From assembly GCA_029263395.1 (NCBI GenBank), contig JAJCXO010000005.1, positions 1 to 64,000 on the forward strand: DNA of 64,000 nt, in the 5' to 3' direction. The notes under the pieces are model-generated. The model saw only the letters and a list, made by a program, of their open reading frames with translations, was not told the origin of the DNA and searched no databases. Of this stretch, positions 1 through 64,000 are shown one piece after another. Source of the DNA: Acidobacteriota bacterium (lineage in GTDB: Bacteria > Acidobacteriota > Thermoanaerobaculia > Multivoradales > J023). The translations under genes were made by a program, and so were the position numbers. Each line of letters begins with the position of its first letter. Within the stretch, counting starts at the first letter, position 1.

Positions 1-376
1 TGCTGAGGACGTAGCGCAGTCGGCCGATCAGGGCCTCGTCTTCGGGACTGATCGGGATGAGATGATATCTCTCGCGCCAAAAGGAACCTCGCCAACCGAT
101 GATACGACCGGCTTCCCTGGCCAGGTTGCTGTTGACGAAGGCCATGAACTTTGCGAGCTGTTCAGCGTCCTCGGGGGTCAGAATCATGTGGTAGTGGCTC
201 GAGGCCGCAACGACCGCATGAATTTTGACGGGATGCTTTTCCTGCGCCCGACCAAGGATACCGACGAAAATTCGGCGAAACTGGCTAGTGACGGGCAGCA
301 TGTAGAAGCCGCAAATTGTGGATGTGGAGACTTCGACGCTCCATCCGGGTGGGATGTATCTCGGTCCTCGTGACAT
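1..376 (-). CDS. REP-associated / IS200-like Y1 transposase, 3' part outside window
   Basis: Reading the minus strand from an ATG at 376 gives 125 uninterrupted residues that run off the window edge. The start MSRGPRYIPPGW, then VKIHAVVAASSHYHMILTPE with its HYH (HUH) metal-binding pair and a WRERYH segment, match the Y1 transposases of the REP-associated (RAYT) or TnpA_REP type. These are single-strand DNA transposases that cut and join hairpin ends through a tyrosine in the C-terminal part, which lies beyond base 1. The reading frame is intact as far as seen. The 945 bases upstream are gene-free and rich in repeats, as is usual around such genes. The window also holds several short palindromic dispersed repeats that could be substrates, but that link is inference. 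Family fairly sure, subfamily less so. Confidence 0.8.
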   Translation of the reverse strand, partial: MSRGPRYIPPGWSVEVSTSTICGFYMLPVTSQFRRIFVGILGRAQEKHPVKIHAVVAASSHYHMILTPEDAEQLAKFMAFVNSNLAREAGRIIGWRGSFWRERYHLIPISPEDEALIGRLRYVLS

Positions 377-620
377 AGGGTGTTCTCCCGAAAATCAGCG
401 CCTTGGAGTGGGAGGGAAACTGCGCAGCCACGCGCCGCGTGCGCCCTCTCCTCTTTCGGAGCTGGTTTCTCGAGGCATCGAGTGGTGGCGGCGGTTGGCC
501 GCAAGCGCACCCGGTGCCTACACCCCTATAAAGACGGAAATAAGGTCTCCGATCTTTTGGGTTTGGCGAAAATTGTCTCCGCCGATCGAAACGGCTGCCT
601 CCTGCGATCGCACTCGTGAC

Positions 621-709
621 GACCCTGCCCCTGACTGACCCTGATCGACCCTGACCCTGACTGACCCTGACTGACCCTGACCCTGACTGACCCTGACCCT
701 GACCCTGAA
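621..709. repeat. GACCCT/GACTGA microsatellite-like tract
   Basis: About 89 bases built almost wholly from alternating CTGACC and CTGA blocks, such as CTGACCCTGACTGACCCTGA. Nothing codes through it in any convincing frame. Likely prone to slippage. Confidence 0.85.
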
Positions 710-813
710 CTAGAGGTTCAGGGCGGTTTGCGGGTCGAATTCGTCCGAATTCGGCGAATTCTGGCCAGTTCTGGGTGATTCGCCGGAGAAGCCCAGAAAA
801 CTACACCCAGGAG

Positions 814-1093
814 AAGACCTTTCCGTCGTCAAAACTAGCTCTCTCCCACCGGGAGGACGCCATACGATCGTCATGAGTCACGTCCAACGACGGGAGAACG
901 CCTGTTGCACGTTGGGTCAGGGGGGCCAACGGCGGGAAAAGACCTTTCCTTCGTCACAACACATCTCCTGCCGGGCGCGGGGCGGGAGTTGAAAGGCCGG
1001 AGACGTCTGGTCCCGCCGCCAGGACGCGAGTTGGGGCTAGGGAGTGGCTGGCTACCGCCGCCTTTGGAAGTGTTTTTGACGACGAAAGGTCTT
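814..1093. repeat. three copies of a 20-21 bp motif, two direct and one inverted
   Basis: AAGACCTTTCCGTCGTCAAA (814-834) recurs as AAGACCTTTCCTTCGTCACA (939-959) and in reverse as TTTTGACGACGAAAGGTCTT (1074-1093). The first two copies are each followed by a CTCTC/CATCTCC stretch and a CCGGG block, so the repeated unit is larger than the core. The inverted third copy would let a transcript form a stem of about 20 bp closed by a loop of about 115 bases. The nearby Y1 transposase makes a mobile-repeat origin plausible. Confidence 0.6.
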
Positions 1094-1321
1094 CGGGTGA
1101 CGGTGAGGGGTGGTTTCGGGGCGGGGGCTAGGCCGAGATGGCAGGCCTCCGAAGGGTACGTCCTCGTCGACGGGTCATCGTGGACCAGATGATGAGAGAC
1201 TCCCTCTCGTGGCATACTGACCCAGGCGCCCAGGGTCCAAGGGTTTGGGCTCAGCAGGATCGCTACCGCTGATTACCCCCAGCGTTCTACAGCAAGCAGG
1301 TTATATAGATGAGGTGTTGCA

Positions 1322-1945
1322 ATGACTCCAAGTGAAATCGCAAGTAACTATAACCAGCTTGCTGATCACTGGAATAGCGATACGTTTCCACGGCTCAATG
1401 GTATTGAGCAGCACGAGCGAGCGATTGCCTTTCTCGAAGAGAAGCGTCGTGCGCTTGATGTTGGTTGTGGAAGTAGCGGCAGAATTATCGATCTTTTGAC
1501 GAGCCATGGCTTTGATGTCGAGGGCCTGGACTATTCGCCTCGCATGATTGAGTTGGCGAAACAACGCCATCCCAATATCCCATTGCATCAGGCCGATATC
1601 TGCGACTGGAGCTTGCCAAGAAAGTACGACTTCATATCGGCCTGGGATAGCATTTGGCACCTCCCTTTGGCGAGCCAAGAGCCCGTGATGAAGAAAATCA
1701 TGCAGGGCTTAAACCCCGGCGGTGTTTTCATCTTCACCTCAGGTGGTGTGGACGCGCCGTCTGAGAAAGTTGATTCCGCCATGGGCCCTCAGATGTACTA
1801 CAGCGTCTTGGGTATTCCGGCCACACTCAAGTTGATATCCGAATCGGGATGTGTGTGCAGGCATCTGGAATATGATCAATATCCAGAGTTGCATCTATAC
1901 GTCATTGCACAGAGAGCCAAACAACAGCCTCCGTCGGCTTCATGA
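1322..1945 (+). CDS. class I SAM-dependent methyltransferase
   Basis: A 207-residue protein with the Rossmann methyltransferase signature: motif I ALDVGCGSSGRIIDLL near residues 40-55, an acidic motif II after VEGLDYSPRMIELAKQRHP, and the post-I segment ADICDWSLPRKYDFISAWDS ending in a hydrophobic strand. The usual GxGxG is GCGSSG. It would transfer a methyl group from S-adenosylmethionine to an unidentified small molecule; the size and YDFI..WDSIWHL segment resemble the Methyltransf_25/11 type. The ATG follows GAGG at proper spacing. It stands alone, pointing toward the convergent protease gene, and its codon use seems slightly more AT-rich than its neighbours. Substrate unknown. Confidence 0.85.
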   Translation: MTPSEIASNYNQLADHWNSDTFPRLNGIEQHERAIAFLEEKRRALDVGCGSSGRIIDLLTSHGFDVEGLDYSPRMIELAKQRHPNIPLHQADICDWSLPRKYDFISAWDSIWHLPLASQEPVMKKIMQGLNPGGVFIFTSGGVDAPSEKVDSAMGPQMYYSVLGIPATLKLISESGCVCRHLEYDQYPELHLYVIAQRAKQQPPSAS

Positions 1946-2033
1946 GGGGATGGTCGTCAGGTGGTTTGTTCTAGCACGGAAGATACGGTTGGGTGGCGGG
2001 GAATGCCGGTGCGACTTGGTCTGATCGTGTGCT

Positions 2034-3422
2034 CTACTTGGAGCAGGCTTTGATCGCCGCCTGTTGATCACTGCCGCGACCGATTCGACCTTCGAAACAT
2101 GCCAGTGTACGAGCGGCGTCGGAGGTGCCTTCGCAGAGATCAAGGGCGGTGGACCAGGTCCAGCCGGCGGCTTTGCCCATGTTGTGGCGGCCGCCGTGCA
2201 TCGCCCGGTCGAAGCAGCGCGGTGGCTGGCTGGCGTTGGAGGTGCCTTTGCACAAGCGCTTGATGTTGGCATCGGACCACCGTTTGTTGCCTTCGTAGTC
2301 CCACGCCATTTTGCCCTGAACCAGCTTGGCACACTCGGCCTCGATGCTGGCCTGCGTCCGCAAGACGGCTCCTCTGATCGGTTGCAGGATCACTTCGCCG
2401 ATGGCTGGACTTGTGAACACGGTGCTGTTGGCGACTTTGCGCTGCAGCTCAACCGAGATCATGATTTCCCGGTTTTCCTTGACCTCAACGGTGTCTCGCC
2501 AGGAGTTGTAACCGGACTTCGAGACTCGAACCTCGTGTTTTCCGGGGTCGATTCTCTCCAAGGTCAGGGCGCCCTCTTGGGTGGATCCCATGTTCTTGTT
2601 GTCGACAAAAATCTGGGTGGTGGCAGGTTTGGTCTGGAACATGAGCACACCGCCAGCTGCTTCGGCAATCTCGTCCGAGTTCGGCTCGGGGTCTTCAGGG
2701 TCGACCGGCTCGGCGTCGAACACCGGGCGATTCAGCTGGGAGGGGGGAACCCGCCATTGGTCGAGGTACGTCATGGCATAGTCGATTTTGACCGCAACGG
2801 CGAGGGTGGGTGCCTTGGAGATCACGATGCCGACCAGGGTGCCGTCCATGAAAATTGGACCGCCGGAGTTGCCGCGATCGATCCCAACTTTGGTGAATAG
2901 GAACTTGCGCGGATCATAGGGGTCGTTTTCATTGGTGATGGTCTCGGGCGACAGTTGCCAATCGAGATCACCCGGCTGATGACCCATCGCCGTCACTGCG
3001 GCGGCCTCTTTCAAATTCGCCGCAAATCCGATGGAAAAGGTCGGTAGCTCGCTGGGTACCCGTTCGTCGTCGACATAAATCACGGCGATATCCAGGGCTT
3101 CGTCAAAGCGGTGGACGTTCGCCTCATAACGCCGGACCGGGTCGCTATGGAATTCGACCTCGATGCTTTCGGCTTCTCCCACCACATGGTAAGCGGTCAG
3201 GATGTAAGCGATACTGCCGTCCAATCGCACGACGATCCCGGCACCGGTTTCGTCCGCCTGCTCGGACATGTGCGAGTGGATCTTGACGACCCCCTCTTTG
3301 AGCGCTTCGAGGCTGTCGTCGGCAGCGGCTGTCAGCCCGAGCGAGCTGATCAGAATTCCCGAAAAAACCATCTTTTGAATTCTGCGAATGAGTCTTCGAT
3401 AAAGTCGACGCTGATAGAACAT
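2034..3422 (-). CDS. secreted trypsin-like serine protease with PEGA domain
   Basis: A 462-residue exported protein. After an unusually Arg-rich n-region (MFYQRRLYRRLIRRIQK) comes a hydrophobic signal segment ending near TAAADD. The chymotrypsin/HtrA-fold domain shows the triad: His79 in LTAYHVVG, Asp111 in ALDIAVIYVDD and Ser186 in DRGNSGGPIF. There is no PDZ domain. Instead, a PEGA-type beta domain follows (about residues 268-330: TTQIFVDNKNMGSTQEG through PGKHEVRVSKSGY), usually a surface or wall-binding module, then a Cys-containing C-terminal region with PPRCFDRAMHGG. The start has GGAAGGAG seven bases upstream. It probably acts in the periplasm or outside; substrates unknown. It lies downstream of tonB on the same strand but 261 bases away with a hairpin between, so separate transcription is likely. 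Confidence 0.85.
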   Translation of the reverse strand: MFYQRRLYRRLIRRIQKMVFSGILISSLGLTAAADDSLEALKEGVVKIHSHMSEQADETGAGIVVRLDGSIAYILTAYHVVGEAESIEVEFHSDPVRRYEANVHRFDEALDIAVIYVDDERVPSELPTFSIGFAANLKEAAAVTAMGHQPGDLDWQLSPETITNENDPYDPRKFLFTKVGIDRGNSGGPIFMDGTLVGIVISKAPTLAVAVKIDYAMTYLDQWRVPPSQLNRPVFDAEPVDPEDPEPNSDEIAEAAGGVLMFQTKPATTQIFVDNKNMGSTQEGALTLERIDPGKHEVRVSKSGYNSWRDTVEVKENREIMISVELQRKVANSTVFTSPAIGEVILQPIRGAVLRTQASIEAECAKLVQGKMAWDYEGNKRWSDANIKRLCKGTSNASQPPRCFDRAMHGGRHNMGKAAGWTWSTALDLCEGTSDAARTLACFEGRIGRGSDQQAAIKACSK

Positions 3423-3574
3423 CGTAAGCTCCTTCCAACGTGCCTCGGTGCTTTCAAAGCTGAAACTTCAAAGTGAGGTTAGCACGAGTCATGTGGAAGG
3501 ATAGAAGTCTGCGGCAGGCGTTTTGTTTATTCTGGCCTGGCCGCGCTGGACCCTGCCGGAAAGGGTAGCTGTTA

Positions 3575-3599
3575 CCACCCGGAATATACCTCCGGGTGG
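3575..3599 (-). terminator. GC-rich perfect hairpin between tonB and the protease gene
   Basis: CCACCCGGA and TCCGGGTGG form a perfect 9-bp stem around a 7-base loop (ATATACC), about 85 bases past the tonB stop on the minus strand. There is no clear U tract, so it is either a U-less terminator or an mRNA-stabilising structure. Confidence 0.4.
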
Positions 3600-3683
3600 A
3601 ATGTGGCTTATTGCATCGACGCCATGGTCGAACATGCGGTGATGCATCCGTTGCGTCACCGCTTCCAGCTCGAGCAATGGCTG

Positions 3684-4409
3684 CTACTGCAAGGAAAAGT
3701 TGATCAGTAGATTGAGGTAAACCGCCACTGGTTTACCTTCAAGGGTTGCCGGCTTGTATCGCCATTGTTTGACTGTCTCGATCGCGGATTCGGTCAATCC
3801 CAGGGGGAGCGGTTTCAGCGCTCGGACTTTCGTCACGTTGCCCATGGCATCAACAATGGCTTCGAGGATGACTACACCTTGAATGCGTCCGCGCCGAGCA
3901 TCTTCGGAGTATTTTGGTTGCGGTGAGAAAATTTTCTCAGGACCCACAACTCCGCCGCCAACTTGCAGCACGTCACCCTGGCCAAACGCATCGGCTTGGG
4001 GTGGCGCGTCGGGGATGCCGAACACCGCGGCGTCAGTTTCGGGCAGCTCGATGTCGAGCTCAATGGAGATTTCGACTTCGATCGGCTCCGGCTCATCGGG
4101 GGTGGGGTCGGGGATTGGAATCCGGCGCGTCTTGCGCTTCGGAACTTCTTGGCGCCTAGGGGCGGGTGGCTTGAACTGTACCTGTTGGACGACATAAACC
4201 TCTTGCGCCCGAGCGGGGCGTTCGTCGGGGGTCGCCAGCAGCTGCGGAAAGGTGACAATCAGCAAGACAACGTGGAAGACCATCGCAGCGAGCAGGGCCC
4301 ACTGGAGATTTCGGCGTTCCGAAGCGTCTTTGTCGACCTGAGCTTGCAGCTCGTGATCGATATCGGTCATCGGAGGGTTGGAGTCGGGAGTGTCCGGTTT
4401 TGGTGTCAT
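3684..4409 (-). CDS. energy transducer TonB family protein
   Basis: A 241-residue TonB-type protein. It has a cytoplasmic head of about 35 residues, one membrane anchor (NLQWALLAAMVFHVVLLIVTF, about residues 34-54), a Pro- and Glu-rich periplasmic linker (PPAPRRQEVPKRKTRRIP, then PDPTPDEPEPIEVEISIEL), and a C-terminal TonB domain with SEDARRGRIQGVVILEAIVD, MGNVTKV and the diagnostic TVKQWRYKPATLEGKPV. It would pass energy from an ExbB/ExbD motor to outer-membrane receptors. Neither exbBD nor a TonB-dependent receptor is in the window. GAGG precedes the ATG. The long cytoplasmic head and acidic rather than basic linker are mild departures from enterobacterial TonB. Confidence 0.9.
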   Translation of the reverse strand: MTPKPDTPDSNPPMTDIDHELQAQVDKDASERRNLQWALLAAMVFHVVLLIVTFPQLLATPDERPARAQEVYVVQQVQFKPPAPRRQEVPKRKTRRIPIPDPTPDEPEPIEVEISIELDIELPETDAAVFGIPDAPPQADAFGQGDVLQVGGGVVGPEKIFSPQPKYSEDARRGRIQGVVILEAIVDAMGNVTKVRALKPLPLGLTESAIETVKQWRYKPATLEGKPVAVYLNLLINFSLQ

Positions 4410-4760
4410 ATTGGCCTCGTGGGTGACCAGATCCGGCTTGTCCTGACCGTTGTCGTTCCGAAAGAGGAGGGCTCGAATGGACGCTCAACGTGACAAGCGG
4501 ATGAATGGGCGTCTTGTCCGTACCCAGGATCGGGTACGGAGCGAAGTCAGGAGTTTTCAGACTGCAAGATAGGTGCCCGGAGTAGGTCCTCCAGGTTGCG
4601 CTTCCAAGGGTAGGTCTCCCGGGCAGGTCTTCCAGGTGGCAGCTCTTTCGCGAGCGACCCTGAGCCCGGCGTTCCACGGGCAGATACGGCCGTATCCGCC
4701 GAAGGTTCTGGCTGTTGCCAGGACGCTACGGGCGGGGTGCCAGGTGCCTTCCTGATGGCG
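4410..4760. other. gene-free spacer with a 18-bp near-repeat
   Basis: No supported gene. GTAGGTCCTCCAGGTTGC (4582-4599) recurs 41 bases on as GCAGGTCTTCCAGGTGGC (4623-4640), 15 of 18 identical, with a third partial copy GTAGGTCTCCCGGGC between them. The left part presumably holds the tonB promoter. Confidence 0.5.
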
Positions 4761-6173
4761 TCAAGAAACTGGTTTGTCGGCGGCGTCTAGCGTCAGTTCG
4801 AGGTCCTGGCGGCGATAGAGGCAGGTGCCCCGAACGTCCTCGCAGACGTAATAGAGGGCATATCCGCGCAGCGTCGCCGAGCCGCTAAAGTTGTTCGGGC
4901 TACGGACTTCGAGCTCGATCCTACGCTCTTCCGAACTGACCGCTTGCTGCGGGTTGGGCACGCTGAGCTGGCGGCTGTCGACCTGCCATCCGGTGGGTGG
5001 CTCGATCCACAGGATCAAGTCGTCGACTTCGTTGTTCCAATGTGCCTTGATTGTGTTGTTGGGGCGGAAGACAGCGTGCACTCTGCCGGTTGCGCCCGCT
5101 GCCATCTTGGCCGGTACCAGAGTGAGTTCGGCGCGGATGAACCCTCTGGCGTCGCGTCGGATCCTGCCTTCTGGGTCCGGGGATGAGCTGGCGGTGGCAT
5201 CGCCAGCAAATTGTTTGGCGGGGCTAGCGATTTCAGCTCCCCGCGGTTCAACCGGCAAAATGGCGGGTGTTTCGCCGCGAGCGACTATGTCGTGTCGCGC
5301 TTCGTCGACCCAATCGTAAAAGGGGTAGGGTTTGTCCAGCCGGGGGCCGTATTGCTGAATGCGACGTCGCCAAATGTATTGATTCGGGTTGATGTCGAGG
5401 GCGATACCCCAATGTTCGACGGCGCGTTGAAAATCGTCCGGTTGTCTGCGGTCGGAATCGTAGCGACTGCGGTAGGCCACTCCGAGGCGGAAGTGGGTTG
5501 AGCCGTGGCCAGGATCGGCTACGAGGGCCTTTTGGTAGGTTGCGATGGCTCGATCGAGTTCGGCCTCGTCACCCCAAAGATACAGCGCTTCAGCGTAACG
5601 GCGTTTGGCTTCAGTGGTTGTGGCTGCCGCCGCTAGCTTTGTGAGGTTGGGTTGTGTGACCGTGGGCGGCTGGCTCGTCGGCGCCGTTGCATCTAGGGCC
5701 AGAAATGCATCGAGTGACTCGAGCTTGCCACGGAAGCGGATCACTCCCAACTCGTCGATCAGTAAGGTGATCGGAACCACCTCGACGCCGAGCAGATTGA
5801 GTGAGTCGACCATAATCGGCCACCCCATCTGCTTCCATTGCATGAACAACCGGGTTCGGTTGGGATGTTGCTCCTGAACGATCCCCACCATTTGGATCGT
5901 CCCGTCGTCTTGCAGCTTCTTGGTTGCGTCGTGCCACCCGGGCACGTGTCGTCTACAGCCCGCTCACCAGGAAGCCCACACATGCAGGACCAGTTTGCGA
6001 CCGCGGAAGGTACCGAGCGAAACCGGCTTTCCGTCGTCCAGAGCGGGCAGGGTGAGGTCTGGAAATACGTCACCGACGCGGAACTCTAGAGGTGCCGCGT
6101 CAACGGGTCCGAGTGCAACCATCATCATCGCCCATGCTAAAACGACGAGGGACAGAACGCGAGAAGTCTTCAT
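4761..6173 (-). CDS. TlpA/thioredoxin-like selenoprotein with TPR and DsbD-like C-terminal domain (in-frame TGA = Sec)
   Basis: Two open stretches in one frame are joined by a single TGA at 5966-5964. The first begins with a signal peptide (MKTSRVLSLVVLAWAMMMVAL, then GPVDA) and a redoxin start (RVGDVFPDLTLPALDDG) and ends at LVLHVWASW. The TGA follows, then AGCRRHVPGWHDATKKLQ. Thioredoxin-fold oxidoreductases have WASWCxxC here, so the TGA sits exactly on the first redox cysteine and gives U-A-G-C. The fold continues to the cis-Pro strand VEVVPITLLIDELGVIRFRG. Next come tetratricopeptide-like helices (AIATYQKALVADPGHGSTHF; AVEHWGIALDINPNQ) and a beta-rich C-terminal domain with YYVCEDVRGTCLYRRQDL, resembling the DsbD alpha domain. 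Total 470 residues with Sec at 70. The hairpin at 5930-5946 supports recoding. A pseudogene is less likely, since both sides are intact. The machinery genes (selA/B/C/D) are not in this window. Confidence 0.85.
5930..5946 (-). promoter_or_regulatory. candidate bacterial SECIS hairpin
   Basis: On the minus-strand RNA, CGUGCC and GGCACG pair as a perfect 6-bp stem around the loop CGGGU. The loop begins 23 bases after the UGA, and its second base is G. Known bacterial SECIS elements sit inside the coding region with the apical loop about 16-37 bases past the UGA and a G in the first two loop positions, so spacing, size and loop fit. The lower part of the stem is poorly paired by eye. Confidence 0.65.
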
Positions 6174-6849
6174 GGCTGCGATTACGCAGCCGAGGCACGA
6201 GCGGTTCGGTCGGATTCGGTCTGGAGTTCGACGTCCGTCTTTAGCTTCGAGGAAACGCGATTGATACCGACCTCTTGAGTCTTCGTCCCGTCAGGGACGT
6301 CATCACTGAGCGAGGGGTTTTCAACCCCTCGTGCGGGACTTGAAGCTCGGCTTTGGAAATGGCCCCGACCGTCCAGAGCCCGAAGGACGAGGTGGGCCGG
6401 GTGTGGAGTCACTGTTGAGCATGCTAGGCCCCAACGGGAGTCCGGTCGGCCGGTGGCCAGTTCCGAAGGCGAGCTTGAGTTGAGCGGAATGAGCGAGTGC
6501 TAGCAGTCTTTCTTTATATCATTGGTATTGTCGAATAGCTATAGTTGCATGTTAAAGTGAACCGGCGGCCCACCTTGCCGCGTAGCAGGACGCCGGTTTT
6601 GAAGAGAGATCATCGTCGTCAGCTGGTAAAGCGCATCCATCACCCCCTTAGTGTCAAGGTCTTTGGTGTTTTTTCTCTCTCTCATGCAGGGGACTTATCG
6701 CAAGGTTGATGCCAGGCTGGCCTAGATTGTCTAAACAACTGATAACTATTGCCTTAAGCGATTAAGGTCATGATCGGATGGCAAACGTCGGAGCGGGGAA
6801 TCGGGGAATCTTTCCCGTTTTGAGAGCCGCTTGAGCCGAGAGGATCTCG
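6174..6849. other. divergent intergenic region with a dispersed repeat
   Basis: No gene found between the selenoprotein start and the NtrC-type regulator start. It carries one copy of a 48-bp dispersed repeat (6286-6333). The stretch from about 6500 to 6790 is clearly AT-richer than the rest, with runs such as TTTCTTTATATCATTGG, and probably holds the promoters of the two divergent units. I could not single out a convincing -35/-10 or -24/-12 pair. Confidence 0.5.
6286..6333. repeat. 48-bp dispersed repeat, copy 1
   Basis: Begins TCCCGTCAGGGACGTCATCA and ends GAGGGGTTTTCAACCCCTC-GTG. It contains two hairpins: TCCC/GGGA, and GAGGGGTT/AACCCCTC (8 bp, 3-base loop). A copy with two substitutions sits at 32953-33000, 26 kb away. 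Noncoding; a REP-like mobile repeat is the likeliest reading. Confidence 0.8.
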
Positions 6850-8214
6850 ATGTCTAAACACAAGCAGCGAATCTTGGTGGTTGATGATGAGCCCGCGATG
6901 CGGGAGGTGTTGGAGGTGCGGCTACCGCCCTGGGGTTTTGATGTTTCGTTGGCCAGCAATGGAGAAGAAGCGCGTGATCTCGCCGAGACGATGGATCCAG
7001 ATCTGGTGATCTCGGACGTTGTCCTACCCGATGTCACGGGTCTCGAGCTCCTGCGTTGGCTCAAAAGTGGCAACACCCATCGGCCGGTGATTCTGATGAC
7101 GGCGTATGGCTCGATCGACGTGGCGGTTGATGCGATGAAGGAAGGGGCTCAGGATTTCCTCACCAAGCCACTCGACTACGTCAAGCTGAGAGCGATCCTC
7201 GACGAGGCCCGCACGCTTGCTGATCCAGAGCAGGAAAACGAGCGGCAGGTGACTGGGTTGGGTCCGCTGGTCGGGTCGAGCAAGCCGATGCGGGCGCTGT
7301 ATCGAATGATCGAGCTGTTGGGGCAGAATGAAGCTTCGGCGATCATCACGGGTGAAAGCGGAACCGGCAAGGAGCTGGTGGCGCAAGCAATTCACGATCT
7401 CAGCCCGCGTGAGGGACCATGTGTTGCGGTTAACGCCGCCGCCATTCCGGAGGGGATCACCGAGAGCGAGTTGTTTGGGCACGACAAAGGGGCGTTTACG
7501 GGCGCCACGTCCAGCCGGCCCGGCTGTTTCGAGATGGCGGATCGTGGCACGCTGTTTCTGGACGAGTTGGCGGAGATGCCGATGATCCTGCAGCCTAAAT
7601 TCTTGCGCGTGCTCGAGGACTCCAAGGTGCGCCGGGTCGGCAGCAGCCACGAGCGGCAGTTCGACGTAAGAGTGTTGGCGGCAACCAACCGTGATCCCGA
7701 GCGTGCCGTCGAGGAACATCGACTGCGGGGCGATCTTTATTATCGGCTCAATGTTTTTACCGTGAGGGTGCCAGCGCTGAGGGAGCGGCGGGATGATATC
7801 CCGCTGTTGGCCCGGCACTTCGTACAGCAATTCAATCGTAAACACGGCGCCCGAGTCGACGGCTTCAGGAATGGAGCACTCGAGCTGTTGTCCAACTACG
7901 GTTGGCCCGGCAATGTCCGTGAGCTGCGCAATGCCATCGAGCGTGCTGTGATCTTGGCTCAGCGCGGCAAGATCGGTAGGCGCCATCTGCCACCTCAACT
8001 CCGACGCCCGGGAGGCGGAGTCAGGTCGAGCCTGGTCCTACCACCCGGTGTCAGTATGGCGGAAGCAGAGAAACTCCTCATCTTGGAGACCCTCGAGCAG
8101 GTCGGCAACAACAAGGCGGAAGCGGCTCGTCGCCTCGGCCTCGACGTCAAAACGATCCGCAACCGGTTGCGGACCTACGGCGGGACACCCGCGGGTGCCC
8201 CGACTCCCAACTAA
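6850..8214 (+). CDS. sigma-54-dependent response regulator, NtrC/GlrR type
   Basis: A 454-residue activator with all three parts. The receiver domain has acidic DDE at 12-14, phospho-acceptor Asp56 in VISDVVLPDVTG and Lys106 in FLTKP. The AAA+ domain has Walker A GESGTGKE (168-175), the sigma-54 contact loop GAFTGA (214-219) and Walker B TLFLDEL. A Fis-type helix-turn-helix lies at the C-terminus (NNKAEAARRLGLDVKTIRNRL). It would activate sigma-54 promoters when phosphorylated, probably by the HAMP kinase encoded 198 bases downstream. With that kinase and the QseG-like lipoprotein the trio recalls the enterobacterial GlrR-GlrK-QseG (QseFEG) envelope-stress system, but in another gene order (regulator first). 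GAGAGGA precedes the ATG. Target promoters unknown. Confidence 0.92.
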   Translation: MSKHKQRILVVDDEPAMREVLEVRLPPWGFDVSLASNGEEARDLAETMDPDLVISDVVLPDVTGLELLRWLKSGNTHRPVILMTAYGSIDVAVDAMKEGAQDFLTKPLDYVKLRAILDEARTLADPEQENERQVTGLGPLVGSSKPMRALYRMIELLGQNEASAIITGESGTGKELVAQAIHDLSPREGPCVAVNAAAIPEGITESELFGHDKGAFTGATSSRPGCFEMADRGTLFLDELAEMPMILQPKFLRVLEDSKVRRVGSSHERQFDVRVLAATNRDPERAVEEHRLRGDLYYRLNVFTVRVPALRERRDDIPLLARHFVQQFNRKHGARVDGFRNGALELLSNYGWPGNVRELRNAIERAVILAQRGKIGRRHLPPQLRRPGGGVRSSLVLPPGVSMAEAEKLLILETLEQVGNNKAEAARRLGLDVKTIRNRLRTYGGTPAGAPTPN

Positions 8215-8259
8215 GAGGGCGTGGAAACTCACCCCATGCTGAAGAACAAATCTTCTCGA

Positions 8260-8366
8260 CCCCAAAGGGGTTGCACTCCACAGTCCAGGGTGGCGCGGGT
8301 ACCCAGGGTGGCGCGGCGCTTCGCGCCAGCTGACCCTGGGCTTTGGTATAGAACCCCTTCAGGGTT
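8260..8366. repeat. nested palindromic intergenic element
   Basis: Outer arms are CCCCAAAGGGGTTG at the left and GAACCCCTTCAGGGTT at the right. Inside, CCCAGGGTGGCGC pairs with GCGCCAGCTGACCCTGGG, and a further GGCGC-GGCGCTTC-GCGCC hairpin forms the tip. CCAGGGTGGCGCG occurs twice in tandem on the left arm. The element separates the regulator and kinase genes of one apparent operon. From memory, similar 'ccc-aaa-ggggttg ... accctggg' cruciform repeats are common in Planctomycetes and some Acidobacteria; this was not checked. Confidence 0.7.
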
Positions 8367-8412
8367 CGAGCGCGCTGCGCGCCAAGGTCCTCCTTGTTCG
8401 GTTTAGGTCGCC

Positions 8413-10026
8413 ATGAGAGTCTCGACCAAAATCACCGCTGCATTCGCTTTGTTCTTCCTGCTGTTTGCGGGGGTTTTGGCTTACCAGCTGTCGTTGATCA
8501 AGTCTCTGGTGGCGATCAACCGGGATCTCACTTCCATCAACTTCCAAGCTACAAAACTCTCCCGGAGTTTGATCCAGCTGGTGGGCGAGTTGTGGGAGAA
8601 CACTCGCAAGTACAACGCAACCAAAGACGATATCTATGCCACCTTATGGTCCGAGGCCAGCGACAAGTTTGATGCTCGTTTGGCTGAGCTCAGCGCGCTC
8701 GAGACCGACCCTCGGGAAGAGCGGGCCGTGGCGCTCTTGGCACAGACCTGGTCGGTGGTTCGGGGGAGTCCGATTCTGCGGGCAGGTCCTCCGGTGGCGG
8801 CGGCAGAGGGTCTGTCGGAGCAACAAAGACTGCGGATCAAAGAGGCCGACGACGCGGTGCTCGAAGCCCGTCGGCGGCAGTTTTCAGCATTGACTCAGCT
8901 CGCTGAGGCGGTGGTTGGCGAGACATCGCAAACGATCGAGCGTCGCGCTGAGCTGGCCGATTTCAAGAGTCTCGAGGCTGGGCGGATTGCCGGTCAGGTA
9001 GTGCTGGGCGCGCTCGGATTAATTCTGGCGGTGAGTATCCTGACCACCCGTTCGATCAAGGTGCCGTTGCGACGATTCACCGCTGGCGCACGTGCTGTGG
9101 CGGAAGGCAAATTTTCCTACCAGCTCGATGAAACGAGCGGTGATGAATTTGCCCCACCGGCTGCCGCGTTCAATTCCATGGCGCAGCGGCTCGGTGATCT
9201 CGATCGGCTCAAGCGAGACTTCTTGGCCCATGTTTCGCACGAGCTCAAGACACCGATTGTCTCAATGCAGGAAACCAACGCGTTGCTGCTCGATCAGTTG
9301 GCTGGACCACTCAACGCCAAACAACGCCGGATTGTCAGCCTCAACCTAGACGGTGCTCGCCGCTTGTCGGCCATGATTTCCAATCTGCTCGACTTGTCGC
9401 GGATGGAAGCCGGGGCTCTCGAGTACGAATTCATTGAGAGTGATTTTGTCGACCTGGTGGAGTTGGTGGTGGAGGAGCTCGAGGGGCGGGTGCGGGAGAA
9501 GGGGCTGTGGCTCGAGGCAGACCTCTCGGCCCGGCCGTTGGTGATCCACGGTGACCGCGATCACCTGATCCAAGTGATCGAGAATCTCTACGAGAACGCG
9601 GTCAAGTTTTCAGCCATCGCCAGTACGTTGAGCTTGGCGCTGTCGACCGTCGAAGCGCCGCCGGACCATCTACCGATGCGTTGGCGTCGACGACTCGATC
9701 GATGTGGCTTCAGTCGTTTTGCTCTGTTGGCCGTATCGGACTCTGGACCCGGTGTCCCCGACAAACACAAAGAAAAGATTTTCGAGAAATTTCATCAGGT
9801 CGAAAAGTCACAGAAGAAAGGCGTCAAGAGCGGGGTGGGGCTCGGGCTCGCGATCAGTCGTGAGATTGTCGAGGCCCACCATGGCGCAATCTGGGTGACC
9901 GACAATCCGAGTACCGGCAGTACGTTCTATCTGTTGTTGCCGGTCGATCCGAGAATACCCGTGGTGGCCGAAGGGCCCGTGGAGGGCGCACAATGGACGT
10001 CTTACGAACCCTTATCGTCATACTGA
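8413..10026 (+). CDS. membrane sensor histidine kinase with HAMP domain, GlrK-like
   Basis: A 537-residue kinase. TM1 (ITAAFALFFLLFAGVLAYQL) and TM2 (about 193-215: GQVVLGALGLILAVSILTT) flank a largely alpha-helical periplasmic sensor. A HAMP linker follows (RSIKVPLRRFTAGARAVAEG), then a dimerisation domain with phospho-acceptor His276 in HVSHELKTPIVSM and a catalytic domain with N box NLYENAVKFS, G1 DSGPGVP and G2 GVGLGLAISREIV. Its last 34 bases overlap the lipoprotein gene, as seen for translationally coupled partners. It should phosphorylate the NtrC-type regulator encoded just upstream. The periplasmic part has no recognisable ligand domain; by analogy with GlrK/QseE the lipoprotein may modulate signalling. 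Confidence 0.9.
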   Translation: MRVSTKITAAFALFFLLFAGVLAYQLSLIKSLVAINRDLTSINFQATKLSRSLIQLVGELWENTRKYNATKDDIYATLWSEASDKFDARLAELSALETDPREERAVALLAQTWSVVRGSPILRAGPPVAAAEGLSEQQRLRIKEADDAVLEARRRQFSALTQLAEAVVGETSQTIERRAELADFKSLEAGRIAGQVVLGALGLILAVSILTTRSIKVPLRRFTAGARAVAEGKFSYQLDETSGDEFAPPAAAFNSMAQRLGDLDRLKRDFLAHVSHELKTPIVSMQETNALLLDQLAGPLNAKQRRIVSLNLDGARRLSAMISNLLDLSRMEAGALEYEFIESDFVDLVELVVEELEGRVREKGLWLEADLSARPLVIHGDRDHLIQVIENLYENAVKFSAIASTLSLALSTVEAPPDHLPMRWRRRLDRCGFSRFALLAVSDSGPGVPDKHKEKIFEKFHQVEKSQKKGVKSGVGLGLAISREIVEAHHGAIWVTDNPSTGSTFYLLLPVDPRIPVVAEGPVEGAQWTSYEPLSSY

Positions 10027-10583
10027 TGGCAAGTTTGGTGGCAGCCTGCAGCGCGTTGTCCGATGGCTCCGAACCGACCCTGGTTGCTGATGACGCTGCC
10101 TTGGTGAAGTCCTACGAAGACTTTCTGGAGCATCATCCTTTCGACGAAAAAAGTGATCAGATCTGCTTTCAGTTGGCGATGTTGCATTTGAAGCCTGGCA
10201 GTACAGCGTACGATGTCGGTAAGGCGCGAACGCGGCTATGGCAGCTCGCGGTGAGCCCTAACAGTCCATACGCCGAGGGTGCCGAGCGCATTCTGGGCCT
10301 GCTCTCTGAACTCGATCAATTGCGTGGCGAGTCATCGCTCAAGGCAAGAAGTATCGAACGCCTAGCGGAAGATGCCGCGCGCCTGGGGGAAGCCGCAAAT
10401 GTTGCGGAATATCAGGTGGCTGAGAAGCGCGAGAGCGTCGAGCAGTTGTTACAGGAGCTGAAATCGCTGCGGGGTCGGATCGGGCGGCTGAGTGAGGAGA
10501 ATACGTCCCAGAAGCAGCAGATCGAACGTCTTGCCGGAGAACTCCAGGCGCTCAAACGGATCGACGTTCAGCAAATGCGCTGA
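9993..10583 (+). CDS. QseG-like lipoprotein with coiled coil
   Basis: A 196-residue lipoprotein with signal peptide MDVLRTLIVILMASLVAACS and lipobox LVAAC (Cys19). The mature part holds a helical region with ELDQLRGESS and a long Glu/Arg-rich coiled coil (about 105-190: ESVEQLLQELKSLRGRIGRL). Position directly after and overlapping the kinase, plus this architecture, match QseG/YfhG, the outer-membrane lipoprotein that activates GlrK in enterobacteria. Sequence similarity itself was not tested. The last codons sit in a tandem 18-bp duplication (GACGTTCAGCAAATGCGC at 10563-10580 and again 1 base on), so the C-terminus may be recently altered by slippage. Confidence 0.7.
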   Translation: MDVLRTLIVILMASLVAACSALSDGSEPTLVADDAALVKSYEDFLEHHPFDEKSDQICFQLAMLHLKPGSTAYDVGKARTRLWQLAVSPNSPYAEGAERILGLLSELDQLRGESSLKARSIERLAEDAARLGEAANVAEYQVAEKRESVEQLLQELKSLRGRIGRLSEENTSQKQQIERLAGELQALKRIDVQQMR

Positions 10584-10623
10584 CGTTCAGCAAATGCGCC
10601 GAGGTGAGAGCGAACGGATGTTC

Positions 10624-11106
10624 TCAGGCGTGCAGCGCTTCTTCTCGACGCTTGCGGCCACCGGTATAGCGGATGCGATCGAGGGCTCTCTCGCCACCAT
10701 ACTTTTCGACGATGCGGTCGTCGTAGTCGTCGGAGATCGTCGCCACCGCTGCGATGGCATTGAGCAGATTCGAGCGCTCCAGAGTGCGACCGAAAATCGA
10801 ATAGGAGAAGAACACATCGGTGCCGACGAGGGAGAAGGCTCCAAACGGTAGCGTGTGGTTGAGCTCCAACATGCCGAGGAGAAGATCTTCGTCGACATCC
10901 ACTCCTTGAACACAGTAGGCCATGACCATCACCAGGACTTCTTCCGGACCATAGAGGTCGACGGAGATTTCCATCACCGTGCTGCCGTAGCGTACGTAGA
11001 AGTGGCCTTCGTCATCTTCGTTGTAGGCTTCTTCGTCGAACAACTCGCCTAGATACAACTTGACATCTTCGTAGGCGGTGGCGTGATTTTCGTTCTCGAA
11101 CCGCAT
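10624..11106 (-). CDS. YbjN-domain (type III chaperone-like fold) protein
   Basis: A 160-residue soluble acidic protein. It runs VKLYLGELFDEEAYNEDDEGHFYVRYGSTVMEISV, then PEEVLVMVMAYCVQGVD, LLGMLELNHTLPFGAFSLVGTDVFFSYSIFGRTLERSNLLNAIAAVATISDDYDDRIVEKYGG. Strand-strand-helix order, the N-H-T-LPFG-F core and the C-terminal helix match YbjN/CesT-like folds, which include putative chaperones and sensory proteins. Molecular role unknown. It is convergent with the QseG-like gene, with only 40 bases between. Confidence 0.65.
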   Translation of the reverse strand: MRFENENHATAYEDVKLYLGELFDEEAYNEDDEGHFYVRYGSTVMEISVDLYGPEEVLVMVMAYCVQGVDVDEDLLLGMLELNHTLPFGAFSLVGTDVFFSYSIFGRTLERSNLLNAIAAVATISDDYDDRIVEKYGGERALDRIRYTGGRKRREEALHA

Positions 11107-11489
11107 AGTTTTCCTCAGTATCGTTCAGTCGCCGATAAGAGACCTGCCAGATCACGCGGCCCCATTGGCGGATCCAACCTCTTGCTGGTGTGAGCACCAT
11201 CTGCCCGGTTGAGCACCGTCTGCTACTGTGCGCCTGTCTAGGTCACTGTATCACCCGAAACAGGTTCGCTCGAAAAACGTGAGCGTAGATGACTTTCGGA
11301 TCGGTGGTAGCGAGTCTTGCGATCCGTTGACAGGCTCTCTGGCTTCGATTATCTTGCGAGACCGGTGTCGGCGAGCCGATGACTGCTTTACGCCGCCGTT
11401 AACGGCATAATGACCGTGTTCTCGAGCGCCTCGAGTCCGGCTACAAGATTACGAACTTCGTTTCCCTCTATAGGGGCGAAAGGAGCAGT
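11107..11489. other. intergenic region carrying the fadL-type promoter
   Basis: A divergent spacer between the YbjN-like gene and the FadL-type gene. A near-consensus sigma-70 promoter lies at 11337-11365. A short imperfect repeat GGTGTGAGCACCATCTGC / GGTTGAGCACCGTCTGC (about 11189-11222) lies near the YbjN end. No small gene was found. Confidence 0.5.
11337..11365 (+). promoter_or_regulatory. sigma-70-type promoter for the FadL-type gene
   Basis: TTGACA (11337-11342), a 17-base spacer and TATCTT (11360-11365). The -35 is perfect; the -10 keeps T1, A2, T3 and T6. It would start transcription near 11372, about 118 bases before the ATG. Confidence 0.55.
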
Positions 11490-12770
11490 ATGAGACTTTC
11501 TTTCAAGGCGACAAATTCGGTCGCCGCCGCTGCCGCTTTGGTCGCTGTCATGGCTCCCGGCAGCCTGAGCGCGGCAGGATTTGGTATTTACGAACAGAGT
11601 GCCAAGGCCTCGGGGCTGGCTGGTGCCTGGGTTGCTCGCGCCGACGATGCGGCCGCCAACTGGTACAACCCGGCCGCGTTGGTGTGGCTTGAAGGTGGTG
11701 AGTTCCAGATCGGAACCAACATCATCAATGTGGGGGACTCCGAGCTCACCTCGAGTGATCCCAACTTCGGTTTGTTCCAGCCCACAACGTTCGAGCAAGA
11801 GTCCAACCTGGCGACGCCGTCGCATATCTACTACCGGCGTAAAGTCAATAACAACATGGCGTTTGGTGTGGGTGTGACCACTCCGTTTGGCCTGGTCACC
11901 GAATGGGGAGATCGTCCGGTGACCTTCTCCGCCGCCAAGTCGGAGCTGGCGACCTTCATCATCAACCCGAACTTGGCGTTCCGGTTGACTCAAAGTTGGA
12001 GCATCGCGGTGGGCCTCGATTACCTTATTGCGGACCTCAAGAACTTCTCCCGCGAGGTTCCGATCGATCTCGACATGAACCCACTCAATGGTCCAGAAGT
12101 GGTCGGTTTCAGCAACCTCTCCGGCGATGGTGACGAGTTTGGCTGGAATCTGGCGTTGCACCACAAGCGGGGCAACTTCTCCTTCGGCATCAATTATCGG
12201 TCGGACATCACGGCCGAAATTGATGGTGATGTCGAGTTCTCGAACTTCGGGCCGCTAGCCGGTATCTTCCAGAGCAGCCCAGGAACGGCGGATCTCAACT
12301 TGCCGCAGTCTCTGGCCGTCGGTTTGGCATGGCAGGGCAACACGTGGGGCGTCGAATTGGATGTGGTGCAGGTCGACTGGTCGGTGTTCGATGTCTTGAG
12401 GGTCGACATCGAAAACAATGTTCCGGGTTTTGTCGACGATATTGCCCTGGTCGAGGATTGGGACGACTCCAAGTCTTTTCGCTTGGGAGTCTGGCGCAAG
12501 CTCGGCCAGCATGGTGAGCTGCGGTTCGGCCTCAACCTGGAAGAAGGTGCGGTGCCGGAAGATACTCTGCGACCGTCGATTCCGGACGCTGACCGCACCG
12601 CACCGTCGATCGGCTACGGTTTCAACGGCAACAAATGGAACGTCGATGTCTACGCACAGACCTTCATTTTTGATGAAATCACCTCGGTCGGCAACGAAGA
12701 GGGTGTCATCATCGCCGAGTACGATTCCGGTGTGACCCTGCTGGGGATCACGCTGGGGCGTAAGTTTTAG
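11490..12770 (+). CDS. FadL/OMPP1/TodX-family outer membrane transport protein
   Basis: A 426-residue outer-membrane barrel. Signal peptide about 1-28 (ends GSLSAAG), then the characteristic FadL N-terminal hatch: [20 protein letters not shown] and [20 protein letters not shown] (an A-A-x-x-xNPA motif). The repeating amphipathic strands and a final aromatic residue ([10 protein letters not shown]) fit a 14-strand barrel. FadL members carry long-chain fatty acids or other hydrophobic compounds across the outer membrane; which one here is unknown. AAAGGAG precedes the ATG. A promoter is seen at 11337. It appears to be transcribed alone, followed by uvrA after 135 bases. Confidence 0.92.
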
Positions 12771-12905
12771 GCCTCTTGGGCAGTCGAAAATCCTCCTCGA
12801 TTGAAATCGGTTGGGTGGGCCGGAGCGCTCTGTGGAGTTGCCTCTGGCCCGGAGGGACTTCTGCCAGCAGCTGGCCGCCAGCTTTCTGCTAGAGTCCTGC
12901 GCTCC

Positions 12906-15749
12906 ATGGACAAAATCATCCTGCGCGGAGCGCGTGAGCACAATCTCAAGAACCTGACCGTCGAGATCCCCCGCAATCGCCTAGTGGTGATAACGGGGGT
13001 CTCAGGCTCGGGCAAATCGTCACTAGCGTTCGACACCCTTTTTGCCGAGGGCCAGAGGCGTTATGTCGAGTCTTTGTCGGCCTATGCCCGGCAGTTTCTC
13101 CAGCAAATGGAGAAGCCGGATGTTGATTCCATCGAGGGGCTGTCGCCAGCCATTTCGATTGAACAGAAGTCGGTGTCGCGAAACCCGCGGTCTACGGTCG
13201 GTACGGTGACCGAGATCCACGACTATCTGCGCCTGTTGTACGCCTCGATCGGGATCCCGCATTGCCCCAGCTGTGGCCAGACGATCCGGCCGCAAACCGT
13301 CCAACAGATGGTCGATCGGGTGATGGCGCTGCCCGAGAAGAGTCGGTTGCAGCTTTACGCACCCTACGTTCGCGGCAAGAAGGGTGAGTACAAGAAGCAA
13401 CTGCAGCAAATGTCACGCGAGGGTTTTGTGCGTGCCCGCATCGATGGTGAGGCGGTGGACCTATCCGGTGAGCCGCCCCAACTCGACAAGCAGAAGAAAC
13501 ATCAAATCGACATCGTGGTTGACCGCCTGGTGGTCAAACCTGGCATCGAGAAGCGTCTGTCGGCCTCGATCGAGACAGCGCTCAAGGTTAGCGGCGGTCT
13601 GGTGGTACTGGCTCCACAGGGTGGACGTGAGGAAACCTTGTCGCAGAATTACGCCTGCATCGATTGTGGCACCAGCCTGACAGAGATCACGCCACGTCTG
13701 TTCTCGTTCAACAGCCCATACGGTGCCTGCTCGGAGTGTTCCGGCTTGGGCACCCTGATGGGGGTCGACGTGGACAAAGTGGTCACCGATGCTGACCACT
13801 CGATCGCCGCTGGTGCAATTGGGCCCTGGCGACCGGGTTCGAGCTCGTTTCAAATGCGTATGGTCGAGAGCCTGGCGGAAGACCTTGGCTTCTCGTTGGA
13901 TACGCCTTGGCGCAAGCTGCCGGCCAAGGTGCGCAAGATGCTCCTCACCGGCTCGGGGAAACGTGAAATCTCGTTCAGCCTGAAGAGTAAACGCTCGTCC
14001 TACCAGTGGCAGGGGGTTTTCGAAGGTATCGTGCCGCGCCTCGATCGACGTTACCGTGAGACCGATTCGGTGTCAGTGCGGACGGAGATCGAGAAATACA
14101 TGTCGATCAATACGTGTCCGGCTTGTGATGGCCGACGGCTGCGTCCCGAAGCGTTGGCGGTTACTGTCGGCGGTCATGCGGTGGATGAGTTATTGCGCAT
14201 GCCGGTGACGCGGATGCTCGAGGTCGTGAAGAGTTTGGATCTCACCCGTCGTGAGCGCACCATCGTCAAAAAAGTACTGCAAGAGGTCGCCGATCGGCTA
14301 CATTTTCTGGCCGATGTCGGGGTCGGTTATCTCACCCTCGATCGTTCCTCGGCTACCTTGTCCGGCGGCGAGAGCCAGCGTATCCGCCTAGCGACGCAGA
14401 TTGGCTCGAAGCTAATGGGGGTACTTTATGTGCTCGACGAGCCTTCGATCGGCCTGCATCAGCGCGATAACGCACGGTTGATCAAGACACTGCAGGGTAT
14501 GCGCGATCTTGGCAACTCGGTGCTGGTGGTGGAGCATGATGAGGACACCATCCGGGCCGCCGATTGGGTGATCGATCTCGGACCTGGTGCCGGCGTCCAT
14601 GGCGGTGAGGTGGTGGCTGAGGGCCCTCCCGAGGATTTTGAGAACCCGAAGGGTTCGCTGACTGGCAAATACCTCACCGGCGTCCTACAGGTACCGGTTC
14701 CCGAGCGTCGGCCGATCGACGCCGAGCGGGCGGTAACGATCGAGGACGCAAGCCACAACAATCTTCGAGGGCTCGATGTCCGGTTTCCGCTGGGTGTGCT
14801 GACGGTAGTCACCGGGGTCTCGGGATCGGGCAAGAGCAGCCTGGTCAACGACATCTTGCACAAAGCCCTGGCGGCTCACTTTTACCGTGCGAAGGACCGT
14901 CCGGGTGAACATCGACGGGTGGTGGGTCTCGATCAACTCGACAAAGTAATCTCGATCGATCAGAGCCCCATCGGTCGGACCCCGCGGTCTAATCCTGCCA
15001 CCTACACCAATGTCTTCAACCACATTCGATCTCTGATGGCGAAGACACCAGAGGCGCGCATGCGGGGTTACAAGCCGGGGCGCTTCTCGTTCAATGTCAA
15101 AGGCGGGCGCTGTGAAGCCTGTTCGGGTGATGGACAAATCAAGATCGAGATGCATTTCCTGCCCGACATTTACGTCACCTGTGAGATCTGCGGCGGCAAA
15201 CGCTACGATCGTGAGACCTTGCAAGTACGATACAAGGGGCTCAACATCGCGGAAATTCTCGAACTCACTGTGGAGCAGGCACGGGACGTGTTCGAGCACA
15301 TCCCCCCTGTCGAGCGCATTCTTTCGACGTTGAACGATGTCGGTCTGGGCTACATACGGCTCGGGCAGCCCGCAACCACCATTTCCGGTGGTGAAGCACA
15401 ACGGGTCAAGCTGGCAACCGAGCTCTGCAAACGTTCGACCGGCCGCACTCTCTACTTGCTGGACGAGCCCACGACCGGCTTACACTTCGAGGATGTGCGC
15501 AAGCTTCTCGAAGTGCTCCATCGGCTGGTGGACAAGGGCAACACAGTGATTGTCGTCGAGCACAATCTGGAAGTCGTCAAGACTGCGGATTGGGTGATCG
15601 ATCTGGGTCCCGAGGGTGGCGATGGTGGCGGCGATTTGGTGGCCGAAGGCACCCCAGAAATGGTGGCGAAAGTCAAAAAAAGTTATACCGGGAACTATCT
15701 CAAAACGATCTTGGCTCGCGACAAGAAACGACAGCGGAACGTTGCTTGA
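12906..15749 (+). CDS. uvrA: excinuclease ABC subunit A
   Basis: A 947-residue UvrA, normal length, the damage-recognition ATPase of nucleotide excision repair, working with UvrB. It starts [17 protein letters not shown]. Walker A of the first ATPase is [14 protein letters not shown], followed by the UvrA signature [18 protein letters not shown]. Zinc-binding cysteines occur at CPSCGQ, CIDCG...CSECSGLG and CEACSGDG...[12 protein letters not shown] signatures are [16 protein letters not shown] and [15 protein letters not shown], and Walker B residues lie in LDEPSIGLH and [10 protein letters not shown] longer frame opens at 12801, but family alignment and the ATG at 12906 favour the shorter protein. 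No lexA-type operator was recognised upstream. Confidence 0.97.
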
Positions 15750-15818
15750 CCGGATGTAGCTCGATCGGATTGGGCTTGACCAGACGTGGCTCGACCAGGC
15801 CGTTGTTTGACCGAGGAG

Positions 15819-15834
15819 CCGCGCTTCAGCGCGG
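15819..15834. repeat. REP-like GCTTCAGC hairpin, copy 1
   Basis: CCGCGCTTCAGCGCGG, a perfect palindromic hairpin of 6 bp with a TTCA turn. TCGCGGCTTCAGCCGCGA at 48895-48912 shares the same GCTTCAGC tip. Both are intergenic. The upstream 60 bases also contain CTCGACCAG-type near-repeats. Confidence 0.6.
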
Positions 15835-15868
15835 AACCCGACGTTCGGCCTGGTAAAATCTCCGCTTC

Positions 15869-17275
15869 ATGAAACGGAAAGAGCTCATCAAGCTCGGCTT
15901 TGGTAGCCGAGAGTTGTCGATGGCAGCGGTCGAGGCGGTCAAGGCAGCCTCTCGAGCCGGGTATAAGAAACCGGCGTTGCGGCGGTTGCTGAAAAACTTG
16001 GCTGTGAATCCGGGCTTGTTCGAGGAGGATGAGCTTTTTGGCGCGTTGGCCAAGCAGGTTGGGGCTCGACACGCTCGAGCGGAATCCTTCGTGCCGCGGA
16101 GGGAGCAGGCACCGTACCGCCGGTGGGGTGACGATATCGACGCGCTAGCGGTGCGACAGATGGAGAACGCTTGCAGTCTGCCGGTTGCCGCCCAAGGGGC
16201 GTTGATGCCGGACGCTCACGTCGGCTACGGGTTGCCGATCGGTGGGGTGTTGGCGACCCGCAACGCGGTCATCCCATACGCGGTGGGTGTCGATATCGCC
16301 TGTCGGATGAAGATGACGGTATTCGATTTGCCGGTCGGATCATTGACCGGGGCTCGCGACCGTCTGCGCAAGGTGCTCGCACGCGAGACGCGGTTCGGTA
16401 TCGGTGCGTCCTTTCGTCAACGTCGGCAGCACGACGTGCTCGACGCGGACTGGTCGGTCTCGCCGGTGACCCAGCGACTCAAAGACAAGGCCTGGGCACA
16501 ACTAGGAACCAGCGGCAGCGGCAATCACTTTGTGGAGTATGGCTCACTCGAGGTTTTCGCCCAAGGATCCGAGGACGTCGGACTGCCGGAAGGTGAGCAC
16601 CTGGCCCTGTTGAGCCACAGTGGCAGCCGAGGAGCAGGGGCAACAGTCGCCAGCCATTACAGCAAGTTGGCCATGGAGCTTCATCCGGAGTTACCCAAGG
16701 AGTTACGGCAGCTCGCTTGGCTCGACCTGTCGAGTGAAGCCGGGCAAGAGTATTGGCAAGCGATGCAGCTGATGGGTCACTACGCAGCGGCGAATCATGC
16801 CTGTATCCATCGGCACATTGCGAAGGCCTTGGGGGCTGATGTTCTGGCCGACATCGAGAATCATCACAATTTTGCCTGGCAGGAAGTGCATCAAGGCGAG
16901 ACTCTGATCGTCCATCGCAAAGGGGCTACGCCGGCTGCGGATGGTGATCTGGGAATCATTCCGGGCACGATGGCCAGTCCGGCTTATCTGGTGCGAGGTC
17001 TTGGCAACCCGGCATCCCTCAATTCGTCGAGCCACGGTGCGGGGCGAGTGATGAGCCGTACGCGAGCGAAAAATTCGTTCACCTGGTCCGAGGCCCGGAA
17101 GCTGCTGGAAGGTCGCGGGGTCGAATTGTTGTCCGCCGGTCTCGATGAAGTGCCGATGGCTTATCGAGATATCGACCAGGTGATGGCTGCCCAGCGTGAT
17201 CTAGTCGAGTCGTTAGCCCGTTTTCAGCCTCGGATGGTCAAAATGGCTCCGGCTGGCGAACGACCCGAGGACTAG
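15869..17275 (+). CDS. rtcB: RtcB-family RNA ligase
   Basis: A 468-residue RtcB, the GTP- and Mn-dependent ligase joining 2',3'-cyclic phosphate or 3'-phosphate RNA ends to 5'-OH ends. Diagnostic segments: MPDAHVGYGLPIGGVLATRN, VIPYAVGVDIACRMK (metal-binding Asp and Cys), TSGSGNHFVEYG (metal His), LLSHSGSRGAGA, ENHHNFAW (metal His), and NSSSHGAGRVMSRTRAK containing the His that forms the guanylate adduct. An N-terminal extension of about 85 residues, with a basic helical stretch (VKAASRAGYKKPALRRLLKNL), precedes the core, as in the shorter RtcB2-like branch. No archease or RtcR is adjacent. It might repair damaged tRNA, but that is inference. Confidence 0.9.
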   Translation: MKRKELIKLGFGSRELSMAAVEAVKAASRAGYKKPALRRLLKNLAVNPGLFEEDELFGALAKQVGARHARAESFVPRREQAPYRRWGDDIDALAVRQMENACSLPVAAQGALMPDAHVGYGLPIGGVLATRNAVIPYAVGVDIACRMKMTVFDLPVGSLTGARDRLRKVLARETRFGIGASFRQRRQHDVLDADWSVSPVTQRLKDKAWAQLGTSGSGNHFVEYGSLEVFAQGSEDVGLPEGEHLALLSHSGSRGAGATVASHYSKLAMELHPELPKELRQLAWLDLSSEAGQEYWQAMQLMGHYAAANHACIHRHIAKALGADVLADIENHHNFAWQEVHQGETLIVHRKGATPAADGDLGIIPGTMASPAYLVRGLGNPASLNSSSHGAGRVMSRTRAKNSFTWSEARKLLEGRGVELLSAGLDEVPMAYRDIDQVMAAQRDLVESLARFQPRMVKMAPAGERPED

Positions 17276-17355
17276 AGCGGACGGAGTGCCGGACTGACGG
17301 GGTGCCGGACTGACGGGGTGCAGGTCTGACAGAGTAGGGGTCTTATGGAGGAATC

Positions 17356-17676
17356 GTGGCGGAAGAGGACTACGAAGTCATCGCTCTGAGGATCAGCTGG
17401 CCGATGGTGTCCATCGGTTGCTTCTTGCTGACCTTGCCGGCTAAATATCTGCTTGGGTTTTTACCGTGGCGGCCACAACCGATTTGGTTGTGGCCGTTGG
17501 TGCCACCGTTGGTCATCTTCGGCTTGTCGATCCTGGGCTTTGTGGTGGGCTGGATCGGCTTCAGGTATTCCGAGCGACAGGGACTGGCAAAAGTCGGAAT
17601 GTTCTTGAATGGCGTCGTTCTGGCGATCGTTGTCTTGATGATTCTGTTGTGGCTCTACATCATCGGTGTCCGCTGA
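17356..17676 (+). CDS. small three-helix membrane protein
   Basis: A 106-residue membrane protein starting at a GTG with GGAGG five bases upstream. Three hydrophobic segments: about 13-32 (SWPMVSIGCFLLTLPAKYLL), 42-68 (WLWPLVPPLVIFGLSILGFV) and 82-103 (FLNGVVLAIVVLMILLWLYI). The cytosolic FRYSERQGLAKVG loop between helices 2 and 3 recalls DUF4190-like small membrane proteins. Function not known. Upstream, the stretch 17279-17336 holds a 16-17-base sequence (GGGTGCCGGACTGACG) nearly three times in tandem. Convergent with the GreA-domain gene 48 bases on. Confidence 0.6.
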   Translation: MAEEDYEVIALRISWPMVSIGCFLLTLPAKYLLGFLPWRPQPIWLWPLVPPLVIFGLSILGFVVGWIGFRYSERQGLAKVGMFLNGVVLAIVVLMILLWLYIIGVR

Positions 17677-17724
17677 TCGCCGACACGACTGATCGCCGAC
17701 ACGGCTGGTCGCCGGACCAAGAGT

Positions 17725-19836
17725 TCATTCACAGGGTTCGATTGTATCGATCCGAAAAGGCTCGCCGCCGAGATCGATGGTGTCACCCGGAGTGAGACCC
17801 AGTAGCGATTTGGCCATGTCGGACTCGTTCGAGAGGATGTCCTTTTCAGGCTCACTCTCCCACGGACCGAGAATGGTGATCGTACGGTGGGTGCCATTCT
17901 TCGCCACGAGGGTTATCTTTGCGCCGATAATCACCTCATCACCTTTGACTTGCGACGGATCGATCGGCCGTACCCGCGTCAGGTCGTGGTTGAGTGCCGA
18001 AGCGCGTGCCGAGAGGTACTCGTGACGCTGGCGAGCGCTCTTATACTCGAAGTTTTCGCGCAGATCCCCGAGTTCTCTGGCCTCTTCGATCGCTCGGCGG
18101 TTAGCGGGAATCTCAACCTCGGCGAGCTCCTTCATCTCGACTCTCTTGGCAGAGATACTCTCGAGCATTGCGTAGAGGAGTGCCTCTTCCTCTTGGCGCA
18201 GCTCAGGGAAGCGGAGGTGGATAGCGTTGATCAGCGGTTGGCGTTGATAGTCTTCGAGGTTGCCCGTCTTTTCGAGTGTGACGGCAACTTCCTCGGCCTG
18301 GGCTTGATCGAGGTGGGAGAGCAGTCGCGGCAACGTGCCTCCCGACTCCACCAGTGGCATCAGGCGCGCAGCTCGGAAGCTGGCGAAGGCGTCGTCATTC
18401 AGCACGAATAGGAGTTGTTTGACCATTCGGATCGGGTTACGCCCTAGCCACTCCGGTCGATCCGAGGCGCGTTCGAGAAACCATACGAAGGCCGGCGGGT
18501 TCTTCTTGGGCTGGCTGAGGAGTTGATCAAAGAAGCTCTCCATATGCTGCGGTTCTGTCTCAGCGAGTGCCTCGGTCAGCATGTCGAGTGATCGGGCATC
18601 CTTCTCTTGCAGCAACATTTGAGCGTAAAGATCGGTCCAGTCGTCCCGCTGTTCTCGCAGCAATGTGTAGGTCCGCTCGCGCAGTGGACGGGCTTGGATA
18701 CCGGCCAGCATTGGGCGTGGATCTTTCAACGAGCTCACTAGAGTCTGCGGTGACCAATCGACCCTGGCTGAAAAATCTCCACCGCGGTCGAGAGCAAACC
18801 AGATTTCGCAACACAAGCCGGGGTCCTTCGTGATGAATTTGGCTGCTTGACCCACGAGAGTGGCTGACATGCGCTCACGCAATTCCTCGTCTCGTGCACC
18901 GTCCCGTCGCAGCAGCTCCATTTGTCCCCGTGGATCCGCCTCGGTGAAGGACTGCCAGACAGCACCATGGGCGTCGGCGGTCGACTCGGCCCACTCATAG
19001 GCGCGCTTGACCTTGGGTGAAGCGATGACCTGAGGGTGCTTGCGAGCGGCTGTCCACCAGCTATTCCATTTCTTCTCGGGGACGATACCCGCCAAAATGC
19101 GTTTAATCTGGGCACCGGTGAGAGGCTCGTCATAACTCTCGAAGACGGCAAACAGTAGATCGCTCGGCGATTTTTCTTTGAGCTCGAGGAGCTTCTCTGG
19201 CGTCACCATCTTCGTATAGAGGATGTGCCCCGGCGACAACGGCTGGAGCAACTTGGAGGCTCCTCCGAATCCGACCTGCAAGGTGACGTCGTCTTCGAAG
19301 AGCACCTTAAAGCTCTCCAAAGCCATGTTGACGTCCTCTACCCGGCCTCCGCCTTTACCTTCCATTTGGACGATCGAGCCGATATCGAAGGCGAGCAGGC
19401 CAGCTAACCGCTGGGCTTTTTTCCAGGTCTTTGGGAGATCGTCCACTGCTCGGTGCAAGCCGACTTTTTCGAGCATCTGCTCGTAGCTCGGCCGATCGCC
19501 GTAGACCTTTTCTAGAGTCTCGAGGATAGCAGTATGGGCGTTGTCGGAATCGACGAGCAGATGCTCCGCCCGGCGCAACAGCTCAAGGCGAACCGCCCAT
19601 TCACCTCTCTCGGTCAACTGATCGTCCACGAGCTCGAGTAGAAAATGAGCTGTTTCTGTTTCACCTGCTTTGCCGAGGGCTTTGGCGACCGGCACGAAGA
19701 AAGACAGGTTGAGTGGGTCTTCCTCCACTTTAGCGAGCCAGAGTTCCTCAATCGCTGCCATATCGCCGTTGGCGATATTTTCCTCGATGGTGGTGCGATA
19801 TGCGTCGTCGATGCTTTCTTTGCTGGACCGAATCAT
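17725..19836 (-). CDS. long GreA/GreB-domain protein with helical N-terminal region
   Basis: A 703-residue protein. The first about 545 residues are alpha-helical without an identified domain (MIRSSKESIDDAYRTTIEEN onward; ALGKAGETETAHFLLELVDD resembles tetratricopeptide helices). The last about 155 residues are a GreA/GreB module: coiled coil EMKELAEVEIPANRRAIEEA with ELGDLRENFEYKSARQRHEY, then the FKBP-like domain VIIGAKITLVAKNG to IDLGGEPFRIDTIEPCE. Ordinary GreA (about 158 residues) rescues backtracked RNA polymerase, using acidic residues at the coiled-coil tip; here the tip region EARELGDLREN keeps D and E. Long GreA forms are known in spirochaetes and some other phyla. The frame stays open upstream to 20193, but that extension overlaps the divergent gene, so the ATG at 19836 is preferred. 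Confidence 0.8.
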   Translation of the reverse strand: MIRSSKESIDDAYRTTIEENIANGDMAAIEELWLAKVEEDPLNLSFFVPVAKALGKAGETETAHFLLELVDDQLTERGEWAVRLELLRRAEHLLVDSDNAHTAILETLEKVYGDRPSYEQMLEKVGLHRAVDDLPKTWKKAQRLAGLLAFDIGSIVQMEGKGGGRVEDVNMALESFKVLFEDDVTLQVGFGGASKLLQPLSPGHILYTKMVTPEKLLELKEKSPSDLLFAVFESYDEPLTGAQIKRILAGIVPEKKWNSWWTAARKHPQVIASPKVKRAYEWAESTADAHGAVWQSFTEADPRGQMELLRRDGARDEELRERMSATLVGQAAKFITKDPGLCCEIWFALDRGGDFSARVDWSPQTLVSSLKDPRPMLAGIQARPLRERTYTLLREQRDDWTDLYAQMLLQEKDARSLDMLTEALAETEPQHMESFFDQLLSQPKKNPPAFVWFLERASDRPEWLGRNPIRMVKQLLFVLNDDAFASFRAARLMPLVESGGTLPRLLSHLDQAQAEEVAVTLEKTGNLEDYQRQPLINAIHLRFPELRQEEEALLYAMLESISAKRVEMKELAEVEIPANRRAIEEARELGDLRENFEYKSARQRHEYLSARASALNHDLTRVRPIDPSQVKGDEVIIGAKITLVAKNGTHRTITILGPWESEPEKDILSNESDMAKSLLGLTPGDTIDLGGEPFRIDTIEPCE

Positions 19837-20005
19837 TTGAGTGAACCTATCAGAAGCCGGAATGGGGCAGTTGTAGCTTACCTCCCCGATGAATGACGAT
19901 GGCCAATCAGACTGTGGACTCGGCGAAGCGAGCCAAGGGTGCGCCTGCCCTGGCCATTGGGGCGGATCTCGCCGTCTGAGGCGTAGACTCGCTAAAGTAT
20001 AGGGG

Positions 20006-20773
20006 ATGGATGATCCCGTGCGGCAGAACCTGCGTGCTCGTTTGCGCAGAGCTGGCTCCAAAGAGCTCGTTCGCCTGGTTTCTGAAGAGGCGCGAGCGCT
20101 GACGGTGGGCGATGTGATCGCGGTCTTGAGGAGTCCCTTCGTCACCGCGGAAGTCATTGATGAGCTGTCGTTGTTGCGATCGCTCCTGGCCAACTACGAG
20201 GTGCGCTGCGCCATCGCACGGCACCGGCGGACGCCAGAAATTGTTGCTCTCCGATTCGTATCCGGGCTTTTTTGGCGTGATTTGTTGGAGATCACGGTCG
20301 ATATGCGTATCAGGTCAGCAGTGCGGACGGTAGCCGAGAAGTATCTCCTCCAGCGTCTCGAGCGGTTGACGACCGGCGAGAGAGTCACGTTGGCTCGGCG
20401 GGCTACATCTAGTGTTTTGGCTCAATTGCGGCATGATCCCAACCTGAAGGTGATCAAGGCATTGCTCCACAACGCTCGCTTGACCGAACCGGTTGTACTA
20501 CCGTTGGCGGCGAGTGAGTCTGCGCTGCCCCGCGTTCTCGACCTGATTGCTTCGAATCCCAAGTGGGGCAGTCGTTATGAGATCAAGGTCGCGCTGAGCC
20601 GCAATACGCGGTCCCCCTTTCGAGCGGTTTTCGAGATTTTGCCGACCTTGCGACGGCAAGATTTGGTTGATGTGGCGAATCACGAACCACATTCATGGGT
20701 CGTGCGGCACCGAGCTCGCGAACTGTTGGAGGATGACGGGGTTGCCAAAACAAAGAATTCGTCAGACATTTGA
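20006..20773 (+). CDS. hypothetical helical-repeat (HEAT-like) protein
   Basis: A 255-residue soluble basic protein with no recognised family. It begins MDDPVRQNLRARLRRAGSKE. Repeating helical hairpins carry alternating hydrophobics and N-P or R-N-P turns (LRHDPNLKVIKALLHNARLT; LDLIASNPKWGSRYEIKVALSRNTRSP), like HEAT/ARM or DUF2336-type repeats. The gene at 22024 has the same style (RDPNAQVALSVLLGN; VKNPRTQLATSIG) and is probably a distant relative. Both sit in one co-oriented block with RodZ-like, DnaJ-TPR and PP2C genes, so a shared cellular process is possible but unproven. Confidence 0.6.
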   Translation: MDDPVRQNLRARLRRAGSKELVRLVSEEARALTVGDVIAVLRSPFVTAEVIDELSLLRSLLANYEVRCAIARHRRTPEIVALRFVSGLFWRDLLEITVDMRIRSAVRTVAEKYLLQRLERLTTGERVTLARRATSSVLAQLRHDPNLKVIKALLHNARLTEPVVLPLAASESALPRVLDLIASNPKWGSRYEIKVALSRNTRSPFRAVFEILPTLRRQDLVDVANHEPHSWVVRHRARELLEDDGVAKTKNSSDI

Positions 20774-20901
20774 CCGCCCCAGACCCCTGCCGTTAAAGTT
20801 GAGCCGCCGATAATGTTGGGTGAATTCGGGATTCGGTCGTCGAGAAACCTCGAAATCGGACACCGATCTCAACTGCAAGGTCGATAAGCCCGGCAGCTCG
20901 G

Positions 20902-21981
20902 ATGTCGATGGAAGGCTCTCCACGTTTCGGTCGCAGGGATCGCCCCGAGCGCATGAAAAAAAATCCGCGAAACGACGAAGACGAGCGTTCCGAAGACGCA
21001 CCGGTAGTAGCTGAGCCTGAGTCGTTCGGCACCTGGCTTCGCAGGCAGCGTGAAGTCCGCGAGATCGATCTGCGTGAGATCGCGGATTCGAGCAAAGTCG
21101 GCATGTCCTATTTGCAGGCCTTCGAAGAGGACCGTTTCGACGTCCTGCCGTCGCCAGTTTTCGCAAAGGGGTTTCTGCGGCAGTATGCACGGTACGTTGG
21201 ACTCGATCCCGAAGAGGTCGTCAACTTCTATCTCGCGGCCCGTCACCCTGAAGGTGAAGCTGAGCCCGATTTGCAGCCACGAACCTCTCCCGAGGCGCAG
21301 TCCAGCAAGTATCTCTACTTGGCTCTGATCCTGGTTGCCGCGTTGGTCCTGTTGGTCGGCTTGTTGTCGACGTACGGGGACCGACTCGGCTCGCTGATGG
21401 CTCCGTCGTCGGCAAAGCCCGAACCGGCTCAATCTCAGGTTGAGGAACCATCGGCAACTGCCGATGCGGCCGACGGTGTAGTTGCAACAGGCGGTGCACC
21501 TTCAACCGGTGGAGTTTCGTCAACGAGCGGTGTCGGGTCAGGAGACTCAGCCGGCACCGGGGACCGAGTTTTTGCCGGTGCACCTCATTCGGAAGTGGCG
21601 GACTCGGCTGGCGAGAACCCGCCGATTGCCTCCCAAGCCAATGCTGTCCCTGGGTTGCCAGTGCGGGTGACGCTCGACTTCATGAGTGATTGTTGGGTCG
21701 AAGCCTCGGTTGATGGCGTCAAGGAGCTATCCGAGCTCAAAGTACAAGGCGAGTCGTTGTTACTTGCTGCCAAAGAGGTCGTAGAGTTCAAGGTTGGTGA
21801 CGTCGGTGCCGTACAGGTCGAAGTTAATGGTGTTCCGTTCGAAATCGAGAATAACGATGGTAAAGCGGTGCGCACTGTGCGCATTGATCTCGAGACGATT
21901 GCGGGAGTGAAAGCCGGCCGAACGGCGGTTTCTCGATCGAGTGATCCCGGCAGCATTCCCACTAACGAGGCCGGCCGCTGA
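20902..21981 (+). CDS. RodZ-like protein: HTH_25 domain, one TM, DUF4115
   Basis: A 359-residue membrane protein of the RodZ architecture. The cytoplasmic Xre-type helix-turn-helix (about 33-105: SFGTWLRRQREVREIDLREI, then VGMSYLQAFEEDRFDVLPSP, FAKGFLRQYARYVG) is followed by one TM helix (LYLALILVAALVLLVGLLST), an Ala/Ser/Gly-rich periplasmic linker, and a DUF4115 beta domain (VRVTLDFMSDCWVEASVDG to VNGVPFEIEN). RodZ links MreB filaments to the cell-wall machinery; no mre genes are nearby. The start could be 20902, 20908 or 20953 (MKKNPRNDEDE); no ribosome site decides, and the domain begins after all three. Same direction as the two helical-repeat genes. Confidence 0.82.
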   Translation: MSMEGSPRFGRRDRPERMKKNPRNDEDERSEDAPVVAEPESFGTWLRRQREVREIDLREIADSSKVGMSYLQAFEEDRFDVLPSPVFAKGFLRQYARYVGLDPEEVVNFYLAARHPEGEAEPDLQPRTSPEAQSSKYLYLALILVAALVLLVGLLSTYGDRLGSLMAPSSAKPEPAQSQVEEPSATADAADGVVATGGAPSTGGVSSTSGVGSGDSAGTGDRVFAGAPHSEVADSAGENPPIASQANAVPGLPVRVTLDFMSDCWVEASVDGVKELSELKVQGESLLLAAKEVVEFKVGDVGAVQVEVNGVPFEIENNDGKAVRTVRIDLETIAGVKAGRTAVSRSSDPGSIPTNEAGR

Positions 21982-22023
21982 GCGTACGGGTTCGCCAAGG
22001 CGTGTCCCCGTGGTAAGAAGAGC

Positions 22024-23043
22024 ATGACGACTCAAAGTAGCTTGCTCGACCAGATCCTTTCAGGGACCAATCGACAGCTGCAGGTCCTTGCAGCTTCGGG
22101 GTTGGTGCCGCTGCCGCCAGAAGAGCTGTTGCCGATCCAGGTGGCTTTGGCGAGCAGTCCAGACCATGAGATCGCTGGCAAAGCGCGCGAAGCGTTGGAC
22201 AGCGTCGAACCTCGAGTCACAGTCGACTTTCTTGCTCATCACGCCGGTGAATCAGAGCTCACCTACTTTGGCATCCGGAGCAATCAGTCGGCAGTGTTGG
22301 AGGCGGTGGTGCGGCGTCGGGATGTGCCGCGTGAGCTGTTGGCACAGATGGCTCCCAACTTAGCTGCGGAGCTGCAAGAAGTTTTGGTCCTGCGGCAGGA
22401 TGCGATCGTCGAAAATCCCGAGATTCTGGTAGCCCTCGAACGCAACCAGCAACTCTCGGCCTACGCCAAAAGGCGAATTTGGGAGTATCGAGAGCATCTC
22501 CTGCCTCGAGACAAGCTACCGCCCAAGAAGCCTGAAGAGATTCTCGCGGAGGCTGAAGCGCTCACCGAGAACGAGGTGGAAGAGGCGATCGAAGAAGCGA
22601 GAGATCGGCCATCAGAAGGTAATCTCGAGGAGTCTACCGGTCTTACCGACGCGCAGATTCGGTCTCTATCCATACCGGTGCGAGTCAAGATGGCCCGCGG
22701 TGCCAACCGGCAAGTACGTTCCATTTTGATTCGCGACCCCAACGCTCAGGTTGCACTCTCGGTTTTGTTGGGCAACAGCCTGCCGGATCAAGAAGTTGAG
22801 CAGATCGCCAGCAGCCGAGGGGTCGTAACCGAAGTTCTAGCCGAGATTCCGAAACGACGGGAGTGGATTCGCAAGTACGCGATCGCCAAAGCTCTAGTGA
22901 AGAATCCACGGACTCAGCTGGCGACATCGATTGGCTTGGTGCCGCGCATGACGCTGCGGGATCTGCGCGATCTCGCCCGTGACAAGAATGTTCCTGATGG
23001 TGTGCGCTCTATCGCTCGTCGTCTCTTTATGGCCAGGCAGTGA
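22024..23043 (+). CDS. hypothetical helical-repeat protein with acidic central segment
   Basis: A 339-residue soluble protein. An N-terminal helical-repeat part (LDQILSGTNRQLQVLAASGL to RRIWEYREHLLP) is followed by an acidic Glu/Ala-rich helix (EEILAEAEALTENEVEEAIE, about 172-195) and a second repeat block (SIPVRVKMARGANRQVRSIL; RKYAIAKALVKNPRTQLATS). It resembles the protein at 20006 in repeat style. It directly precedes the DnaJ-TPR gene (50 bases) and the phosphatase. No family or function recognised; a scaffold or chaperone-partner role would be a guess. Confidence 0.65.
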   Translation: MTTQSSLLDQILSGTNRQLQVLAASGLVPLPPEELLPIQVALASSPDHEIAGKAREALDSVEPRVTVDFLAHHAGESELTYFGIRSNQSAVLEAVVRRRDVPRELLAQMAPNLAAELQEVLVLRQDAIVENPEILVALERNQQLSAYAKRRIWEYREHLLPRDKLPPKKPEEILAEAEALTENEVEEAIEEARDRPSEGNLEESTGLTDAQIRSLSIPVRVKMARGANRQVRSILIRDPNAQVALSVLLGNSLPDQEVEQIASSRGVVTEVLAEIPKRREWIRKYAIAKALVKNPRTQLATSIGLVPRMTLRDLRDLARDKNVPDGVRSIARRLFMARQ

Positions 23044-23093
23044 GACGGTAAGCTAAATCGTCGATAGAATACGTTTGAGGGACTGGTGCCTAG

Positions 23094-23750
23094 ATGAGCA
23101 AGGATTTCTACAACGTGCTGGCGCTGCCGCGTGACGTCAAACCACCGGATATCAAAGCGCGGTTTCGCGAGCTTGCACGTGAACGCCATCCAGATCGATT
23201 CCAGGGTGACGATAAGGCGAAGGCAGAGACAGACTTTCAAGACATTACCGAAGCCTTCAACATCCTGATGGATCCGGTACGCAGGCGCCAGCACGATCTC
23301 GATCTAGATCGACCGACCCGTAAGTCGGTTCACGACCCCCAAGAGGTTGTGCGGGTCTATTTGAATCGCGGTATCCGGGCCTTCAAGAAGAACAATCTAG
23401 CGGAGGCGGCGGCCAACTTCTCGCGGGCGACGGAGAAAGATCCCGAGAACTATCAGGCGTGGCACCATCTAGCCTTGACCTGCGCTCGCGAGCAGCGCTG
23501 GTTGCCGAAGGCTCAGGAAGCGATCGTCAAAGCCTGTGAGTTACGGCCGCGCCATGTGGCTTACTTGAAACTGGCGGGCAAGATCTTCGCACGCAGTGGG
23601 ATGACGTCTCGTGCGAAACAGTATTACAATCAGGCATTGAGAGAGGGTGGCCCAGATCTCGCGATCAGCAAAGGGCTCAAGGCCCTGGAAGAAGCTCCGA
23701 GGCAGGATCAGGAGAAGGGTAAACCTGGTCTCTTCAGGAAGATCTGGTAA
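23094..23750 (+). CDS. J-domain / TPR protein
   Basis: A 218-residue protein with an N-terminal J domain (DFYNVLALPRDVKPPDIKAR, the HPD tripeptide in RERHPDRF, then EAFNILMDPVRRRQHDLDLD). This is followed by about three tetratricopeptide helices (YLNRGIRAFKKNNLAEAAAN, DPENYQAWHHLALTCAREQ, YLKLAGKIFARSG). J domains stimulate Hsp70 ATPase, so this is likely a DnaK co-chaperone bringing clients through the TPR part. There is no Gly/Phe or zinc region. The stop overlaps the phosphatase start (TAATG), suggesting coupled translation. Confidence 0.87.
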   Translation: MSKDFYNVLALPRDVKPPDIKARFRELARERHPDRFQGDDKAKAETDFQDITEAFNILMDPVRRRQHDLDLDRPTRKSVHDPQEVVRVYLNRGIRAFKKNNLAEAAANFSRATEKDPENYQAWHHLALTCAREQRWLPKAQEAIVKACELRPRHVAYLKLAGKIFARSGMTSRAKQYYNQALREGGPDLAISKGLKALEEAPRQDQEKGKPGLFRKIW

Positions 23751-24568
23751 TGCTGCGTATCGAATCCTTCGGCTCGACTGACGTCGGGTTGCTTCGGACC
23801 CACAACGAAGACTGCTTCGACGTCAACGACAAATTCCAGGTCTACGTCGTCGCTGACGGGATGGGGGGGCACAACCACGGCGAGATTGCCTCCCAGATCG
23901 CGGTGGAGTCGATTCACGACTTCATTGTCAGCAGCATGGACAACGACGGCACACTGCCGATCGGCTACGACTCCAGCCTGCATCAGCATTCCAATCATCT
24001 GAAACGCTCGATTCACACTGCCCATGATCAAGTCTTGGATGCAATCCGTGAAGATGGTGCGCTGCTCGGCATGGGAACAACAGTTGTCGGGGCAATGCAC
24101 AAAGAGAGGGTTGTGGCGATCGCGCATGTCGGTGACAGCCGAGGGTATCGGCTACGGGATGGTCATCTCGAGTTACTGACGCAGGATCACACCTGGGTCA
24201 ACGAACAAGTGGTTGCCGGGTATCTCTCCGAAGAGCAGGCCAAGTCTCATCCACTGAAGAATGTTGTGACCCGTGCCCTCGGCGGCGACAGCGACATCGT
24301 GGTAGACGTCACGGAGACCGAAGCGCGCGGCGGCGATCTTTTTCTACTGTGCTCGGATGGGTTGACCACGATGCTCAGTGACGAGGAGATCCACGAGCGG
24401 CTGGTAGCGGAAGCATCGCTCGATGAAATTGGTCTTCGCCTCATTCGAGATGCCAACGCTCGGGGCGGATTCGACAACGTAACCGTGGTGCTGTTCAAGA
24501 TGCATACCGACGAAGGGGCCAATGGGCAGTCCCTTCCTGCCGAGGCTACAGCCGGTCAACAGACTTGA
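23750..24568 (+). CDS. PP2C-family Ser/Thr protein phosphatase
   Basis: A 272-residue Stp-type phosphatase. Motifs in order: TDVGLLRTHNEDCFD, YVVADGMGGHNHGE (metal Asp and Gly-Gly), GTTVVGAMH, VVAIAHVGDSRGYRLRDG, QDHTWVNEQ, LFLLCSDGLTTMLSD (metal Asp) and GGFDNVTVVLF. Such enzymes remove phosphate from Ser/Thr in a Mn/Mg-dependent way, usually opposing Hanks-type kinases. No kinase is in the window. Translationally coupled with the DnaJ-TPR gene. The acidic N-terminal half and slightly unusual spacing between motifs are unremarkable. Confidence 0.92.
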   Translation: MLRIESFGSTDVGLLRTHNEDCFDVNDKFQVYVVADGMGGHNHGEIASQIAVESIHDFIVSSMDNDGTLPIGYDSSLHQHSNHLKRSIHTAHDQVLDAIREDGALLGMGTTVVGAMHKERVVAIAHVGDSRGYRLRDGHLELLTQDHTWVNEQVVAGYLSEEQAKSHPLKNVVTRALGGDSDIVVDVTETEARGGDLFLLCSDGLTTMLSDEEIHERLVAEASLDEIGLRLIRDANARGGFDNVTVVLFKMHTDEGANGQSLPAEATAGQQT

Positions 24569-24581
24569 TGCCTCGAGAGTG

Positions 24582-24608
24582 CTGGCCTGTCCACTAGAGG
24601 GGACAGTC
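24582..24608 (+). terminator. hairpin after the phosphatase gene
   Basis: CTGTCC and GGACAG, separated by a short loop (ACTAGAGG), lie about 20 bases after the phosphatase stop. No U tract; a weak terminator candidate. Confidence 0.35.
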
Positions 24609-24629
24609 CGGGATGTTGGTCTTTAGTCC

Positions 24630-24658
24630 TTGACCCGTGTCATGTCCGGGGTTATCCT
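24630..24658 (+). promoter_or_regulatory. promoter of the tRNA-Pro gene
   Basis: TTGACC (24630-24635), 17-base spacer, TATCCT (24653-24658); the predicted start is about 30 bases before the tRNA. Five of six and four of six matches to consensus at ideal spacing. Confidence 0.55.
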
Positions 24659-24694
24659 CCCCGTCCTGCCCGCACACGACAGTGTTGGGCATCT

Positions 24695-24771
24695 CGGGGC
24701 GTAGCTCAGCCTGGTAGAGCGCACGGTTCGGGTCCGTGAGGCCGGAGGTTCAAATCCTCTCGCCCCGACCA
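24695..24771 (+). tRNA. tRNA-Pro (anticodon CGG)
   Basis: A complete 77-base cloverleaf. The acceptor stem CGGGGCG pairs with CGCCCCG, discriminator A, and CCA is encoded. D arm GCTC..GAGC, anticodon stem CACGG/CCGTG with loop TTCGGGT (anticodon CGG, reading CCG), T arm GGAGG-TTCAAAT-CCTCT with one wobble. The gene is AT-to-GC normal and has its own promoter upstream. No integration-site duplication was seen downstream. Confidence 0.96.
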
Positions 24772-24815
24772 ATAAACCCGCAAGATCTCGCCGTAACCCG
24801 ACCGCGAGACATCGC

Positions 24816-24840
24816 TAGCGGCGCAATCCCAGCGCCGCTA
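24816..24840. terminator. perfect hairpin after tRNA-Pro
   Basis: TAGCGGCGC and GCGCCGCTA form a 9-bp stem around AATCCCA, 45 bases after the tRNA. A second inverted repeat, GAACCGG..CCGGTTC, lies at about 24878-24897. No U tract follows either. Confidence 0.4.
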
Positions 24841-25041
24841 CGGCTGCTTGAAAGCCGATGTCGAATCTCCTATCCTTTGAACCGGTTTCCCGGTTCAGGT
24901 TCGACGTGATCCTCTAGGCCCCGCGCCGTGCTCGGCCTCGGGTAGGATTGGAAGCTGCCCGGAATAGAAATTGCTGCTGTCGGTCTAAGAAACGGAACGC
25001 CCAAGCTTGCACCAACGCCGAGAACGAACTGGAGGACAAGG

Positions 25042-26556
25042 ATGAGCGCAGCGAACGCCCGAGAACAGCAATGGTTTGGACATCCCAGGGGGCTGTCCAC
25101 TCTCTTCTTTACCGAGATGTGGGAACGCTTCAGTTATTACGGGATGCGGGCGCTACTGCTCCTGTTCATGGTTGATGCAGCCAATGGCGGTTTGGGTATG
25201 GAGACCCGTCAAGCGGGCGCCATTTATGGCCTGTATACGTTTGGTGTATATGCGCTGGCGCTTCCTGGAGGATGGATCGCTGACCGATTGGTCGGTCAGC
25301 GCCGTGCGGTGTTGTACGGCGGTGTTTTGATCGCTCTCGGCCACTTCAGCCTAGCAATTCCGGCCATGCCAGCCTTTTTTGGTGGCCTCTTCCTCATCGT
25401 CCTCGGTACCGGTCTGCTGAAACCCAATGTCAGCGCCATTGTTGGTGATCTCTACACGGACAAGGGAGCCCGACGCGACGCTGGTTTTTCGATCTTCTAC
25501 ATGGGTATCAACCTCGGCGCCTTTGCTGGCCCGCTCATCTGTAATTTTCTCGGCGAGCCACGGGATGGTGTGACATGGGTCAATTGGCACTATGGTTTCG
25601 GGATCGCCGGAGTCGGCATGACTCTGGGGCTCGTCCAATATGTTCTGGGGCAGAAATATCTCACCGGCGCTGGCGAGTTGAAGGGCGAGTTTGCTCGAGC
25701 CGATAGTGTAGCGAGCGCCCGGCGAAGCTTCGCGATCGGGCTCAGCGTGATCATCGCCCTCGTCGTCGCCATTGTCGCGTTGAGCAGTTCTGGGATCCTG
25801 CCTTTGACGTTGGTTGGTTTCGCCAAGACAACCGGCGTTACGGTGACCGTGCTCGCAGCTCTCTATTTTGCCTGGGTTATCGGATTCGTCTGCCACAACA
25901 GTACCGAGCGTAAGCGTGTGGGGGTTTGTGCTTTGCTTTTTCTCGGTGCGGCGTTCTTCTGGTCGGGTTTCGAACAGGCCGGTTCATCGATGAATCTTTT
26001 TGCCAGCGAGCTCACTGATCGTGTGATCTTCGGCTGGGAGGTTCCGGCAGGTTGGCTGCAATCCGTCAATCCAATGTTCATCATCTTGATGGCTCCCGTC
26101 ATGGGGATGTTGTGGGTGTGGCTCGATCGTCGTGCCCCCTCGATACCGGTCAAGTTCGGCTTTGGATTGGCGCTCTTGGGCGTCGGCTTCCTGGTACTGG
26201 CCTGGGGTTCGAGCTCGACTGGAGACGGCAGCAAGGTCGGTATGCAGTGGTTGATCGTGACGTACTTCTTTCACACCGTCGGTGAGCTCTGTCTGAGTCC
26301 GGTGGGTTTGTCGAGTATGACCAAGCTAGCTCCTGATCGCCTCGTTGGCCAGATGATGGGAACCTGGTTCATGGGCTCAGCCTTGGGTAATCTCATCGCC
26401 GGATTGGTGACGGGATACATCGAAGAAATGGCGATGCCAGATCTTTTCCGCACGGTGGCCATGATTGTGATCATCGCTGGTGCGGTATTCCTGGTTACCA
26501 GCCCTGTCATCAAGAAGATGATCGGTAACCTGGACGAGAAGTCGGCAGCGAGCTAG
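25042..26556 (+). CDS. proton-dependent oligopeptide transporter (POT/PTR family)
   Basis: A 504-residue inner-membrane transporter of the major facilitator superfamily. The POT signature FFTEMWERFSYYGMRALLLL (E-x-x-E-R motif for proton coupling) follows a short head (GHPRGLSTL). Other family features are YGLYTFGVYALALPGGWIAD, LGTGLLKPNVSAIVGDLY and FSIFYMGINLGAFAGPLICN, with GELCLSPVGLSSMTKLAP in the second half. It probably takes up di- and tripeptides with protons. AGGACAAGG precedes the ATG. Transcribed alone; the gene ends in a hairpin shared with convergent dinB. Confidence 0.93.
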   Translation: MSAANAREQQWFGHPRGLSTLFFTEMWERFSYYGMRALLLLFMVDAANGGLGMETRQAGAIYGLYTFGVYALALPGGWIADRLVGQRRAVLYGGVLIALGHFSLAIPAMPAFFGGLFLIVLGTGLLKPNVSAIVGDLYTDKGARRDAGFSIFYMGINLGAFAGPLICNFLGEPRDGVTWVNWHYGFGIAGVGMTLGLVQYVLGQKYLTGAGELKGEFARADSVASARRSFAIGLSVIIALVVAIVALSSSGILPLTLVGFAKTTGVTVTVLAALYFAWVIGFVCHNSTERKRVGVCALLFLGAAFFWSGFEQAGSSMNLFASELTDRVIFGWEVPAGWLQSVNPMFIILMAPVMGMLWVWLDRRAPSIPVKFGFGLALLGVGFLVLAWGSSSTGDGSKVGMQWLIVTYFFHTVGELCLSPVGLSSMTKLAPDRLVGQMMGTWFMGSALGNLIAGLVTGYIEEMAMPDLFRTVAMIVIIAGAVFLVTSPVIKKMIGNLDEKSAAS

Positions 26557-26580
26557 CGCCTTTGGGCTTTCGCTAAAAGG

Positions 26581-26611
26581 TGATCGGGGGCTCGTTCAGT
26601 GCTCCCGATCA
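26581..26611. terminator. bidirectional hairpin between convergent transporter and dinB genes
   Basis: TGATCGGGGGC and GCTCCCGATCA pair over 11 positions with one mismatch around a 9-base loop. It starts 25 bases after the transporter stop and overlaps the last codons of dinB. No U tract, but placement suits a shared terminator. Confidence 0.5.
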
Positions 26612-27708
26612 TCGAACAGGTCCAACTGCTCGGGTCCCACGTGACCGGTCGATAGGCCTGATCCAGTGACTCCGAGCAGCCGGACGCCTCGATTTTCGGC
26701 GTCCGTCGAGCGTAGTAGGTCCGTCGCCAGCGTCGCCATCAACTCGGCTGAGGCGGTGGGGCGATCAAGGCTGCGAGAACGAGTCAAGGTCGTGAAGTCG
26801 GGGTACCGTACTTTGACGGTAATTGTGCGGGCTGTGATTTCGCGCCGTTGGAGCCCAGCCGCGACCCGCTGTGCCAGGTTCTCCAGCTGGGCGTCCATCT
26901 CTTCGAGATGGCGGATGTCCTGGGCGTAGGTGCGTTCGCTGCCAAGACTCTTGCGCTCACGATCGGTTCGCACGGGGCGTTCGTCGACGCCGCGGCTGAA
27001 GTTGTAGAGGCCTTGGCCGTGACGTCCAAATCGCCGCTGCAAGGCTTCTTGCTCGAGGGCGCGCAGTTCGGCGATGGTCTTGACGCCGAGCTCGTTCAGT
27101 GCCTTTTCGGTCGCGGGCCCGACGCCGTGTAGTCGGCGAACCGGTAACGGGTCGAGAAAAGTCTGAACCCGTCGCGGTTTGACAACCGTCAAGCCGTCGG
27201 GTTTGTCGAAGTCTGACGCGATTTTCGCGATTAGTCGATTGGGCCCAACCCCCACACTGACGGTGAGATTACGCTCCTCCTGTACTCGTAGTCGGATCGC
27301 TTGTGCGACGGCGGTGGCGCTGCCGTAGGGCTCCAGGTGCTCAGAGACGTCGAGATAAGCCTCGTCGAGGGATGCCGGCTGGACGATCGGTGTGAAGCAG
27401 CGGAAGATCTCGAAGATGGCACGGCTTTCTTCGCTGTAACGCGGAAATTCGGGTTTGATGAACACGACATGAGCGCATCGCCGCAGCGCCTGGGCAGCCG
27501 GCATCGCTGAATGGATACCATATTTTCGCGCTTCGTAATTGGCAGCGGCGACGACGCCACGGCCGTTGGGATTGCCGCCGATCACCAATGGCTTGTGACG
27601 TAGGGAAGGATCGTCCCGCATGTGGACCGCGGCATAGAAGCAGTCCATATCGCAATGCAAGATGCGTCGAACAGTCGAATTTTTGCGATCCAGGGTGCTC
27701 ACATCCAT
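26596..27708 (-). CDS. dinB: DNA polymerase IV (Y-family)
   Basis: A 370-residue translesion polymerase. Catalytic acidic residues lie in ILHCDMDCFYAAV (Asp20, Asp22) and ASLDEAYLDV. Other typical segments are PLVIGGNPNGRGVVAAANYE, ARKYGIHSAMPAAQALRRC, NLTVSVGVGPNRLIAKIASD, KPDGLTVVKP and the helix-hairpin-helix LPVRRLHGVGPATEKALNELG. A little-finger domain closes the protein; the tail VGPEQLDLFDD is a beta-clamp-binding type (QLDLF). The frame is open to 27999, but homology begins near the ATG at 27708, and the longer form would overlap the divergent gene start. No SOS box was recognised. Confidence 0.93.
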   Translation of the reverse strand: MDVSTLDRKNSTVRRILHCDMDCFYAAVHMRDDPSLRHKPLVIGGNPNGRGVVAAANYEARKYGIHSAMPAAQALRRCAHVVFIKPEFPRYSEESRAIFEIFRCFTPIVQPASLDEAYLDVSEHLEPYGSATAVAQAIRLRVQEERNLTVSVGVGPNRLIAKIASDFDKPDGLTVVKPRRVQTFLDPLPVRRLHGVGPATEKALNELGVKTIAELRALEQEALQRRFGRHGQGLYNFSRGVDERPVRTDRERKSLGSERTYAQDIRHLEEMDAQLENLAQRVAAGLQRREITARTITVKVRYPDFTTLTRSRSLDRPTASAELMATLATDLLRSTDAENRGVRLLGVTGSGLSTGHVGPEQLDLFDDREH

Positions 27709-27919
27709 GTATTTTACCGCCCTAGTACCGCCTTGGCCAAGCAGAGTCGATAGAACTTGCCCTTCCACTGAATAGAGGAGATCTTGCGGCCTGCTTCGAA
27801 GCTGCTCGCCGTAATCCCTTGTGTCCTTCACCGGAGTCCCCGGTGAAGGCCTCGAACCGAAGGTCTTCATCGTGTTGGGGTCTTGGCCGTTTTGTTGTGT
27901 TAGCGTTTCGAGTTGACTT

Positions 27920-28651
27920 ATGCCCGAAATTTCATCGAAATTGCCGGCGGAAGGTACTCCGTCTAGCAAACCGACAACGCCCCAAGCGGCTGCGCCCAAC
28001 CCGAGTTTGCGGGTTGCAGTGAGTTCCTCTACAGCAGAGACAGCTCGGCGCTGGATTTGGATGGTGACGGTGATTCTGATCCTGGGCGCGGGGTGGGTGT
28101 TGTATGTATTGCGTGCGTCGATCGCTCCTGCTCTCGACGATTGGCTGCCGAGTCTTCAGCGAGCCTCGCCGCCGCCGGTGATCGAGACTCTCGAAGTTCA
28201 GCAAGAGCCGGCAGTGGTGGAGGAGCCGGCCGAACCAGTCTGGACTTATGTTGAGATCGAAACCGCCATCGCGCCTCTACCCGAGGCGGTAGATGCCTTG
28301 ATCACCGCCGGTCTGAAAGAGCTGCCGGAATTCTCTGGGCTCGACTCTTCCGATGAGACACGAGTGCTTTTGGTGCGCAATCGCTGGGGCTTGTGGGGAC
28401 GTATCTGGCTTAACCGAGTCGATCAGCTCGAGAGCCAAATGCCGCCGATCCAAGACTGTGAAATTCACGCCGCTCTGGAACCGACCTGCCGAGCCTTGGT
28501 TGCTAGCCTTGCAGCATTAATTCAGGTGCCCGCAGCGGATCGGTTGGAAGCCGCCAAGGAAAGTTTTGCCGAAGCCGCCGGAATCCTGGAGGCGTTACGC
28601 AATCCACCGGAAGAGCTGCTGGAAGAAGCAGCGTCGGGAAGTGTCGATTGA
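27920..28651 (+). CDS. hypothetical single-TM protein
   Basis: A 243-residue protein with a Pro/Ser-rich cytoplasmic head (KLPAEGTPSSKPTTPQAAAP), one TM helix (about 47-67: WMVTVILILGAGWVLYVLRA), an acidic Pro/Glu linker (VQQEPAVVEEPAEPV) and a folded C-terminal part with TRVLLVRNRWGLWGRIWLNR and two cysteines (QDCEIHAALEPTCRAL) that could form a disulfide. It is probably anchored in the inner membrane facing the periplasm. No family recognised. Divergent from dinB, convergent with the deoxyhypusine-synthase-like gene. Confidence 0.6.
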   Translation: MPEISSKLPAEGTPSSKPTTPQAAAPNPSLRVAVSSSTAETARRWIWMVTVILILGAGWVLYVLRASIAPALDDWLPSLQRASPPPVIETLEVQQEPAVVEEPAEPVWTYVEIETAIAPLPEAVDALITAGLKELPEFSGLDSSDETRVLLVRNRWGLWGRIWLNRVDQLESQMPPIQDCEIHAALEPTCRALVASLAALIQVPAADRLEAAKESFAEAAGILEALRNPPEELLEEAASGSVD

Positions 28652-28691
28652 ACAGCGCCGGAATTTTCGAGACTTACCGGAGTCAGCTGAT

Positions 28692-29672
28692 CTACGACGC
28701 CAAGACGTAGGAGAACACCAAGGGGGCGACGATCGTGGCGTCCGACTCGATGATGAATTTGGGAGACTCTGAAGTCAGTTTGCCCCAGGTGATTTTCTCG
28801 TTGGGTACAGCGCCGCTATAGGAGCCGAAAGACGTGGTCGAGTCGCTGATTTGGCAAAAGTAAGACCACATCTTTGCCGGCTGCCTCAGATCTTGTTCGA
28901 TCAAGGGCACAACACAGATCGGAAAGTCGCCGGCGATGCCACCACCGATTTGGAAGAAACCGATTTCCCGCTCGCGAGTTTCCTCCAAGTACCAGTTGAT
29001 CAGCGTTTTCATGGTTTCGAGCCCGCCGGCAACCGTGCCGAGATTCTCTATTTTGCCTGTCAAATGGTTCGCCACAAAAATGTTGCCGAGGGTGGAGTCT
29101 TCCCAGCCCGGGACAAAGATCGGCAAATCAACTTGGGCGGCCGCGATCATCCACGAATCCCGTGGATCGATCTCATAATGCTGCTCGAGTTCGCCACTGC
29201 GGATCATGCGATACAAGAATTCATGAGGTAGCAGGCTCTCTCCAGCCTGATCAGCTGCTTGCCATTGCTCGACGATCAGAGCCTCGATTTTACGCATGGC
29301 CTCTTCTTCTGGGATACACGTGTCTGTCACTCGATTGAGCCCTTGTCGCGCAAGGTCGAGCTCCTCTTCGGCTGTCAATGCACGCCAGTTCGGAATTCTT
29401 CGATAGGAGTTGTGAGCGACAAGGTTGAAGATGTCTTCTTCCAGGTTGGCGCCAGTGCAGCAGATACCGTGGATCTTGCCCTGTCGGATCATCTCGGCCA
29501 GTGAGATACCGAGCTCAGCGGTCGACATGGCACCGGCCATGGTGAGCAGCATCTTGTTACCCACGGCCAGCTGATCGACCCAGGCCTGAGAAGCTTCGAC
29601 AGCAGTTCTGGCGTTGAAGTGCCGGTAGTGGCGGAGCATGAACTCCTTGATTGTTGCGGCATCGTTCGACAT
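28692..29672 (-). CDS. deoxyhypusine synthase-family protein (possible homospermidine synthase)
   Basis: A 326-residue member of the deoxyhypusine synthase family. It shows MLLTMAGAMSTAELGISLAE, GICCTGANLEEDIFN (NAD-binding T-G-A-N-x-E-E), FVPGWEDSTLGN, FQIGGGIAGDFPICVV and the end SGAVPNEKITWGK, where the WGK lysine (Lys298) corresponds to the catalytic lysine of eukaryotic enzymes. Bacteria have no eIF5A. Known bacterial relatives use putrescine or other amines, and some act as homospermidine synthases. The divergent neighbour is arginine decarboxylase, which fits a polyamine role. The start 29672 is chosen because the longer frame to 29852 lacks family similarity. Substrate not proven. Confidence 0.87.
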   Translation of the reverse strand: MSNDAATIKEFMLRHYRHFNARTAVEASQAWVDQLAVGNKMLLTMAGAMSTAELGISLAEMIRQGKIHGICCTGANLEEDIFNLVAHNSYRRIPNWRALTAEEELDLARQGLNRVTDTCIPEEEAMRKIEALIVEQWQAADQAGESLLPHEFLYRMIRSGELEQHYEIDPRDSWMIAAAQVDLPIFVPGWEDSTLGNIFVANHLTGKIENLGTVAGGLETMKTLINWYLEETREREIGFFQIGGGIAGDFPICVVPLIEQDLRQPAKMWSYFCQISDSTTSFGSYSGAVPNEKITWGKLTSESPKFIIESDATIVAPLVFSYVLAS

Positions 29673-29889
29673 GGTGATCTCCAAAGAACGGGGCCAGAAT
29701 GGCAGGCGGCCCCGAAGAGACGGTGACCCCGAAAGGACGTGTGGACAACCTCGAGAGAAGAGGTGCGTAAGCGGCGATACTTTAGCAAGCGACGCTAGTC
29801 TTAGGCGAGTCTCTAAAGCTTTTTGCGAGCCTTCAGTGCGTGCTAGAGTCACGCGCCCGAAGCTGCCCCCAAACGAAGGAGTCTCGACG

Positions 29890-31818
29890 ATGGATACGAA
29901 GCGTCCGGCGGATCGTTGGTCGATTGCCGATTCCGTAGATCTATACGGTATCGGCGCCTGGGGCCGGGGTTATTTCTCGGTCAACGAGCTTGGCCATCTC
30001 GAGGTAGGACCCAACACCGAAGCCTCCAAGGTGCTCGATCTCAAGGCGTTGGTTGACGAGGTGAAAGAGCGTGGCATCGCAGCGCCGCTGCTGATCCGAT
30101 TCTCCGACCTGTTGGAAGCTCGCATCGTTGAGATCCATACCGCGTTTCGCCAAGCGATGGATGAGAATGAATACGCTGGTGACTATCGGGGGGTTTATCC
30201 GATCAAGGTCAACCAGAATCGCATCATCTTGGAAGATCTGGTGGACTATGGGCGCCCTTTCCACTTCGGTCTCGAAGCCGGTTCCAAACCTGAGTTACTG
30301 GCGGTTATGGCCTTGGTGTCCGACCCCGAGGCGCTCATCGTGTGTAATGGATATAAGGACGAAGAGTACATCGAAACTGCACTGTTGGCATCTCGCCTCG
30401 GTCCAAAGGTGGTGTTGGTGGTCGAGAAGCTATCGGAGCTTCGATTGATCGTCGAAGCTTCTCGCAAAACGGGTATCCAACCACAGATTGGTGTCCGAAT
30501 GCGGCTGTCAACGCGCGGTGCGGGTCATTGGGAGTCCTCCGGCGGTGATCGCTCCAAGTTTGGGCTCAGTGCTCGTGGCCTGCTCGAGGCTGTCAACTAC
30601 CTCAAGAAGGAGGGCATGCTTGACGCATTCGTCTTGCTGCACTTCCACCTCGGTAGCCAGATCGCTTCGATCCGCAATCTCAAGTTGGCCCTCCGAGAAG
30701 GTAGCCAGTTCTATGTCAACTTGGTGCGGCTCGGCGCGCCGCTACGTTATTTCGATGTCGGGGGCGGGTTGGGAGTCGACTACGATGGATCCCAGACTGC
30801 GATGGCGTCGTCGGTCAACTACAGCCTGCAGGAGTATGCCAACGACGTTGTGTTTGGTGTCAAAGAAGTCTGCGATCCGGCCGGGATAGATCATCCGATT
30901 TTGGTGACTGAGGCGGGGCGCGCCACGGTTGCTCATCACGCGGTGTTGGTCGTCGAAGTGATTGGTGTTGGAGAGCCACTGGTGGGCGAAGTACCCGCTG
31001 ATCTGCCGCCCGATACCGAGCCTGTTCTCAGGAACATGCTCGACTCCTATCACGAGTTGACGGTGGAGAATGTTCGGGAGGCTTACCACGATGCTCAACA
31101 GTACCGAGACGAGTGCCTGAGCCTATTCAAGCTCGGTCATCTATCCCTGGAGCATCGAGTATTGGCGGAAGATATCTACGGTGCGGTGTGTTTCAAGACG
31201 CGTCATCTGGTCCGTGGTGAGGCGCAGGTATCGCCTGAGCTCGAGGGCGTCGAGTCGGCTCTCTCTGATACCTATTTCTGCAACTTTTCGATTTTCCAGT
31301 CGATGCCGGACTCGTGGGCTATCGGGCAGCTTTTTCCTGTGGTTCCGATCCATCGCCTCAATGAAAAACCGAGTAGTTTCGGGGTGATCGCCGACATGAC
31401 TTGCGACTCCGATGGCAAGATTGATCGATTTATCAACACTCAGTCACCAGCCCAAGGCGCAAGACCTGTACTCGATCTCCACGAACTAAAAGATGAACCC
31501 TATTACTTGGCGGTGTGCTTCGTCGGAGCGTATCAAGAGATACTTGGCGATCTCCACAATCTTTTTGGCGACACCAATACTGTGCATGTGGCCCTCGATC
31601 AAGAGGGCGGTTACCGAATCGAGCATGTTGTCGAGGGTAACTCAGTCATGGATGCTTTGGAGTATGTTGGCTATCGCCGCGATGGTTTGATAGCCAAAGT
31701 ACGCAAGTTATCCGAAGAGTCGATACGCCGCCAGAACATGAGTCGCGAGCAGGCGCGGCAGTTGATGCGCCAATACGAAGCAGGGTTGGCAGGATACACC
31801 TATCTAGAGCGCGACTGA
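29890..31818 (+). CDS. speA: biosynthetic arginine decarboxylase
   Basis: A 642-residue PLP enzyme making agmatine from arginine. It begins RWSIADSVDLYGIGAWGRGY. The PLP lysine is Lys106 in GVYPIKVNQN. Other conserved parts are FGLEAGSKPELLAVMAL, KFGLSARGLLEAV, LLHFHLGSQIASIRNLK, FDVGGGLGVDYDGS, TEAGRATVAHHAVLV, YFCNFSIFQSMPDSWAIGQL and the metal/substrate segment GVIADMTCDSDGKIDRF. GAAGGAG lies eight bases before the ATG. An upstream in-frame extension to 29638 overlaps the divergent gene and is rejected. No agmatinase or agmatine deiminase is in the window; the adjacent deoxyhypusine synthase-like gene is the only polyamine companion. Confidence 0.96.
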   Translation: MDTKRPADRWSIADSVDLYGIGAWGRGYFSVNELGHLEVGPNTEASKVLDLKALVDEVKERGIAAPLLIRFSDLLEARIVEIHTAFRQAMDENEYAGDYRGVYPIKVNQNRIILEDLVDYGRPFHFGLEAGSKPELLAVMALVSDPEALIVCNGYKDEEYIETALLASRLGPKVVLVVEKLSELRLIVEASRKTGIQPQIGVRMRLSTRGAGHWESSGGDRSKFGLSARGLLEAVNYLKKEGMLDAFVLLHFHLGSQIASIRNLKLALREGSQFYVNLVRLGAPLRYFDVGGGLGVDYDGSQTAMASSVNYSLQEYANDVVFGVKEVCDPAGIDHPILVTEAGRATVAHHAVLVVEVIGVGEPLVGEVPADLPPDTEPVLRNMLDSYHELTVENVREAYHDAQQYRDECLSLFKLGHLSLEHRVLAEDIYGAVCFKTRHLVRGEAQVSPELEGVESALSDTYFCNFSIFQSMPDSWAIGQLFPVVPIHRLNEKPSSFGVIADMTCDSDGKIDRFINTQSPAQGARPVLDLHELKDEPYYLAVCFVGAYQEILGDLHNLFGDTNTVHVALDQEGGYRIEHVVEGNSVMDALEYVGYRRDGLIAKVRKLSEESIRRQNMSREQARQLMRQYEAGLAGYTYLERD

Positions 31819-31835
31819 GACTCGCTCCATTGCAT

Positions 31836-32001
31836 CTAGTGCCCGGTTTGACTAATCCGTTCCACTATTCTCGGTCTTTCTCGCGCCTGACTGCGTTAGG
31901 CCTCCTCTAAAGAGCCCCACTATTCCTGCCGTCGGCAAGCCTTGTCAGCCACAAGAAATCCTCGAGAATATTCGGAACGTTCTAATCAAACAGGGCACTA
32001 G
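31836..32001. mobile_element. MITE-like 166-bp imperfect palindrome
   Basis: The ends are inverted copies: CTAGTGCCCGGTTTGACTAA at the left and, read in reverse, CTAGTGCCCTGTTTGATTAG at the right, with 23 of the outer 28 positions matching. Homology continues inward (TATTCTCGG against TATTCTCGAGG; CCTGAC against GCTGAC), so almost the whole element can fold back on itself. It codes for nothing. It lies after speA and ends 57 bases before the CGNR-gene ATG. Size and structure fit a miniature inverted-repeat element. CTAG is at both tips; a target duplication cannot be told apart from the palindrome. Confidence 0.65.
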
Positions 32002-32057
32002 AAACAGCCAATGTCGTGCAAGGCATGTGCAGTGTGGCGGGTAGATATAATACCGAA

Positions 32058-32756
32058 ATGGCAAAGAAACCACTCCTTCCTCGCGGGCCACAGCTTGAGC
32101 TTGCCGGTCATTTGGCGGTGGCATTCGTCAACACCGGGGCAGCACGGGACAAGAATCGCCAGCTAGGAGTGACGAGTTATGCCGAGCTCCTCACCTGGAG
32201 CCAGCAGGTTGACCTGCTGTCAGCGGCGGAGGCGGAGGAGTTACGGCGAGCTGCTGCGGCGCGGCCGGAGGATGCGGAGGCTGTGCTCGAGCGGGCGGTG
32301 GACGTGCGCGACGCACTGGGCCATTTGTTCGTTGCCTTACACCTCGAGAAGGAACTCCCTGCCGACGCCTTGGGCACCCTCAACAGAGCTTTGACCGAGG
32401 ATGTGCCCGCTGCACACCTGATCCCTGGCGAGCAAGGTTTGACCTGGGGTTGGGCAGGGGAGTCACAGGCTTTGGACCGTATGCTGCGGCCGGTGTTCCA
32501 CGCCGCCGGGGACTTGTTGGTCTCCACCGAGGGGCGACCCGAGGTTCGCCAATGTGGGGCTTCTGTCTGCCATCTGTTCTTTCTCGACCGCACGGCGGCG
32601 CACAGACGTCTCTGGTGCGAGATGAAAACCTGTGGCAATCGGGTCAAGGCATTGCGGTACTATCGCAGCAAAGGTCGGGCGATTCGAGAAAGGTACACTT
32701 GGGGAATCGGCAAGTGGACACATCGGCGACCACGACCGAGCCGCCAGAAGATTTGA
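32058..32756 (+). CDS. CGNR zinc-finger (ABATE domain) putative regulator
   Basis: A 232-residue protein with an N-terminal ABATE-type helical domain (LELAGHLAVAFVNTGAARDK, YAELLTWSQQVDLLSAAEAE, ERAVDVRDALGHLFVALHLE). The C-terminal CGNR zinc finger has paired cysteines in CGASVCHLFFLD and WCEMKTCGNRVKALRYYRSK. Family members are thought to be stress-responsive DNA-binding regulators. The tail is very basic (THRRPRPSRQK), consistent with nucleic acid contact. A GTG at 32016 is in frame, but the ATG at 32058 fits the domain start. The MITE-like element immediately upstream might carry or disturb its promoter. Confidence 0.85.
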   Translation: MAKKPLLPRGPQLELAGHLAVAFVNTGAARDKNRQLGVTSYAELLTWSQQVDLLSAAEAEELRRAAAARPEDAEAVLERAVDVRDALGHLFVALHLEKELPADALGTLNRALTEDVPAAHLIPGEQGLTWGWAGESQALDRMLRPVFHAAGDLLVSTEGRPEVRQCGASVCHLFFLDRTAAHRRLWCEMKTCGNRVKALRYYRSKGRAIRERYTWGIGKWTHRRPRPSRQKI

Positions 32757-32952
32757 CAGCCTGGAGGGAGCCACTTGGTTAGATCGCGTCTCGCAACGCA
32801 TCGCGAGTCGCGTGCTCGTTCCACAGGGGTCTCCCTGGGAGGCGAGAACGGGTTTCTCTTGAGGAACAAGGCTTGTTACTCACATGTAGTAGACCCGGCC
32901 GCCGGGTTGCGGGCTTCCAAGGAACAAGACTCCAAGTCTGCTTGCCTCTGAG

Positions 32953-33000
32953 TCCCGCCAGGGACTTCATCACTGAGCGAGGGGTTTTCAACCCCTCGTG
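32953..33000. repeat. 48-bp dispersed repeat, copy 2
   Basis: Matches 6286-6333 over 48 bases with two substitutions (TCCCGCCAGGGACTTCATCA at its start); same orientation and the same terminal hairpin of GAGGGGTT and AACCCCTC. Confidence 0.85.
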
Positions 33001-33099
33001 GCAAAGGCTCGCTTGTTCTTTGGCGAAGAAGCGCCAACAGGCGTGACCGCTGGATGGGAACTAGTTGGGATCTGCTTGACGGTACAAGATGCCTAGATG

Positions 33100-33375
33100 G
33101 TTAAGCGAATCATTCGCTTAACTTCCTTCACGAATTATGAGGTTAAGCCAGTCATTCGCTTAACTTCCTTCACGAAATCATGAGGTTGAGCGAACGATCC
33201 GCTTAACCTCTAGAATCAATTGGCCTGTCAAGCGAATGACTAGCTTAACCTTTCAAGCCATCTAGAAGGTTAAGCAGGGCATCGGCTTAACCCTTTGACT
33301 CAATTGAAGGGTTAAGCGAATCTTCCGCTTAACTATCTTCTGATGCAAGAGCGTAAAGCGAAAGTTTCGCCTAAC
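33100..33375. repeat. seven-unit palindrome array with 42-bp period
   Basis: Units of 23 bases start at 33100, 33142, 33185, 33227, 33269, 33311 and 33353, so steps are 42, 43, 42, 42, 42 and 42. The first is a perfect palindrome (arms GTTAAGCGAAT and ATTCGCTTAAC around one C). The others keep GTTAAGC or GTCAAGC/GTAAAGC at the left and GCTTAAC or GCCTAAC at the right. Spacers of 19-20 bases differ; the first two are near-identical (TTCCTTCACGAA), and later ones start CTT and end AAG, extending the dyads. Stops interrupt every frame. The period equals four helical turns, so all palindromes would face the same side of the helix. Confidence 0.9.
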
Positions 33376-33444
33376 CACTAGATCCGACTAGAGCATCACG
33401 TATTTTGTCCTGATGTATCCCGCAGGAGCGGCAGGTGGGGGCTC

Positions 33445-35019
33445 TCAGGAAGCTTTGGCCGTGGGTTCGACCGCTTGTTCTGCTTGTGGCAGATAGACGT
33501 GGACTCGGGTCCCTTTGTCGGGTTCACTCTCGACGATGAGGTCGCCCCCATGACTCACCACGATGCCGTGAGCAACCGAGAGGCCGAGGCCGCTCCGCTC
33601 GTTGGCCTCTCGAGTGGTGAAAAACGGCTCGAGGATCCGCTCTTGAGTCGCTGAGTCCATGCCGTGGCCGGTATCGCTGACCGTCAACCGTACATAAGAG
33701 CCCTCATGAGGCCGTTGATGGCTACGTTCGGCTTCGGCATCCACCTCGACTTCTGTCAGGCGGACTTCTAGAGTGCCTCCATCTGGCATCGCATGGTAAG
33801 CATTGGTACACAGATTCATCAGGACTTGATGCATCTGATCGGAGTCCGCGATGACAGTGTTGTGTTCGAGGTCGACATGGGTGCGGATTTCGATGTGGGT
33901 CGGCAACGAAGGGCGTAACAATTTCAGGGCCTCGGTCACGACATCGTCGAGCTGCACCGGCTTGCGTTCAGGCTCGGCCTGGCGGCTAAACGCGAGAATC
34001 TGCTCCGCTAGTTCGCGAGAACGATCGGCGGCGGTGAGGATGTGCTCCAACCGCTTTTGAATCTTGCTGCCGGCGGGCGCTTCGTCGATCGCCATGTGAG
34101 CAAACCCCAGGATCGGCGTCAACATATTGTTGAACTCGTTGGCGATGCCGCCCGCCAGGCTGCCGATAATCTCCCACTTTTGAGAATGACGGAGTTGCTC
34201 TTCGAGCTGTGCCTTCTCTTCTTGATCCCTTTTGCGATCGGTGACATCTCGCGAGTTGATCACTCCTCGTATTTCGCCATTGGCTAGAGCTCGTGTGCTG
34301 GCGACAGCCTCCAAGACTCTCGTCGAACCGTCTCGGTGGCGATAGCGAGATTCGAAGAACTTAGTGGTGTTGGGTTGATCGAACGACGAAAAAACCGTTC
34401 TAATGACGTGCTCGCGGTCTTGTGGATGCAGCAGTCCGAACATATTGGTCCCAGTACGGTCATCAGGGGTATAGCCGAGGACCCGCTCCATAGACGGACT
34501 GGCGTAGTGAATCTTCCCTTGTTCGTCGACCACAGTGATGATGTCGAGAGCATTTTCGATCAACGACCGAAAGTGCGCTTCGCTAGCCTGCAGCGCTTCT
34601 TCGGCTCGTCGTCGCTCGACGACATGTCGCCACTCACGCAATGCTCCTTCGACCACCTGCGGCATGCTGGCAAGGGTTTCTCCCGATTTGACAATGTAGT
34701 TGAGTGCCCCGGCTTTCATCGCCTCGACCGCAACCTCTTCGTCGCCATGACTGGTCATGATGACAATCGGGTACTCCGGCTCTTCACCTTCGGTCGGCAA
34801 AAGCTCGATGCCCTTGCCGTCAGGGAGAAGGAGATCGATCAAGGCGAGATCCGGTTTGGCCTGGTCCAGGTGCGAGCAAGCTTCTCGCAAGCTCCTAGCC
34901 ACGGTGAGGCGCATCCGTTCGGCCCGAGGCTCGAACGATCGTCGTATCAGCTCGGCGTGGGCCTCTTCGTCTTCAACTAATAAAACATTAATTCTCGGCT
35001 TGCTCACCGGCTGCTCCAT
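33445..35019 (-). CDS. hybrid receiver-PAS-histidine kinase lacking the phospho-acceptor His
   Basis: A 524-residue soluble protein. An N-terminal receiver (Asp in ALIDLLLPDGKG, Lys in NYIVKSGE) is followed by a coiled coil, a PAS domain (about 150-265: HFRSLIENALDIITVVDEQG; LGYTPDDRTG; VINSRDVTDRKRDQEE) and a kinase core. The dimerisation helix reads GSLAGGIANEFNNMLTPILG. In this kinase family the motif is GG-I/V-A-H-D/E-F-N-N, so Asn takes the place of the phosphorylated His. The ATP domain looks intact: MNLCTNAYHAMPDGG, VSDTGHGMD, GLGLSVAHGIVVSHGG. It may be a non-phosphorylating sensor or may act on partner proteins. First-gene order in the cluster runs from the receiver at 36601 down to this one. 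Confidence 0.88.
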   Translation of the reverse strand: MEQPVSKPRINVLLVEDEEAHAELIRRSFEPRAERMRLTVARSLREACSHLDQAKPDLALIDLLLPDGKGIELLPTEGEEPEYPIVIMTSHGDEEVAVEAMKAGALNYIVKSGETLASMPQVVEGALREWRHVVERRRAEEALQASEAHFRSLIENALDIITVVDEQGKIHYASPSMERVLGYTPDDRTGTNMFGLLHPQDREHVIRTVFSSFDQPNTTKFFESRYRHRDGSTRVLEAVASTRALANGEIRGVINSRDVTDRKRDQEEKAQLEEQLRHSQKWEIIGSLAGGIANEFNNMLTPILGFAHMAIDEAPAGSKIQKRLEHILTAADRSRELAEQILAFSRQAEPERKPVQLDDVVTEALKLLRPSLPTHIEIRTHVDLEHNTVIADSDQMHQVLMNLCTNAYHAMPDGGTLEVRLTEVEVDAEAERSHQRPHEGSYVRLTVSDTGHGMDSATQERILEPFFTTREANERSGLGLSVAHGIVVSHGGDLIVESEPDKGTRVHVYLPQAEQAVEPTAKAS

Positions 35020-35040
35020 ATTCTTTCCGGTGGGAGCTGA

Positions 35041-35496
35041 TCACGAATCGGTGCCAGGCCATGGGTAATGGTTCCATCCCAGCCAATAGAAACCCAGGTC
35101 ATCCATCAACTTGGTGAATTTCTCGAAGTCCAAGGGTTTCACAAGGTAGCTGTTGGCGTGATACTCGTAAGCCTTGCCGACATCGAGCTCCGCATGCGAA
35201 GTCGTGAGTACCACAACGGGAATTTTCTCTAAGCTTTCCGAACTCCTGATTGCTTTGAGAACCTCGAGGCCATCAACCTTGGGTAATCGCAAATCCAACA
35301 GGACGACATGAGGTCGCGGGCTTTTCTCGGGGTTACGATAGGCGTTGCGCCGGAGTAAATAGTCGAGAGCAGCTTCGCCATCCGTCAGATGGTGGATGGT
35401 GTTGGCGACGCGATGATCTTGAAAGCTGCGCATCACCAGCTCCGCGTGATCAGGATTGTCTTCCACAAAGAGGATGTTCAGCGCGTTACCGTTCAT
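35041..35496 (-). CDS. stand-alone response regulator, Rcp1-like
   Basis: A 151-residue single receiver domain with no output part. Acidic pair FVEDNPDHAE, phospho-acceptor Asp in VVLLDLRLPKVDGLEVL, Thr in VVLTTSHAELD and Lys in SYLVKPLDF. The inserted loop DYLLRRNAYRNPEKSPRP and the ending GFYWLGWNHYP are typical of the phytochrome-partner Rcp1 type. It is a near-duplicate in design of the next gene upstream (35516-36040; same HHLTDGEAALDYL core and WLGWNH ending), so a tandem duplication is likely. Twenty-one bases separate it from the kinase gene. Probably part of a phosphorelay among these four proteins. Confidence 0.92.
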   Translation of the reverse strand: MNGNALNILFVEDNPDHAELVMRSFQDHRVANTIHHLTDGEAALDYLLRRNAYRNPEKSPRPHVVLLDLRLPKVDGLEVLKAIRSSESLEKIPVVVLTTSHAELDVGKAYEYHANSYLVKPLDFEKFTKLMDDLGFYWLGWNHYPWPGTDS

Positions 35497-35515
35497 GGGG
35501 GTTGGTCTCGTGCGG

Positions 35516-36040
35516 CTATGAGCTTTCGCCGTAGGCTTGGGGAGGCGTCAAATGCTTCCAAGTTTGGCCAGCCGTCGCGGCGCTCGGCTTCGACAGTGCT
35601 TTGCCCTGATCGTGGTTCCAGCCTAGCCAATAGGATCCTAGTGCTTTGATGAGCTCGTCGAACCTCTGGAAATCGTTCGGTTTAACGAGATAGCTGTTGG
35701 CGTGTGACTGATACGCCTTCTTGACATCCATCTCGGCGCTCGAGGTCGTCAAGATGATGACCGGAACTTCGTCGAGCTCCCGCTTACCGCGAATCTCTCG
35801 CAGGACGTCGAGGCCATCCACTTTGGGTAAGCGAAGGTCCAGTAAAACCATATGGGGTTTTACTGGAGCTCGTGAGTCGCTGCCCTTCACGGAATGAAAC
35901 AGATAGTCGAGCGCAGCCTCGCCATCACTGAGATGATGGATCCTATTTCCGAGCGGGTGATCTTCGAGGCTACGTTTGACGAGCTCCGCGTGGTCGGGGT
36001 TGTCCTCGACGAGCAGAATCTCAAAAAGAGGCACACTCAC
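35516..36040 (-). CDS. stand-alone response regulator, Rcp1-like paralogue
   Basis: A 174-residue single receiver: LLVEDNPDHAELVKRSLEDH, phospho-acceptor Asp in MVLLDLRLPKVDGLDVL, ILTTSSAEMDVKKAYQSHAN and Lys in SYLVKPNDF. It shares most core motifs with its neighbour at 35041 but carries an extra tail of about 22 residues (SKPSAATAGQTWKHLTPPQA). Nineteen bases lie between the two genes. No output domain, so signalling must be by protein contact or phosphotransfer. Confidence 0.92.
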   Translation of the reverse strand: MSVPLFEILLVEDNPDHAELVKRSLEDHPLGNRIHHLSDGEAALDYLFHSVKGSDSRAPVKPHMVLLDLRLPKVDGLDVLREIRGKRELDEVPVIILTTSSAEMDVKKAYQSHANSYLVKPNDFQRFDELIKALGSYWLGWNHDQGKALSKPSAATAGQTWKHLTPPQAYGESS

Positions 36041-36085
36041 GGTGTGTCGCCTATTGGTTGGCTTATCCGAAGATCTCTATTTTTC

Positions 36086-36121
36086 GATGTGGGCATACTC
36101 GATGATGTGGGCATACTCGAT
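36086..36121. repeat. 18-bp tandem duplication
   Basis: GATGTGGGCATACTCGAT occurs twice head to tail in the 150-base gap between two response regulator genes. A clean recent duplication; no function seen. Confidence 0.85.
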
Positions 36122-36190
36122 GAGCACTGGCTCGGAGGCGAATATATGGGGCTAAATACTTTAATCGCCGGAAGAGAAAGACTCAAGGTT

Positions 36191-36601
36191 TCAAGAGGTG
36201 GTGTTGGTCGGGTGGTGGGGCCATCCGCGGAGCGTGTCTGTGACGATGTCAGGCATGTCGAGCAGAGTGAGCTCGGACTTTACGATGTAGCGCGTGACTC
36301 CTGCTGCCAAGGCCTGTCGTTTCATCGTTTCGTCAGCTTGGCTGGTGAGAAGAATCACCGGATATTGCGGTGGGGTTGATAGGTCTATTGCCAGCTCTAG
36401 GCCTGGGCCGTCGGGCAATAGAGAGTCGACAATCGCTAGGTTGGGAGTGGTGCGTGCGACGCTCTGGCGAGCCAGCTGAAGTGTCCTCGCAATGGTCAAC
36501 CGCAGATTGGGTTGGGACTCGAAGGACAGCTGGATCAGCTCGGCGTGTGCGTCTTCGTCTTCCACTAGAAGGACATGGGTCATCCCGCTTTGCATCGTCA
36601 C
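36191..36601 (-). CDS. response regulator receiver protein
   Basis: A 136-residue single receiver domain: VLLVEDEDAHAELIQLSFES, phospho-acceptor Asp in NLAIVDSLLPDGPGLEL, VILLTSQADE and Lys in RYIVKSELTLLDMPDI. It is closest in style to the N-terminal receiver of the kinase at 33445 (same EDEEAHAELI and LLPDG core, same VKSE/VKSG segment), not to the two Rcp1-like proteins. It leads the minus-strand cluster and is divergent from the respiratory operon; the shared upstream region is 340 bases. Confidence 0.9.
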   Translation of the reverse strand: MTMQSGMTHVLLVEDEDAHAELIQLSFESQPNLRLTIARTLQLARQSVARTTPNLAIVDSLLPDGPGLELAIDLSTPPQYPVILLTSQADETMKRQALAAGVTRYIVKSELTLLDMPDIVTDTLRGWPHHPTNTTS

Positions 36602-36941
36602 CTCCCGCGCGGAGCGAGGTTGAACATCCTCGTCTCGTGCGGCGATACGTACGTCAATCGACCCGTTCTACGCCTCATCCGTTGCCCTATGGCATCCGTT
36701 GCCGAGATGGACGATTATGAGCCTCTTAGATGATGGTATCGCATTCTGAAGGCCTCCGATAGGCTTCTCAGCCGTCATTCTCATCGTCATACAAGGCCTT
36801 TCACGGGCCCTTACGGACGCTTGCTGGTGCACCTTCCGGAGCTTGTAGCGTCCCTTGACAGTTCCTGAACTGCACGGCTAACCTTCCCGCGCTCAAGTAA
36901 AAACAGTGACCTTAATCCTCCATCTGGCAGGAGGTTAGTCC
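36602..36941. other. divergent intergenic region before the respiratory operon
   Basis: No gene. It holds a perfect TTGACA (36855-36860) toward the act-type operon, a strong GGAGG ribosome site at 36930-36934 and a short direct repeat GCATCCGTTGCC (about 36690-36710). The left side presumably carries the promoter of the response-regulator cluster. Confidence 0.55.
36855..36884 (+). promoter_or_regulatory. candidate promoter of the actAB operon
   Basis: TTGACA, an 18-base spacer and TAACCT (36879-36884; T1, A2 and T6 kept). It would place the start about 50 bases before the actA TTG codon. The -10 is weak, so an activator may be needed. Confidence 0.4.
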
Positions 36942-37589
36942 TTGCCACAGATTTTCCCGGAATGGACCAATAAAGCCCCGCTGTATCTGGTCGGGGGCAT
37001 AGTGGCAGTAGCGGCGGTGGCGCCGGTGCTGATTTGGTACTTCTTCTCTCCAGAGTTCACCGATGTTGGCTATCAGCCTGAACAACCGGTGCCGTTCAGT
37101 CACCAGTTGCACGCCGGTGAGTTAGAGTTGGATTGTCGGTATTGCCACGCACAAGTCGAGATTTCCGCCGTGGCATCGGTGCCGCCAACTCAGGTGTGCA
37201 TGAATTGCCATCAGTTAGTGGCACGCGACAGTGAGAAGCTTGCGGTTATCCGAGACAGCCTCAGCTCCGGGCAGCCTGTGGAATGGGTTCGCGTCCACAA
37301 CATTCCCGACTATGCAGTGTTCGATCATGGCGTTCATGTCCGAGCTGGCGTTGGCTGCTCCAGCTGCCACGGCGATATCCGTAGCATGGAGGTTGTGACG
37401 CAGACGGAACCGTTGTCGATGGCCTGGTGCCTCGAATGCCATCGCGCACCAGACCTCCACCTGCGCGAATTCGACCAGATCACCAACACGACCTGGAAGC
37501 CGGGTAACAATCAACTGGCCTTTGCCGCTCAAGCCAAGGAAGAGCGCCAGATCCAACCTCCCCAAGATTGCACCTCATGCCATCGTTGA
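36942..37589 (+). CDS. actA: ActA-like pentahaem cytochrome c
   Basis: A 215-residue membrane-anchored cytochrome: a TM helix at about 13-35 (LYLVGGIVAVAAVAPVLIWY), then five CxxCH haem sites (CRYCH, CMNCH, CSSCH, CLECH, CTSCH). This matches ActA of alternative complex III, which takes electrons from the iron-sulfur subunit ActB and passes them to a mobile or terminal carrier. It starts at a TTG supported by GGAGG seven bases upstream; the sequence just after is PQIFPEWTNK. First gene of the operon, overlapping actB by 13 bases. Five haems is the usual count. Confidence 0.92.
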   Translation: MPQIFPEWTNKAPLYLVGGIVAVAAVAPVLIWYFFSPEFTDVGYQPEQPVPFSHQLHAGELELDCRYCHAQVEISAVASVPPTQVCMNCHQLVARDSEKLAVIRDSLSSGQPVEWVRVHNIPDYAVFDHGVHVRAGVGCSSCHGDIRSMEVVTQTEPLSMAWCLECHRAPDLHLREFDQITNTTWKPGNNQLAFAAQAKEERQIQPPQDCTSCHR

Positions 37590-40543
37590 AATCCCAGCCC
37601 GAAAGCAAAGAATACTGGCGAAGTCTCGAACGGCTCCTGGGTTCGCCGGCCGTGCAAGAAGAGCTTGCACGGCAACCTGAGTTTCCCGATGGTGCAGATT
37701 TTCCGCCGGATGCGGTGAATCGCCGGACAATGTTGACGCTGATGGGCGCCTCTTTTGCCATGGTTGGGCTCGAGGGTTGTCGTCGTCCAGTGGAAAAGAT
37801 TGTCCCCTACGTTACCGGTCCCGAGTACACCGTACCGGGTATCCCAAAACGTTTCGCTTCGACCCTGCCCTTTGGCAGCAGCGCATACGGCGTGGTGGTC
37901 GAGAGTCATGAAGGCCGACCCTCCAAGGTCGAGGGCAACGAGCTCCATCCCTCTTCTTTGGGTGCTGCGACAACCTGGACACAGGCCTCGCCGCTGAACC
38001 TCTTCGATCCCGATCGATCGGGCAGCGTGCGGCATCGTGGAGCTGAGGATGCAGATCTTCTGCCTTCCGACTGGGCCGCTTTTGACGCCTTCTTCGAGAC
38101 TCGACGGACTGAGCTCGAAGCTTCCGGAGGAGCTGGCCTGGCGATTTTGAGCGGCGAGCATTGTTCGCCTGCGCTAGCCGGCCTAGCGGCGGAGCTGGCG
38201 ATTGCACTGCCGCAAGCGAAGTGGGTTGTCCATGAGCCGCTCGGCGCCGCCAACAGTTTTGCTGGCTGCGAGTTGGCTACCGGCGTCGCTTGTCGGCCGG
38301 TTTACCACTTTGACAAAGCACGCAAGATTCTAGCCCTCGATGCTGACCTGCTACACACCGAGAGCGACAGCCTCGCGGCAGCCCGGGGTTATGCCCAAGG
38401 GCGCCGGGTTGCGAGTCCTGCCGATGAGATCAATCGGCTTTATGCGGTAGAGAGCACACTATCGATCACCGGGTCGACCGCCGATCATCGTGTCCGTCTC
38501 AAGAGCCGTGAGATCGGTGCTTTTGCCGCCGCGGTGGCCAGTGCCCTCGGGGTCGAGGTTGCTGCGCCGAACGCCGAGTTACCTGGCGACGCGAGTGCGA
38601 AGGCCCAGAGGATCGCATTGGACCTCGCGGCGTCCCCGGGTGAAGCTGTGGTCGTCGTTGGTCGCAGTCAGCCACCCGCTGTGCATGCTTTGGCTCTTGC
38701 TATGAACCAGGCATTGGGCGGCTTGGGCGCTACCGTGACGCTGCAAGAGCTGAAGGATGTGGCGTATGGCGGACCCGATGCACTCGGCTCGTTGGTTTCA
38801 GACATGCGGAGTGGGGTGGTCGAGACGCTGCTGATTCTTGGTGGCAACCCGGTGTACGATGCGCCGGCTGATCTCGACTTTGCAGGCGCGTTGGCGGAGG
38901 TTGGGCAGAGCATTCATCTGTCGAGTCACCTCGACGAAACCTCCCGGCAAGTTCACTGGCATCTGCCGGCAGCGCATCCATTCGAGGCTTGGGGAGATGC
39001 TCGCGCCGCAGACGGTTCGCTGAGCGTCGTCCAGCCGTTGCTGGCGCCGCTACTCGGCGGTCGCAGCGAGCTCGAGCTTGTCGAGCGGCTGGTACGGGGG
39101 GCCAACGCCCGGTCCGGTTACGATGTGGTGCGCGAAACCTGGCTCACCGTGCTTGGCGCGGAGGGATTCGAGGCCAAGTGGCGCCGAGTGCTTCACGATG
39201 GAGTCGCCGCCGAGGTTGCGGAGGGCAGCGGGTCAACGGCTATCGAGGCGGCTCAGATTGTGGTTCCCGAGTTGACTTTCCCCGAAGCGGACAGCGCCCT
39301 CGAGTTGACCCTTCATCCGTCCCGTGCAACTTTTGACGGTCGCTTCGCCAACAGTTCGTGGCTCCAGGAGCTACCCGACGCCATCACTAAGGTCGTTTGG
39401 GACAACGCGGCGCTGATCAGCCCGGCGACCGCTGAACAGTTCGATCTCGAGAGCGGCGACATGGTGAGCTTGGGCTATCGTGATCGAACCCTCGACCTGC
39501 CGGTTTTTGTTTTGCCTGGGCAGGCTGATAATTCGGTAGCGTTGGCTCTGGGTTATGGCCGCACGGCGGCCGGTCGGGTGGGTGACGGCGTCGGTGCCAA
39601 CGCTTACTTGCTGCGCGATTCCAGTGCGCCCTATTTTGATGGTGGTTTGAGCCTCACCAAGATCAAAGGTTCCCATCTGTTGGCGCAAACCCAAGAGCAT
39701 TGGGACATGGAGGGCCGGCCGATCATTCGCGAGGCGACGCTCGAGCACTACCGCGAAGAGCCTCACTTCGTCGGCCACAAACACGATCCTGACGAATCCC
39801 ATCAGCTCTTCCCGTCGCACTCCTATGAGGATAGTCCCCAGTGGGGGCTAGCGATCGATCTCAATTCCTGCATCGGTTGTAACGCCTGTGTGGTGGCTTG
39901 CCAGAGCGAGAACAACATACCGGTCGTTGGCAAAGAGCAAGTGTCGCGGGGTCGCGAGATGCATTGGCTGCGCGTCGACCGCTACTTCTCAGGCGAGCCA
40001 GACGAGCCGGAAGTTGCCTTCCAGCCAGTGCCCTGTATGCATTGCGAGAACGCGCCCTGTGAGCAAGTCTGCCCGGTGGCCGCAACGGTTCACGACGACG
40101 AAGGCTTGAACGCCATGGTCTACAACCGTTGTATCGGCACCCGCTACTGCTCGAACAACTGTCCTTACAAAGTCCGGCGCTTCAACTTCTTCAACTACAC
40201 CAAGGACACCCCTGAGTTGATGAAGATGGCGATGAATCCGGATGTGACGGTGCGTTCGCGAGGCGTGATGGAGAAGTGCACCTATTGTGTGCAACGCATC
40301 AGCGAAACCAAGATCACTGCCAAGAAAGAAGGGCGGGACCTGCGCGATGGCGAGATCAAGACCGCCTGTCAGCAGACCTGTCCCACCGAGGCCATCGTCT
40401 TTGGCAATATTCGCGACCCTGAAAGCGACGTCGCGCAGTGGAAGCGTTCGGATCGCGACTACGACTTGCTAGGTGAGCTCAACAATCGGCCGCGAACCTC
40501 CTACCTCGGTCGGTTGCGCAATCCCAACCCCGACTGGGCATGA
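37577..40543 (+). CDS. actB: ActB-like molybdopterin/iron-sulfur fusion protein
   Basis: A 988-residue protein. The N-terminal head has [20 protein letters not shown], a twin-Arg export signal, then [12 protein letters not shown]. The large central part is the molybdopterin-oxidoreductase-like (ActB1) fold, which in this family carries no cofactor. The C-terminal third is a four-cluster ferredoxin module: [61 protein letters not shown] and [10 protein letters not shown]. Electrons would run through these clusters to ActA haems. Overlaps actA and shares an ATGA overlap with the next gene. In standard complexes the partner ActC (NrfD-like) follows; here it does not. Confidence 0.92.
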
Positions 40544-41163
40544 ACCGCGAGGAGAATCCGTTGACGGAATGCCGGCGAATCGTTGAAGATAAAAAAGTGA
40601 ACGGCTCGATGGGTAGGGTATTCGCAGTGTTACTGCTTGTTGCCTTGAGCGGTTGCTGGCGCGGTGCGACCTCGTCACGGCCGCCGATCCACCCCAACCC
40701 GAATATGGACCATCAACCCAAATACCGGGCACAAGCGGCGAGCGACTTCTTCTTTGATGGCGCTACTATGCGACTGCCGGTCGAAGGTACCGTGGCGCGT
40801 GGTGAGCTGCATGAAGATACAGCGTTCTACACCGGATTCGACGACTCTGGGGCGGTAGTCTCCAAAATTCCTTTCGAGGTCGACGAAGAAATCGTACTGC
40901 GCGGTAAAGAGCGCTACGACATCTACTGTGCTCCGTGCCACAATCAACGAGGCACCGGCAAAGGGATGTTGTGGGAAAGGGCTCAGATCGAATCAGCGGA
41001 TCTTCGCCAGCAACGGCTGGTGGATGTCCCTGATGGCCAAATGTTCGACGTCATCACCAATGGCCTCGGCTTGATGTCGGGCTACAAATATCCGATCCCG
41101 CCGCACGATCGCTGGGCGATTGTCGCCTACGTGCGTCGCCTCCAGAGTGAGGCCGGGTCATGA
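40540..41163 (+). CDS. actE: ActE-like monohaem lipoprotein cytochrome c
   Basis: A 207-residue lipoprotein. A hydrophobic signal GRVFAVLLLVALSGC (lipobox LSGC) is preceded by an unusually long head, so the true start may be the ATG at 40609. Typical ActE sequence follows: NPNMDHQPKYRAQAASDFFF, MRLPVEGTVARGEL. The single haem site is CAPCH in ERYDIYCAPCHNQRGTGKG, with a Met ligand probably in GLGLMSGYKYPIPPHDRW. It should carry electrons near the periplasmic face. The ATG overlaps the actB stop (ATGA). Confidence 0.88.
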   Translation: MNREENPLTECRRIVEDKKVNGSMGRVFAVLLLVALSGCWRGATSSRPPIHPNPNMDHQPKYRAQAASDFFFDGATMRLPVEGTVARGELHEDTAFYTGFDDSGAVVSKIPFEVDEEIVLRGKERYDIYCAPCHNQRGTGKGMLWERAQIESADLRQQRLVDVPDGQMFDVITNGLGLMSGYKYPIPPHDRWAIVAYVRRLQSEAGS

Positions 41164-41188
41164 GATTGCTGGAGTCCTCTTGAGCCAG

Positions 41189-43189
41189 ATGAGCCGCAAG
41201 CCGCCTGTCCTTCCGATTTTGCTCGGGGTACTGGCCATGGTCGCTGTGATCGTGGCCTCGTTCAAGTTCCTGACCACCTTCGACGACAAAATGGCGTTCA
41301 AGTCGCCGGTGCGCTCGGAGGCTTCGGTTGAGGCGGCCGAGACACCGCGGTCCCAGGCGCTACGCGAGTCGTCGGAACTGGCTGCTGCCAAAGAGCTCGA
41401 GAAGCCTTATGAAGAAGCGGAGTACCGCGCCGTACCCCGCATCGGCAGCCGAGTCGCTATCTGGATTGTTGCCCAACTCCATCTGCTGTTCGCCGCCTTC
41501 GTGCTGGCGGTGCCGATTTTTGCCTTGATCATCGAGTTTATCGGCTACCGAACCGGTGACGAACGTTACGACAAGCTGGCGTACGAATTCACCAAGCTGC
41601 TATCGGCTTCATTCTCGTTTACCGCCACGCTGGGTGCCGGATTGACCTTCATGTTGATCATCCTGTACCCGAAGTTCACCAATTACTTGATGTCGGTGTT
41701 CTCACCGACGTTCCTGCCCTATGTGTTGCTGTTCTTTGCCGAAGCGGGCTTTCTTTACAGCTACTACTACGGCTGGGGCAAATTCTCGCCGCGAGTACAC
41801 CTTTTCCTCGGCTTGATGCTGAATGTGGTTGGCACAGCGCTGATGTTCATCGCCAACGCCTGGTTGACCTTCATGTCGACACCGGCAGGTATCGCCGAGA
41901 GTGGCGCGTTGATCTCCACCTGGGACGCGATCACCAACTACACCTGGATGCCGATCAATATCCACCGCATTATCGCCAACGTAGCCTTCGGTGGTTCGAT
42001 CGCCGCGGCCTACGCGGCTTTCCAATTTCTCCAAGCCAAGACCGACGAAGAGCGCGCCCACTACGATTGGATGGGCTACATGGGTAACTTTGTCGCGATT
42101 TGCGGCCTGCTGCCTCTGCCCTTCGCTGGCTACTGGCTAGCGTCTGAAATCTACGCCTTCTCGCAGACGATGGGCTTGACGATGATGGGCGGAGCTTTCT
42201 CCTGGCTGTTCATCATACAGGCGATACTGATAGGTAATCTTTTCCTGTTCGCCAACTGGTATTTGTGGCTGGGTATGGGACGGATCAAGGGCGCCGAGCG
42301 CTACCGCTCCTTCATTTGGCCGATGCTGGTTGTGATCACGATCTGCTTCGCCATCTGGGCGACGCCGAGATCGATCCTCTCCACCACCGAAGAAGTTCAG
42401 GCGATGGGCGGCTCGTCACATCCGATGCTCGGTTACCTCGGTGTGATGTCGGCCAAGAACACCGCAGTCAATATCTTGATCCTCACGACCTTCTTGAGCT
42501 TTGTGCTCTATCGCCGCAGTGGCAAAATCCCAACCGTGTCGTGGGCCAAACAAGCGAACTTTGTGCAGTTTCTGATCTTCGCTGGCGCCGCTACGACGGT
42601 TATCGGCTACGGTATAGCAGGCTATTTTGTTGATGCCAAAACCAGGATTGGTTTTTCGGTTCCACAGGTGGGGTCTGTCCTTGCGGCATTGGTGCTGGTC
42701 ACCTTGATTGACGTGTTCCTATTGCGCAACGCGGAGACTGCTGAGACCAATTGGGGCAAGATTCGCCCAATTTCCCAATATCTACTGATCATGCTGGCGG
42801 TCACTTTTACTTGGTTGATGGGTCTGATGGGTTATGTCCGTGCTGGACTCCGTCAGCACTGGCACGTCTTCGGCGTGATCCGAGACACTTCGGTTGATGC
42901 TTTTACACCGTCCTTGGGTTTTGCGACCAAAGTGGTGTCTTTCACGGTGCTGGTCTTCTTCCTGTTGATCGGGTTCATCTTTTACCTGACAGGCTTGACC
43001 AACAAGAAGAGTTACCAAGCCATCAAGGACTTGACCCCCAGAGATGTGCCTGGAGAGCCCCAAGTCACGCCCGGCCTCTCCGCTGCCTCTTCGGGAGCGA
43101 CGGCCATGAACGCCGCGAGTGGCATGCCGGCAGGTGCCTCCGGTTATAGCGCCGCGGGCCACGATTCAAACCCAACCCTCAAGACGTGA
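41189..43189 (+). CDS. CydA-like (cytochrome bd subunit I-like) 14-TM membrane protein
   Basis: A 666-residue membrane protein with about 14 helices. An extra N-terminal helix (LPILLGVLAMVAVIVASF) and a charged linker come before a region aligning with CydA by eye: His in IVAQLHLLFAAF (b595 ligand position), Glu in FFAEAGFLYSYYYGWGKF (the E99 position, followed by the same GW), then NVVGTALMFIANAWLTFM, and His in NIHRIIANVAFGG (b558 ligand position). The quinol-binding Q loop and GRQPW motif of true oxidases are not seen, so it may not reduce oxygen. It occupies the place where ActC (NrfD-like) normally sits, suggesting a quinol-oxidising anchor. A TTG at 41180 has GGAG at better spacing than this ATG. 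The 1-base overlap with the next gene argues for one complex. Confidence 0.82.
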   Translation: MSRKPPVLPILLGVLAMVAVIVASFKFLTTFDDKMAFKSPVRSEASVEAAETPRSQALRESSELAAAKELEKPYEEAEYRAVPRIGSRVAIWIVAQLHLLFAAFVLAVPIFALIIEFIGYRTGDERYDKLAYEFTKLLSASFSFTATLGAGLTFMLIILYPKFTNYLMSVFSPTFLPYVLLFFAEAGFLYSYYYGWGKFSPRVHLFLGLMLNVVGTALMFIANAWLTFMSTPAGIAESGALISTWDAITNYTWMPINIHRIIANVAFGGSIAAAYAAFQFLQAKTDEERAHYDWMGYMGNFVAICGLLPLPFAGYWLASEIYAFSQTMGLTMMGGAFSWLFIIQAILIGNLFLFANWYLWLGMGRIKGAERYRSFIWPMLVVITICFAIWATPRSILSTTEEVQAMGGSSHPMLGYLGVMSAKNTAVNILILTTFLSFVLYRRSGKIPTVSWAKQANFVQFLIFAGAATTVIGYGIAGYFVDAKTRIGFSVPQVGSVLAALVLVTLIDVFLLRNAETAETNWGKIRPISQYLLIMLAVTFTWLMGLMGYVRAGLRQHWHVFGVIRDTSVDAFTPSLGFATKVVSFTVLVFFLLIGFIFYLTGLTNKKSYQAIKDLTPRDVPGEPQVTPGLSAASSGATAMNAASGMPAGASGYSAAGHDSNPTLKT

Positions 43190-43968
43190 TGAAGATACCG
43201 ATAACACTGCAACTCGCCCTGCTCACGGTGGGACTGACCGGCTTCTACATGATGGTCGGTCAGGCCGTACCACAGAAAGAGGTCCATCCGCCCGAGGTCA
43301 TCGAGATCGCATCCGACGTCTCGACCGCAGAGATGGTTGAGATTGGCAAAGAGATCTACCTCGGCAAGGGCATCTGCTCGACCTGTCACACCATTGGCAA
43401 GACGGGCTCGCTGCGCTTCCCGGACATGGATGGCATTGCGTTGCGCGCGGCAGAGCGGCGACAGGCCGAGGGTTACACAGCCGTTGACTACCTCGCCGAG
43501 TCGCTCTATGAACCAGACATTTACATTGTCGATGGCTTCAGTTCAGGCATGCCGGCGATCAACAAACCGCCGATCGGTCTCACCGATCAGGAAATTCTGG
43601 CGGTGATTGCCTACCTGCAGACCCTGGGTGGTTCGGCTGATGTGACCATGGACACTAAGTTGGTGTACACCGGCGGTGCAATTGGCGGCGGTGAAACGGG
43701 TGGAGCTAGCGGCGAGGTTGTGACTGCTGCGGTGGTGGGTGGAAGTACCGTACTCGACACCTACGGATGTGCGCGGTGCCATGACGCCGACTCTCCTCTC
43801 GATCCCGCCAGTCCAAGTCTTGCTGGGATCGGCGCTCGGTTGAGCCCTGACCAGCTATTGTCGAAACTCTATAATCACCCCGGCGACGATGGTCTGGATC
43901 AAGTGACGATGGGCGAGTTGGCCACTTTGGTGCAACATTTGGCAGACAAGAGAGGCGAAAAAGGATGA
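43189..43968 (+). CDS. dihaem cytochrome c, membrane-anchored
   Basis: A 259-residue protein with one N-terminal TM helix (LQLALLTVGLTGFYMMVGQA) and two cytochrome c domains: CSTCH in LGKGICSTCHTIGKTGSL, and CARCH in DTYGCARCHDADSPLDPA, both followed by typical helices (SSGMPAINKPPIGLTDQEIL gives a possible Met ligand). A Gly/Ser-rich hinge (GGAIGGGETGGASGE) joins the halves. The start ATG overlaps the preceding stop by one base; GTG at 43186 is an alternative. It probably receives electrons from the complex. Confidence 0.9.
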   Translation: MKIPITLQLALLTVGLTGFYMMVGQAVPQKEVHPPEVIEIASDVSTAEMVEIGKEIYLGKGICSTCHTIGKTGSLRFPDMDGIALRAAERRQAEGYTAVDYLAESLYEPDIYIVDGFSSGMPAINKPPIGLTDQEILAVIAYLQTLGGSADVTMDTKLVYTGGAIGGGETGGASGEVVTAAVVGGSTVLDTYGCARCHDADSPLDPASPSLAGIGARLSPDQLLSKLYNHPGDDGLDQVTMGELATLVQHLADKRGEKG

Positions 43969-44774
43969 ACTGGTGGGTCCTAATTGCCTTCGTAGCGGCA
44001 ATGCTCGTGCTGCGCTGGCGCCGGGTCGGTATCTTGACGTGGGTTGCGGCTTGGTTGGTCGGCCTGTATCTGGTGCTGAACTACGTCTTTGTGGTGCCAG
44101 TGCCTGTCTCGGTGATCAAGATCTATATGGGTATTGTCAGCCTGTCGTTGTTTGCATTCGTGCTCACCGACTCGCAACGGATGACTGAGTTTTGGCAGCC
44201 GATCCAGGCGTTTGTTGTCGAACCACGATATCGGCCGCTGCTGGCGTTGGTCGCACTGGCCATTCCGGCCTTGGTGGCGTTTCGCATTTATGCCGACATG
44301 ACAGCCACTCCACAGGCGCCATTTTTTGCCCGCACCGTGCATCCAGCCCCACCAGATTCGATTATTGTGCACGACAGCGAGCTCGCTCTCGGTACCGCTG
44401 ATAATCCTTACCGCGATCTCGAAACGTCGAATCCGGAAGAGTTCAAGGAGCGTTTGGAGAAGGGACGAGCGGTCTACTATCTGAACTGCTTCTACTGCCA
44501 CGGCGATCTCATGGCAGGTGCCGGGATGTACGCCCATGCCTTGAACCCGATCCCGACCAACTTTCAAGATCCCGGTACCATCGCCATGTTGCGCGAGGCC
44601 TTTCTCTATTGGCGTATTGCCAAGGGAGCACCGGGGATGCCGGAAGAAGGCGGGCCCTGGCAGAGTGCTATGCCGGCTTGGGAGAGCTTCCTGACCGAGG
44701 AGGAGATGTGGAACGTCATCCTCTTCCTCTACGACTTCACCGGCTACCAACCACGCGCTGTCGAGTTGCACTGA
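43965..44774 (+). CDS. membrane protein with C-terminal monohaem cytochrome c domain
   Basis: A 269-residue protein with three or four N-terminal helices (LIAFVAAMLVLRWRRVGILT, WLVGLYLVLNYVFVVPVPVS, MGIVSLSLFAFVL, ALVALAIPALVAFRIY) and then a cytochrome c domain with CFYCH in YYLNCFYCHGDLMAGAGMY and a Met ligand likely in KGAPGMPEEGGPWQSAMPAW. An ATGA overlap links it to the previous gene, and its stop overlaps the next start (TGATG). Not a recognised Act subunit; a specific part of this operon type. Confidence 0.85.
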   Translation: MNWWVLIAFVAAMLVLRWRRVGILTWVAAWLVGLYLVLNYVFVVPVPVSVIKIYMGIVSLSLFAFVLTDSQRMTEFWQPIQAFVVEPRYRPLLALVALAIPALVAFRIYADMTATPQAPFFARTVHPAPPDSIIVHDSELALGTADNPYRDLETSNPEEFKERLEKGRAVYYLNCFYCHGDLMAGAGMYAHALNPIPTNFQDPGTIAMLREAFLYWRIAKGAPGMPEEGGPWQSAMPAWESFLTEEEMWNVILFLYDFTGYQPRAVELH

Positions 44775-46609
44775 TGAGCACATCGCGAAAGAAATGGTTG
44801 GGTCCAAGAGTGCTCGCCCAAAGAGTGCTTGCCGCTGCCGTGCTCGGTTTTGCCCTGCTGCCGACGTCACTGGCGGCCCAGGATGCGAGCAACGAGCTAG
44901 GCCTCGAGGTTTACACCAAATGGTGTGGACATTGTCATGGAGACCAAGGGGACGGTTTAGGGGTTGCGGCTTCGCGCCTCAAGCCGGTGCCGCGCGACTT
45001 CACCAGTGGCAAATACAAGATCCGGATGACCACCACCGGCAACATCCCCACCGATGCCGATCTCACGCGAGCGATCCGGCTCGGCTTGTACGGCACCTCG
45101 ATGCCGGCTTTCACGGAGAATTACCTCTCCGATGCCGAGGTCAGCGCGGTGGTGGAGTACATCAAATCGTTCTCGGATTGGTTTGAAGATCCGGAGTTGC
45201 AGAACCCCGAGACCATCACGATCCCCGAACCGCCGACCTACGATCTCGAAGCTGCCCAGACGCTAGGTCGTCAAGTCTACGAAGAGACTGGCTGTGCACG
45301 GTGCCACGGCGAACACGGTCGCGGCGACGGCATGTCAGCACCGACGTTGGTGGACGACTGGGGCAACCACATCCGCGTGGCCGATCTCACCAAACCATGG
45401 ACATTCCGTGGTGGCGGCACTCGGAAAGACATCTTCCGTTCGATGTCGACTGGCTTCAACGGCACCCCGATGCCCGGCTTCCACAACAATTTGGGTGCTA
45501 CCCCGGAAGAGAGCCAGCAGCGTATGTGGGCGATTGTCGACTACATGCTGTCGTTGGCCGGCGGTCCGTGGGAAGACGGTGAAACCCCCTACGCCAATCT
45601 GCTGCGTTCGGTACCGGTCGAAACCGAACTGGATCTCGAACAAGGTACCGAGTTGTTTGCTGCAGCACCAAAGGCGACTTTCCCGCTTTTTGGGCAGATC
45701 GTCGAACCGGGACGCAACTTCTATCCCTCCGCCGTCGAAGTCACCGCGCAGGCGATCCACAATGAAGACGAAATCGCCTTTCGGATCACTTGGAACGATA
45801 TGCGAGCCGAAACCGGAGGCTCCAACGCACCCGATCTGCCAGCACCGCTTTGGGACGATCACTTGGCCGAGATTGGTCAAGCCACGGCAGGAGTATCAGA
45901 TGCCGGGGACGATGAAGGTGGTTTCTGGGGCGACGAAGAGGTTGAGGAAGCAGAAGACGAGGGTGGCTTCTGGGGCGACGAAGAGGTTGCAGAAGCAGAA
46001 GACGAAGGCGGCTTCTGGGGCGACGAAGAGGTTGCGGAAGACGATGGTGGGGACGATTTCTGGGGCGAGGAAGAGGGTGGTGACGCCGCCGCCGCATCCG
46101 ATACCTTGGATACTGAATTCTCGGACGCATTTGCTTTGCAGTTCCCACTGCAGAAGCCCGAAGGTGTCAGGCAGCCTTACTTCCTGTTCGGTGATGTCCA
46201 GAATCCCGTCGATCTTTGGTTCGTGGACTTGGCGAAACCCACGGTTGGCCAGCGCTACGAGGGACGCGGCAGCAGTGCGCTGAGCCCATCCGAGGGTGGT
46301 GATGAGGTCATAACTCAGGCGACATTCGACAACGGTGAATGGTCGGTGATCTTCAAGCGCAAACGCAAAGGTAGCGGCCTGAGCTTCGAGGAAGACGCCT
46401 TCTTGCCGATCGCCTTCTCAGTGTGGGACGGTTTCAATCGCGAGCGTGGCAACAAGCGCGGCTTGTCAGCTTGGTATCAAGTCTACCTCGAGCCGCTCGA
46501 GAAGCCCTCGCCAGTGGGTCCCATGACCCGTGCCGGATTGACGGTCCTCGGTCTCGAATTGCTTTTTATCGCTATGGTGCGGCGCCGGAACGGCAAGACA
46601 GTCAGTTAA
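44774..46609 (+). CDS. dihaem cytochrome c with acidic FWGDEE repeats and ethylbenzene-dehydrogenase-type haem domain
   Basis: A 611-residue exported protein: signal peptide ending LLPTSLAAQD, then two cytochrome c domains (CGHCH in TKWCGHCHGDQGDG near 51, CARCH in ETGCARCHGEHGRG), each with a typical Met region (TSMPAFTENYL; TPMPGFHNNLG). A beta-rich domain follows (ETELDLEQGTELFAAAPKAT to FRITWNDMRAE and PYFLFGDVQNPVDLWFVDLA), similar to the haem-binding gamma subunit of ethylbenzene/DMSO-type dehydrogenases. It is interrupted by an acidic insert at about 375-445 with four GGFWGDEE or DFWGEEE repeats. A C-terminal helix (LTVLGLELLFIAMVRRR) anchors it. Last of the tightly overlapping series. 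Confidence 0.87.
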   Translation: MSTSRKKWLGPRVLAQRVLAAAVLGFALLPTSLAAQDASNELGLEVYTKWCGHCHGDQGDGLGVAASRLKPVPRDFTSGKYKIRMTTTGNIPTDADLTRAIRLGLYGTSMPAFTENYLSDAEVSAVVEYIKSFSDWFEDPELQNPETITIPEPPTYDLEAAQTLGRQVYEETGCARCHGEHGRGDGMSAPTLVDDWGNHIRVADLTKPWTFRGGGTRKDIFRSMSTGFNGTPMPGFHNNLGATPEESQQRMWAIVDYMLSLAGGPWEDGETPYANLLRSVPVETELDLEQGTELFAAAPKATFPLFGQIVEPGRNFYPSAVEVTAQAIHNEDEIAFRITWNDMRAETGGSNAPDLPAPLWDDHLAEIGQATAGVSDAGDDEGGFWGDEEVEEAEDEGGFWGDEEVAEAEDEGGFWGDEEVAEDDGGDDFWGEEEGGDAAAASDTLDTEFSDAFALQFPLQKPEGVRQPYFLFGDVQNPVDLWFVDLAKPTVGQRYEGRGSSALSPSEGGDEVITQATFDNGEWSVIFKRKRKGSGLSFEEDAFLPIAFSVWDGFNRERGNKRGLSAWYQVYLEPLEKPSPVGPMTRAGLTVLGLELLFIAMVRRRNGKTVS

Positions 46610-46619
46610 CGGAGACAAC

Positions 46620-48821
46620 ATGTACGAGACGATCTATGTCCCTGTGGACAACTCAGACCACTCGAATCGCGCCATCCAGACATCCCTGAATCTGGGCAAG
46701 GCGTTTCAGTCGAAGCTCGTGGGCTGTCATGTTTATGCCGCCCGCATGCACGATTACCGGTTCAAGCAGATGGAGTTCACCCTTCCGGAAGAGTACCTGG
46801 AAGAGAACGAACTCCATCGTCAGCGCAAGATCCACGACAGCTTGATCAGTATGGGCCTGGAGATGATCTCCGACTGCTACCTGACCGACATGGGCAAATT
46901 CTGCTCTGCCGCCGGACTCGATTTTGAGCCCAAGATGATGGACGGCAAGCACTCTACAGAGTTGATCAAAGACATCGACGAGTCGGGTTATGATCTCGTC
47001 GTTGTTGGCGCCCTCGGTATTGGTCGTACCCGCGACGCACAGATCGGCTCGGTCTGCCAGCGCATTTCGCGTGAGGTTGAGCGTGATGTGTGGGTGGTGA
47101 AGCATCTGCCGGAGAAAGATGAGGCTGAGCGTGACACCATCCTGATCGGTGTTGACGGCAGTCCTGAGTCTTTTGGTGCTTTGATGACTGGCATCGATCT
47201 GGCCAAGCGATTGGGCAAGAAGATCGAGTTGGTTTCGGTCTACGACCCTTACCTACACTATGCGGTGTTCAAAGGCATCGTCGAAGTACTCACCGAGAAG
47301 GCGTCGAAAGTCTTCCGCTTCGAAGAGCAAAATCAGCTTCACGAAGAGATCATTGATACCGGCCTAGCCGAGATTTATCAGTCGCATCTCAACGTTGCCG
47401 AATCGATGGCCAAAGACGCTGGCGTCGAGGTCACCAAGACGTTGCTCGACGGTAAGGCTTTTCAGAAGGTGCTCGATCGGGCCCGCCAGATCGAGCCTTA
47501 CTTACTGATTATCGGTCGCGTCGGTGTCCACACAGCGGAAGAAGATGGCGGCCTCGGCTCCAACACCGAGAATCTGCTGCGCTTGGCACCTTGCGACATT
47601 CTGCTGACTACCCGTCAGGAGACTCCGACTATCGATCTCAAGGCCGAGGAGTCCATTCACTGGACACCGGAAGCCGAAGAGCGCATGGAGCGGGTACCCG
47701 AGCAGGTCCTCGGCATCGCACGTACCGGCATCCTGCGTTTAGCTCTCGAGAAAGGCCATAGCGTCGTCACCAGCGACCTCGTCACCGAGGCGATGATGCG
47801 TTTCATGCCAGGGGCGTCCCAAAAGGCGACAACCCAGCTGGCCGAGGCCCTGGCCTTCGACAAAGCACGCCGTGAACCCACCGCAGTCTGCCTCCAGTGC
47901 AGCACGGTTGCCATGGTGTCCAACCCCGAGAAATGCGCCAGTTGCGGTTCGACCAACTTCGACGTCGTGACGCCGGAGCTGATCGACCGCATCGCGGATG
48001 CGGAAGGTGGCACCGAGGAAGAAACCACTTACGATGGCAAGAAGCTGCGGTGGACCCAAGACGCCCGCAAGGCTCTGCGGACGCTGGGCGACAACTATCA
48101 GCGTCGGCGTGCGAAGGCGCGGATCGAAAAGTCGGCCCGCTCCCACCGCCTCGACACCATCACCCTCGAGCACGCCAAACGGTTTGTCGAGGAAGAGGCG
48201 GGTGTCCTCTACCGCCCAGCGGAAGGTGCTGAAGCATGGTCGGCTGGTGACAAGCGTCGAGCGCAGGAACTTGCAGCCGAAGCGGCAGCTGCGGTCGAGG
48301 CTGAAGAAGCGAACGAGCTCAAGATCCTGGCTCGTGACCCCAACAACAATCCGTTGTTGTCGCGCATGGCCTGGAGTGAAGCCGCTATCGAACGGGTTCT
48401 GCGGGTGCCGTCGGGCTTCATGCGCGATCGAACCCAAGGTCGAATCGAGGAACTCGCGGCCGAGGAAGGCGCCAGTGAAATCAGTCTCGAATTGGTGGAG
48501 GCAGGTATCCAGGCGGGACTGCAATTGATGACTGAGCTGCTCGAAGCCAACGAACAGGCCAAAACCGCTGAGGCGTCGCCTATGCCGTCAGCTTCAGCGC
48601 CGGTCGCTGAGTCTGCGCAGGCTGCGACCCCGGTCGGCGAATGCCCATTCGCGGCAGCCCAACGCGCCGCTGACAAGGCGGCGCTTGAGGCTGCAACCCA
48701 AGGCGCGGCAGCCAAGGTTGACAACCGTGGATTCGTCGATGGCCGTCCGGCCCTCAACGAAGTCGGGTTGATGACTGAGATGTCTCGTCGTCGGCAGGAG
48801 TTGAACTCGGATCCGTCGTAA
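46620..48821 (+). CDS. double UspA protein with multiple PCP_red-type domains
   Basis: A 733-residue soluble protein. Two universal-stress (UspA) domains come first: MYETIYVPVDNSDHSNRAIQ to LVVVGALGIGRTRD, and TILIGVDGSPESFGALMTGI to LLIIGRVGVHTAEEDGG...LLRLAPCDILLTTRQ. Then come repeats of the helical PCP_red type (first found in protochlorophyllide reductase): HWTPEAEERMERVPEQVLGI...KGHSVVT, RWTQDARKALRTLG and AWSEAAIERVLRVPSGFMRD. A zinc-ribbon pair lies at CLQCSTVAMV and CASCGSTNFD. The C-terminus has VGECPFAAAQRAADKAA. GGAGA precedes the ATG. Eleven bases after the cytochrome gene, so co-transcribed. Role probably regulatory or assembly-related; this is inference. Confidence 0.82.
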   Translation: MYETIYVPVDNSDHSNRAIQTSLNLGKAFQSKLVGCHVYAARMHDYRFKQMEFTLPEEYLEENELHRQRKIHDSLISMGLEMISDCYLTDMGKFCSAAGLDFEPKMMDGKHSTELIKDIDESGYDLVVVGALGIGRTRDAQIGSVCQRISREVERDVWVVKHLPEKDEAERDTILIGVDGSPESFGALMTGIDLAKRLGKKIELVSVYDPYLHYAVFKGIVEVLTEKASKVFRFEEQNQLHEEIIDTGLAEIYQSHLNVAESMAKDAGVEVTKTLLDGKAFQKVLDRARQIEPYLLIIGRVGVHTAEEDGGLGSNTENLLRLAPCDILLTTRQETPTIDLKAEESIHWTPEAEERMERVPEQVLGIARTGILRLALEKGHSVVTSDLVTEAMMRFMPGASQKATTQLAEALAFDKARREPTAVCLQCSTVAMVSNPEKCASCGSTNFDVVTPELIDRIADAEGGTEEETTYDGKKLRWTQDARKALRTLGDNYQRRRAKARIEKSARSHRLDTITLEHAKRFVEEEAGVLYRPAEGAEAWSAGDKRRAQELAAEAAAAVEAEEANELKILARDPNNNPLLSRMAWSEAAIERVLRVPSGFMRDRTQGRIEELAAEEGASEISLELVEAGIQAGLQLMTELLEANEQAKTAEASPMPSASAPVAESAQAATPVGECPFAAAQRAADKAALEAATQGAAAKVDNRGFVDGRPALNEVGLMTEMSRRRQELNSDPS

Positions 48822-48894
48822 GACTCACTGCTGCGAGTATTGATCTTCCCAGCTCTCACGAGCTTTTTGTTGCGGCTGAAGAAGTGACCCCGGG

Positions 48895-48912
48895 TCGCGG
48901 CTTCAGCCGCGA
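48895..48912. repeat. REP-like GCTTCAGC hairpin, copy 2
   Basis: TCGCGGCTTCAGCCGCGA, a perfect palindrome with the same tip as 15819-15834. It lies in the 135-base gap after the UspA/PCP_red gene and before the GNAT gene, so it may end or attenuate transcription as well. Confidence 0.6.
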
Positions 48913-48956
48913 GTTGTATGCGGACCTGTCAACCCAGCCACCTCTGAATCGAATCG

Positions 48957-49805
48957 ATGCCCTCTTACCGCTTCTGTCGTCCAGACGACATCCCATATCT
49001 CGTGCGTGCTGTCAACGAGTGTTACGACGTCCACTTCCCGGGAGCGGCGCCGATGACCCTCGAACGGTTCCGGACGGAAATGAAGGTCCTCGACCTGTGG
49101 CCGAGCAATTGCTTGATTGCCTCCAGTGACGACGGGCCGATTGCGGTGCTGATCGGCACCAAACGTGTCGACGAAGTGAACGTACTGCGGATCGGGCTGC
49201 GTCCCGACCACTGTCGCCAGGGGCACGGTGCTCACCTGCTGACGTCTCTCAGCCAGAAGTTGGCAGTGCTCGGGCCTGGGCGTTTGATCACCGAGGTACC
49301 GCGTGCGCTGGCGGGTGTGGGTGAATTTTTTGCCGCCACCGCGTATCGCAAAGAAGTCGCGTTTACAGACTTCGTGCGGCCGGTCGCGCCAGTTGAACCG
49401 GTCCCCGAAGCATTGGTGATTCCCATCACGATTGATGAGTTGATTGACCATCAGATGCTGGATATCCCTGATGAGGTTGCTTGGCCGCGTCGCCGTGAGA
49501 GCTTGCTCAACGGCAAGGATGATCTCGAAGGGTTTGCCATCGCCACCCCGGAGCGCATCGAGGCCTTCCTACTCCACCAGGCCGCTGATGCCACCACCGA
49601 CATCGTCGCGTTGGGAGCGCGCTCGTCCGAGCGTCAGCAGCTGTTTCTCAGTCTGCTGCTGCGTTATCTGGCAGGCAGGACGAAGCAGCCGTTGAGGTTA
49701 CCCAGGCTGGCCGACGGTGAGGTTTCGGTGACGTTGTTGACCGGCTTGGGCTTCGAAGCAGGTACCGTCTACGATCGTTATTCGGCGACGGCGACACCGG
49801 CCTAG
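48957..49805 (+). CDS. GNAT-family N-acetyltransferase
   Basis: A 282-residue protein. The N-terminal half is a GNAT fold: YRFCRPDDIPYLVRAVNECY, then strand IAVLIGTKRVDEVNVLRIGL and the acetyl-CoA pyrophosphate loop RPDHCRQGHGAHLLTSL (R/Q-x-x-G-x-G/A). The C-terminal half (VIPITIDELIDHQMLDIPDE to LPRLADGEVSVTLLTGLGFE) looks like a second degenerate GNAT domain. Acceptor unknown. It sits between the UspA/PCP_red gene and the Mrp gene, in the same direction. Confidence 0.8.
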   Translation: MPSYRFCRPDDIPYLVRAVNECYDVHFPGAAPMTLERFRTEMKVLDLWPSNCLIASSDDGPIAVLIGTKRVDEVNVLRIGLRPDHCRQGHGAHLLTSLSQKLAVLGPGRLITEVPRALAGVGEFFAATAYRKEVAFTDFVRPVAPVEPVPEALVIPITIDELIDHQMLDIPDEVAWPRRRESLLNGKDDLEGFAIATPERIEAFLLHQAADATTDIVALGARSSERQQLFLSLLLRYLAGRTKQPLRLPRLADGEVSVTLLTGLGFEAGTVYDRYSATATPA

Positions 49806-49904
49806 CCTATCGATCTATCCCAGGATCCGGCCAGGGGAGCACGGCTGTGCGCCCTGTCCTGCGGCAGAATCACATATCATTCGCTTCACTATGGAGTTAA
49901 AACT

Positions 49905-50756
49905 ATGAAGAGTTACCACGACATTGTTGGTGACGGCGGCTCAAACGTCGTCGGTCAAGTTGAAGCGTTGCACGGTGCCATCGCCGAGGCGCTCTCAGGT
50001 GTGCGTCATCGCTTGGCGGTGGGCTCGGGTAAAGGGGGCGTCGGCAAGAGCACGGTGACCTACTCGTTGGCGCTTGCGTTACGCCGCCAAGGCCGATCTG
50101 TCGCTATTCTCGATGCCGATTTCAACGGGCCCTGCCAAGCGCACTTGGCTGGCCTGGGCGCGGCCCCCTGGATTCCCGGAGCCAACGGACTTGCTTTGCC
50201 ACACAATACCGAGGGTATTGGGATCGCCTCGTTCGGCAGCTTATTACCCGACGCCAAGCCGATGGAAATCGAGAGTGTCGCGCAGGGCGAAGAACAAACC
50301 TGGCGCGGTATGCGAGAGTTTGCGATGTTGGCGCAGATGATGTCCAGCATCGACTGGGGCACGCTCGACATGTTGCTCTTCGACTTGCCACCGGGCGCCG
50401 AGCGCACCCGGCAATATGCCCACTTCTTCGGTGAGAGTACGCCGTTTGTGCTCGTCACCATCCCATCCGAGTTGTCTCACAGCGTGGTGGCGCGTTCGAT
50501 CTCTGCTCTCGCCGATTATCCCAACCCCATTCTCGGAGTGATCGAGAATATGGCCGGGTATTATTGTGCCGACTGTGGCGAGGTCAAGCCGCTGTTTTCA
50601 TCCACAATAAAAGAGCTCGCGGTGCCGACCTTGGGCTCGATTCCCTTCGATCCCGCCCTGGCCGGTCGCTCGGCCGAATCCTCTGAGGATCCTGCAACGT
50701 TGGCCCTCGACGCCATCGCCCGCCGAATTCTCGAAGACCTGGAGTCCCAAGCATGA
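49905..50756 (+). CDS. Mrp/NBP35-type P-loop ATPase
   Basis: A 283-residue ATPase. The deviant Walker A is VGSGKGGVGKSTVTYSLALA (about 43-62), followed by ILDADFNGPCQAHLAGLG, the Walker B-like LLFDLPPGAERTRQYAHF and GVIENMAGYYCADCGEVKPL, whose CxxC pair fits the cluster-binding cysteines of Mrp/ApbC/NBP35 iron-sulfur carriers. N-terminal 40 residues are helical. It should bind and transfer [4Fe-4S] clusters. GGAG precedes the ATG. The stop overlaps the next gene (ATGA). With the iron-sulfur-rich ActB encoded upstream, a maturation role is attractive. Confidence 0.9.
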   Translation: MKSYHDIVGDGGSNVVGQVEALHGAIAEALSGVRHRLAVGSGKGGVGKSTVTYSLALALRRQGRSVAILDADFNGPCQAHLAGLGAAPWIPGANGLALPHNTEGIGIASFGSLLPDAKPMEIESVAQGEEQTWRGMREFAMLAQMMSSIDWGTLDMLLFDLPPGAERTRQYAHFFGESTPFVLVTIPSELSHSVVARSISALADYPNPILGVIENMAGYYCADCGEVKPLFSSTIKELAVPTLGSIPFDPALAGRSAESSEDPATLALDAIARRILEDLESQA

Positions 50757-51250
50757 AATTCCTCTGTATCAGCTGCGACGAGCCGATGAAAATTACCACC
50801 GCTGCCCCGCCGGATGCTGGCGGCTCCATCACCGCGATCTTCGCTTGCCCGGGCTGCTCGCATCAGATTGCGATGCTGACTAACCCCTTCGAGACCCAGA
50901 TGGTGCAGTCGCTCGGGGTCAAGATCGGCCCGAAGGGTGATGCGCCCGATGTCCCTGCGGAACCGCATGCCGCCGCTGCCGCAGCCGTCGCTGCCGGTGC
51001 AGCGCCCGAATCTTTGGCTGCCGAAGCCGCCGCAGGCGGTTGTCCGTTTGCCGCCATGTTGGGGGATCAGGAAGAGCTCAAACAGGATCAGATCACCTGG
51101 ACAACCGAAGCCCTTGCCCGACTCGAGAACATTCCCGAGTTCGTGCGTCCGATGGCCAAGCAAGGCGTCGAACACTATGCCAAGACCAATGGCCATTCCG
51201 TCGTCGATGATGCGGTGATGCAAGAGGCCCGCGGTCGATTCGGGATGTAG
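50753..51250 (+). CDS. PCP_red-domain protein with zinc-ribbon-like head
   Basis: A 165-residue protein coupled to the Mrp gene by ATGA. The head has two CxxC pairs (FLCISCDEPMK; IFACPGCSHQIAM) around a short beta hairpin, like a zinc or iron-sulfur ribbon. An Ala/Pro-rich linker leads to GGCPFAAMLGDQEE and a single PCP_red domain: ITWTTEALARLENIPEFVRPMAKQGVEHY... GHSVVDDAVMQEARGRF. The CPFAA motif also occurs at the end of the UspA/PCP_red protein (46620), tying the two together. Function unknown. Confidence 0.82.
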   Translation: MKFLCISCDEPMKITTAAPPDAGGSITAIFACPGCSHQIAMLTNPFETQMVQSLGVKIGPKGDAPDVPAEPHAAAAAAVAAGAAPESLAAEAAAGGCPFAAMLGDQEELKQDQITWTTEALARLENIPEFVRPMAKQGVEHYAKTNGHSVVDDAVMQEARGRFGM

Positions 51251-51297
51251 CGGTGCACGTCTGACGGTGGTTTGTTTTGGAAACCCCCGATCTGTTG

Positions 51298-51465
51298 TCG
51301 ATTGTACGTTCCTCGACGCTCAGAGACCCTGATTGAGCGTTGATCGTGGTGTCTAGACGGTGAGGAACGTACGATTCAGCGTCGATCGTGGTCTCCTGAC
51401 GTTGGGGAACGTACGATCGACCGTTAATCGTGGTGTCTGGACGGTTAGGAACGGTCGCGCGAGCG
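51298..51465. repeat. second 42-bp-period array (four units)
   Basis: Units of exactly 42 bases start at 51298, 51340, 51382 and 51424. The three right-hand units share ATCGTGGTGTCT-type starts and GAGGAACGTACGAT-type ends; the unit ends ATCGT and ACGAT are complementary. In the first unit the middle part is inverted (GTACGTTCCTCGACG) while the borders keep register. A partial fifth unit follows (51466-51493). Like the first array, it lies between convergent genes. Confidence 0.85.
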
Positions 51466-51512
51466 TCTATCGGGCGCCGGGCGGTGATGAGCGTGTGCCA
51501 GGTTCGTTCCTG

Positions 51513-54149
51513 CTAGCCGAACCGCAATGCCTCCATCGGCAAGATCCGCAACGCTCGACGAGCGGGCAGCCAGCAGGCCAACAGCCCGGCACCGGCTAGC
51601 AGGGCGACGACGGTAGGCAATACCCAGGGTTCACCGGTGGGTAGACGGGTGACGAGCATGGCGTCTTGCAGGCGGATGTAGCCGGTAGCGGAAAGGCTGC
51701 CGAGAATGCCGCCAAGGGCGAGGTAGAGGGCGGCACCGGCGGTGACGGTGGCGAGAACTTGACGGTGGGTGGCGCCGAGGGCGACGCGGATGCCTATCTC
51801 GCGTGTGCGGTGGGTGACGGCGAAGGAGATCATGGCGTAGATGCCGAGCAAAGACAGAACCAGGGTGACGACACCCATGCCGATCATGGTCTGGCTGAAG
51901 GTCACCATAAATTCGCGTTCGTCCCAGTTGACGTTCTCCAGCGGTTGTACACGGTGTAGTTGGATCTCGGGGTGGACGTTGGCGATGGCGACACGCATTG
52001 GGCCGGCGAGGCGCGCAGGGTCGCCATGGCCGCGGATAGTGAGGTATAGCCAGGGTGGCGGGCTGGTCATCGGTAGGTAGAGGCCGGCGGCGCGTTTGGG
52101 GTCGGCGGCGCTCAGGCCGAGGTCGGGAACAACGCCGACAATCTCGTGCCAGCGCGGCTCCGCCTGGGGATCTTCGGGATCCACCAGACGCAAGCGGCGT
52201 CCGATCGGATGGCGATCGCTGAGAAATTTAGTGACGAAGGGTTGGTTGACCACCGCCACCGCGGGCGCGTCTGCCTCGAGGTCGAGGGGCTCGATCAGTC
52301 GTCCGAGGGTGGCGTCGGCGGCTACAGAGGCGAAGAAGCCGGGCATGACTCGGGCGATCGGTGCCGGGCGTGGTTCGCTGACGGACTCGTCGACCTGCAC
52401 CATCGCTTCACTAGCGTCCTGGCGTGGCAGGCTGGTGGTCAAGCTGCTAGCGACGATGCCGGGAATGGTGTCCAACGCGGCGGCAACGCGGTGGACAATG
52501 GAAGGCTGGCCGGTGACTGGCGATCCGCCGGCTGTCGTGTCGATCGGAACCGAATCGACCGCAGCCGTGTCGACCGCAGCCGTGTCGACCGAAGCCGTGT
52601 CGACTGGAACCCTTCCAAAAGCAGTCGTGGCGTCGGTGAGATCAGCGGGGATGCGTACTTGTGCGGTAAGGACACTGTCCCGCGGCAGTCCGAAGTCCTT
52701 CTCGGCATGGGCGCTGAAGCCGCGTGCCAGCACGAGTGAGCCGCTCAGCATGGCGACGGAGAGTGCCATTTCGATCACCATCATGGCGGCGGAGAACTTG
52801 CTGAGCCGGAAGCTGCCACCGCGGCCAGAGGCGTTGAGGGTCGACAGCGGATTCTTGCCGGTGGCTTTCATGGCCGGCAGCACACCGCTGAAAAGGATAA
52901 TCAGTGCAGTGATGCCGACCACGAAGCCAAGGGTGCGGGAGCTGATAGCAATTTCAGCCCAGAACGGTAGTTCGGTGAGCATACGATCGAGGTAGCTGAC
53001 GGCGACGTGGGCGGCGCCGAGGCCAAGTCCCATGGCGAGCACGCCGAGCAGCGCCATCTCAACGGTCAGTTGGCTGATCAGACGTGCGCGGCCAGCACCG
53101 AGGGCAGTACGCACGGCGAGCTCGCCGCGTCGGTAGGCGGTTCGGGTGAGGATCAGGTTGGCGACGTTGGACGCGATCACCGCTAGCACGGCAATCAACA
53201 CCAGATTCATCATCGTCGCCATCATCACCGCTTGCTCGGGCGGTTCGACGTAAGCGGTCAGCCACAGCCGGCTCTCGACTTCAGCCGGCAGCTCGGCGCG
53301 CAACTGGTTGGCCAGGCGTTGAACCTCAGCGTCGGCGGTCGCGAGGTCAACGTTCTGGCGTAAGATGGCGTAGGTTTGGACACCCGAAGCCATATTGTTG
53401 GAGGCCAGAGTTCGGCGAGGCTTGGTGCCACTGCCACTGCCACTGACGGGACGGTCGTCGAGGCTCTGATCGTCGAGGGGGAGCCACAGCTCACCATCAG
53501 CCGGGAAGGTGGCGGAGTTGGGCAGGATCCCGACCACGGTGCGCGCGGCACCGTGGATGTTCAACGTCTGGCCGAGGATCGCCGGATCGGCGCTGTAGCG
53601 ACGGTGCCACAAGCTCTCGCGCAGGAGCACGACCGGAGGTGCGTCGGCGACGCCGTCGCTGGCCAGCAGCGTGCGGCCCAGGATCGGTGTGTACGGCAGA
53701 TGGCGGAAAGACGAAGGCGTAATCGAGGCGCCCTGCACGCTGTCGACCTCGCCGTTGGGATGTTGGATGTTGCGCAGACCGGCTTTCATGGCACCCAGGT
53801 GTTCGAAGCTACCGCTCCGTCTTTGTAGCAGCTGGTAGGTGTCGAGATCGAGGGTAGTGCGAGCTGCCTCAGGTACAGTTCGGACCTGAAAACGCACGTA
53901 ACGTTCGCCGTCAACAAACGGCAGTTTACCGTGGAGAATCGAGTCCATCATCGAAAAACCGGTGGTTGCGATGGCAATACCGAGGCCTAGGGCGAGGATC
54001 GAAATCGCCGCCAGGATCGGTTGTTTGCGGATCAACCGCAGGCCGAGCTTGATCTCGACGCCTGAAATGCCAGGAAGCTCCCATCCCAACAGCTTGTGTC
54101 GCAAGGTCTGGTGATGCACAGGTCTCTGTCGCACAGGTCTTTGTTTCAA
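51513..54149 (-). CDS. ADOP-type (MacB/FtsX-like) ABC permease
   Basis: An 878-residue permease of the acidobacterial duplicated-orphan type. The start GVEIKLGLRLIRKQPILAAISILALGLGIA gives TM1, then a MacB_PCD periplasmic domain (VDGERYVRFQVRTVPEAART...LGRTLLASDG), three helices with AAHVAVSYLDR, a second periplasmic domain and FtsX-type helices at the end (LLGIYAMISFAVTHRTREIGIRVALGATHRQVL; PARRALRILPMEALRFG). It lacks an ATPase gene next door, as usual for the family. A tandem VDTAA repeat (52545-52615, about residues 511-535) forms a low-complexity insert in the second domain. It starts at a TTG supported by AGAGGA seven bases upstream. Substrate unknown. Confidence 0.88.
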   Translation of the reverse strand: MKQRPVRQRPVHHQTLRHKLLGWELPGISGVEIKLGLRLIRKQPILAAISILALGLGIAIATTGFSMMDSILHGKLPFVDGERYVRFQVRTVPEAARTTLDLDTYQLLQRRSGSFEHLGAMKAGLRNIQHPNGEVDSVQGASITPSSFRHLPYTPILGRTLLASDGVADAPPVVLLRESLWHRRYSADPAILGQTLNIHGAARTVVGILPNSATFPADGELWLPLDDQSLDDRPVSGSGSGTKPRRTLASNNMASGVQTYAILRQNVDLATADAEVQRLANQLRAELPAEVESRLWLTAYVEPPEQAVMMATMMNLVLIAVLAVIASNVANLILTRTAYRRGELAVRTALGAGRARLISQLTVEMALLGVLAMGLGLGAAHVAVSYLDRMLTELPFWAEIAISSRTLGFVVGITALIILFSGVLPAMKATGKNPLSTLNASGRGGSFRLSKFSAAMMVIEMALSVAMLSGSLVLARGFSAHAEKDFGLPRDSVLTAQVRIPADLTDATTAFGRVPVDTASVDTAAVDTAAVDSVPIDTTAGGSPVTGQPSIVHRVAAALDTIPGIVASSLTTSLPRQDASEAMVQVDESVSEPRPAPIARVMPGFFASVAADATLGRLIEPLDLEADAPAVAVVNQPFVTKFLSDRHPIGRRLRLVDPEDPQAEPRWHEIVGVVPDLGLSAADPKRAAGLYLPMTSPPPWLYLTIRGHGDPARLAGPMRVAIANVHPEIQLHRVQPLENVNWDEREFMVTFSQTMIGMGVVTLVLSLLGIYAMISFAVTHRTREIGIRVALGATHRQVLATVTAGAALYLALGGILGSLSATGYIRLQDAMLVTRLPTGEPWVLPTVVALLAGAGLLACWLPARRALRILPMEALRFG

Positions 54150-54467
54150 GACTTAGTCCTCTTAGAAGTTGGGTTCTTTTATGAAGACGTGAACTCGAGG
54201 GCAAAGGTTCTGTGACCGCGTGGATATCTCGCGAGAAAGAGCAAGAAAGATGTGCGGATTCGATTGTGGGTAGTGGCAATGGTTGTTGATATCTGCCCAT
54301 GATTCGTAACGGCTGTGACCGTTCGGGGCTCACAGGGTGCAACCAGTCCCATGGTTTCGCACGTACAACATGGTATTGTGCTACTAGTCCCTCTAGCAGG
54401 GATCACCCACCACAAGTTGGACCTCCTCGCGTCGTGAGTTGGTCAATATCAGCCAAAGGAGTTGCGA
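54150..54467. other. divergent intergenic region
   Basis: Between the ADOP permease and the secreted protease. No gene. The left half is AT-rich (GGGTTCTTTTATGAAGACGT) and probably holds promoters; no pair near consensus was found. AAGGAG at 54456-54461 is the ribosome site of the protease. Confidence 0.5.
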
Positions 54468-55940
54468 GTGAACTACCGTTTCGAACTGCGCCCAGCGACT
54501 GTGCTCGTTGGGATCGTTTTGTTGATGCTCTCGGTCTTCGTCTCGCCGGTCGCGGCGCAGCGTTTCTACAGCGATGCCGAGCTCGAGGTGATGCCGGCTC
54601 CCGGTCCCAATCCCTATCTCAGCTTCTTGCCTGCTGGCGCCGAGGTCGATTGGGATTATTGGAGAGCCAAAGCCGATTACGAGGGCCGCAAGCGTGCCGC
54701 CGCGCAAGCCGCTGCACGGGGTGAGACCGATGGTGGCTCTGTTGCCGAAGTCGAACCCAACGACACGTTGGCGACGGCGCAGGTGATTGCTGGCTTCGGC
54801 ACCGGTGCTGGGGACGACGGGTCGATCGACGTGACCGGTACGATCGGCGCAGGCGGCGATATTGACTGTTTCGAGGTCGAACTCGAGATCGGTGACACCC
54901 TCGGCGTCGCGCAAACAGGGGCCCCTGGCCTAGTCGAGATTTTCGTGCCAGGTGGCGAACTGCAGATGGGCTCGACTCAAGACGTGTCGTTCCTCTATCC
55001 GCCGACGAGTCCGTTGCCTAGTGGTGGCAACACCGCCGATTACGTCACCTACGTCGATGGTGGCCACTTCGTGTGTGTGCGCACCGGCTCAGGAGCCTAC
55101 ACGTTGCAGCTGGTGGCCGCTCGATCGGTCTTCGAGGACGCCGGCAATCAGATTCTGTTCGTCGACTTCGATGGCGCGATGATCGATTCCGGAATCTTCG
55201 GTGGTCCGCCGGGAGTGCGGACCTTGTCGCCGTTGTCGACCTTCTTGGCCGGTTGGGGTCTGGGACCGGGAGACGAGAGCGCGGTCATCGACTCCATTCT
55301 GGCGTCGGTTGATGAAACGATCACTGCGGATCTGGCGATGCAGTCCAATCCGAATTTTGGCGTCGAGATCCTCAATAGCCGCGATCACGCCGATCCGTTC
55401 GGCCAGCCCAACGTCAGCCGGTTGATCGTCGGTGGCACGATCGGTGAGTTCCAAATCAGTACGATCGGCATCGCCCAGTCGATCGATCCGGGCAACTTCG
55501 GAACTGAGGAGTCAGCGGTCATTCTGCTTGATCTACTCAGTGCCGCAGGCGGCGGCCCGAACTCCCTCAATCAGTTTGGCCTCGGCGGCGGTGCAACCCA
55601 GATCGATTTGGTCGGTACTGGTGTCGGCAACATCGTGGTCCACGAGGCTGGTCACTACATCGGTAACTGGCACACTGAACAATTCGCCGCCTCCTCCGAT
55701 CCCAGCATCATGGATCAAGGCGGTAACCTGCCAGGGACGGTGGGTGTTGGCCCAGACAACATCTTCGGAACCGGCGACGATTTTGACGTCGATTTGTCGG
55801 TGGATGCTTTCAACGCTGGAACCTTCACCGGCACTGAGCACACGAACGAGAAGTCGGCCCACGGCTTGACCAGAGCTGGCCTCTTCCTCGATAGCTTCGA
55901 GAGCGGCGATACCTCGGGCTGGTCGAGCACCACCCCGTAG
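54468..55940 (+). CDS. secreted metzincin-type metalloprotease
   Basis: A 490-residue exported protein starting at GTG 54468 (AAGGAG six bases before; a TTG at 54462 is in frame but too close). The signal peptide (VLVGIVLLMLSVFVSPVAAQ) is followed by a PPC-like beta domain with EVEPNDTLATAQVIAGFGTG and GDIDCFEVELEIGDTL. The C-terminal half has the extended zinc motif HEAGHYIGNWH (HExxHxxGxxH), the metzincin pattern, in NIVVHEAGHYIGNWHTEQF. The chain ends FLDSFESGDTSGWSSTTP, a tail repeatedly seen on secreted proteins of these lineages (from memory). It probably digests extracellular protein. Monocistronic; a hairpin lies 30 bases after the stop. Confidence 0.82.
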   Translation: MNYRFELRPATVLVGIVLLMLSVFVSPVAAQRFYSDAELEVMPAPGPNPYLSFLPAGAEVDWDYWRAKADYEGRKRAAAQAAARGETDGGSVAEVEPNDTLATAQVIAGFGTGAGDDGSIDVTGTIGAGGDIDCFEVELEIGDTLGVAQTGAPGLVEIFVPGGELQMGSTQDVSFLYPPTSPLPSGGNTADYVTYVDGGHFVCVRTGSGAYTLQLVAARSVFEDAGNQILFVDFDGAMIDSGIFGGPPGVRTLSPLSTFLAGWGLGPGDESAVIDSILASVDETITADLAMQSNPNFGVEILNSRDHADPFGQPNVSRLIVGGTIGEFQISTIGIAQSIDPGNFGTEESAVILLDLLSAAGGGPNSLNQFGLGGGATQIDLVGTGVGNIVVHEAGHYIGNWHTEQFAASSDPSIMDQGGNLPGTVGVGPDNIFGTGDDFDVDLSVDAFNAGTFTGTEHTNEKSAHGLTRAGLFLDSFESGDTSGWSSTTP

Positions 55941-55969
55941 CAGCACGCCGCAGTCAGCTTTGATTGTGA

Positions 55970-55997
55970 GCTCGCGAGGGGACTGCCTCTCGCGAGC
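55970..55997. terminator. hairpin terminator candidate between protease and tetR genes
   Basis: GCTCGCGAG and CTCGCGAGC form a perfect 9-bp stem around a 10-base loop, 30 bases after the protease stop and in a convergent region. No U tract. Confidence 0.5.
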
Positions 55998-56123
55998 CTG
56001 GGCAGCGGTCGGCAAGTTCGTGCCTCGTGAACTCTGTGCGGGTCTTGTCTGTTCAGGAGTTCGACCTTCTCGACCAGAATCTCGATAGCTAAGCAGACCG
56101 ATTTTAAGCTTGGCTGGTCGAGC

Positions 56124-56687
56124 CTAGTCCACGATTGCTTCTCGGCAAGCGTGCAGGATCTCATCGGCGAGCTCGGGATCGTCGGTGCCACGGGCTAACA
56201 TCAGGCCACCGACGCTGGTGGCGATGAAGGCCCAGGCGCGGTCTCGGGGTGGCTGGGTGTCGTCCTCGGGCATGCGCTGGGCAAGCTCGTCGACAATTTC
56301 GAGCAAGGCGTTGGCATAAACGTCGCGCACTTCGGGGTCGGCTCGGGCGATGTCTGGGGTGAGGGCTGGCAACGGGCAGCCGTGGGCGACGTTGGTCAGG
56401 TGCTCCCGGCTCAGGTAGCGGTCGGCGGCGCCCTTCAGCCACTGATTGCCGCGTCCCGGGTTGTGACGCAGAAAGGCGAGGGTCCGCTGTAGCGAGCTGC
56501 GCACCGCTTCGCGGAAAAGAGCCGACTTGGAGTCGAAGTGACGGTAGAAACCGCCGATAGTGAGGCCGGCGGCTTTCATCACTTCGGGTATACCGGTGGC
56601 GTCGGTGCCTTGACGTCGGAACAGAGCCGAGGCTTCTGCCAAGATGCGACGCCGGGTTTCTTCTTTGTGGCCGGGGGGATATCGCAT
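56124..56687 (-). CDS. TetR-family transcriptional regulator
   Basis: A 187-residue repressor: N-terminal helix-turn-helix KEETRRRILAEASALFRRQG, TDATGIPEVMKAAGLTIGGFYRHFDSKSALFREAV, with a ligand domain behind. The end matches TetR_C_36-like forms (GCPLPALTPDIARADPEV). It lies 18 bases behind the molybdopterin oxidoreductase gene on the same strand, so is likely co-transcribed. Two copies of an 18-base dyad at 59116-59157 before that gene would suit autorepression. The ligand could be a substrate or product of that oxidoreductase; inference. Confidence 0.92.
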   Translation of the reverse strand: MRYPPGHKEETRRRILAEASALFRRQGTDATGIPEVMKAAGLTIGGFYRHFDSKSALFREAVRSSLQRTLAFLRHNPGRGNQWLKGAADRYLSREHLTNVAHGCPLPALTPDIARADPEVRDVYANALLEIVDELAQRMPEDDTQPPRDRAWAFIATSVGGLMLARGTDDPELADEILHACREAIVD

Positions 56688-56705
56688 GGCGGTTGTCGGA
56701 GTTGG

Positions 56706-59033
56706 CTAAACGGGCGCTTCCACCGGCGTCTCAGCCGGTGAGATGCGGACCGGAATGTGTTTGTGGAATGGGGTTTTCGAGAGCTCGTCACAGTGTTCGG
56801 CTGAAGTCAGCTCGTTGATCGCCGGGCCGGCCGGTATTTGTGGTTGTGCCGCGTCGTCGTCAGTGCCGCGCATCCCAAAACCATGGGGTAGAGAGGCGAC
56901 GCCGGGCAGGTTCTCTTCCGACAGCTCAACTTGGACGCGGACTTTACCGCGGGCTGACTCACAGACCGCCCAACCGCCGTCTTCGATGCCGAGGGAGTCA
57001 GCGTCTTGTTGATGCAGTCGCAAGGCGCCCTGGCGATCCTTCTTGCGCCACGCTTCATCGCGCACGATGGTGTTGGCGTTGTAGGATCGGCGCTCGCCGG
57101 CGGCCAATATAAGAGGGTAGGCGTCGTTGTGCTGTGGCGGCTCTAGGTCTTTTAGCTCGGTCAACATTTCGGGGATAGCGAGTTGGATCTTGCGGTCTTT
57201 GTGACGTAGGAAGGACCAGCTGTCGTCGTAGTTATGGACCGAGATCAGCGTGCCGGAAGCGCTGTGGAGGATGCGTTCGAATAAGGCTTCGGCCAGACCC
57301 AGACCAGTGTCTTCGATGCCGGCGCGGCGTACCGCGTCGCCGTGGCGTCCAGCGTAATATTGGCAGGCACCCCACAACACCGCGGCTGGCTTGGCGTCGC
57401 CAGCGAGGGCGGTACCGAGGGTCTCTTGTAGCACCATTGGCAGATAGGCCTTGAGCCTTGGTTTGAGCCTGAGGGTTGCCGCCAACGCCGCCGGGAAGAG
57501 ACGTAGCTTGGGTATCTTTCGATCGAGTTTGGCGATTGCCGCCAGCAGCGGGAATCGGTTCGGAAGGTCACCCATCGCTACCACCAAGCGGCGGTAGATT
57601 TCGGGCTCGGTCAAGGTGCCTTGCTTAGGGGCAAACAACGGCCTCCGCAGGTGGAAGAAATTGGCCGGGAACTCGAGGTTGAAAAAGGTGGCTTCCCATT
57701 TCTCATACTGGCTAGCGGCAGGCAGTACGTAATGAGCGAGTCGTGCGGTTTCGGTCATTGCAACGTCGATAGAAACCATCAGCTCGAGCTTGCCGCAGGC
57801 TTTGCGGTAGGCCTGGGTATCGGCGGCGGTGAGCAGTGGATTACTCGAGTCGACCACCAGGCCTCGGACTCGTTCTGGATGGTCAGTATCGATCTCGGCC
57901 GGGAGAATGTTGGGCGGAAACAGCTTACTGATTTCTCGCATGCCAGTGACGCGAGTCGTGATGCCGCCCTGGTCGGGTTCTTTCGAATGGCCGATCAGCG
58001 GCAGCAGAAAGGCATGGAGATTGTTGCCGCCGCGTTTGTTGAAATTGCCGGTCACGAGAAAAAGCAGTTTCGCCAAGTAGAGGTTGAGAGTCGAGTGTGG
58101 CGAGTGCTCGAGGCCGAGGTCGGTCCGCACGCAGCCGGCCTTCGCTCTGGCGAATCCTCGCGTTACCTGGCGCACGGCTTCCACGTCGAGGCCGGCATGA
58201 CGGGCGTATTCGGCCACCGGGACCGCGGTCAGCAGCTTGCGCAGCTCGTCGAAACCGTTGGTGCGGGCGGTGAGGAAGTCCTCGTTGACGAGATCCTCCT
58301 GGACAATCGTGCCGAGCATGGCGAGTAGCAGGTGGGCGTCGCCACCGGGTCGCACCTGGAGGTGGACGTTGGCCTTCTTGGCGGTTTCGGTCACCCGTGG
58401 ATCGATCACCACCATGGTGCGGTCGGGGTCGCGGGCCAGCTCGTTGATCAGCTTACGGGCCTGCGGAATGCCGTGTGATTGCCAAGGATTGGTGCCGATG
58501 AACAGCACATAGTCGGCATGGTGCACGTCTTCGGACGGATGGCAGGTCTGGCGGCCGAAAAGCTTACCATCGAGCCAGAAACCGCCGGTCTTCTCCTGCG
58601 CCAAGGAAGTGTAGAAGTAGCGTGTATCCATCGCTGCTCGTAACGCCGAGCCATAAACGCCGCCGAGATGATTACCTTGTCCGCCGCCGCCGTAGTAGGC
58701 GAGCGCGTGCCCTCCGTGGGTGTCGCGAATCGCCACCAGCTTGGCAGCGATCTCACGGATCGCCGTATCCCAGGAAATCTCCTCGAAGCTGCCGTCGTCG
58801 CGCCGCCGCAGTGGGCTGTCCAGCCGGTTGTCGGCATTCTGGTAGAAGTCCAGCCGCGACGCCTTCTGGCATTGATAACCTTGGGAAATTGGATGCGCCT
58901 TGTCACCCTTGATTTTCTTCAGGTGGCCGTCCTCGACCTCCACTTCGATGCCGCAGTTGAGTGAGCACAAGATGCAAGCCGTCGAGTGGGTCTCAGGCGT
59001 TACGTTGGATACCGTCGCGGTTGCTGGACACAT
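56706..59033 (-). CDS. molybdopterin oxidoreductase (DMSO reductase superfamily)
   Basis: A 775-residue enzyme. The N-terminal [4Fe-4S] motif is ACILCSLNCGIEVEVEDG...GYQCQKASR (C-x2-C-x3-C-xn-C). Typical later parts are YYGGGGQGNHLGGVYGSALR, VLFIGTNPWQSHGIPQARKL, MVVIDPRVTETAKKANVHLQ, GNFNKRGGNNLH and the C-terminal molydopterin-binding domain (YPLILAAGERRSYNANTIVR; PHGFGMRG). No signal peptide or TAT motif, so cytosolic, resembling FDH-H/assimilatory-type enzymes and the large subgroup of unknown substrate. No Cys/Sec or Ser ligand position is obvious. No partner subunit next to it. Operon promoter region with paired dyads upstream; tetR follows. Confidence 0.88.
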   Translation of the reverse strand: MCPATATVSNVTPETHSTACILCSLNCGIEVEVEDGHLKKIKGDKAHPISQGYQCQKASRLDFYQNADNRLDSPLRRRDDGSFEEISWDTAIREIAAKLVAIRDTHGGHALAYYGGGGQGNHLGGVYGSALRAAMDTRYFYTSLAQEKTGGFWLDGKLFGRQTCHPSEDVHHADYVLFIGTNPWQSHGIPQARKLINELARDPDRTMVVIDPRVTETAKKANVHLQVRPGGDAHLLLAMLGTIVQEDLVNEDFLTARTNGFDELRKLLTAVPVAEYARHAGLDVEAVRQVTRGFARAKAGCVRTDLGLEHSPHSTLNLYLAKLLFLVTGNFNKRGGNNLHAFLLPLIGHSKEPDQGGITTRVTGMREISKLFPPNILPAEIDTDHPERVRGLVVDSSNPLLTAADTQAYRKACGKLELMVSIDVAMTETARLAHYVLPAASQYEKWEATFFNLEFPANFFHLRRPLFAPKQGTLTEPEIYRRLVVAMGDLPNRFPLLAAIAKLDRKIPKLRLFPAALAATLRLKPRLKAYLPMVLQETLGTALAGDAKPAAVLWGACQYYAGRHGDAVRRAGIEDTGLGLAEALFERILHSASGTLISVHNYDDSWSFLRHKDRKIQLAIPEMLTELKDLEPPQHNDAYPLILAAGERRSYNANTIVRDEAWRKKDRQGALRLHQQDADSLGIEDGGWAVCESARGKVRVQVELSEENLPGVASLPHGFGMRGTDDDAAQPQIPAGPAINELTSAEHCDELSKTPFHKHIPVRISPAETPVEAPV

Positions 59034-59109
59034 GGTGGCCGCCTTTCTCGCTTGGGGTCTTCTCGCGTCGTTCTTGCCGCTTCGTCGCCTGGGTTTCAGG
59101 CTTGATCCA

Positions 59110-59157
59110 AATATAGGATGAAGATAATCATCTTTATTGGGATGATAGGTGTCATCC
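59110..59157 (-). promoter_or_regulatory. twin palindromic operator overlapping a promoter
   Basis: Two 18-base dyads with arms GGATGA and TCATCC/TCATCT and 6-base centres lie 24 bases apart: 59116-59133 (GGATGAAGATAATCATCT) and 59140-59157 (GGATGATAGGTGTCATCC). Next to the first, TATATT on the minus strand (59115-59110) fits a -10 box. A repressor here would cover the -35/-10 spacer. The TetR encoded in the same operon is the natural candidate. Confidence 0.6.
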
Positions 59158-59202
59158 TACTAAGGGTCAAGGCGACGACGTTTCTGGCGCAAGGCCAGTA
59201 AC

Positions 59203-62200
59203 CTACTCGACGGCCGTTATCGGCTCCGCTCGCTCCCAGCCTTGCCAGCGGCGTCCGACCGCGAGGCGGGCGTCGAGTACCAGGGAAAGTAGGGCGGGTA
59301 CCAGGAAGAGGGTGAAGAAGGTGGAGACGGCGAGGCCGCCAACCACCACACTGCCGAGGCCGCGGTAAAGTTCGGAACCGGCACCAGGGAAGAGCACCAG
59401 GGGCAACATGCCGAAGACACTGGTGGTGACGCTCATGAAGATCGGGCGGATGCGTGAACGGGTGGCTTCGCGGATCGCGTCCCGTGGGGTCATGCTGTCG
59501 CGGCGCAGATGGTTGAGAGTCTGGTGGACAATCAGGATGGCGTTGTTGACCACGGTGCCAAGCAGGATGATGAAGCCGAGCATGGTCAGCACGTCGAGGG
59601 CTTGCGGCGTCACCAGATTGAGGGCGGCTAGACCGAGGACACCGCCGAGACCAGCCAAGGGCACACTGAACAGGATCACGAGCGGGTACAGGAAACTCTC
59701 GAACAGTGCCGCCATCAAGAGGTAGGTGATGAGCACCGCCAGTAGGAAGTTCCATTGCAAGGCTTGGCGGGTCTGGGTCAGTTTGTCGGCGCTGCCGGAG
59801 AGCCGAGCGCGATAGAGGCCACCGAGCTCACCGGAAGCGCGCATCGGCGCCAGGATCTCGCCTTCGATCCGTTCCATTGCCTCTTGTAGGGCGACGGTGT
59901 CCGGTGGGGTGACTTGGATGGTGACCGCCCGTTGGCGTTCGAGATGACGGATCTGGGTGGGGCCGCTGACAAGCTCGATGTCGGCCACCGAACCGAGGGT
60001 TACTTGCCGTCCATCCGGGGTGGTGATCGGCATCTGCTCTAGCAAGTGAGTGCGGTGGCTGGCGCCGCGCTCGGCCATGACGCGCAGATCGATTTCGTGA
60101 CCTTCGTGGCGGTAGTCGCTGGCTTTGACGCCATCGACCAAGGCGCTCACCACAATGCCGAGATCGCGGTTTTGTAGTCCGAGCTCAGCGAGCCGTTGAC
60201 GGCGGGGCACTACCCGCAACTCGGGATTGCCGAGGCTGAGATTGGGCATTGGGAAGGCTTGTGATCCTGCCAGCACGGTTCCGACATCGCCAAAGACACG
60301 GCTGCCGAGGGCCAGTAGCTGGTCGAGGTCGGGACCCATCAGGTCGATGTCGATATTGCGACCCTGGCCGAGACCGCGCTGAAAGAGGCTGAGTTGACTC
60401 ATGAAGGCAACGGTGCCCGGCAACTGGGCATTGATCTTGTTGAACTCCGGGATCAACTCACGGACGCGGGTGGCGTCGCGGCCGCTGGCGGCGATGAAAC
60501 TCATCTCGGGTTGGGCGATGAAGAACATCATGCCGATACCGCCGGCTGGCAAGTCGGCCGCGTCTTCGGTCTCCCACAGCGGCGCCAGTTGTTCGAGAAA
60601 CGGTTTCTGGAGGTCGATCACTTCGCTGACGTTGTAACCTGGCGGCGGAATGATGGCACCGAACAGGAAGTTCTGGTTACCCTGCGGTAGATACTCTGTT
60701 TTGGGCATCAACCACAAGCCGAGGCCAACCGCGACCGCCGTGAAGCCCACCACCACCGAAACTCGACGCAGGGTTGTTGTGATCAGCCAATAAACCGAGC
60801 GGGTAATCCAATCCGCAAACCGCTGCGCCAGTGCCATAGCCCCCCAGAGGTTGGCGAACCCCTTGCCTCCCGCCGGAACCACAGTGGCGTCGAGGATGCG
60901 CGCTGACAGGCTTGGGATGACACTGATCGCTACGACCAAGCTCAGACCGACGGCGCAGGAGATGGCGATCGCGATGTCGCGAAATAGCTGGCCGGCTTCC
61001 TCCTGCACGAAAAGCACCGGTAGGAATACCGCGATGGTGGTCAGGGTCGACGCCAGGACGGCCCCCCACACCTCTTGGGTGCCGTCGAATGCTGCCTGGC
61101 GCCTGGACTTACCCATCTGCCGATGGCGATAGATGTTCTCCAGCACTACAATCGAGTTGTCGACCACCATGCCGACGGTGAACGACATACCCGCCAGGCT
61201 GATGACGTTGAGCGAGCGCCCGAGCCAGGCCATCATCAGAAAGGTGCCGATGACGCTGATCGGAATAGCGATCGCGACGATGAGTGTCGAGGCCCGGCTG
61301 CGCAGGAAAAGCAGCAGGACGATGATTGCCAAGCTGCCTCCCAGCACTAGATTCTGTTGCACCAGATCAATCGCGCTGACGATGTAGTCGGTTTCGTCGT
61401 AGCTCTCGAACATCTCGACGCCGCGTCCGCGCAGCAACTCGCGGTTGATGTCCTCGATTGCTTCGGTGAGACTGGCCATGACCGAAATGGCGTTGGAGCC
61501 ATTCTCACGCTGCACATTGAGCGCCAGAATCGGTTTGTCGAAGTAGAGCACTTCGCCGGTGGCCTTGCGGAAGCTGAGTTCGACGCGCGCCACATCGCGT
61601 AGGTACACCGGGATGCCGTTGCGTACCGCCACCACCACCGACTCGATGTCCTCCGGCGAGCGATACTGCCCGATGGTACGCACCACGTAGCGACGTTTGC
61701 CTTCGTCGAAGTCGCCTCCCGAGGTGTCGCGGTTGTCACGATCAATTGCCATCACCAACTGGTTGAGCGTGACCTGTCGGGCGGCCAGTTTGGCCGGGTC
61801 GACGATGACTTGCATCTCCCGTTCGCGGCCACCGAAGATTTGGGCTCTGGCCACCCCGGGCACTCGTTCGAGGGCTGGCAGAATGAAGTCGTCAACAAAG
61901 CTGTAGAGGGTTGCGATGTCTCCCTCGAATGGCTCGTCGCCGGCCGGTAGTAGGGTGTACCAGGCCATCGCCGCGTTTTGGGCGTCGACAGTGGACAACA
62001 CCGGTCGGTCGGCGTCGGAAGGATAACTCGGTACCTGCTCCAGTCGGTTCGAGACTTTGAGGATGGCGGCGTCGACATCGGTGCCGGTGAGAAACGACAA
62101 GATGATTTCGCCGCGGCTGTCCGAGCTGGTACTCACCATACGCACCATGCCCTCGAGACTCTTGAGTTGTTCTTCCTGCTCGTCGATGATCTCGCGCTCG

Positions 62201-62376
62201 ATCTCGAACGGACTTGCCCCCGGCCACACCGTGGTGACGGTGATCTCAGGTTGCTCGACGGAGGGGGTGAGCTGGATCGGGATGCGGGTCAGGGCCAAGA
62301 TGCCGAACAGCACCAACAAGATCACCCCGACCGCCGTGGTCACTGGCTTGGCGATCGACGTTTCGACCAGCTTCAT
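59203..62376 (-). CDS. RND-family efflux pump, inner-membrane subunit (HAE1 type)
   Basis: A 1057-residue AcrB/MexB-type pump with 12 helices and two large periplasmic loops. It starts ETSIAKPVTTAVGVILLVLF and has LTPSVEQPEITVTTVWPGAS, NSIVVLENIYRHRQMGKSRR, and the C-terminal FIILLGTVVNNAILIVHQTL. In helix 4 the segment is TVGMVVDNSIVVLEN. Enterobacterial AcrB has DD here, whereas VDN is common in the wider HAE1 group, with Asp keeping the proton relay. It would expel amphipathic compounds with the adaptor protein; an outer-membrane factor is not in the window. It ends 169 bases upstream of the molybdopterin oxidoreductase gene. Confidence 0.93.
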   Translation of the reverse strand: MKLVETSIAKPVTTAVGVILLVLFGILALTRIPIQLTPSVEQPEITVTTVWPGASPFEIEREIIDEQEEQLKSLEGMVRMVSTSSDSRGEIILSFLTGTDVDAAILKVSNRLEQVPSYPSDADRPVLSTVDAQNAAMAWYTLLPAGDEPFEGDIATLYSFVDDFILPALERVPGVARAQIFGGREREMQVIVDPAKLAARQVTLNQLVMAIDRDNRDTSGGDFDEGKRRYVVRTIGQYRSPEDIESVVVAVRNGIPVYLRDVARVELSFRKATGEVLYFDKPILALNVQRENGSNAISVMASLTEAIEDINRELLRGRGVEMFESYDETDYIVSAIDLVQQNLVLGGSLAIIVLLLFLRSRASTLIVAIAIPISVIGTFLMMAWLGRSLNVISLAGMSFTVGMVVDNSIVVLENIYRHRQMGKSRRQAAFDGTQEVWGAVLASTLTTIAVFLPVLFVQEEAGQLFRDIAIAISCAVGLSLVVAISVIPSLSARILDATVVPAGGKGFANLWGAMALAQRFADWITRSVYWLITTTLRRVSVVVGFTAVAVGLGLWLMPKTEYLPQGNQNFLFGAIIPPPGYNVSEVIDLQKPFLEQLAPLWETEDAADLPAGGIGMMFFIAQPEMSFIAASGRDATRVRELIPEFNKINAQLPGTVAFMSQLSLFQRGLGQGRNIDIDLMGPDLDQLLALGSRVFGDVGTVLAGSQAFPMPNLSLGNPELRVVPRRQRLAELGLQNRDLGIVVSALVDGVKASDYRHEGHEIDLRVMAERGASHRTHLLEQMPITTPDGRQVTLGSVADIELVSGPTQIRHLERQRAVTIQVTPPDTVALQEAMERIEGEILAPMRASGELGGLYRARLSGSADKLTQTRQALQWNFLLAVLITYLLMAALFESFLYPLVILFSVPLAGLGGVLGLAALNLVTPQALDVLTMLGFIILLGTVVNNAILIVHQTLNHLRRDSMTPRDAIREATRSRIRPIFMSVTTSVFGMLPLVLFPGAGSELYRGLGSVVVGGLAVSTFFTLFLVPALLSLVLDARLAVGRRWQGWERAEPITAVE

Positions 62377-62423
62377 GGTCTGTGTACTTTCATGGTCTGG
62401 CCTGCTTTATGGTCTGCTCGCCG

Positions 62424-63590
62424 TCACCGTTCATTCAGCGCTTCTGGAGCTGGATAGTCGAGCTCCTGACCGGCCACGTTGTAACCGTCCTGCAGCACTT
62501 CGTTGCCACGGGTGATCACAAGCCGGCCGGCGCTGATCTTGCCGCGGACGGCAATCCATTGGCCCACACCGAGTCCGGGTTCAACCTCCACGCTATGGAC
62601 AATCGCTGAATCACCGAGCACAAACACGACGCTCTGGCCGTCGCGGGTGACGACGGCGTCCTTGGGTACCAGGATCAACGGCTCTTCCGGACCGATCGTC
62701 AAGTCTACCTGGGCCAACATACCAACCCCGAGCCGGCGTTCCTTGTTGGGCAGGCTGATTAGCGCTGGAAAAGTCCGTGATTGGGGATCGGCCCGAGGCA
62801 CCACCGTCCGCACTGTGCCGGCAATCTCGAGTGCGGGCAGGGCTTCGAAACTCACCTGAGCCTCAGCTCCAGGAGTCAGACCACCGAAGTGGCGCTCCGG
62901 GACTTCGAGACGAACTTCGAGCGAGTCGAGTGAGATCAGTTCGACGACTGGGTCGCCGATATCGAGCCACTCACCGACCTGGATGTGCTCACGGCCGATG
63001 ACGCCGCTGAACGACGCCCGCACGGTAGTGTTGTCGAGATCCCGTTCAAGAGTCGCTAGGGCAGCACGCAGTTGGGCGACGCGGCCTTGCCAGGCTTCGG
63101 TGTCGTAAGTCGCGTCGTCTACTTGTTGAGTGCTGACCACCTCCGAGGCGCGCAGCTCGCGGGTGCGTTCGAGTTTGAGTTCGGCGGACTTGAGCCGTGC
63201 CTCGGCTTCCGCCAATTGGCCGAGCGCCGCTTGTTGGCGTAGCTCGATCGGTTCCCGACGTAAGCGCACCAGCGCTGCACCGCGCCGTACGTTGGCGCCT
63301 TCCGGCGCCATGACCTGATCGACAATCCCCGCGACCTCGGTGGCCACCACTGCGATATGGCGCGCCTCGACCGTGCCGGTCAAGCGCAGCGTCTGACGAA
63401 CCTGGTGTTCTATGGAACTCGTATAGCGCACCGGCATTTGCGCGAAAACTGGGCCGGTGACGGACCACAGCACCGCCCATAAGAGAAAGCAGTGTCCCTG
63501 GCGAGGCCATGACTGCTGTTGAGACAAGCGTTGCTGGCGAGACAAGCGTTGCTGTTGAGACAAGCGTTGCTGATGAACCATAGTGGACAT
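62424..63590 (-). CDS. RND efflux periplasmic adaptor (MFP)
   Basis: A 388-residue adaptor protein (AcrA/HlyD type). A signal region is preceded by a tandem QQRLSQ / QQRLSR repeat (18-bp repeats, 63519-63572). Then come SIEHQVRQTLRLTGTVEARH, the lipoyl half PEGANVRRGAALVRLRREP, a helical hairpin (AALGQLAEAEARLKSAELKL), the second half FSGVIGREHIQVGEWLDIGD and beta-barrel VRLEVPERHFGGLTPGAEAQ. It links the pump to an outer-membrane channel. The start at 63590 is chosen because GAGGGA precedes it; the ATG at 63620 has none. The gene is first of a two-gene operon with the pump (47-base gap). Confidence 0.88.
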   Translation of the reverse strand: MSTMVHQQRLSQQQRLSRQQRLSQQQSWPRQGHCFLLWAVLWSVTGPVFAQMPVRYTSSIEHQVRQTLRLTGTVEARHIAVVATEVAGIVDQVMAPEGANVRRGAALVRLRREPIELRQQAALGQLAEAEARLKSAELKLERTRELRASEVVSTQQVDDATYDTEAWQGRVAQLRAALATLERDLDNTTVRASFSGVIGREHIQVGEWLDIGDPVVELISLDSLEVRLEVPERHFGGLTPGAEAQVSFEALPALEIAGTVRTVVPRADPQSRTFPALISLPNKERRLGVGMLAQVDLTIGPEEPLILVPKDAVVTRDGQSVVFVLGDSAIVHSVEVEPGLGVGQWIAVRGKISAGRLVITRGNEVLQDGYNVAGQELDYPAPEALNER

Positions 63591-63851
63591 CCGTCCCTCG
63601 CTGCATCTGAGAGTAGACATGACTAGCGGTCCGAGCTTGGCGAACTCGTACCCTCGTTTGATGTGGTGTTCTGTAGCGGAACGACCCAGGAGACCCCGTC
63701 ATGCCCCCGCGCGGGCCGATTTGCCGCGCCGGCCGGATAAATGAATACGCAATCCGGCGAAGCAAGTTGTGGAGTCTAACAGCTCAGATCGAAAATCGGC
63801 TATGGGAATAGGCCATGGCGCCCCCTTGGGCCCGCTGTGTTTGCCAGCTGC
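63591..63851. other. intergenic region before the RND operon
   Basis: No gene seen. It lies between the adaptor start and the end of the TPM-domain gene, on the same strand. No GGATGA-type dyad or clear promoter was found. Confidence 0.4.
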
Positions 63852-64000
63852 TTACCAGCTGCCCGAAGCGCCGCCACCGCCGAAGCTCCCACCGCCGCCT
63901 GAGAAACCGCCGCCTGAGAAACCACCACCGCCTGAGAAACCACCACCGGACCAGCCGCCTCCACCGCTCGACCAAGTGCGTGTCCAGCCACTGGAGCTGG
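63852..64000 (-). CDS. TPM-domain (YgcG-like) protein, C-terminal tail only
   Basis: The last 49 codons of a gene running out of the window, ending at TAA 63852-63854. The tail is GlyPheSer-rich: blocks such as GGGGWSGGGFSGGGGFSGGG and GGSFGGGGASGSW. The GGGGASGSW ending is characteristic of membrane-bound TPM-domain (YgcG/DUF477) proteins, where the Gly-rich stretch follows a C-terminal TM helix. The folded domain lies outside the window, so the identity rests on this tail alone. Confidence 0.7.
   Translation of the reverse strand, partial: SSSGWTRTWSSGGGGWSGGGFSGGGGFSGGGFSGGGGSFGGGGASGSW

Follow-up and report, generated by a model that had tools for sequence, protein, structure and literature searches.

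Thioredoxin-like selenoproteins with a UxxC motif are well known. Among the closest described systems is NCBIfam family NF041054 (ResA-like WAxxUGC motif-containing protein), which places selenocysteine (Sec) in the first redox position and continues into a helical, TPR-like region. It spans about 354 positions and has no C-terminal CX6C domain, and its motif is U-G-C, unlike the U-A-G-C described below. The TlpA/ResA/CcmG proteins share the fold, the position of the redox motif, and export, but they use CxxC and have neither a TPR region nor an Ig-like CX6C domain. Two groups in published selenoprotein tables (PMC13188914, PMC9312934), the “Redoxin family protein” (PF08534, UxxC; HEU0032618.1, MBA3499694.1) and the “Prx-like thiol:disulfide oxidoreductase” (PF00578, UxxC), have UxxC within an AhpC-TSA/Redoxin domain. 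For both groups the papers report just the domain and the motif, with no mention of a TPR region or C-terminal domain, and one of the listed proteins may belong to the same family as ours. Deiodinase-like selenoproteins (PF00837; NF038285) form a different thioredoxin-fold subfamily with the motif CxxUPPF, although a subset from Acidobacteriota has an in-frame TGA and the same C-terminal domain as the protein presented here.

Here, we analyzed a 64,000-nucleotide stretch (the window) from a 10.7 Mb Acidobacteriota genome, focusing on a gene on its minus strand at positions 4761–6173. The first-pass annotation had placed an in-frame TGA at the first redox residue of a thioredoxin-like protein, and translation bears this out. 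The frame runs on unshifted through ...LVLHVWASW-TGA-AGCRRHVPGW..., with the TGA as its sole interruption, and translation and family alignment together give a complete gene of 470 residues with the inner TGA taken as Sec. This TGA (5964–5966) is codon 70 and encodes the first position of UxxC. It falls where a TlpA/ResA-like domain has its first redox residue (WASW-U-AG-C), and ordinary TlpA/ResA relatives from the same phylum have Cys in that column (WATWCPPC and similar). The second residue of the motif, Cys73 (5955–5957), is invariant in the family alignment. The gene itself terminates at a second TGA (4761–4763). A standard ORF caller yields exactly the two pieces that had been anticipated, one of 69 residues (5964–6173) and one of 394 (4761–5945), and automatic annotation splits genes of this kind. 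We put the probability at about 0.93 that 6173–4761 is one genuine gene for a selenoprotein with a thiol-redox function, with UGA codon 70 decoded as Sec. A UGA-encoded conserved redox residue, accompanied by a SECIS-like element and by Sec machinery in the organism, is well supported by the data below.

The same split by the ORF caller would be expected if the TGA were genuinely a stop codon or had arisen from a sequencing error, leaving a pseudogene or two separate ORFs. We searched for homologues with six peptide patterns, none of which included the redox motif, so the resulting set of loci is not biased toward TGA. This search retrieved 80 loci, labelled as Acidobacteriota, Planctomycetota, Gemmatimonadota, Verrucomicrobiota, and a few others; most of these relatives are metagenome bins. 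One locus (L074) begins past the Sec site, and all 79 that cover it have TGA at exactly the Sec codon. Independent assemblies spanning several phyla thus share this TGA, among them L145, a genome of the same genus, and L009, which is 77% identical. With the TGA conserved in more than 80 sequences, 400 downstream residues conserved in frame in the family alignment, and a hairpin that constrains synonymous positions (below), we regard a stop or pseudogene as a negligible prospect. The TGA and hairpin found at the same place in homologues instead favor decoding as Sec. One locus (L081, near 4130) also has a TAG in frame, five codons beyond the Sec codon and inside the conserved region; it is likely a mutation or an assembly error.

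Genome surveys gave the same picture. Among 396 Acidobacteriota genomes, the family is present in 20, the window's own genome included; each match covering the site has one TGA, whose position was read directly in 18. Among 392 Planctomycetota genomes, 42 have the family; in each of them the N-terminal piece contains a single in-frame TGA, whose position was read directly in nine homologues. No full-length Cys form was found in these 788 genomes or in the 79 loci. Cys at the site occurs only among general TlpA/ResA relatives. The nearest putative Cys-type protein noted (5.5e-21) has no in-frame stop, and its match is limited to positions 27–247; a plasmid search gave generic TlpA-like matches only. 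Judged from these sequences, the family is widespread and apparently Sec-only, with Sec rather than Cys in every sequence examined. According to a 2025 paper, Cys homologues now seem to exist for all known selenoproteins (PMC12013277). Published discovery methods lean largely on such homologues, so a family apparently without Cys forms is easily missed. A Sec-only family would be a case in which to test why some proteins fail to revert to cysteine. Current estimates of selenium use by Acidobacteriota and Planctomycetota, phyla that abound in soil and sea, would be too low.

Downstream of the UGA lies the hairpin CGUGCC-CGGGU-GGCACG (5930–5946, minus strand), which we assessed by pair counts, a synonymous-codon null, model constraints, and folding. 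It has a 6 bp stem (5941–5946 paired with 5930–5935) and a 5-nt loop (5936–5940). The first-pass annotation had this sequence right but set the stem 23 bases after the UGA. That figure is the distance to the loop, whereas the stem starts 17 nt past the UGA. The published bacterial SECIS (bSECIS) model calls for a stem of 4–16 bp, a loop of 3–9 nt with G in its first two positions, a spacing of 16–37 nt, and a minimum free energy of at most -7.5 kcal/mol (PMC13188914). The hairpin fits this model, with 6 bp, 5 nt, G at loop position 2, 23 nt, and -9.9 kcal/mol, in agreement with the SECIS geometry proposed earlier.

The folding energy itself is unexceptional compared with shuffled sequences (-9.9 kcal/mol, z -0.46), and the evidence for the hairpin is instead comparative. 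In 72 sequences, 98.1% of cells are paired, versus 17–58% when the partner is slid, although 8 of the 72 lack the outermost pair. All six pairs are present in 75 of 85 sequences; with synonymous codons redrawn (200 draws), 28 were expected and the maximum was 37. The Val77 codon is GTG in 79/80 sequences and the Gly79 codon is GGG in 45/50, where each gene's own codon use predicts 31 and 11, respectively. The loop Pro and Gly/Val codons covary (CCC with GGG/GTG, CCG with GTC/GCC, CCA with GGT), and compensatory A-U pairs are seen in L052 (GUACC/GGUAC) and L140 (AUACC/GGUAU). This comparison of sequences, rather than folding energy, indicates selection on the hairpin at the RNA level, far beyond chance. 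In a clade with the motif URGC (L057, L065–L068, L071, L075, and L082), mostly labelled Planctomycetota, a SECIS-like hairpin lies 5 nt further upstream and shows its own compensatory A-U for G-C change. This is a natural relocation of the SECIS within the coding sequence.

The frame would also stay open if the TGA were read through by insertion of Trp or Cys, or by near-cognate suppression, rather than by Sec. However, an inner TGA occurs only at the redox position, and since a further TGA terminates the gene, the codon has not been reassigned throughout. Furthermore, the hairpin fits the bacterial SECIS model, and the genome encodes the full Sec machinery. A family-by-family search of the host genome for selA, selB, selC, and selD, the look that the first-pass annotation had called for, found all four: SelA (534 bits), SelB (346 bits, over its cut-off), SelD (365 bits), and selC, the tRNA-Sec (68 bits), which ARAGORN reports as SeC with anticodon tca (UCA). 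The SelD gene has its own in-frame TGA within the classical CGUAAK motif. Such alternative read-through is therefore very improbable, if slightly less so than a stop or pseudogene, and insertion of Sec is the reading we retain.

The other 19 Acidobacteriota genomes carrying the family all have tRNA-Sec and/or selA. Among 40 control genomes of the phylum without the family, 28 have tRNA-Sec and 29 have selA. Thus, many genomes of the phylum have the Sec trait, and the family was seen in none that lack it. The family gene lies near selA, selB, or selD in several loci, and besides these occasional sel genes no neighbor is common to the family loci. This occasional closeness supports a selenium connection but points to no pathway. 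Separately, we observed that the host selD (L098 3-1319, G000 contig C222) adjoins a match to SenA, the selenoneine synthase (464.5 bits, cut-off 420), and the organism therefore probably also makes selenoneine.

An AlphaFold2 model of the protein has a pLDDT of 92. Residues 1–26 (6096–6173; MKTSRVLSLVVLAWAMMMVALGPVDA) form a hydrophobic stretch and putative signal peptide, helical at 3–20 in the model, and this N-terminus makes export to the periplasm most likely. Residues 28–164 (5682–6092) form a TlpA/ResA/CcmG-like thioredoxin domain that includes U70, C73, and V133-P134. Pfam assigns it to AhpC-TSA (4e-13) and Redoxin (1e-11), and its best match among TlpA/ResA/CcmG structures has a Z score of 14.8 and an rmsd of 1.9 over 128 residues. 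V133-P134 is invariant and by position lies at the usual cis-Pro place. A TPR-type helical region follows at residues about 177–275 (5349–5645); weak Pfam TPR matches and the confident model agree with the TPR region suggested earlier. The protein ends in an Ig-like β-sandwich at residues about 340–465 (4779–5156), which matches no Pfam family. It contains Cys444 (4842–4844) and Cys451 (4821–4823), a CX6C pair. Apart from U70, C73, C444, and C451, the window protein has no Cys or Sec, and all four are invariant where covered in the family alignment.

All 46 aligned family members match NF041054, with a best E value of 2.6e-28. However, the window protein scores 79.3 bits, below the curated cut-off of 300. 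The NF041054 members L141 and L142 (WAPYUGC) have the thioredoxin domain and helical region in common with our family. These two members occur in the same order, and their U and C lie one residue closer together. We found no description of an architecture combining TPR and the C-terminal domain in the literature covered. Within that scope, three features look new: the domain architecture, the seeming absence of Cys forms, and the C-terminal domain shared with deiodinase-like proteins.

We propose that SelB and tRNA-Sec, directed by the downstream hairpin, would decode UGA codon 70 as Sec, a step for which the comparative evidence is strong. The product would be exported to the periplasm and act as a TlpA/ResA-like thiol-disulfide oxidoreductase, in which the U70 selenol would attack a disulfide or oxidised substrate and Cys73 would resolve the intermediate. 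We infer thiol-disulfide or peroxide chemistry at U70/C73. The C444/C451 pair might exchange electrons with the UxxC site, as DsbD alpha does with thioredoxin-fold partners. We give this intramolecular relay roughly even odds. Its basis is the Cys pair, since the C-terminal domain shows no DsbD_N profile match. The TPR segment may dock a partner or substrate, a role that we consider equally open to being right or wrong.

The first-pass annotation had called the C-terminal domain DsbD-like, a name that our searches do not sustain: it is an Ig-like β-sandwich that contains an invariant Cys pair and does not significantly match DsbD_N (PF11412). The hhalign probability for a DsbD_N match is 0.3%, only 2 of 40 family members match it by Pfam, at E 0.02 or worse, and a PDB sequence search gave no support. 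Modelled alone, the domain is again Ig-like (pLDDT 94). Its best structural match is a lacto-N-biosidase domain (Z 11.2), followed by complement and transglutaminase domains; nDsbD is absent among the 50 PDB structure matches listed, and a likeness of fold is still conceivable. The DsbD alpha (N-terminal) domain is itself of the Ig-like fold type. By eye, both have a Cys pair near the C-terminal end (YQGCADAGFCYPP in E. coli, YYVCEDVRGTCLYRR here), although it is CX5C in DsbD and CX6C here. The resemblance to DsbD is thus one of Cys-pair pattern and fold type only.

A generic Ig-like sandwich with no significant DsbD_N match would also suit a selenoprotein in which the C-terminal Cys pair is a structural disulfide, the TPR-Ig part is a binding module, and the N-terminal domain acts by itself, drawing on an external reductant. 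We hold this arrangement to be a serious contender at somewhat under even odds. Against it, the Cys pair is invariant across phyla, and the only other hosts of the domain in the Acidobacteriota survey are thioredoxin-fold, deiodinase-like selenoproteins, which suggests a functional tie of the domain to the selenol. When the domain was searched alone in the 396 Acidobacteriota genomes, we recovered the 20 family members plus six weaker matches, all six of them deiodinase-like proteins. Five of these (L162, L163, L164, L165, and L167) combine CLTUPPF or CLTUPAF and an in-frame TGA with a hairpin such as GUCUCC-AGGUU-GGAGAC; a contig end truncates the sixth. An hhalign comparison of the C-terminal domain of one deiodinase-like protein with that of the UxxC family gave 97%. 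Every host whose site is visible carries Sec, so within this limited sample the domain is confined to Sec proteins. A selenoprotein family with no Cys counterpart, and a Cys-pair domain found only behind Sec thioredoxin folds (UxxC and CxxUPPF), could reflect a dedicated partner for exported selenols. This is a tentative proposal that we rate slightly below an even chance. The domain common to both groups hints that exported selenoproteins may have a redox partner of their own. The two deiodinase-like proteins tested against NF038285 fall far below its cut-off (45.8 bits versus 250). By eye, L162 and L165 also have EF-hand-like repeats in front.
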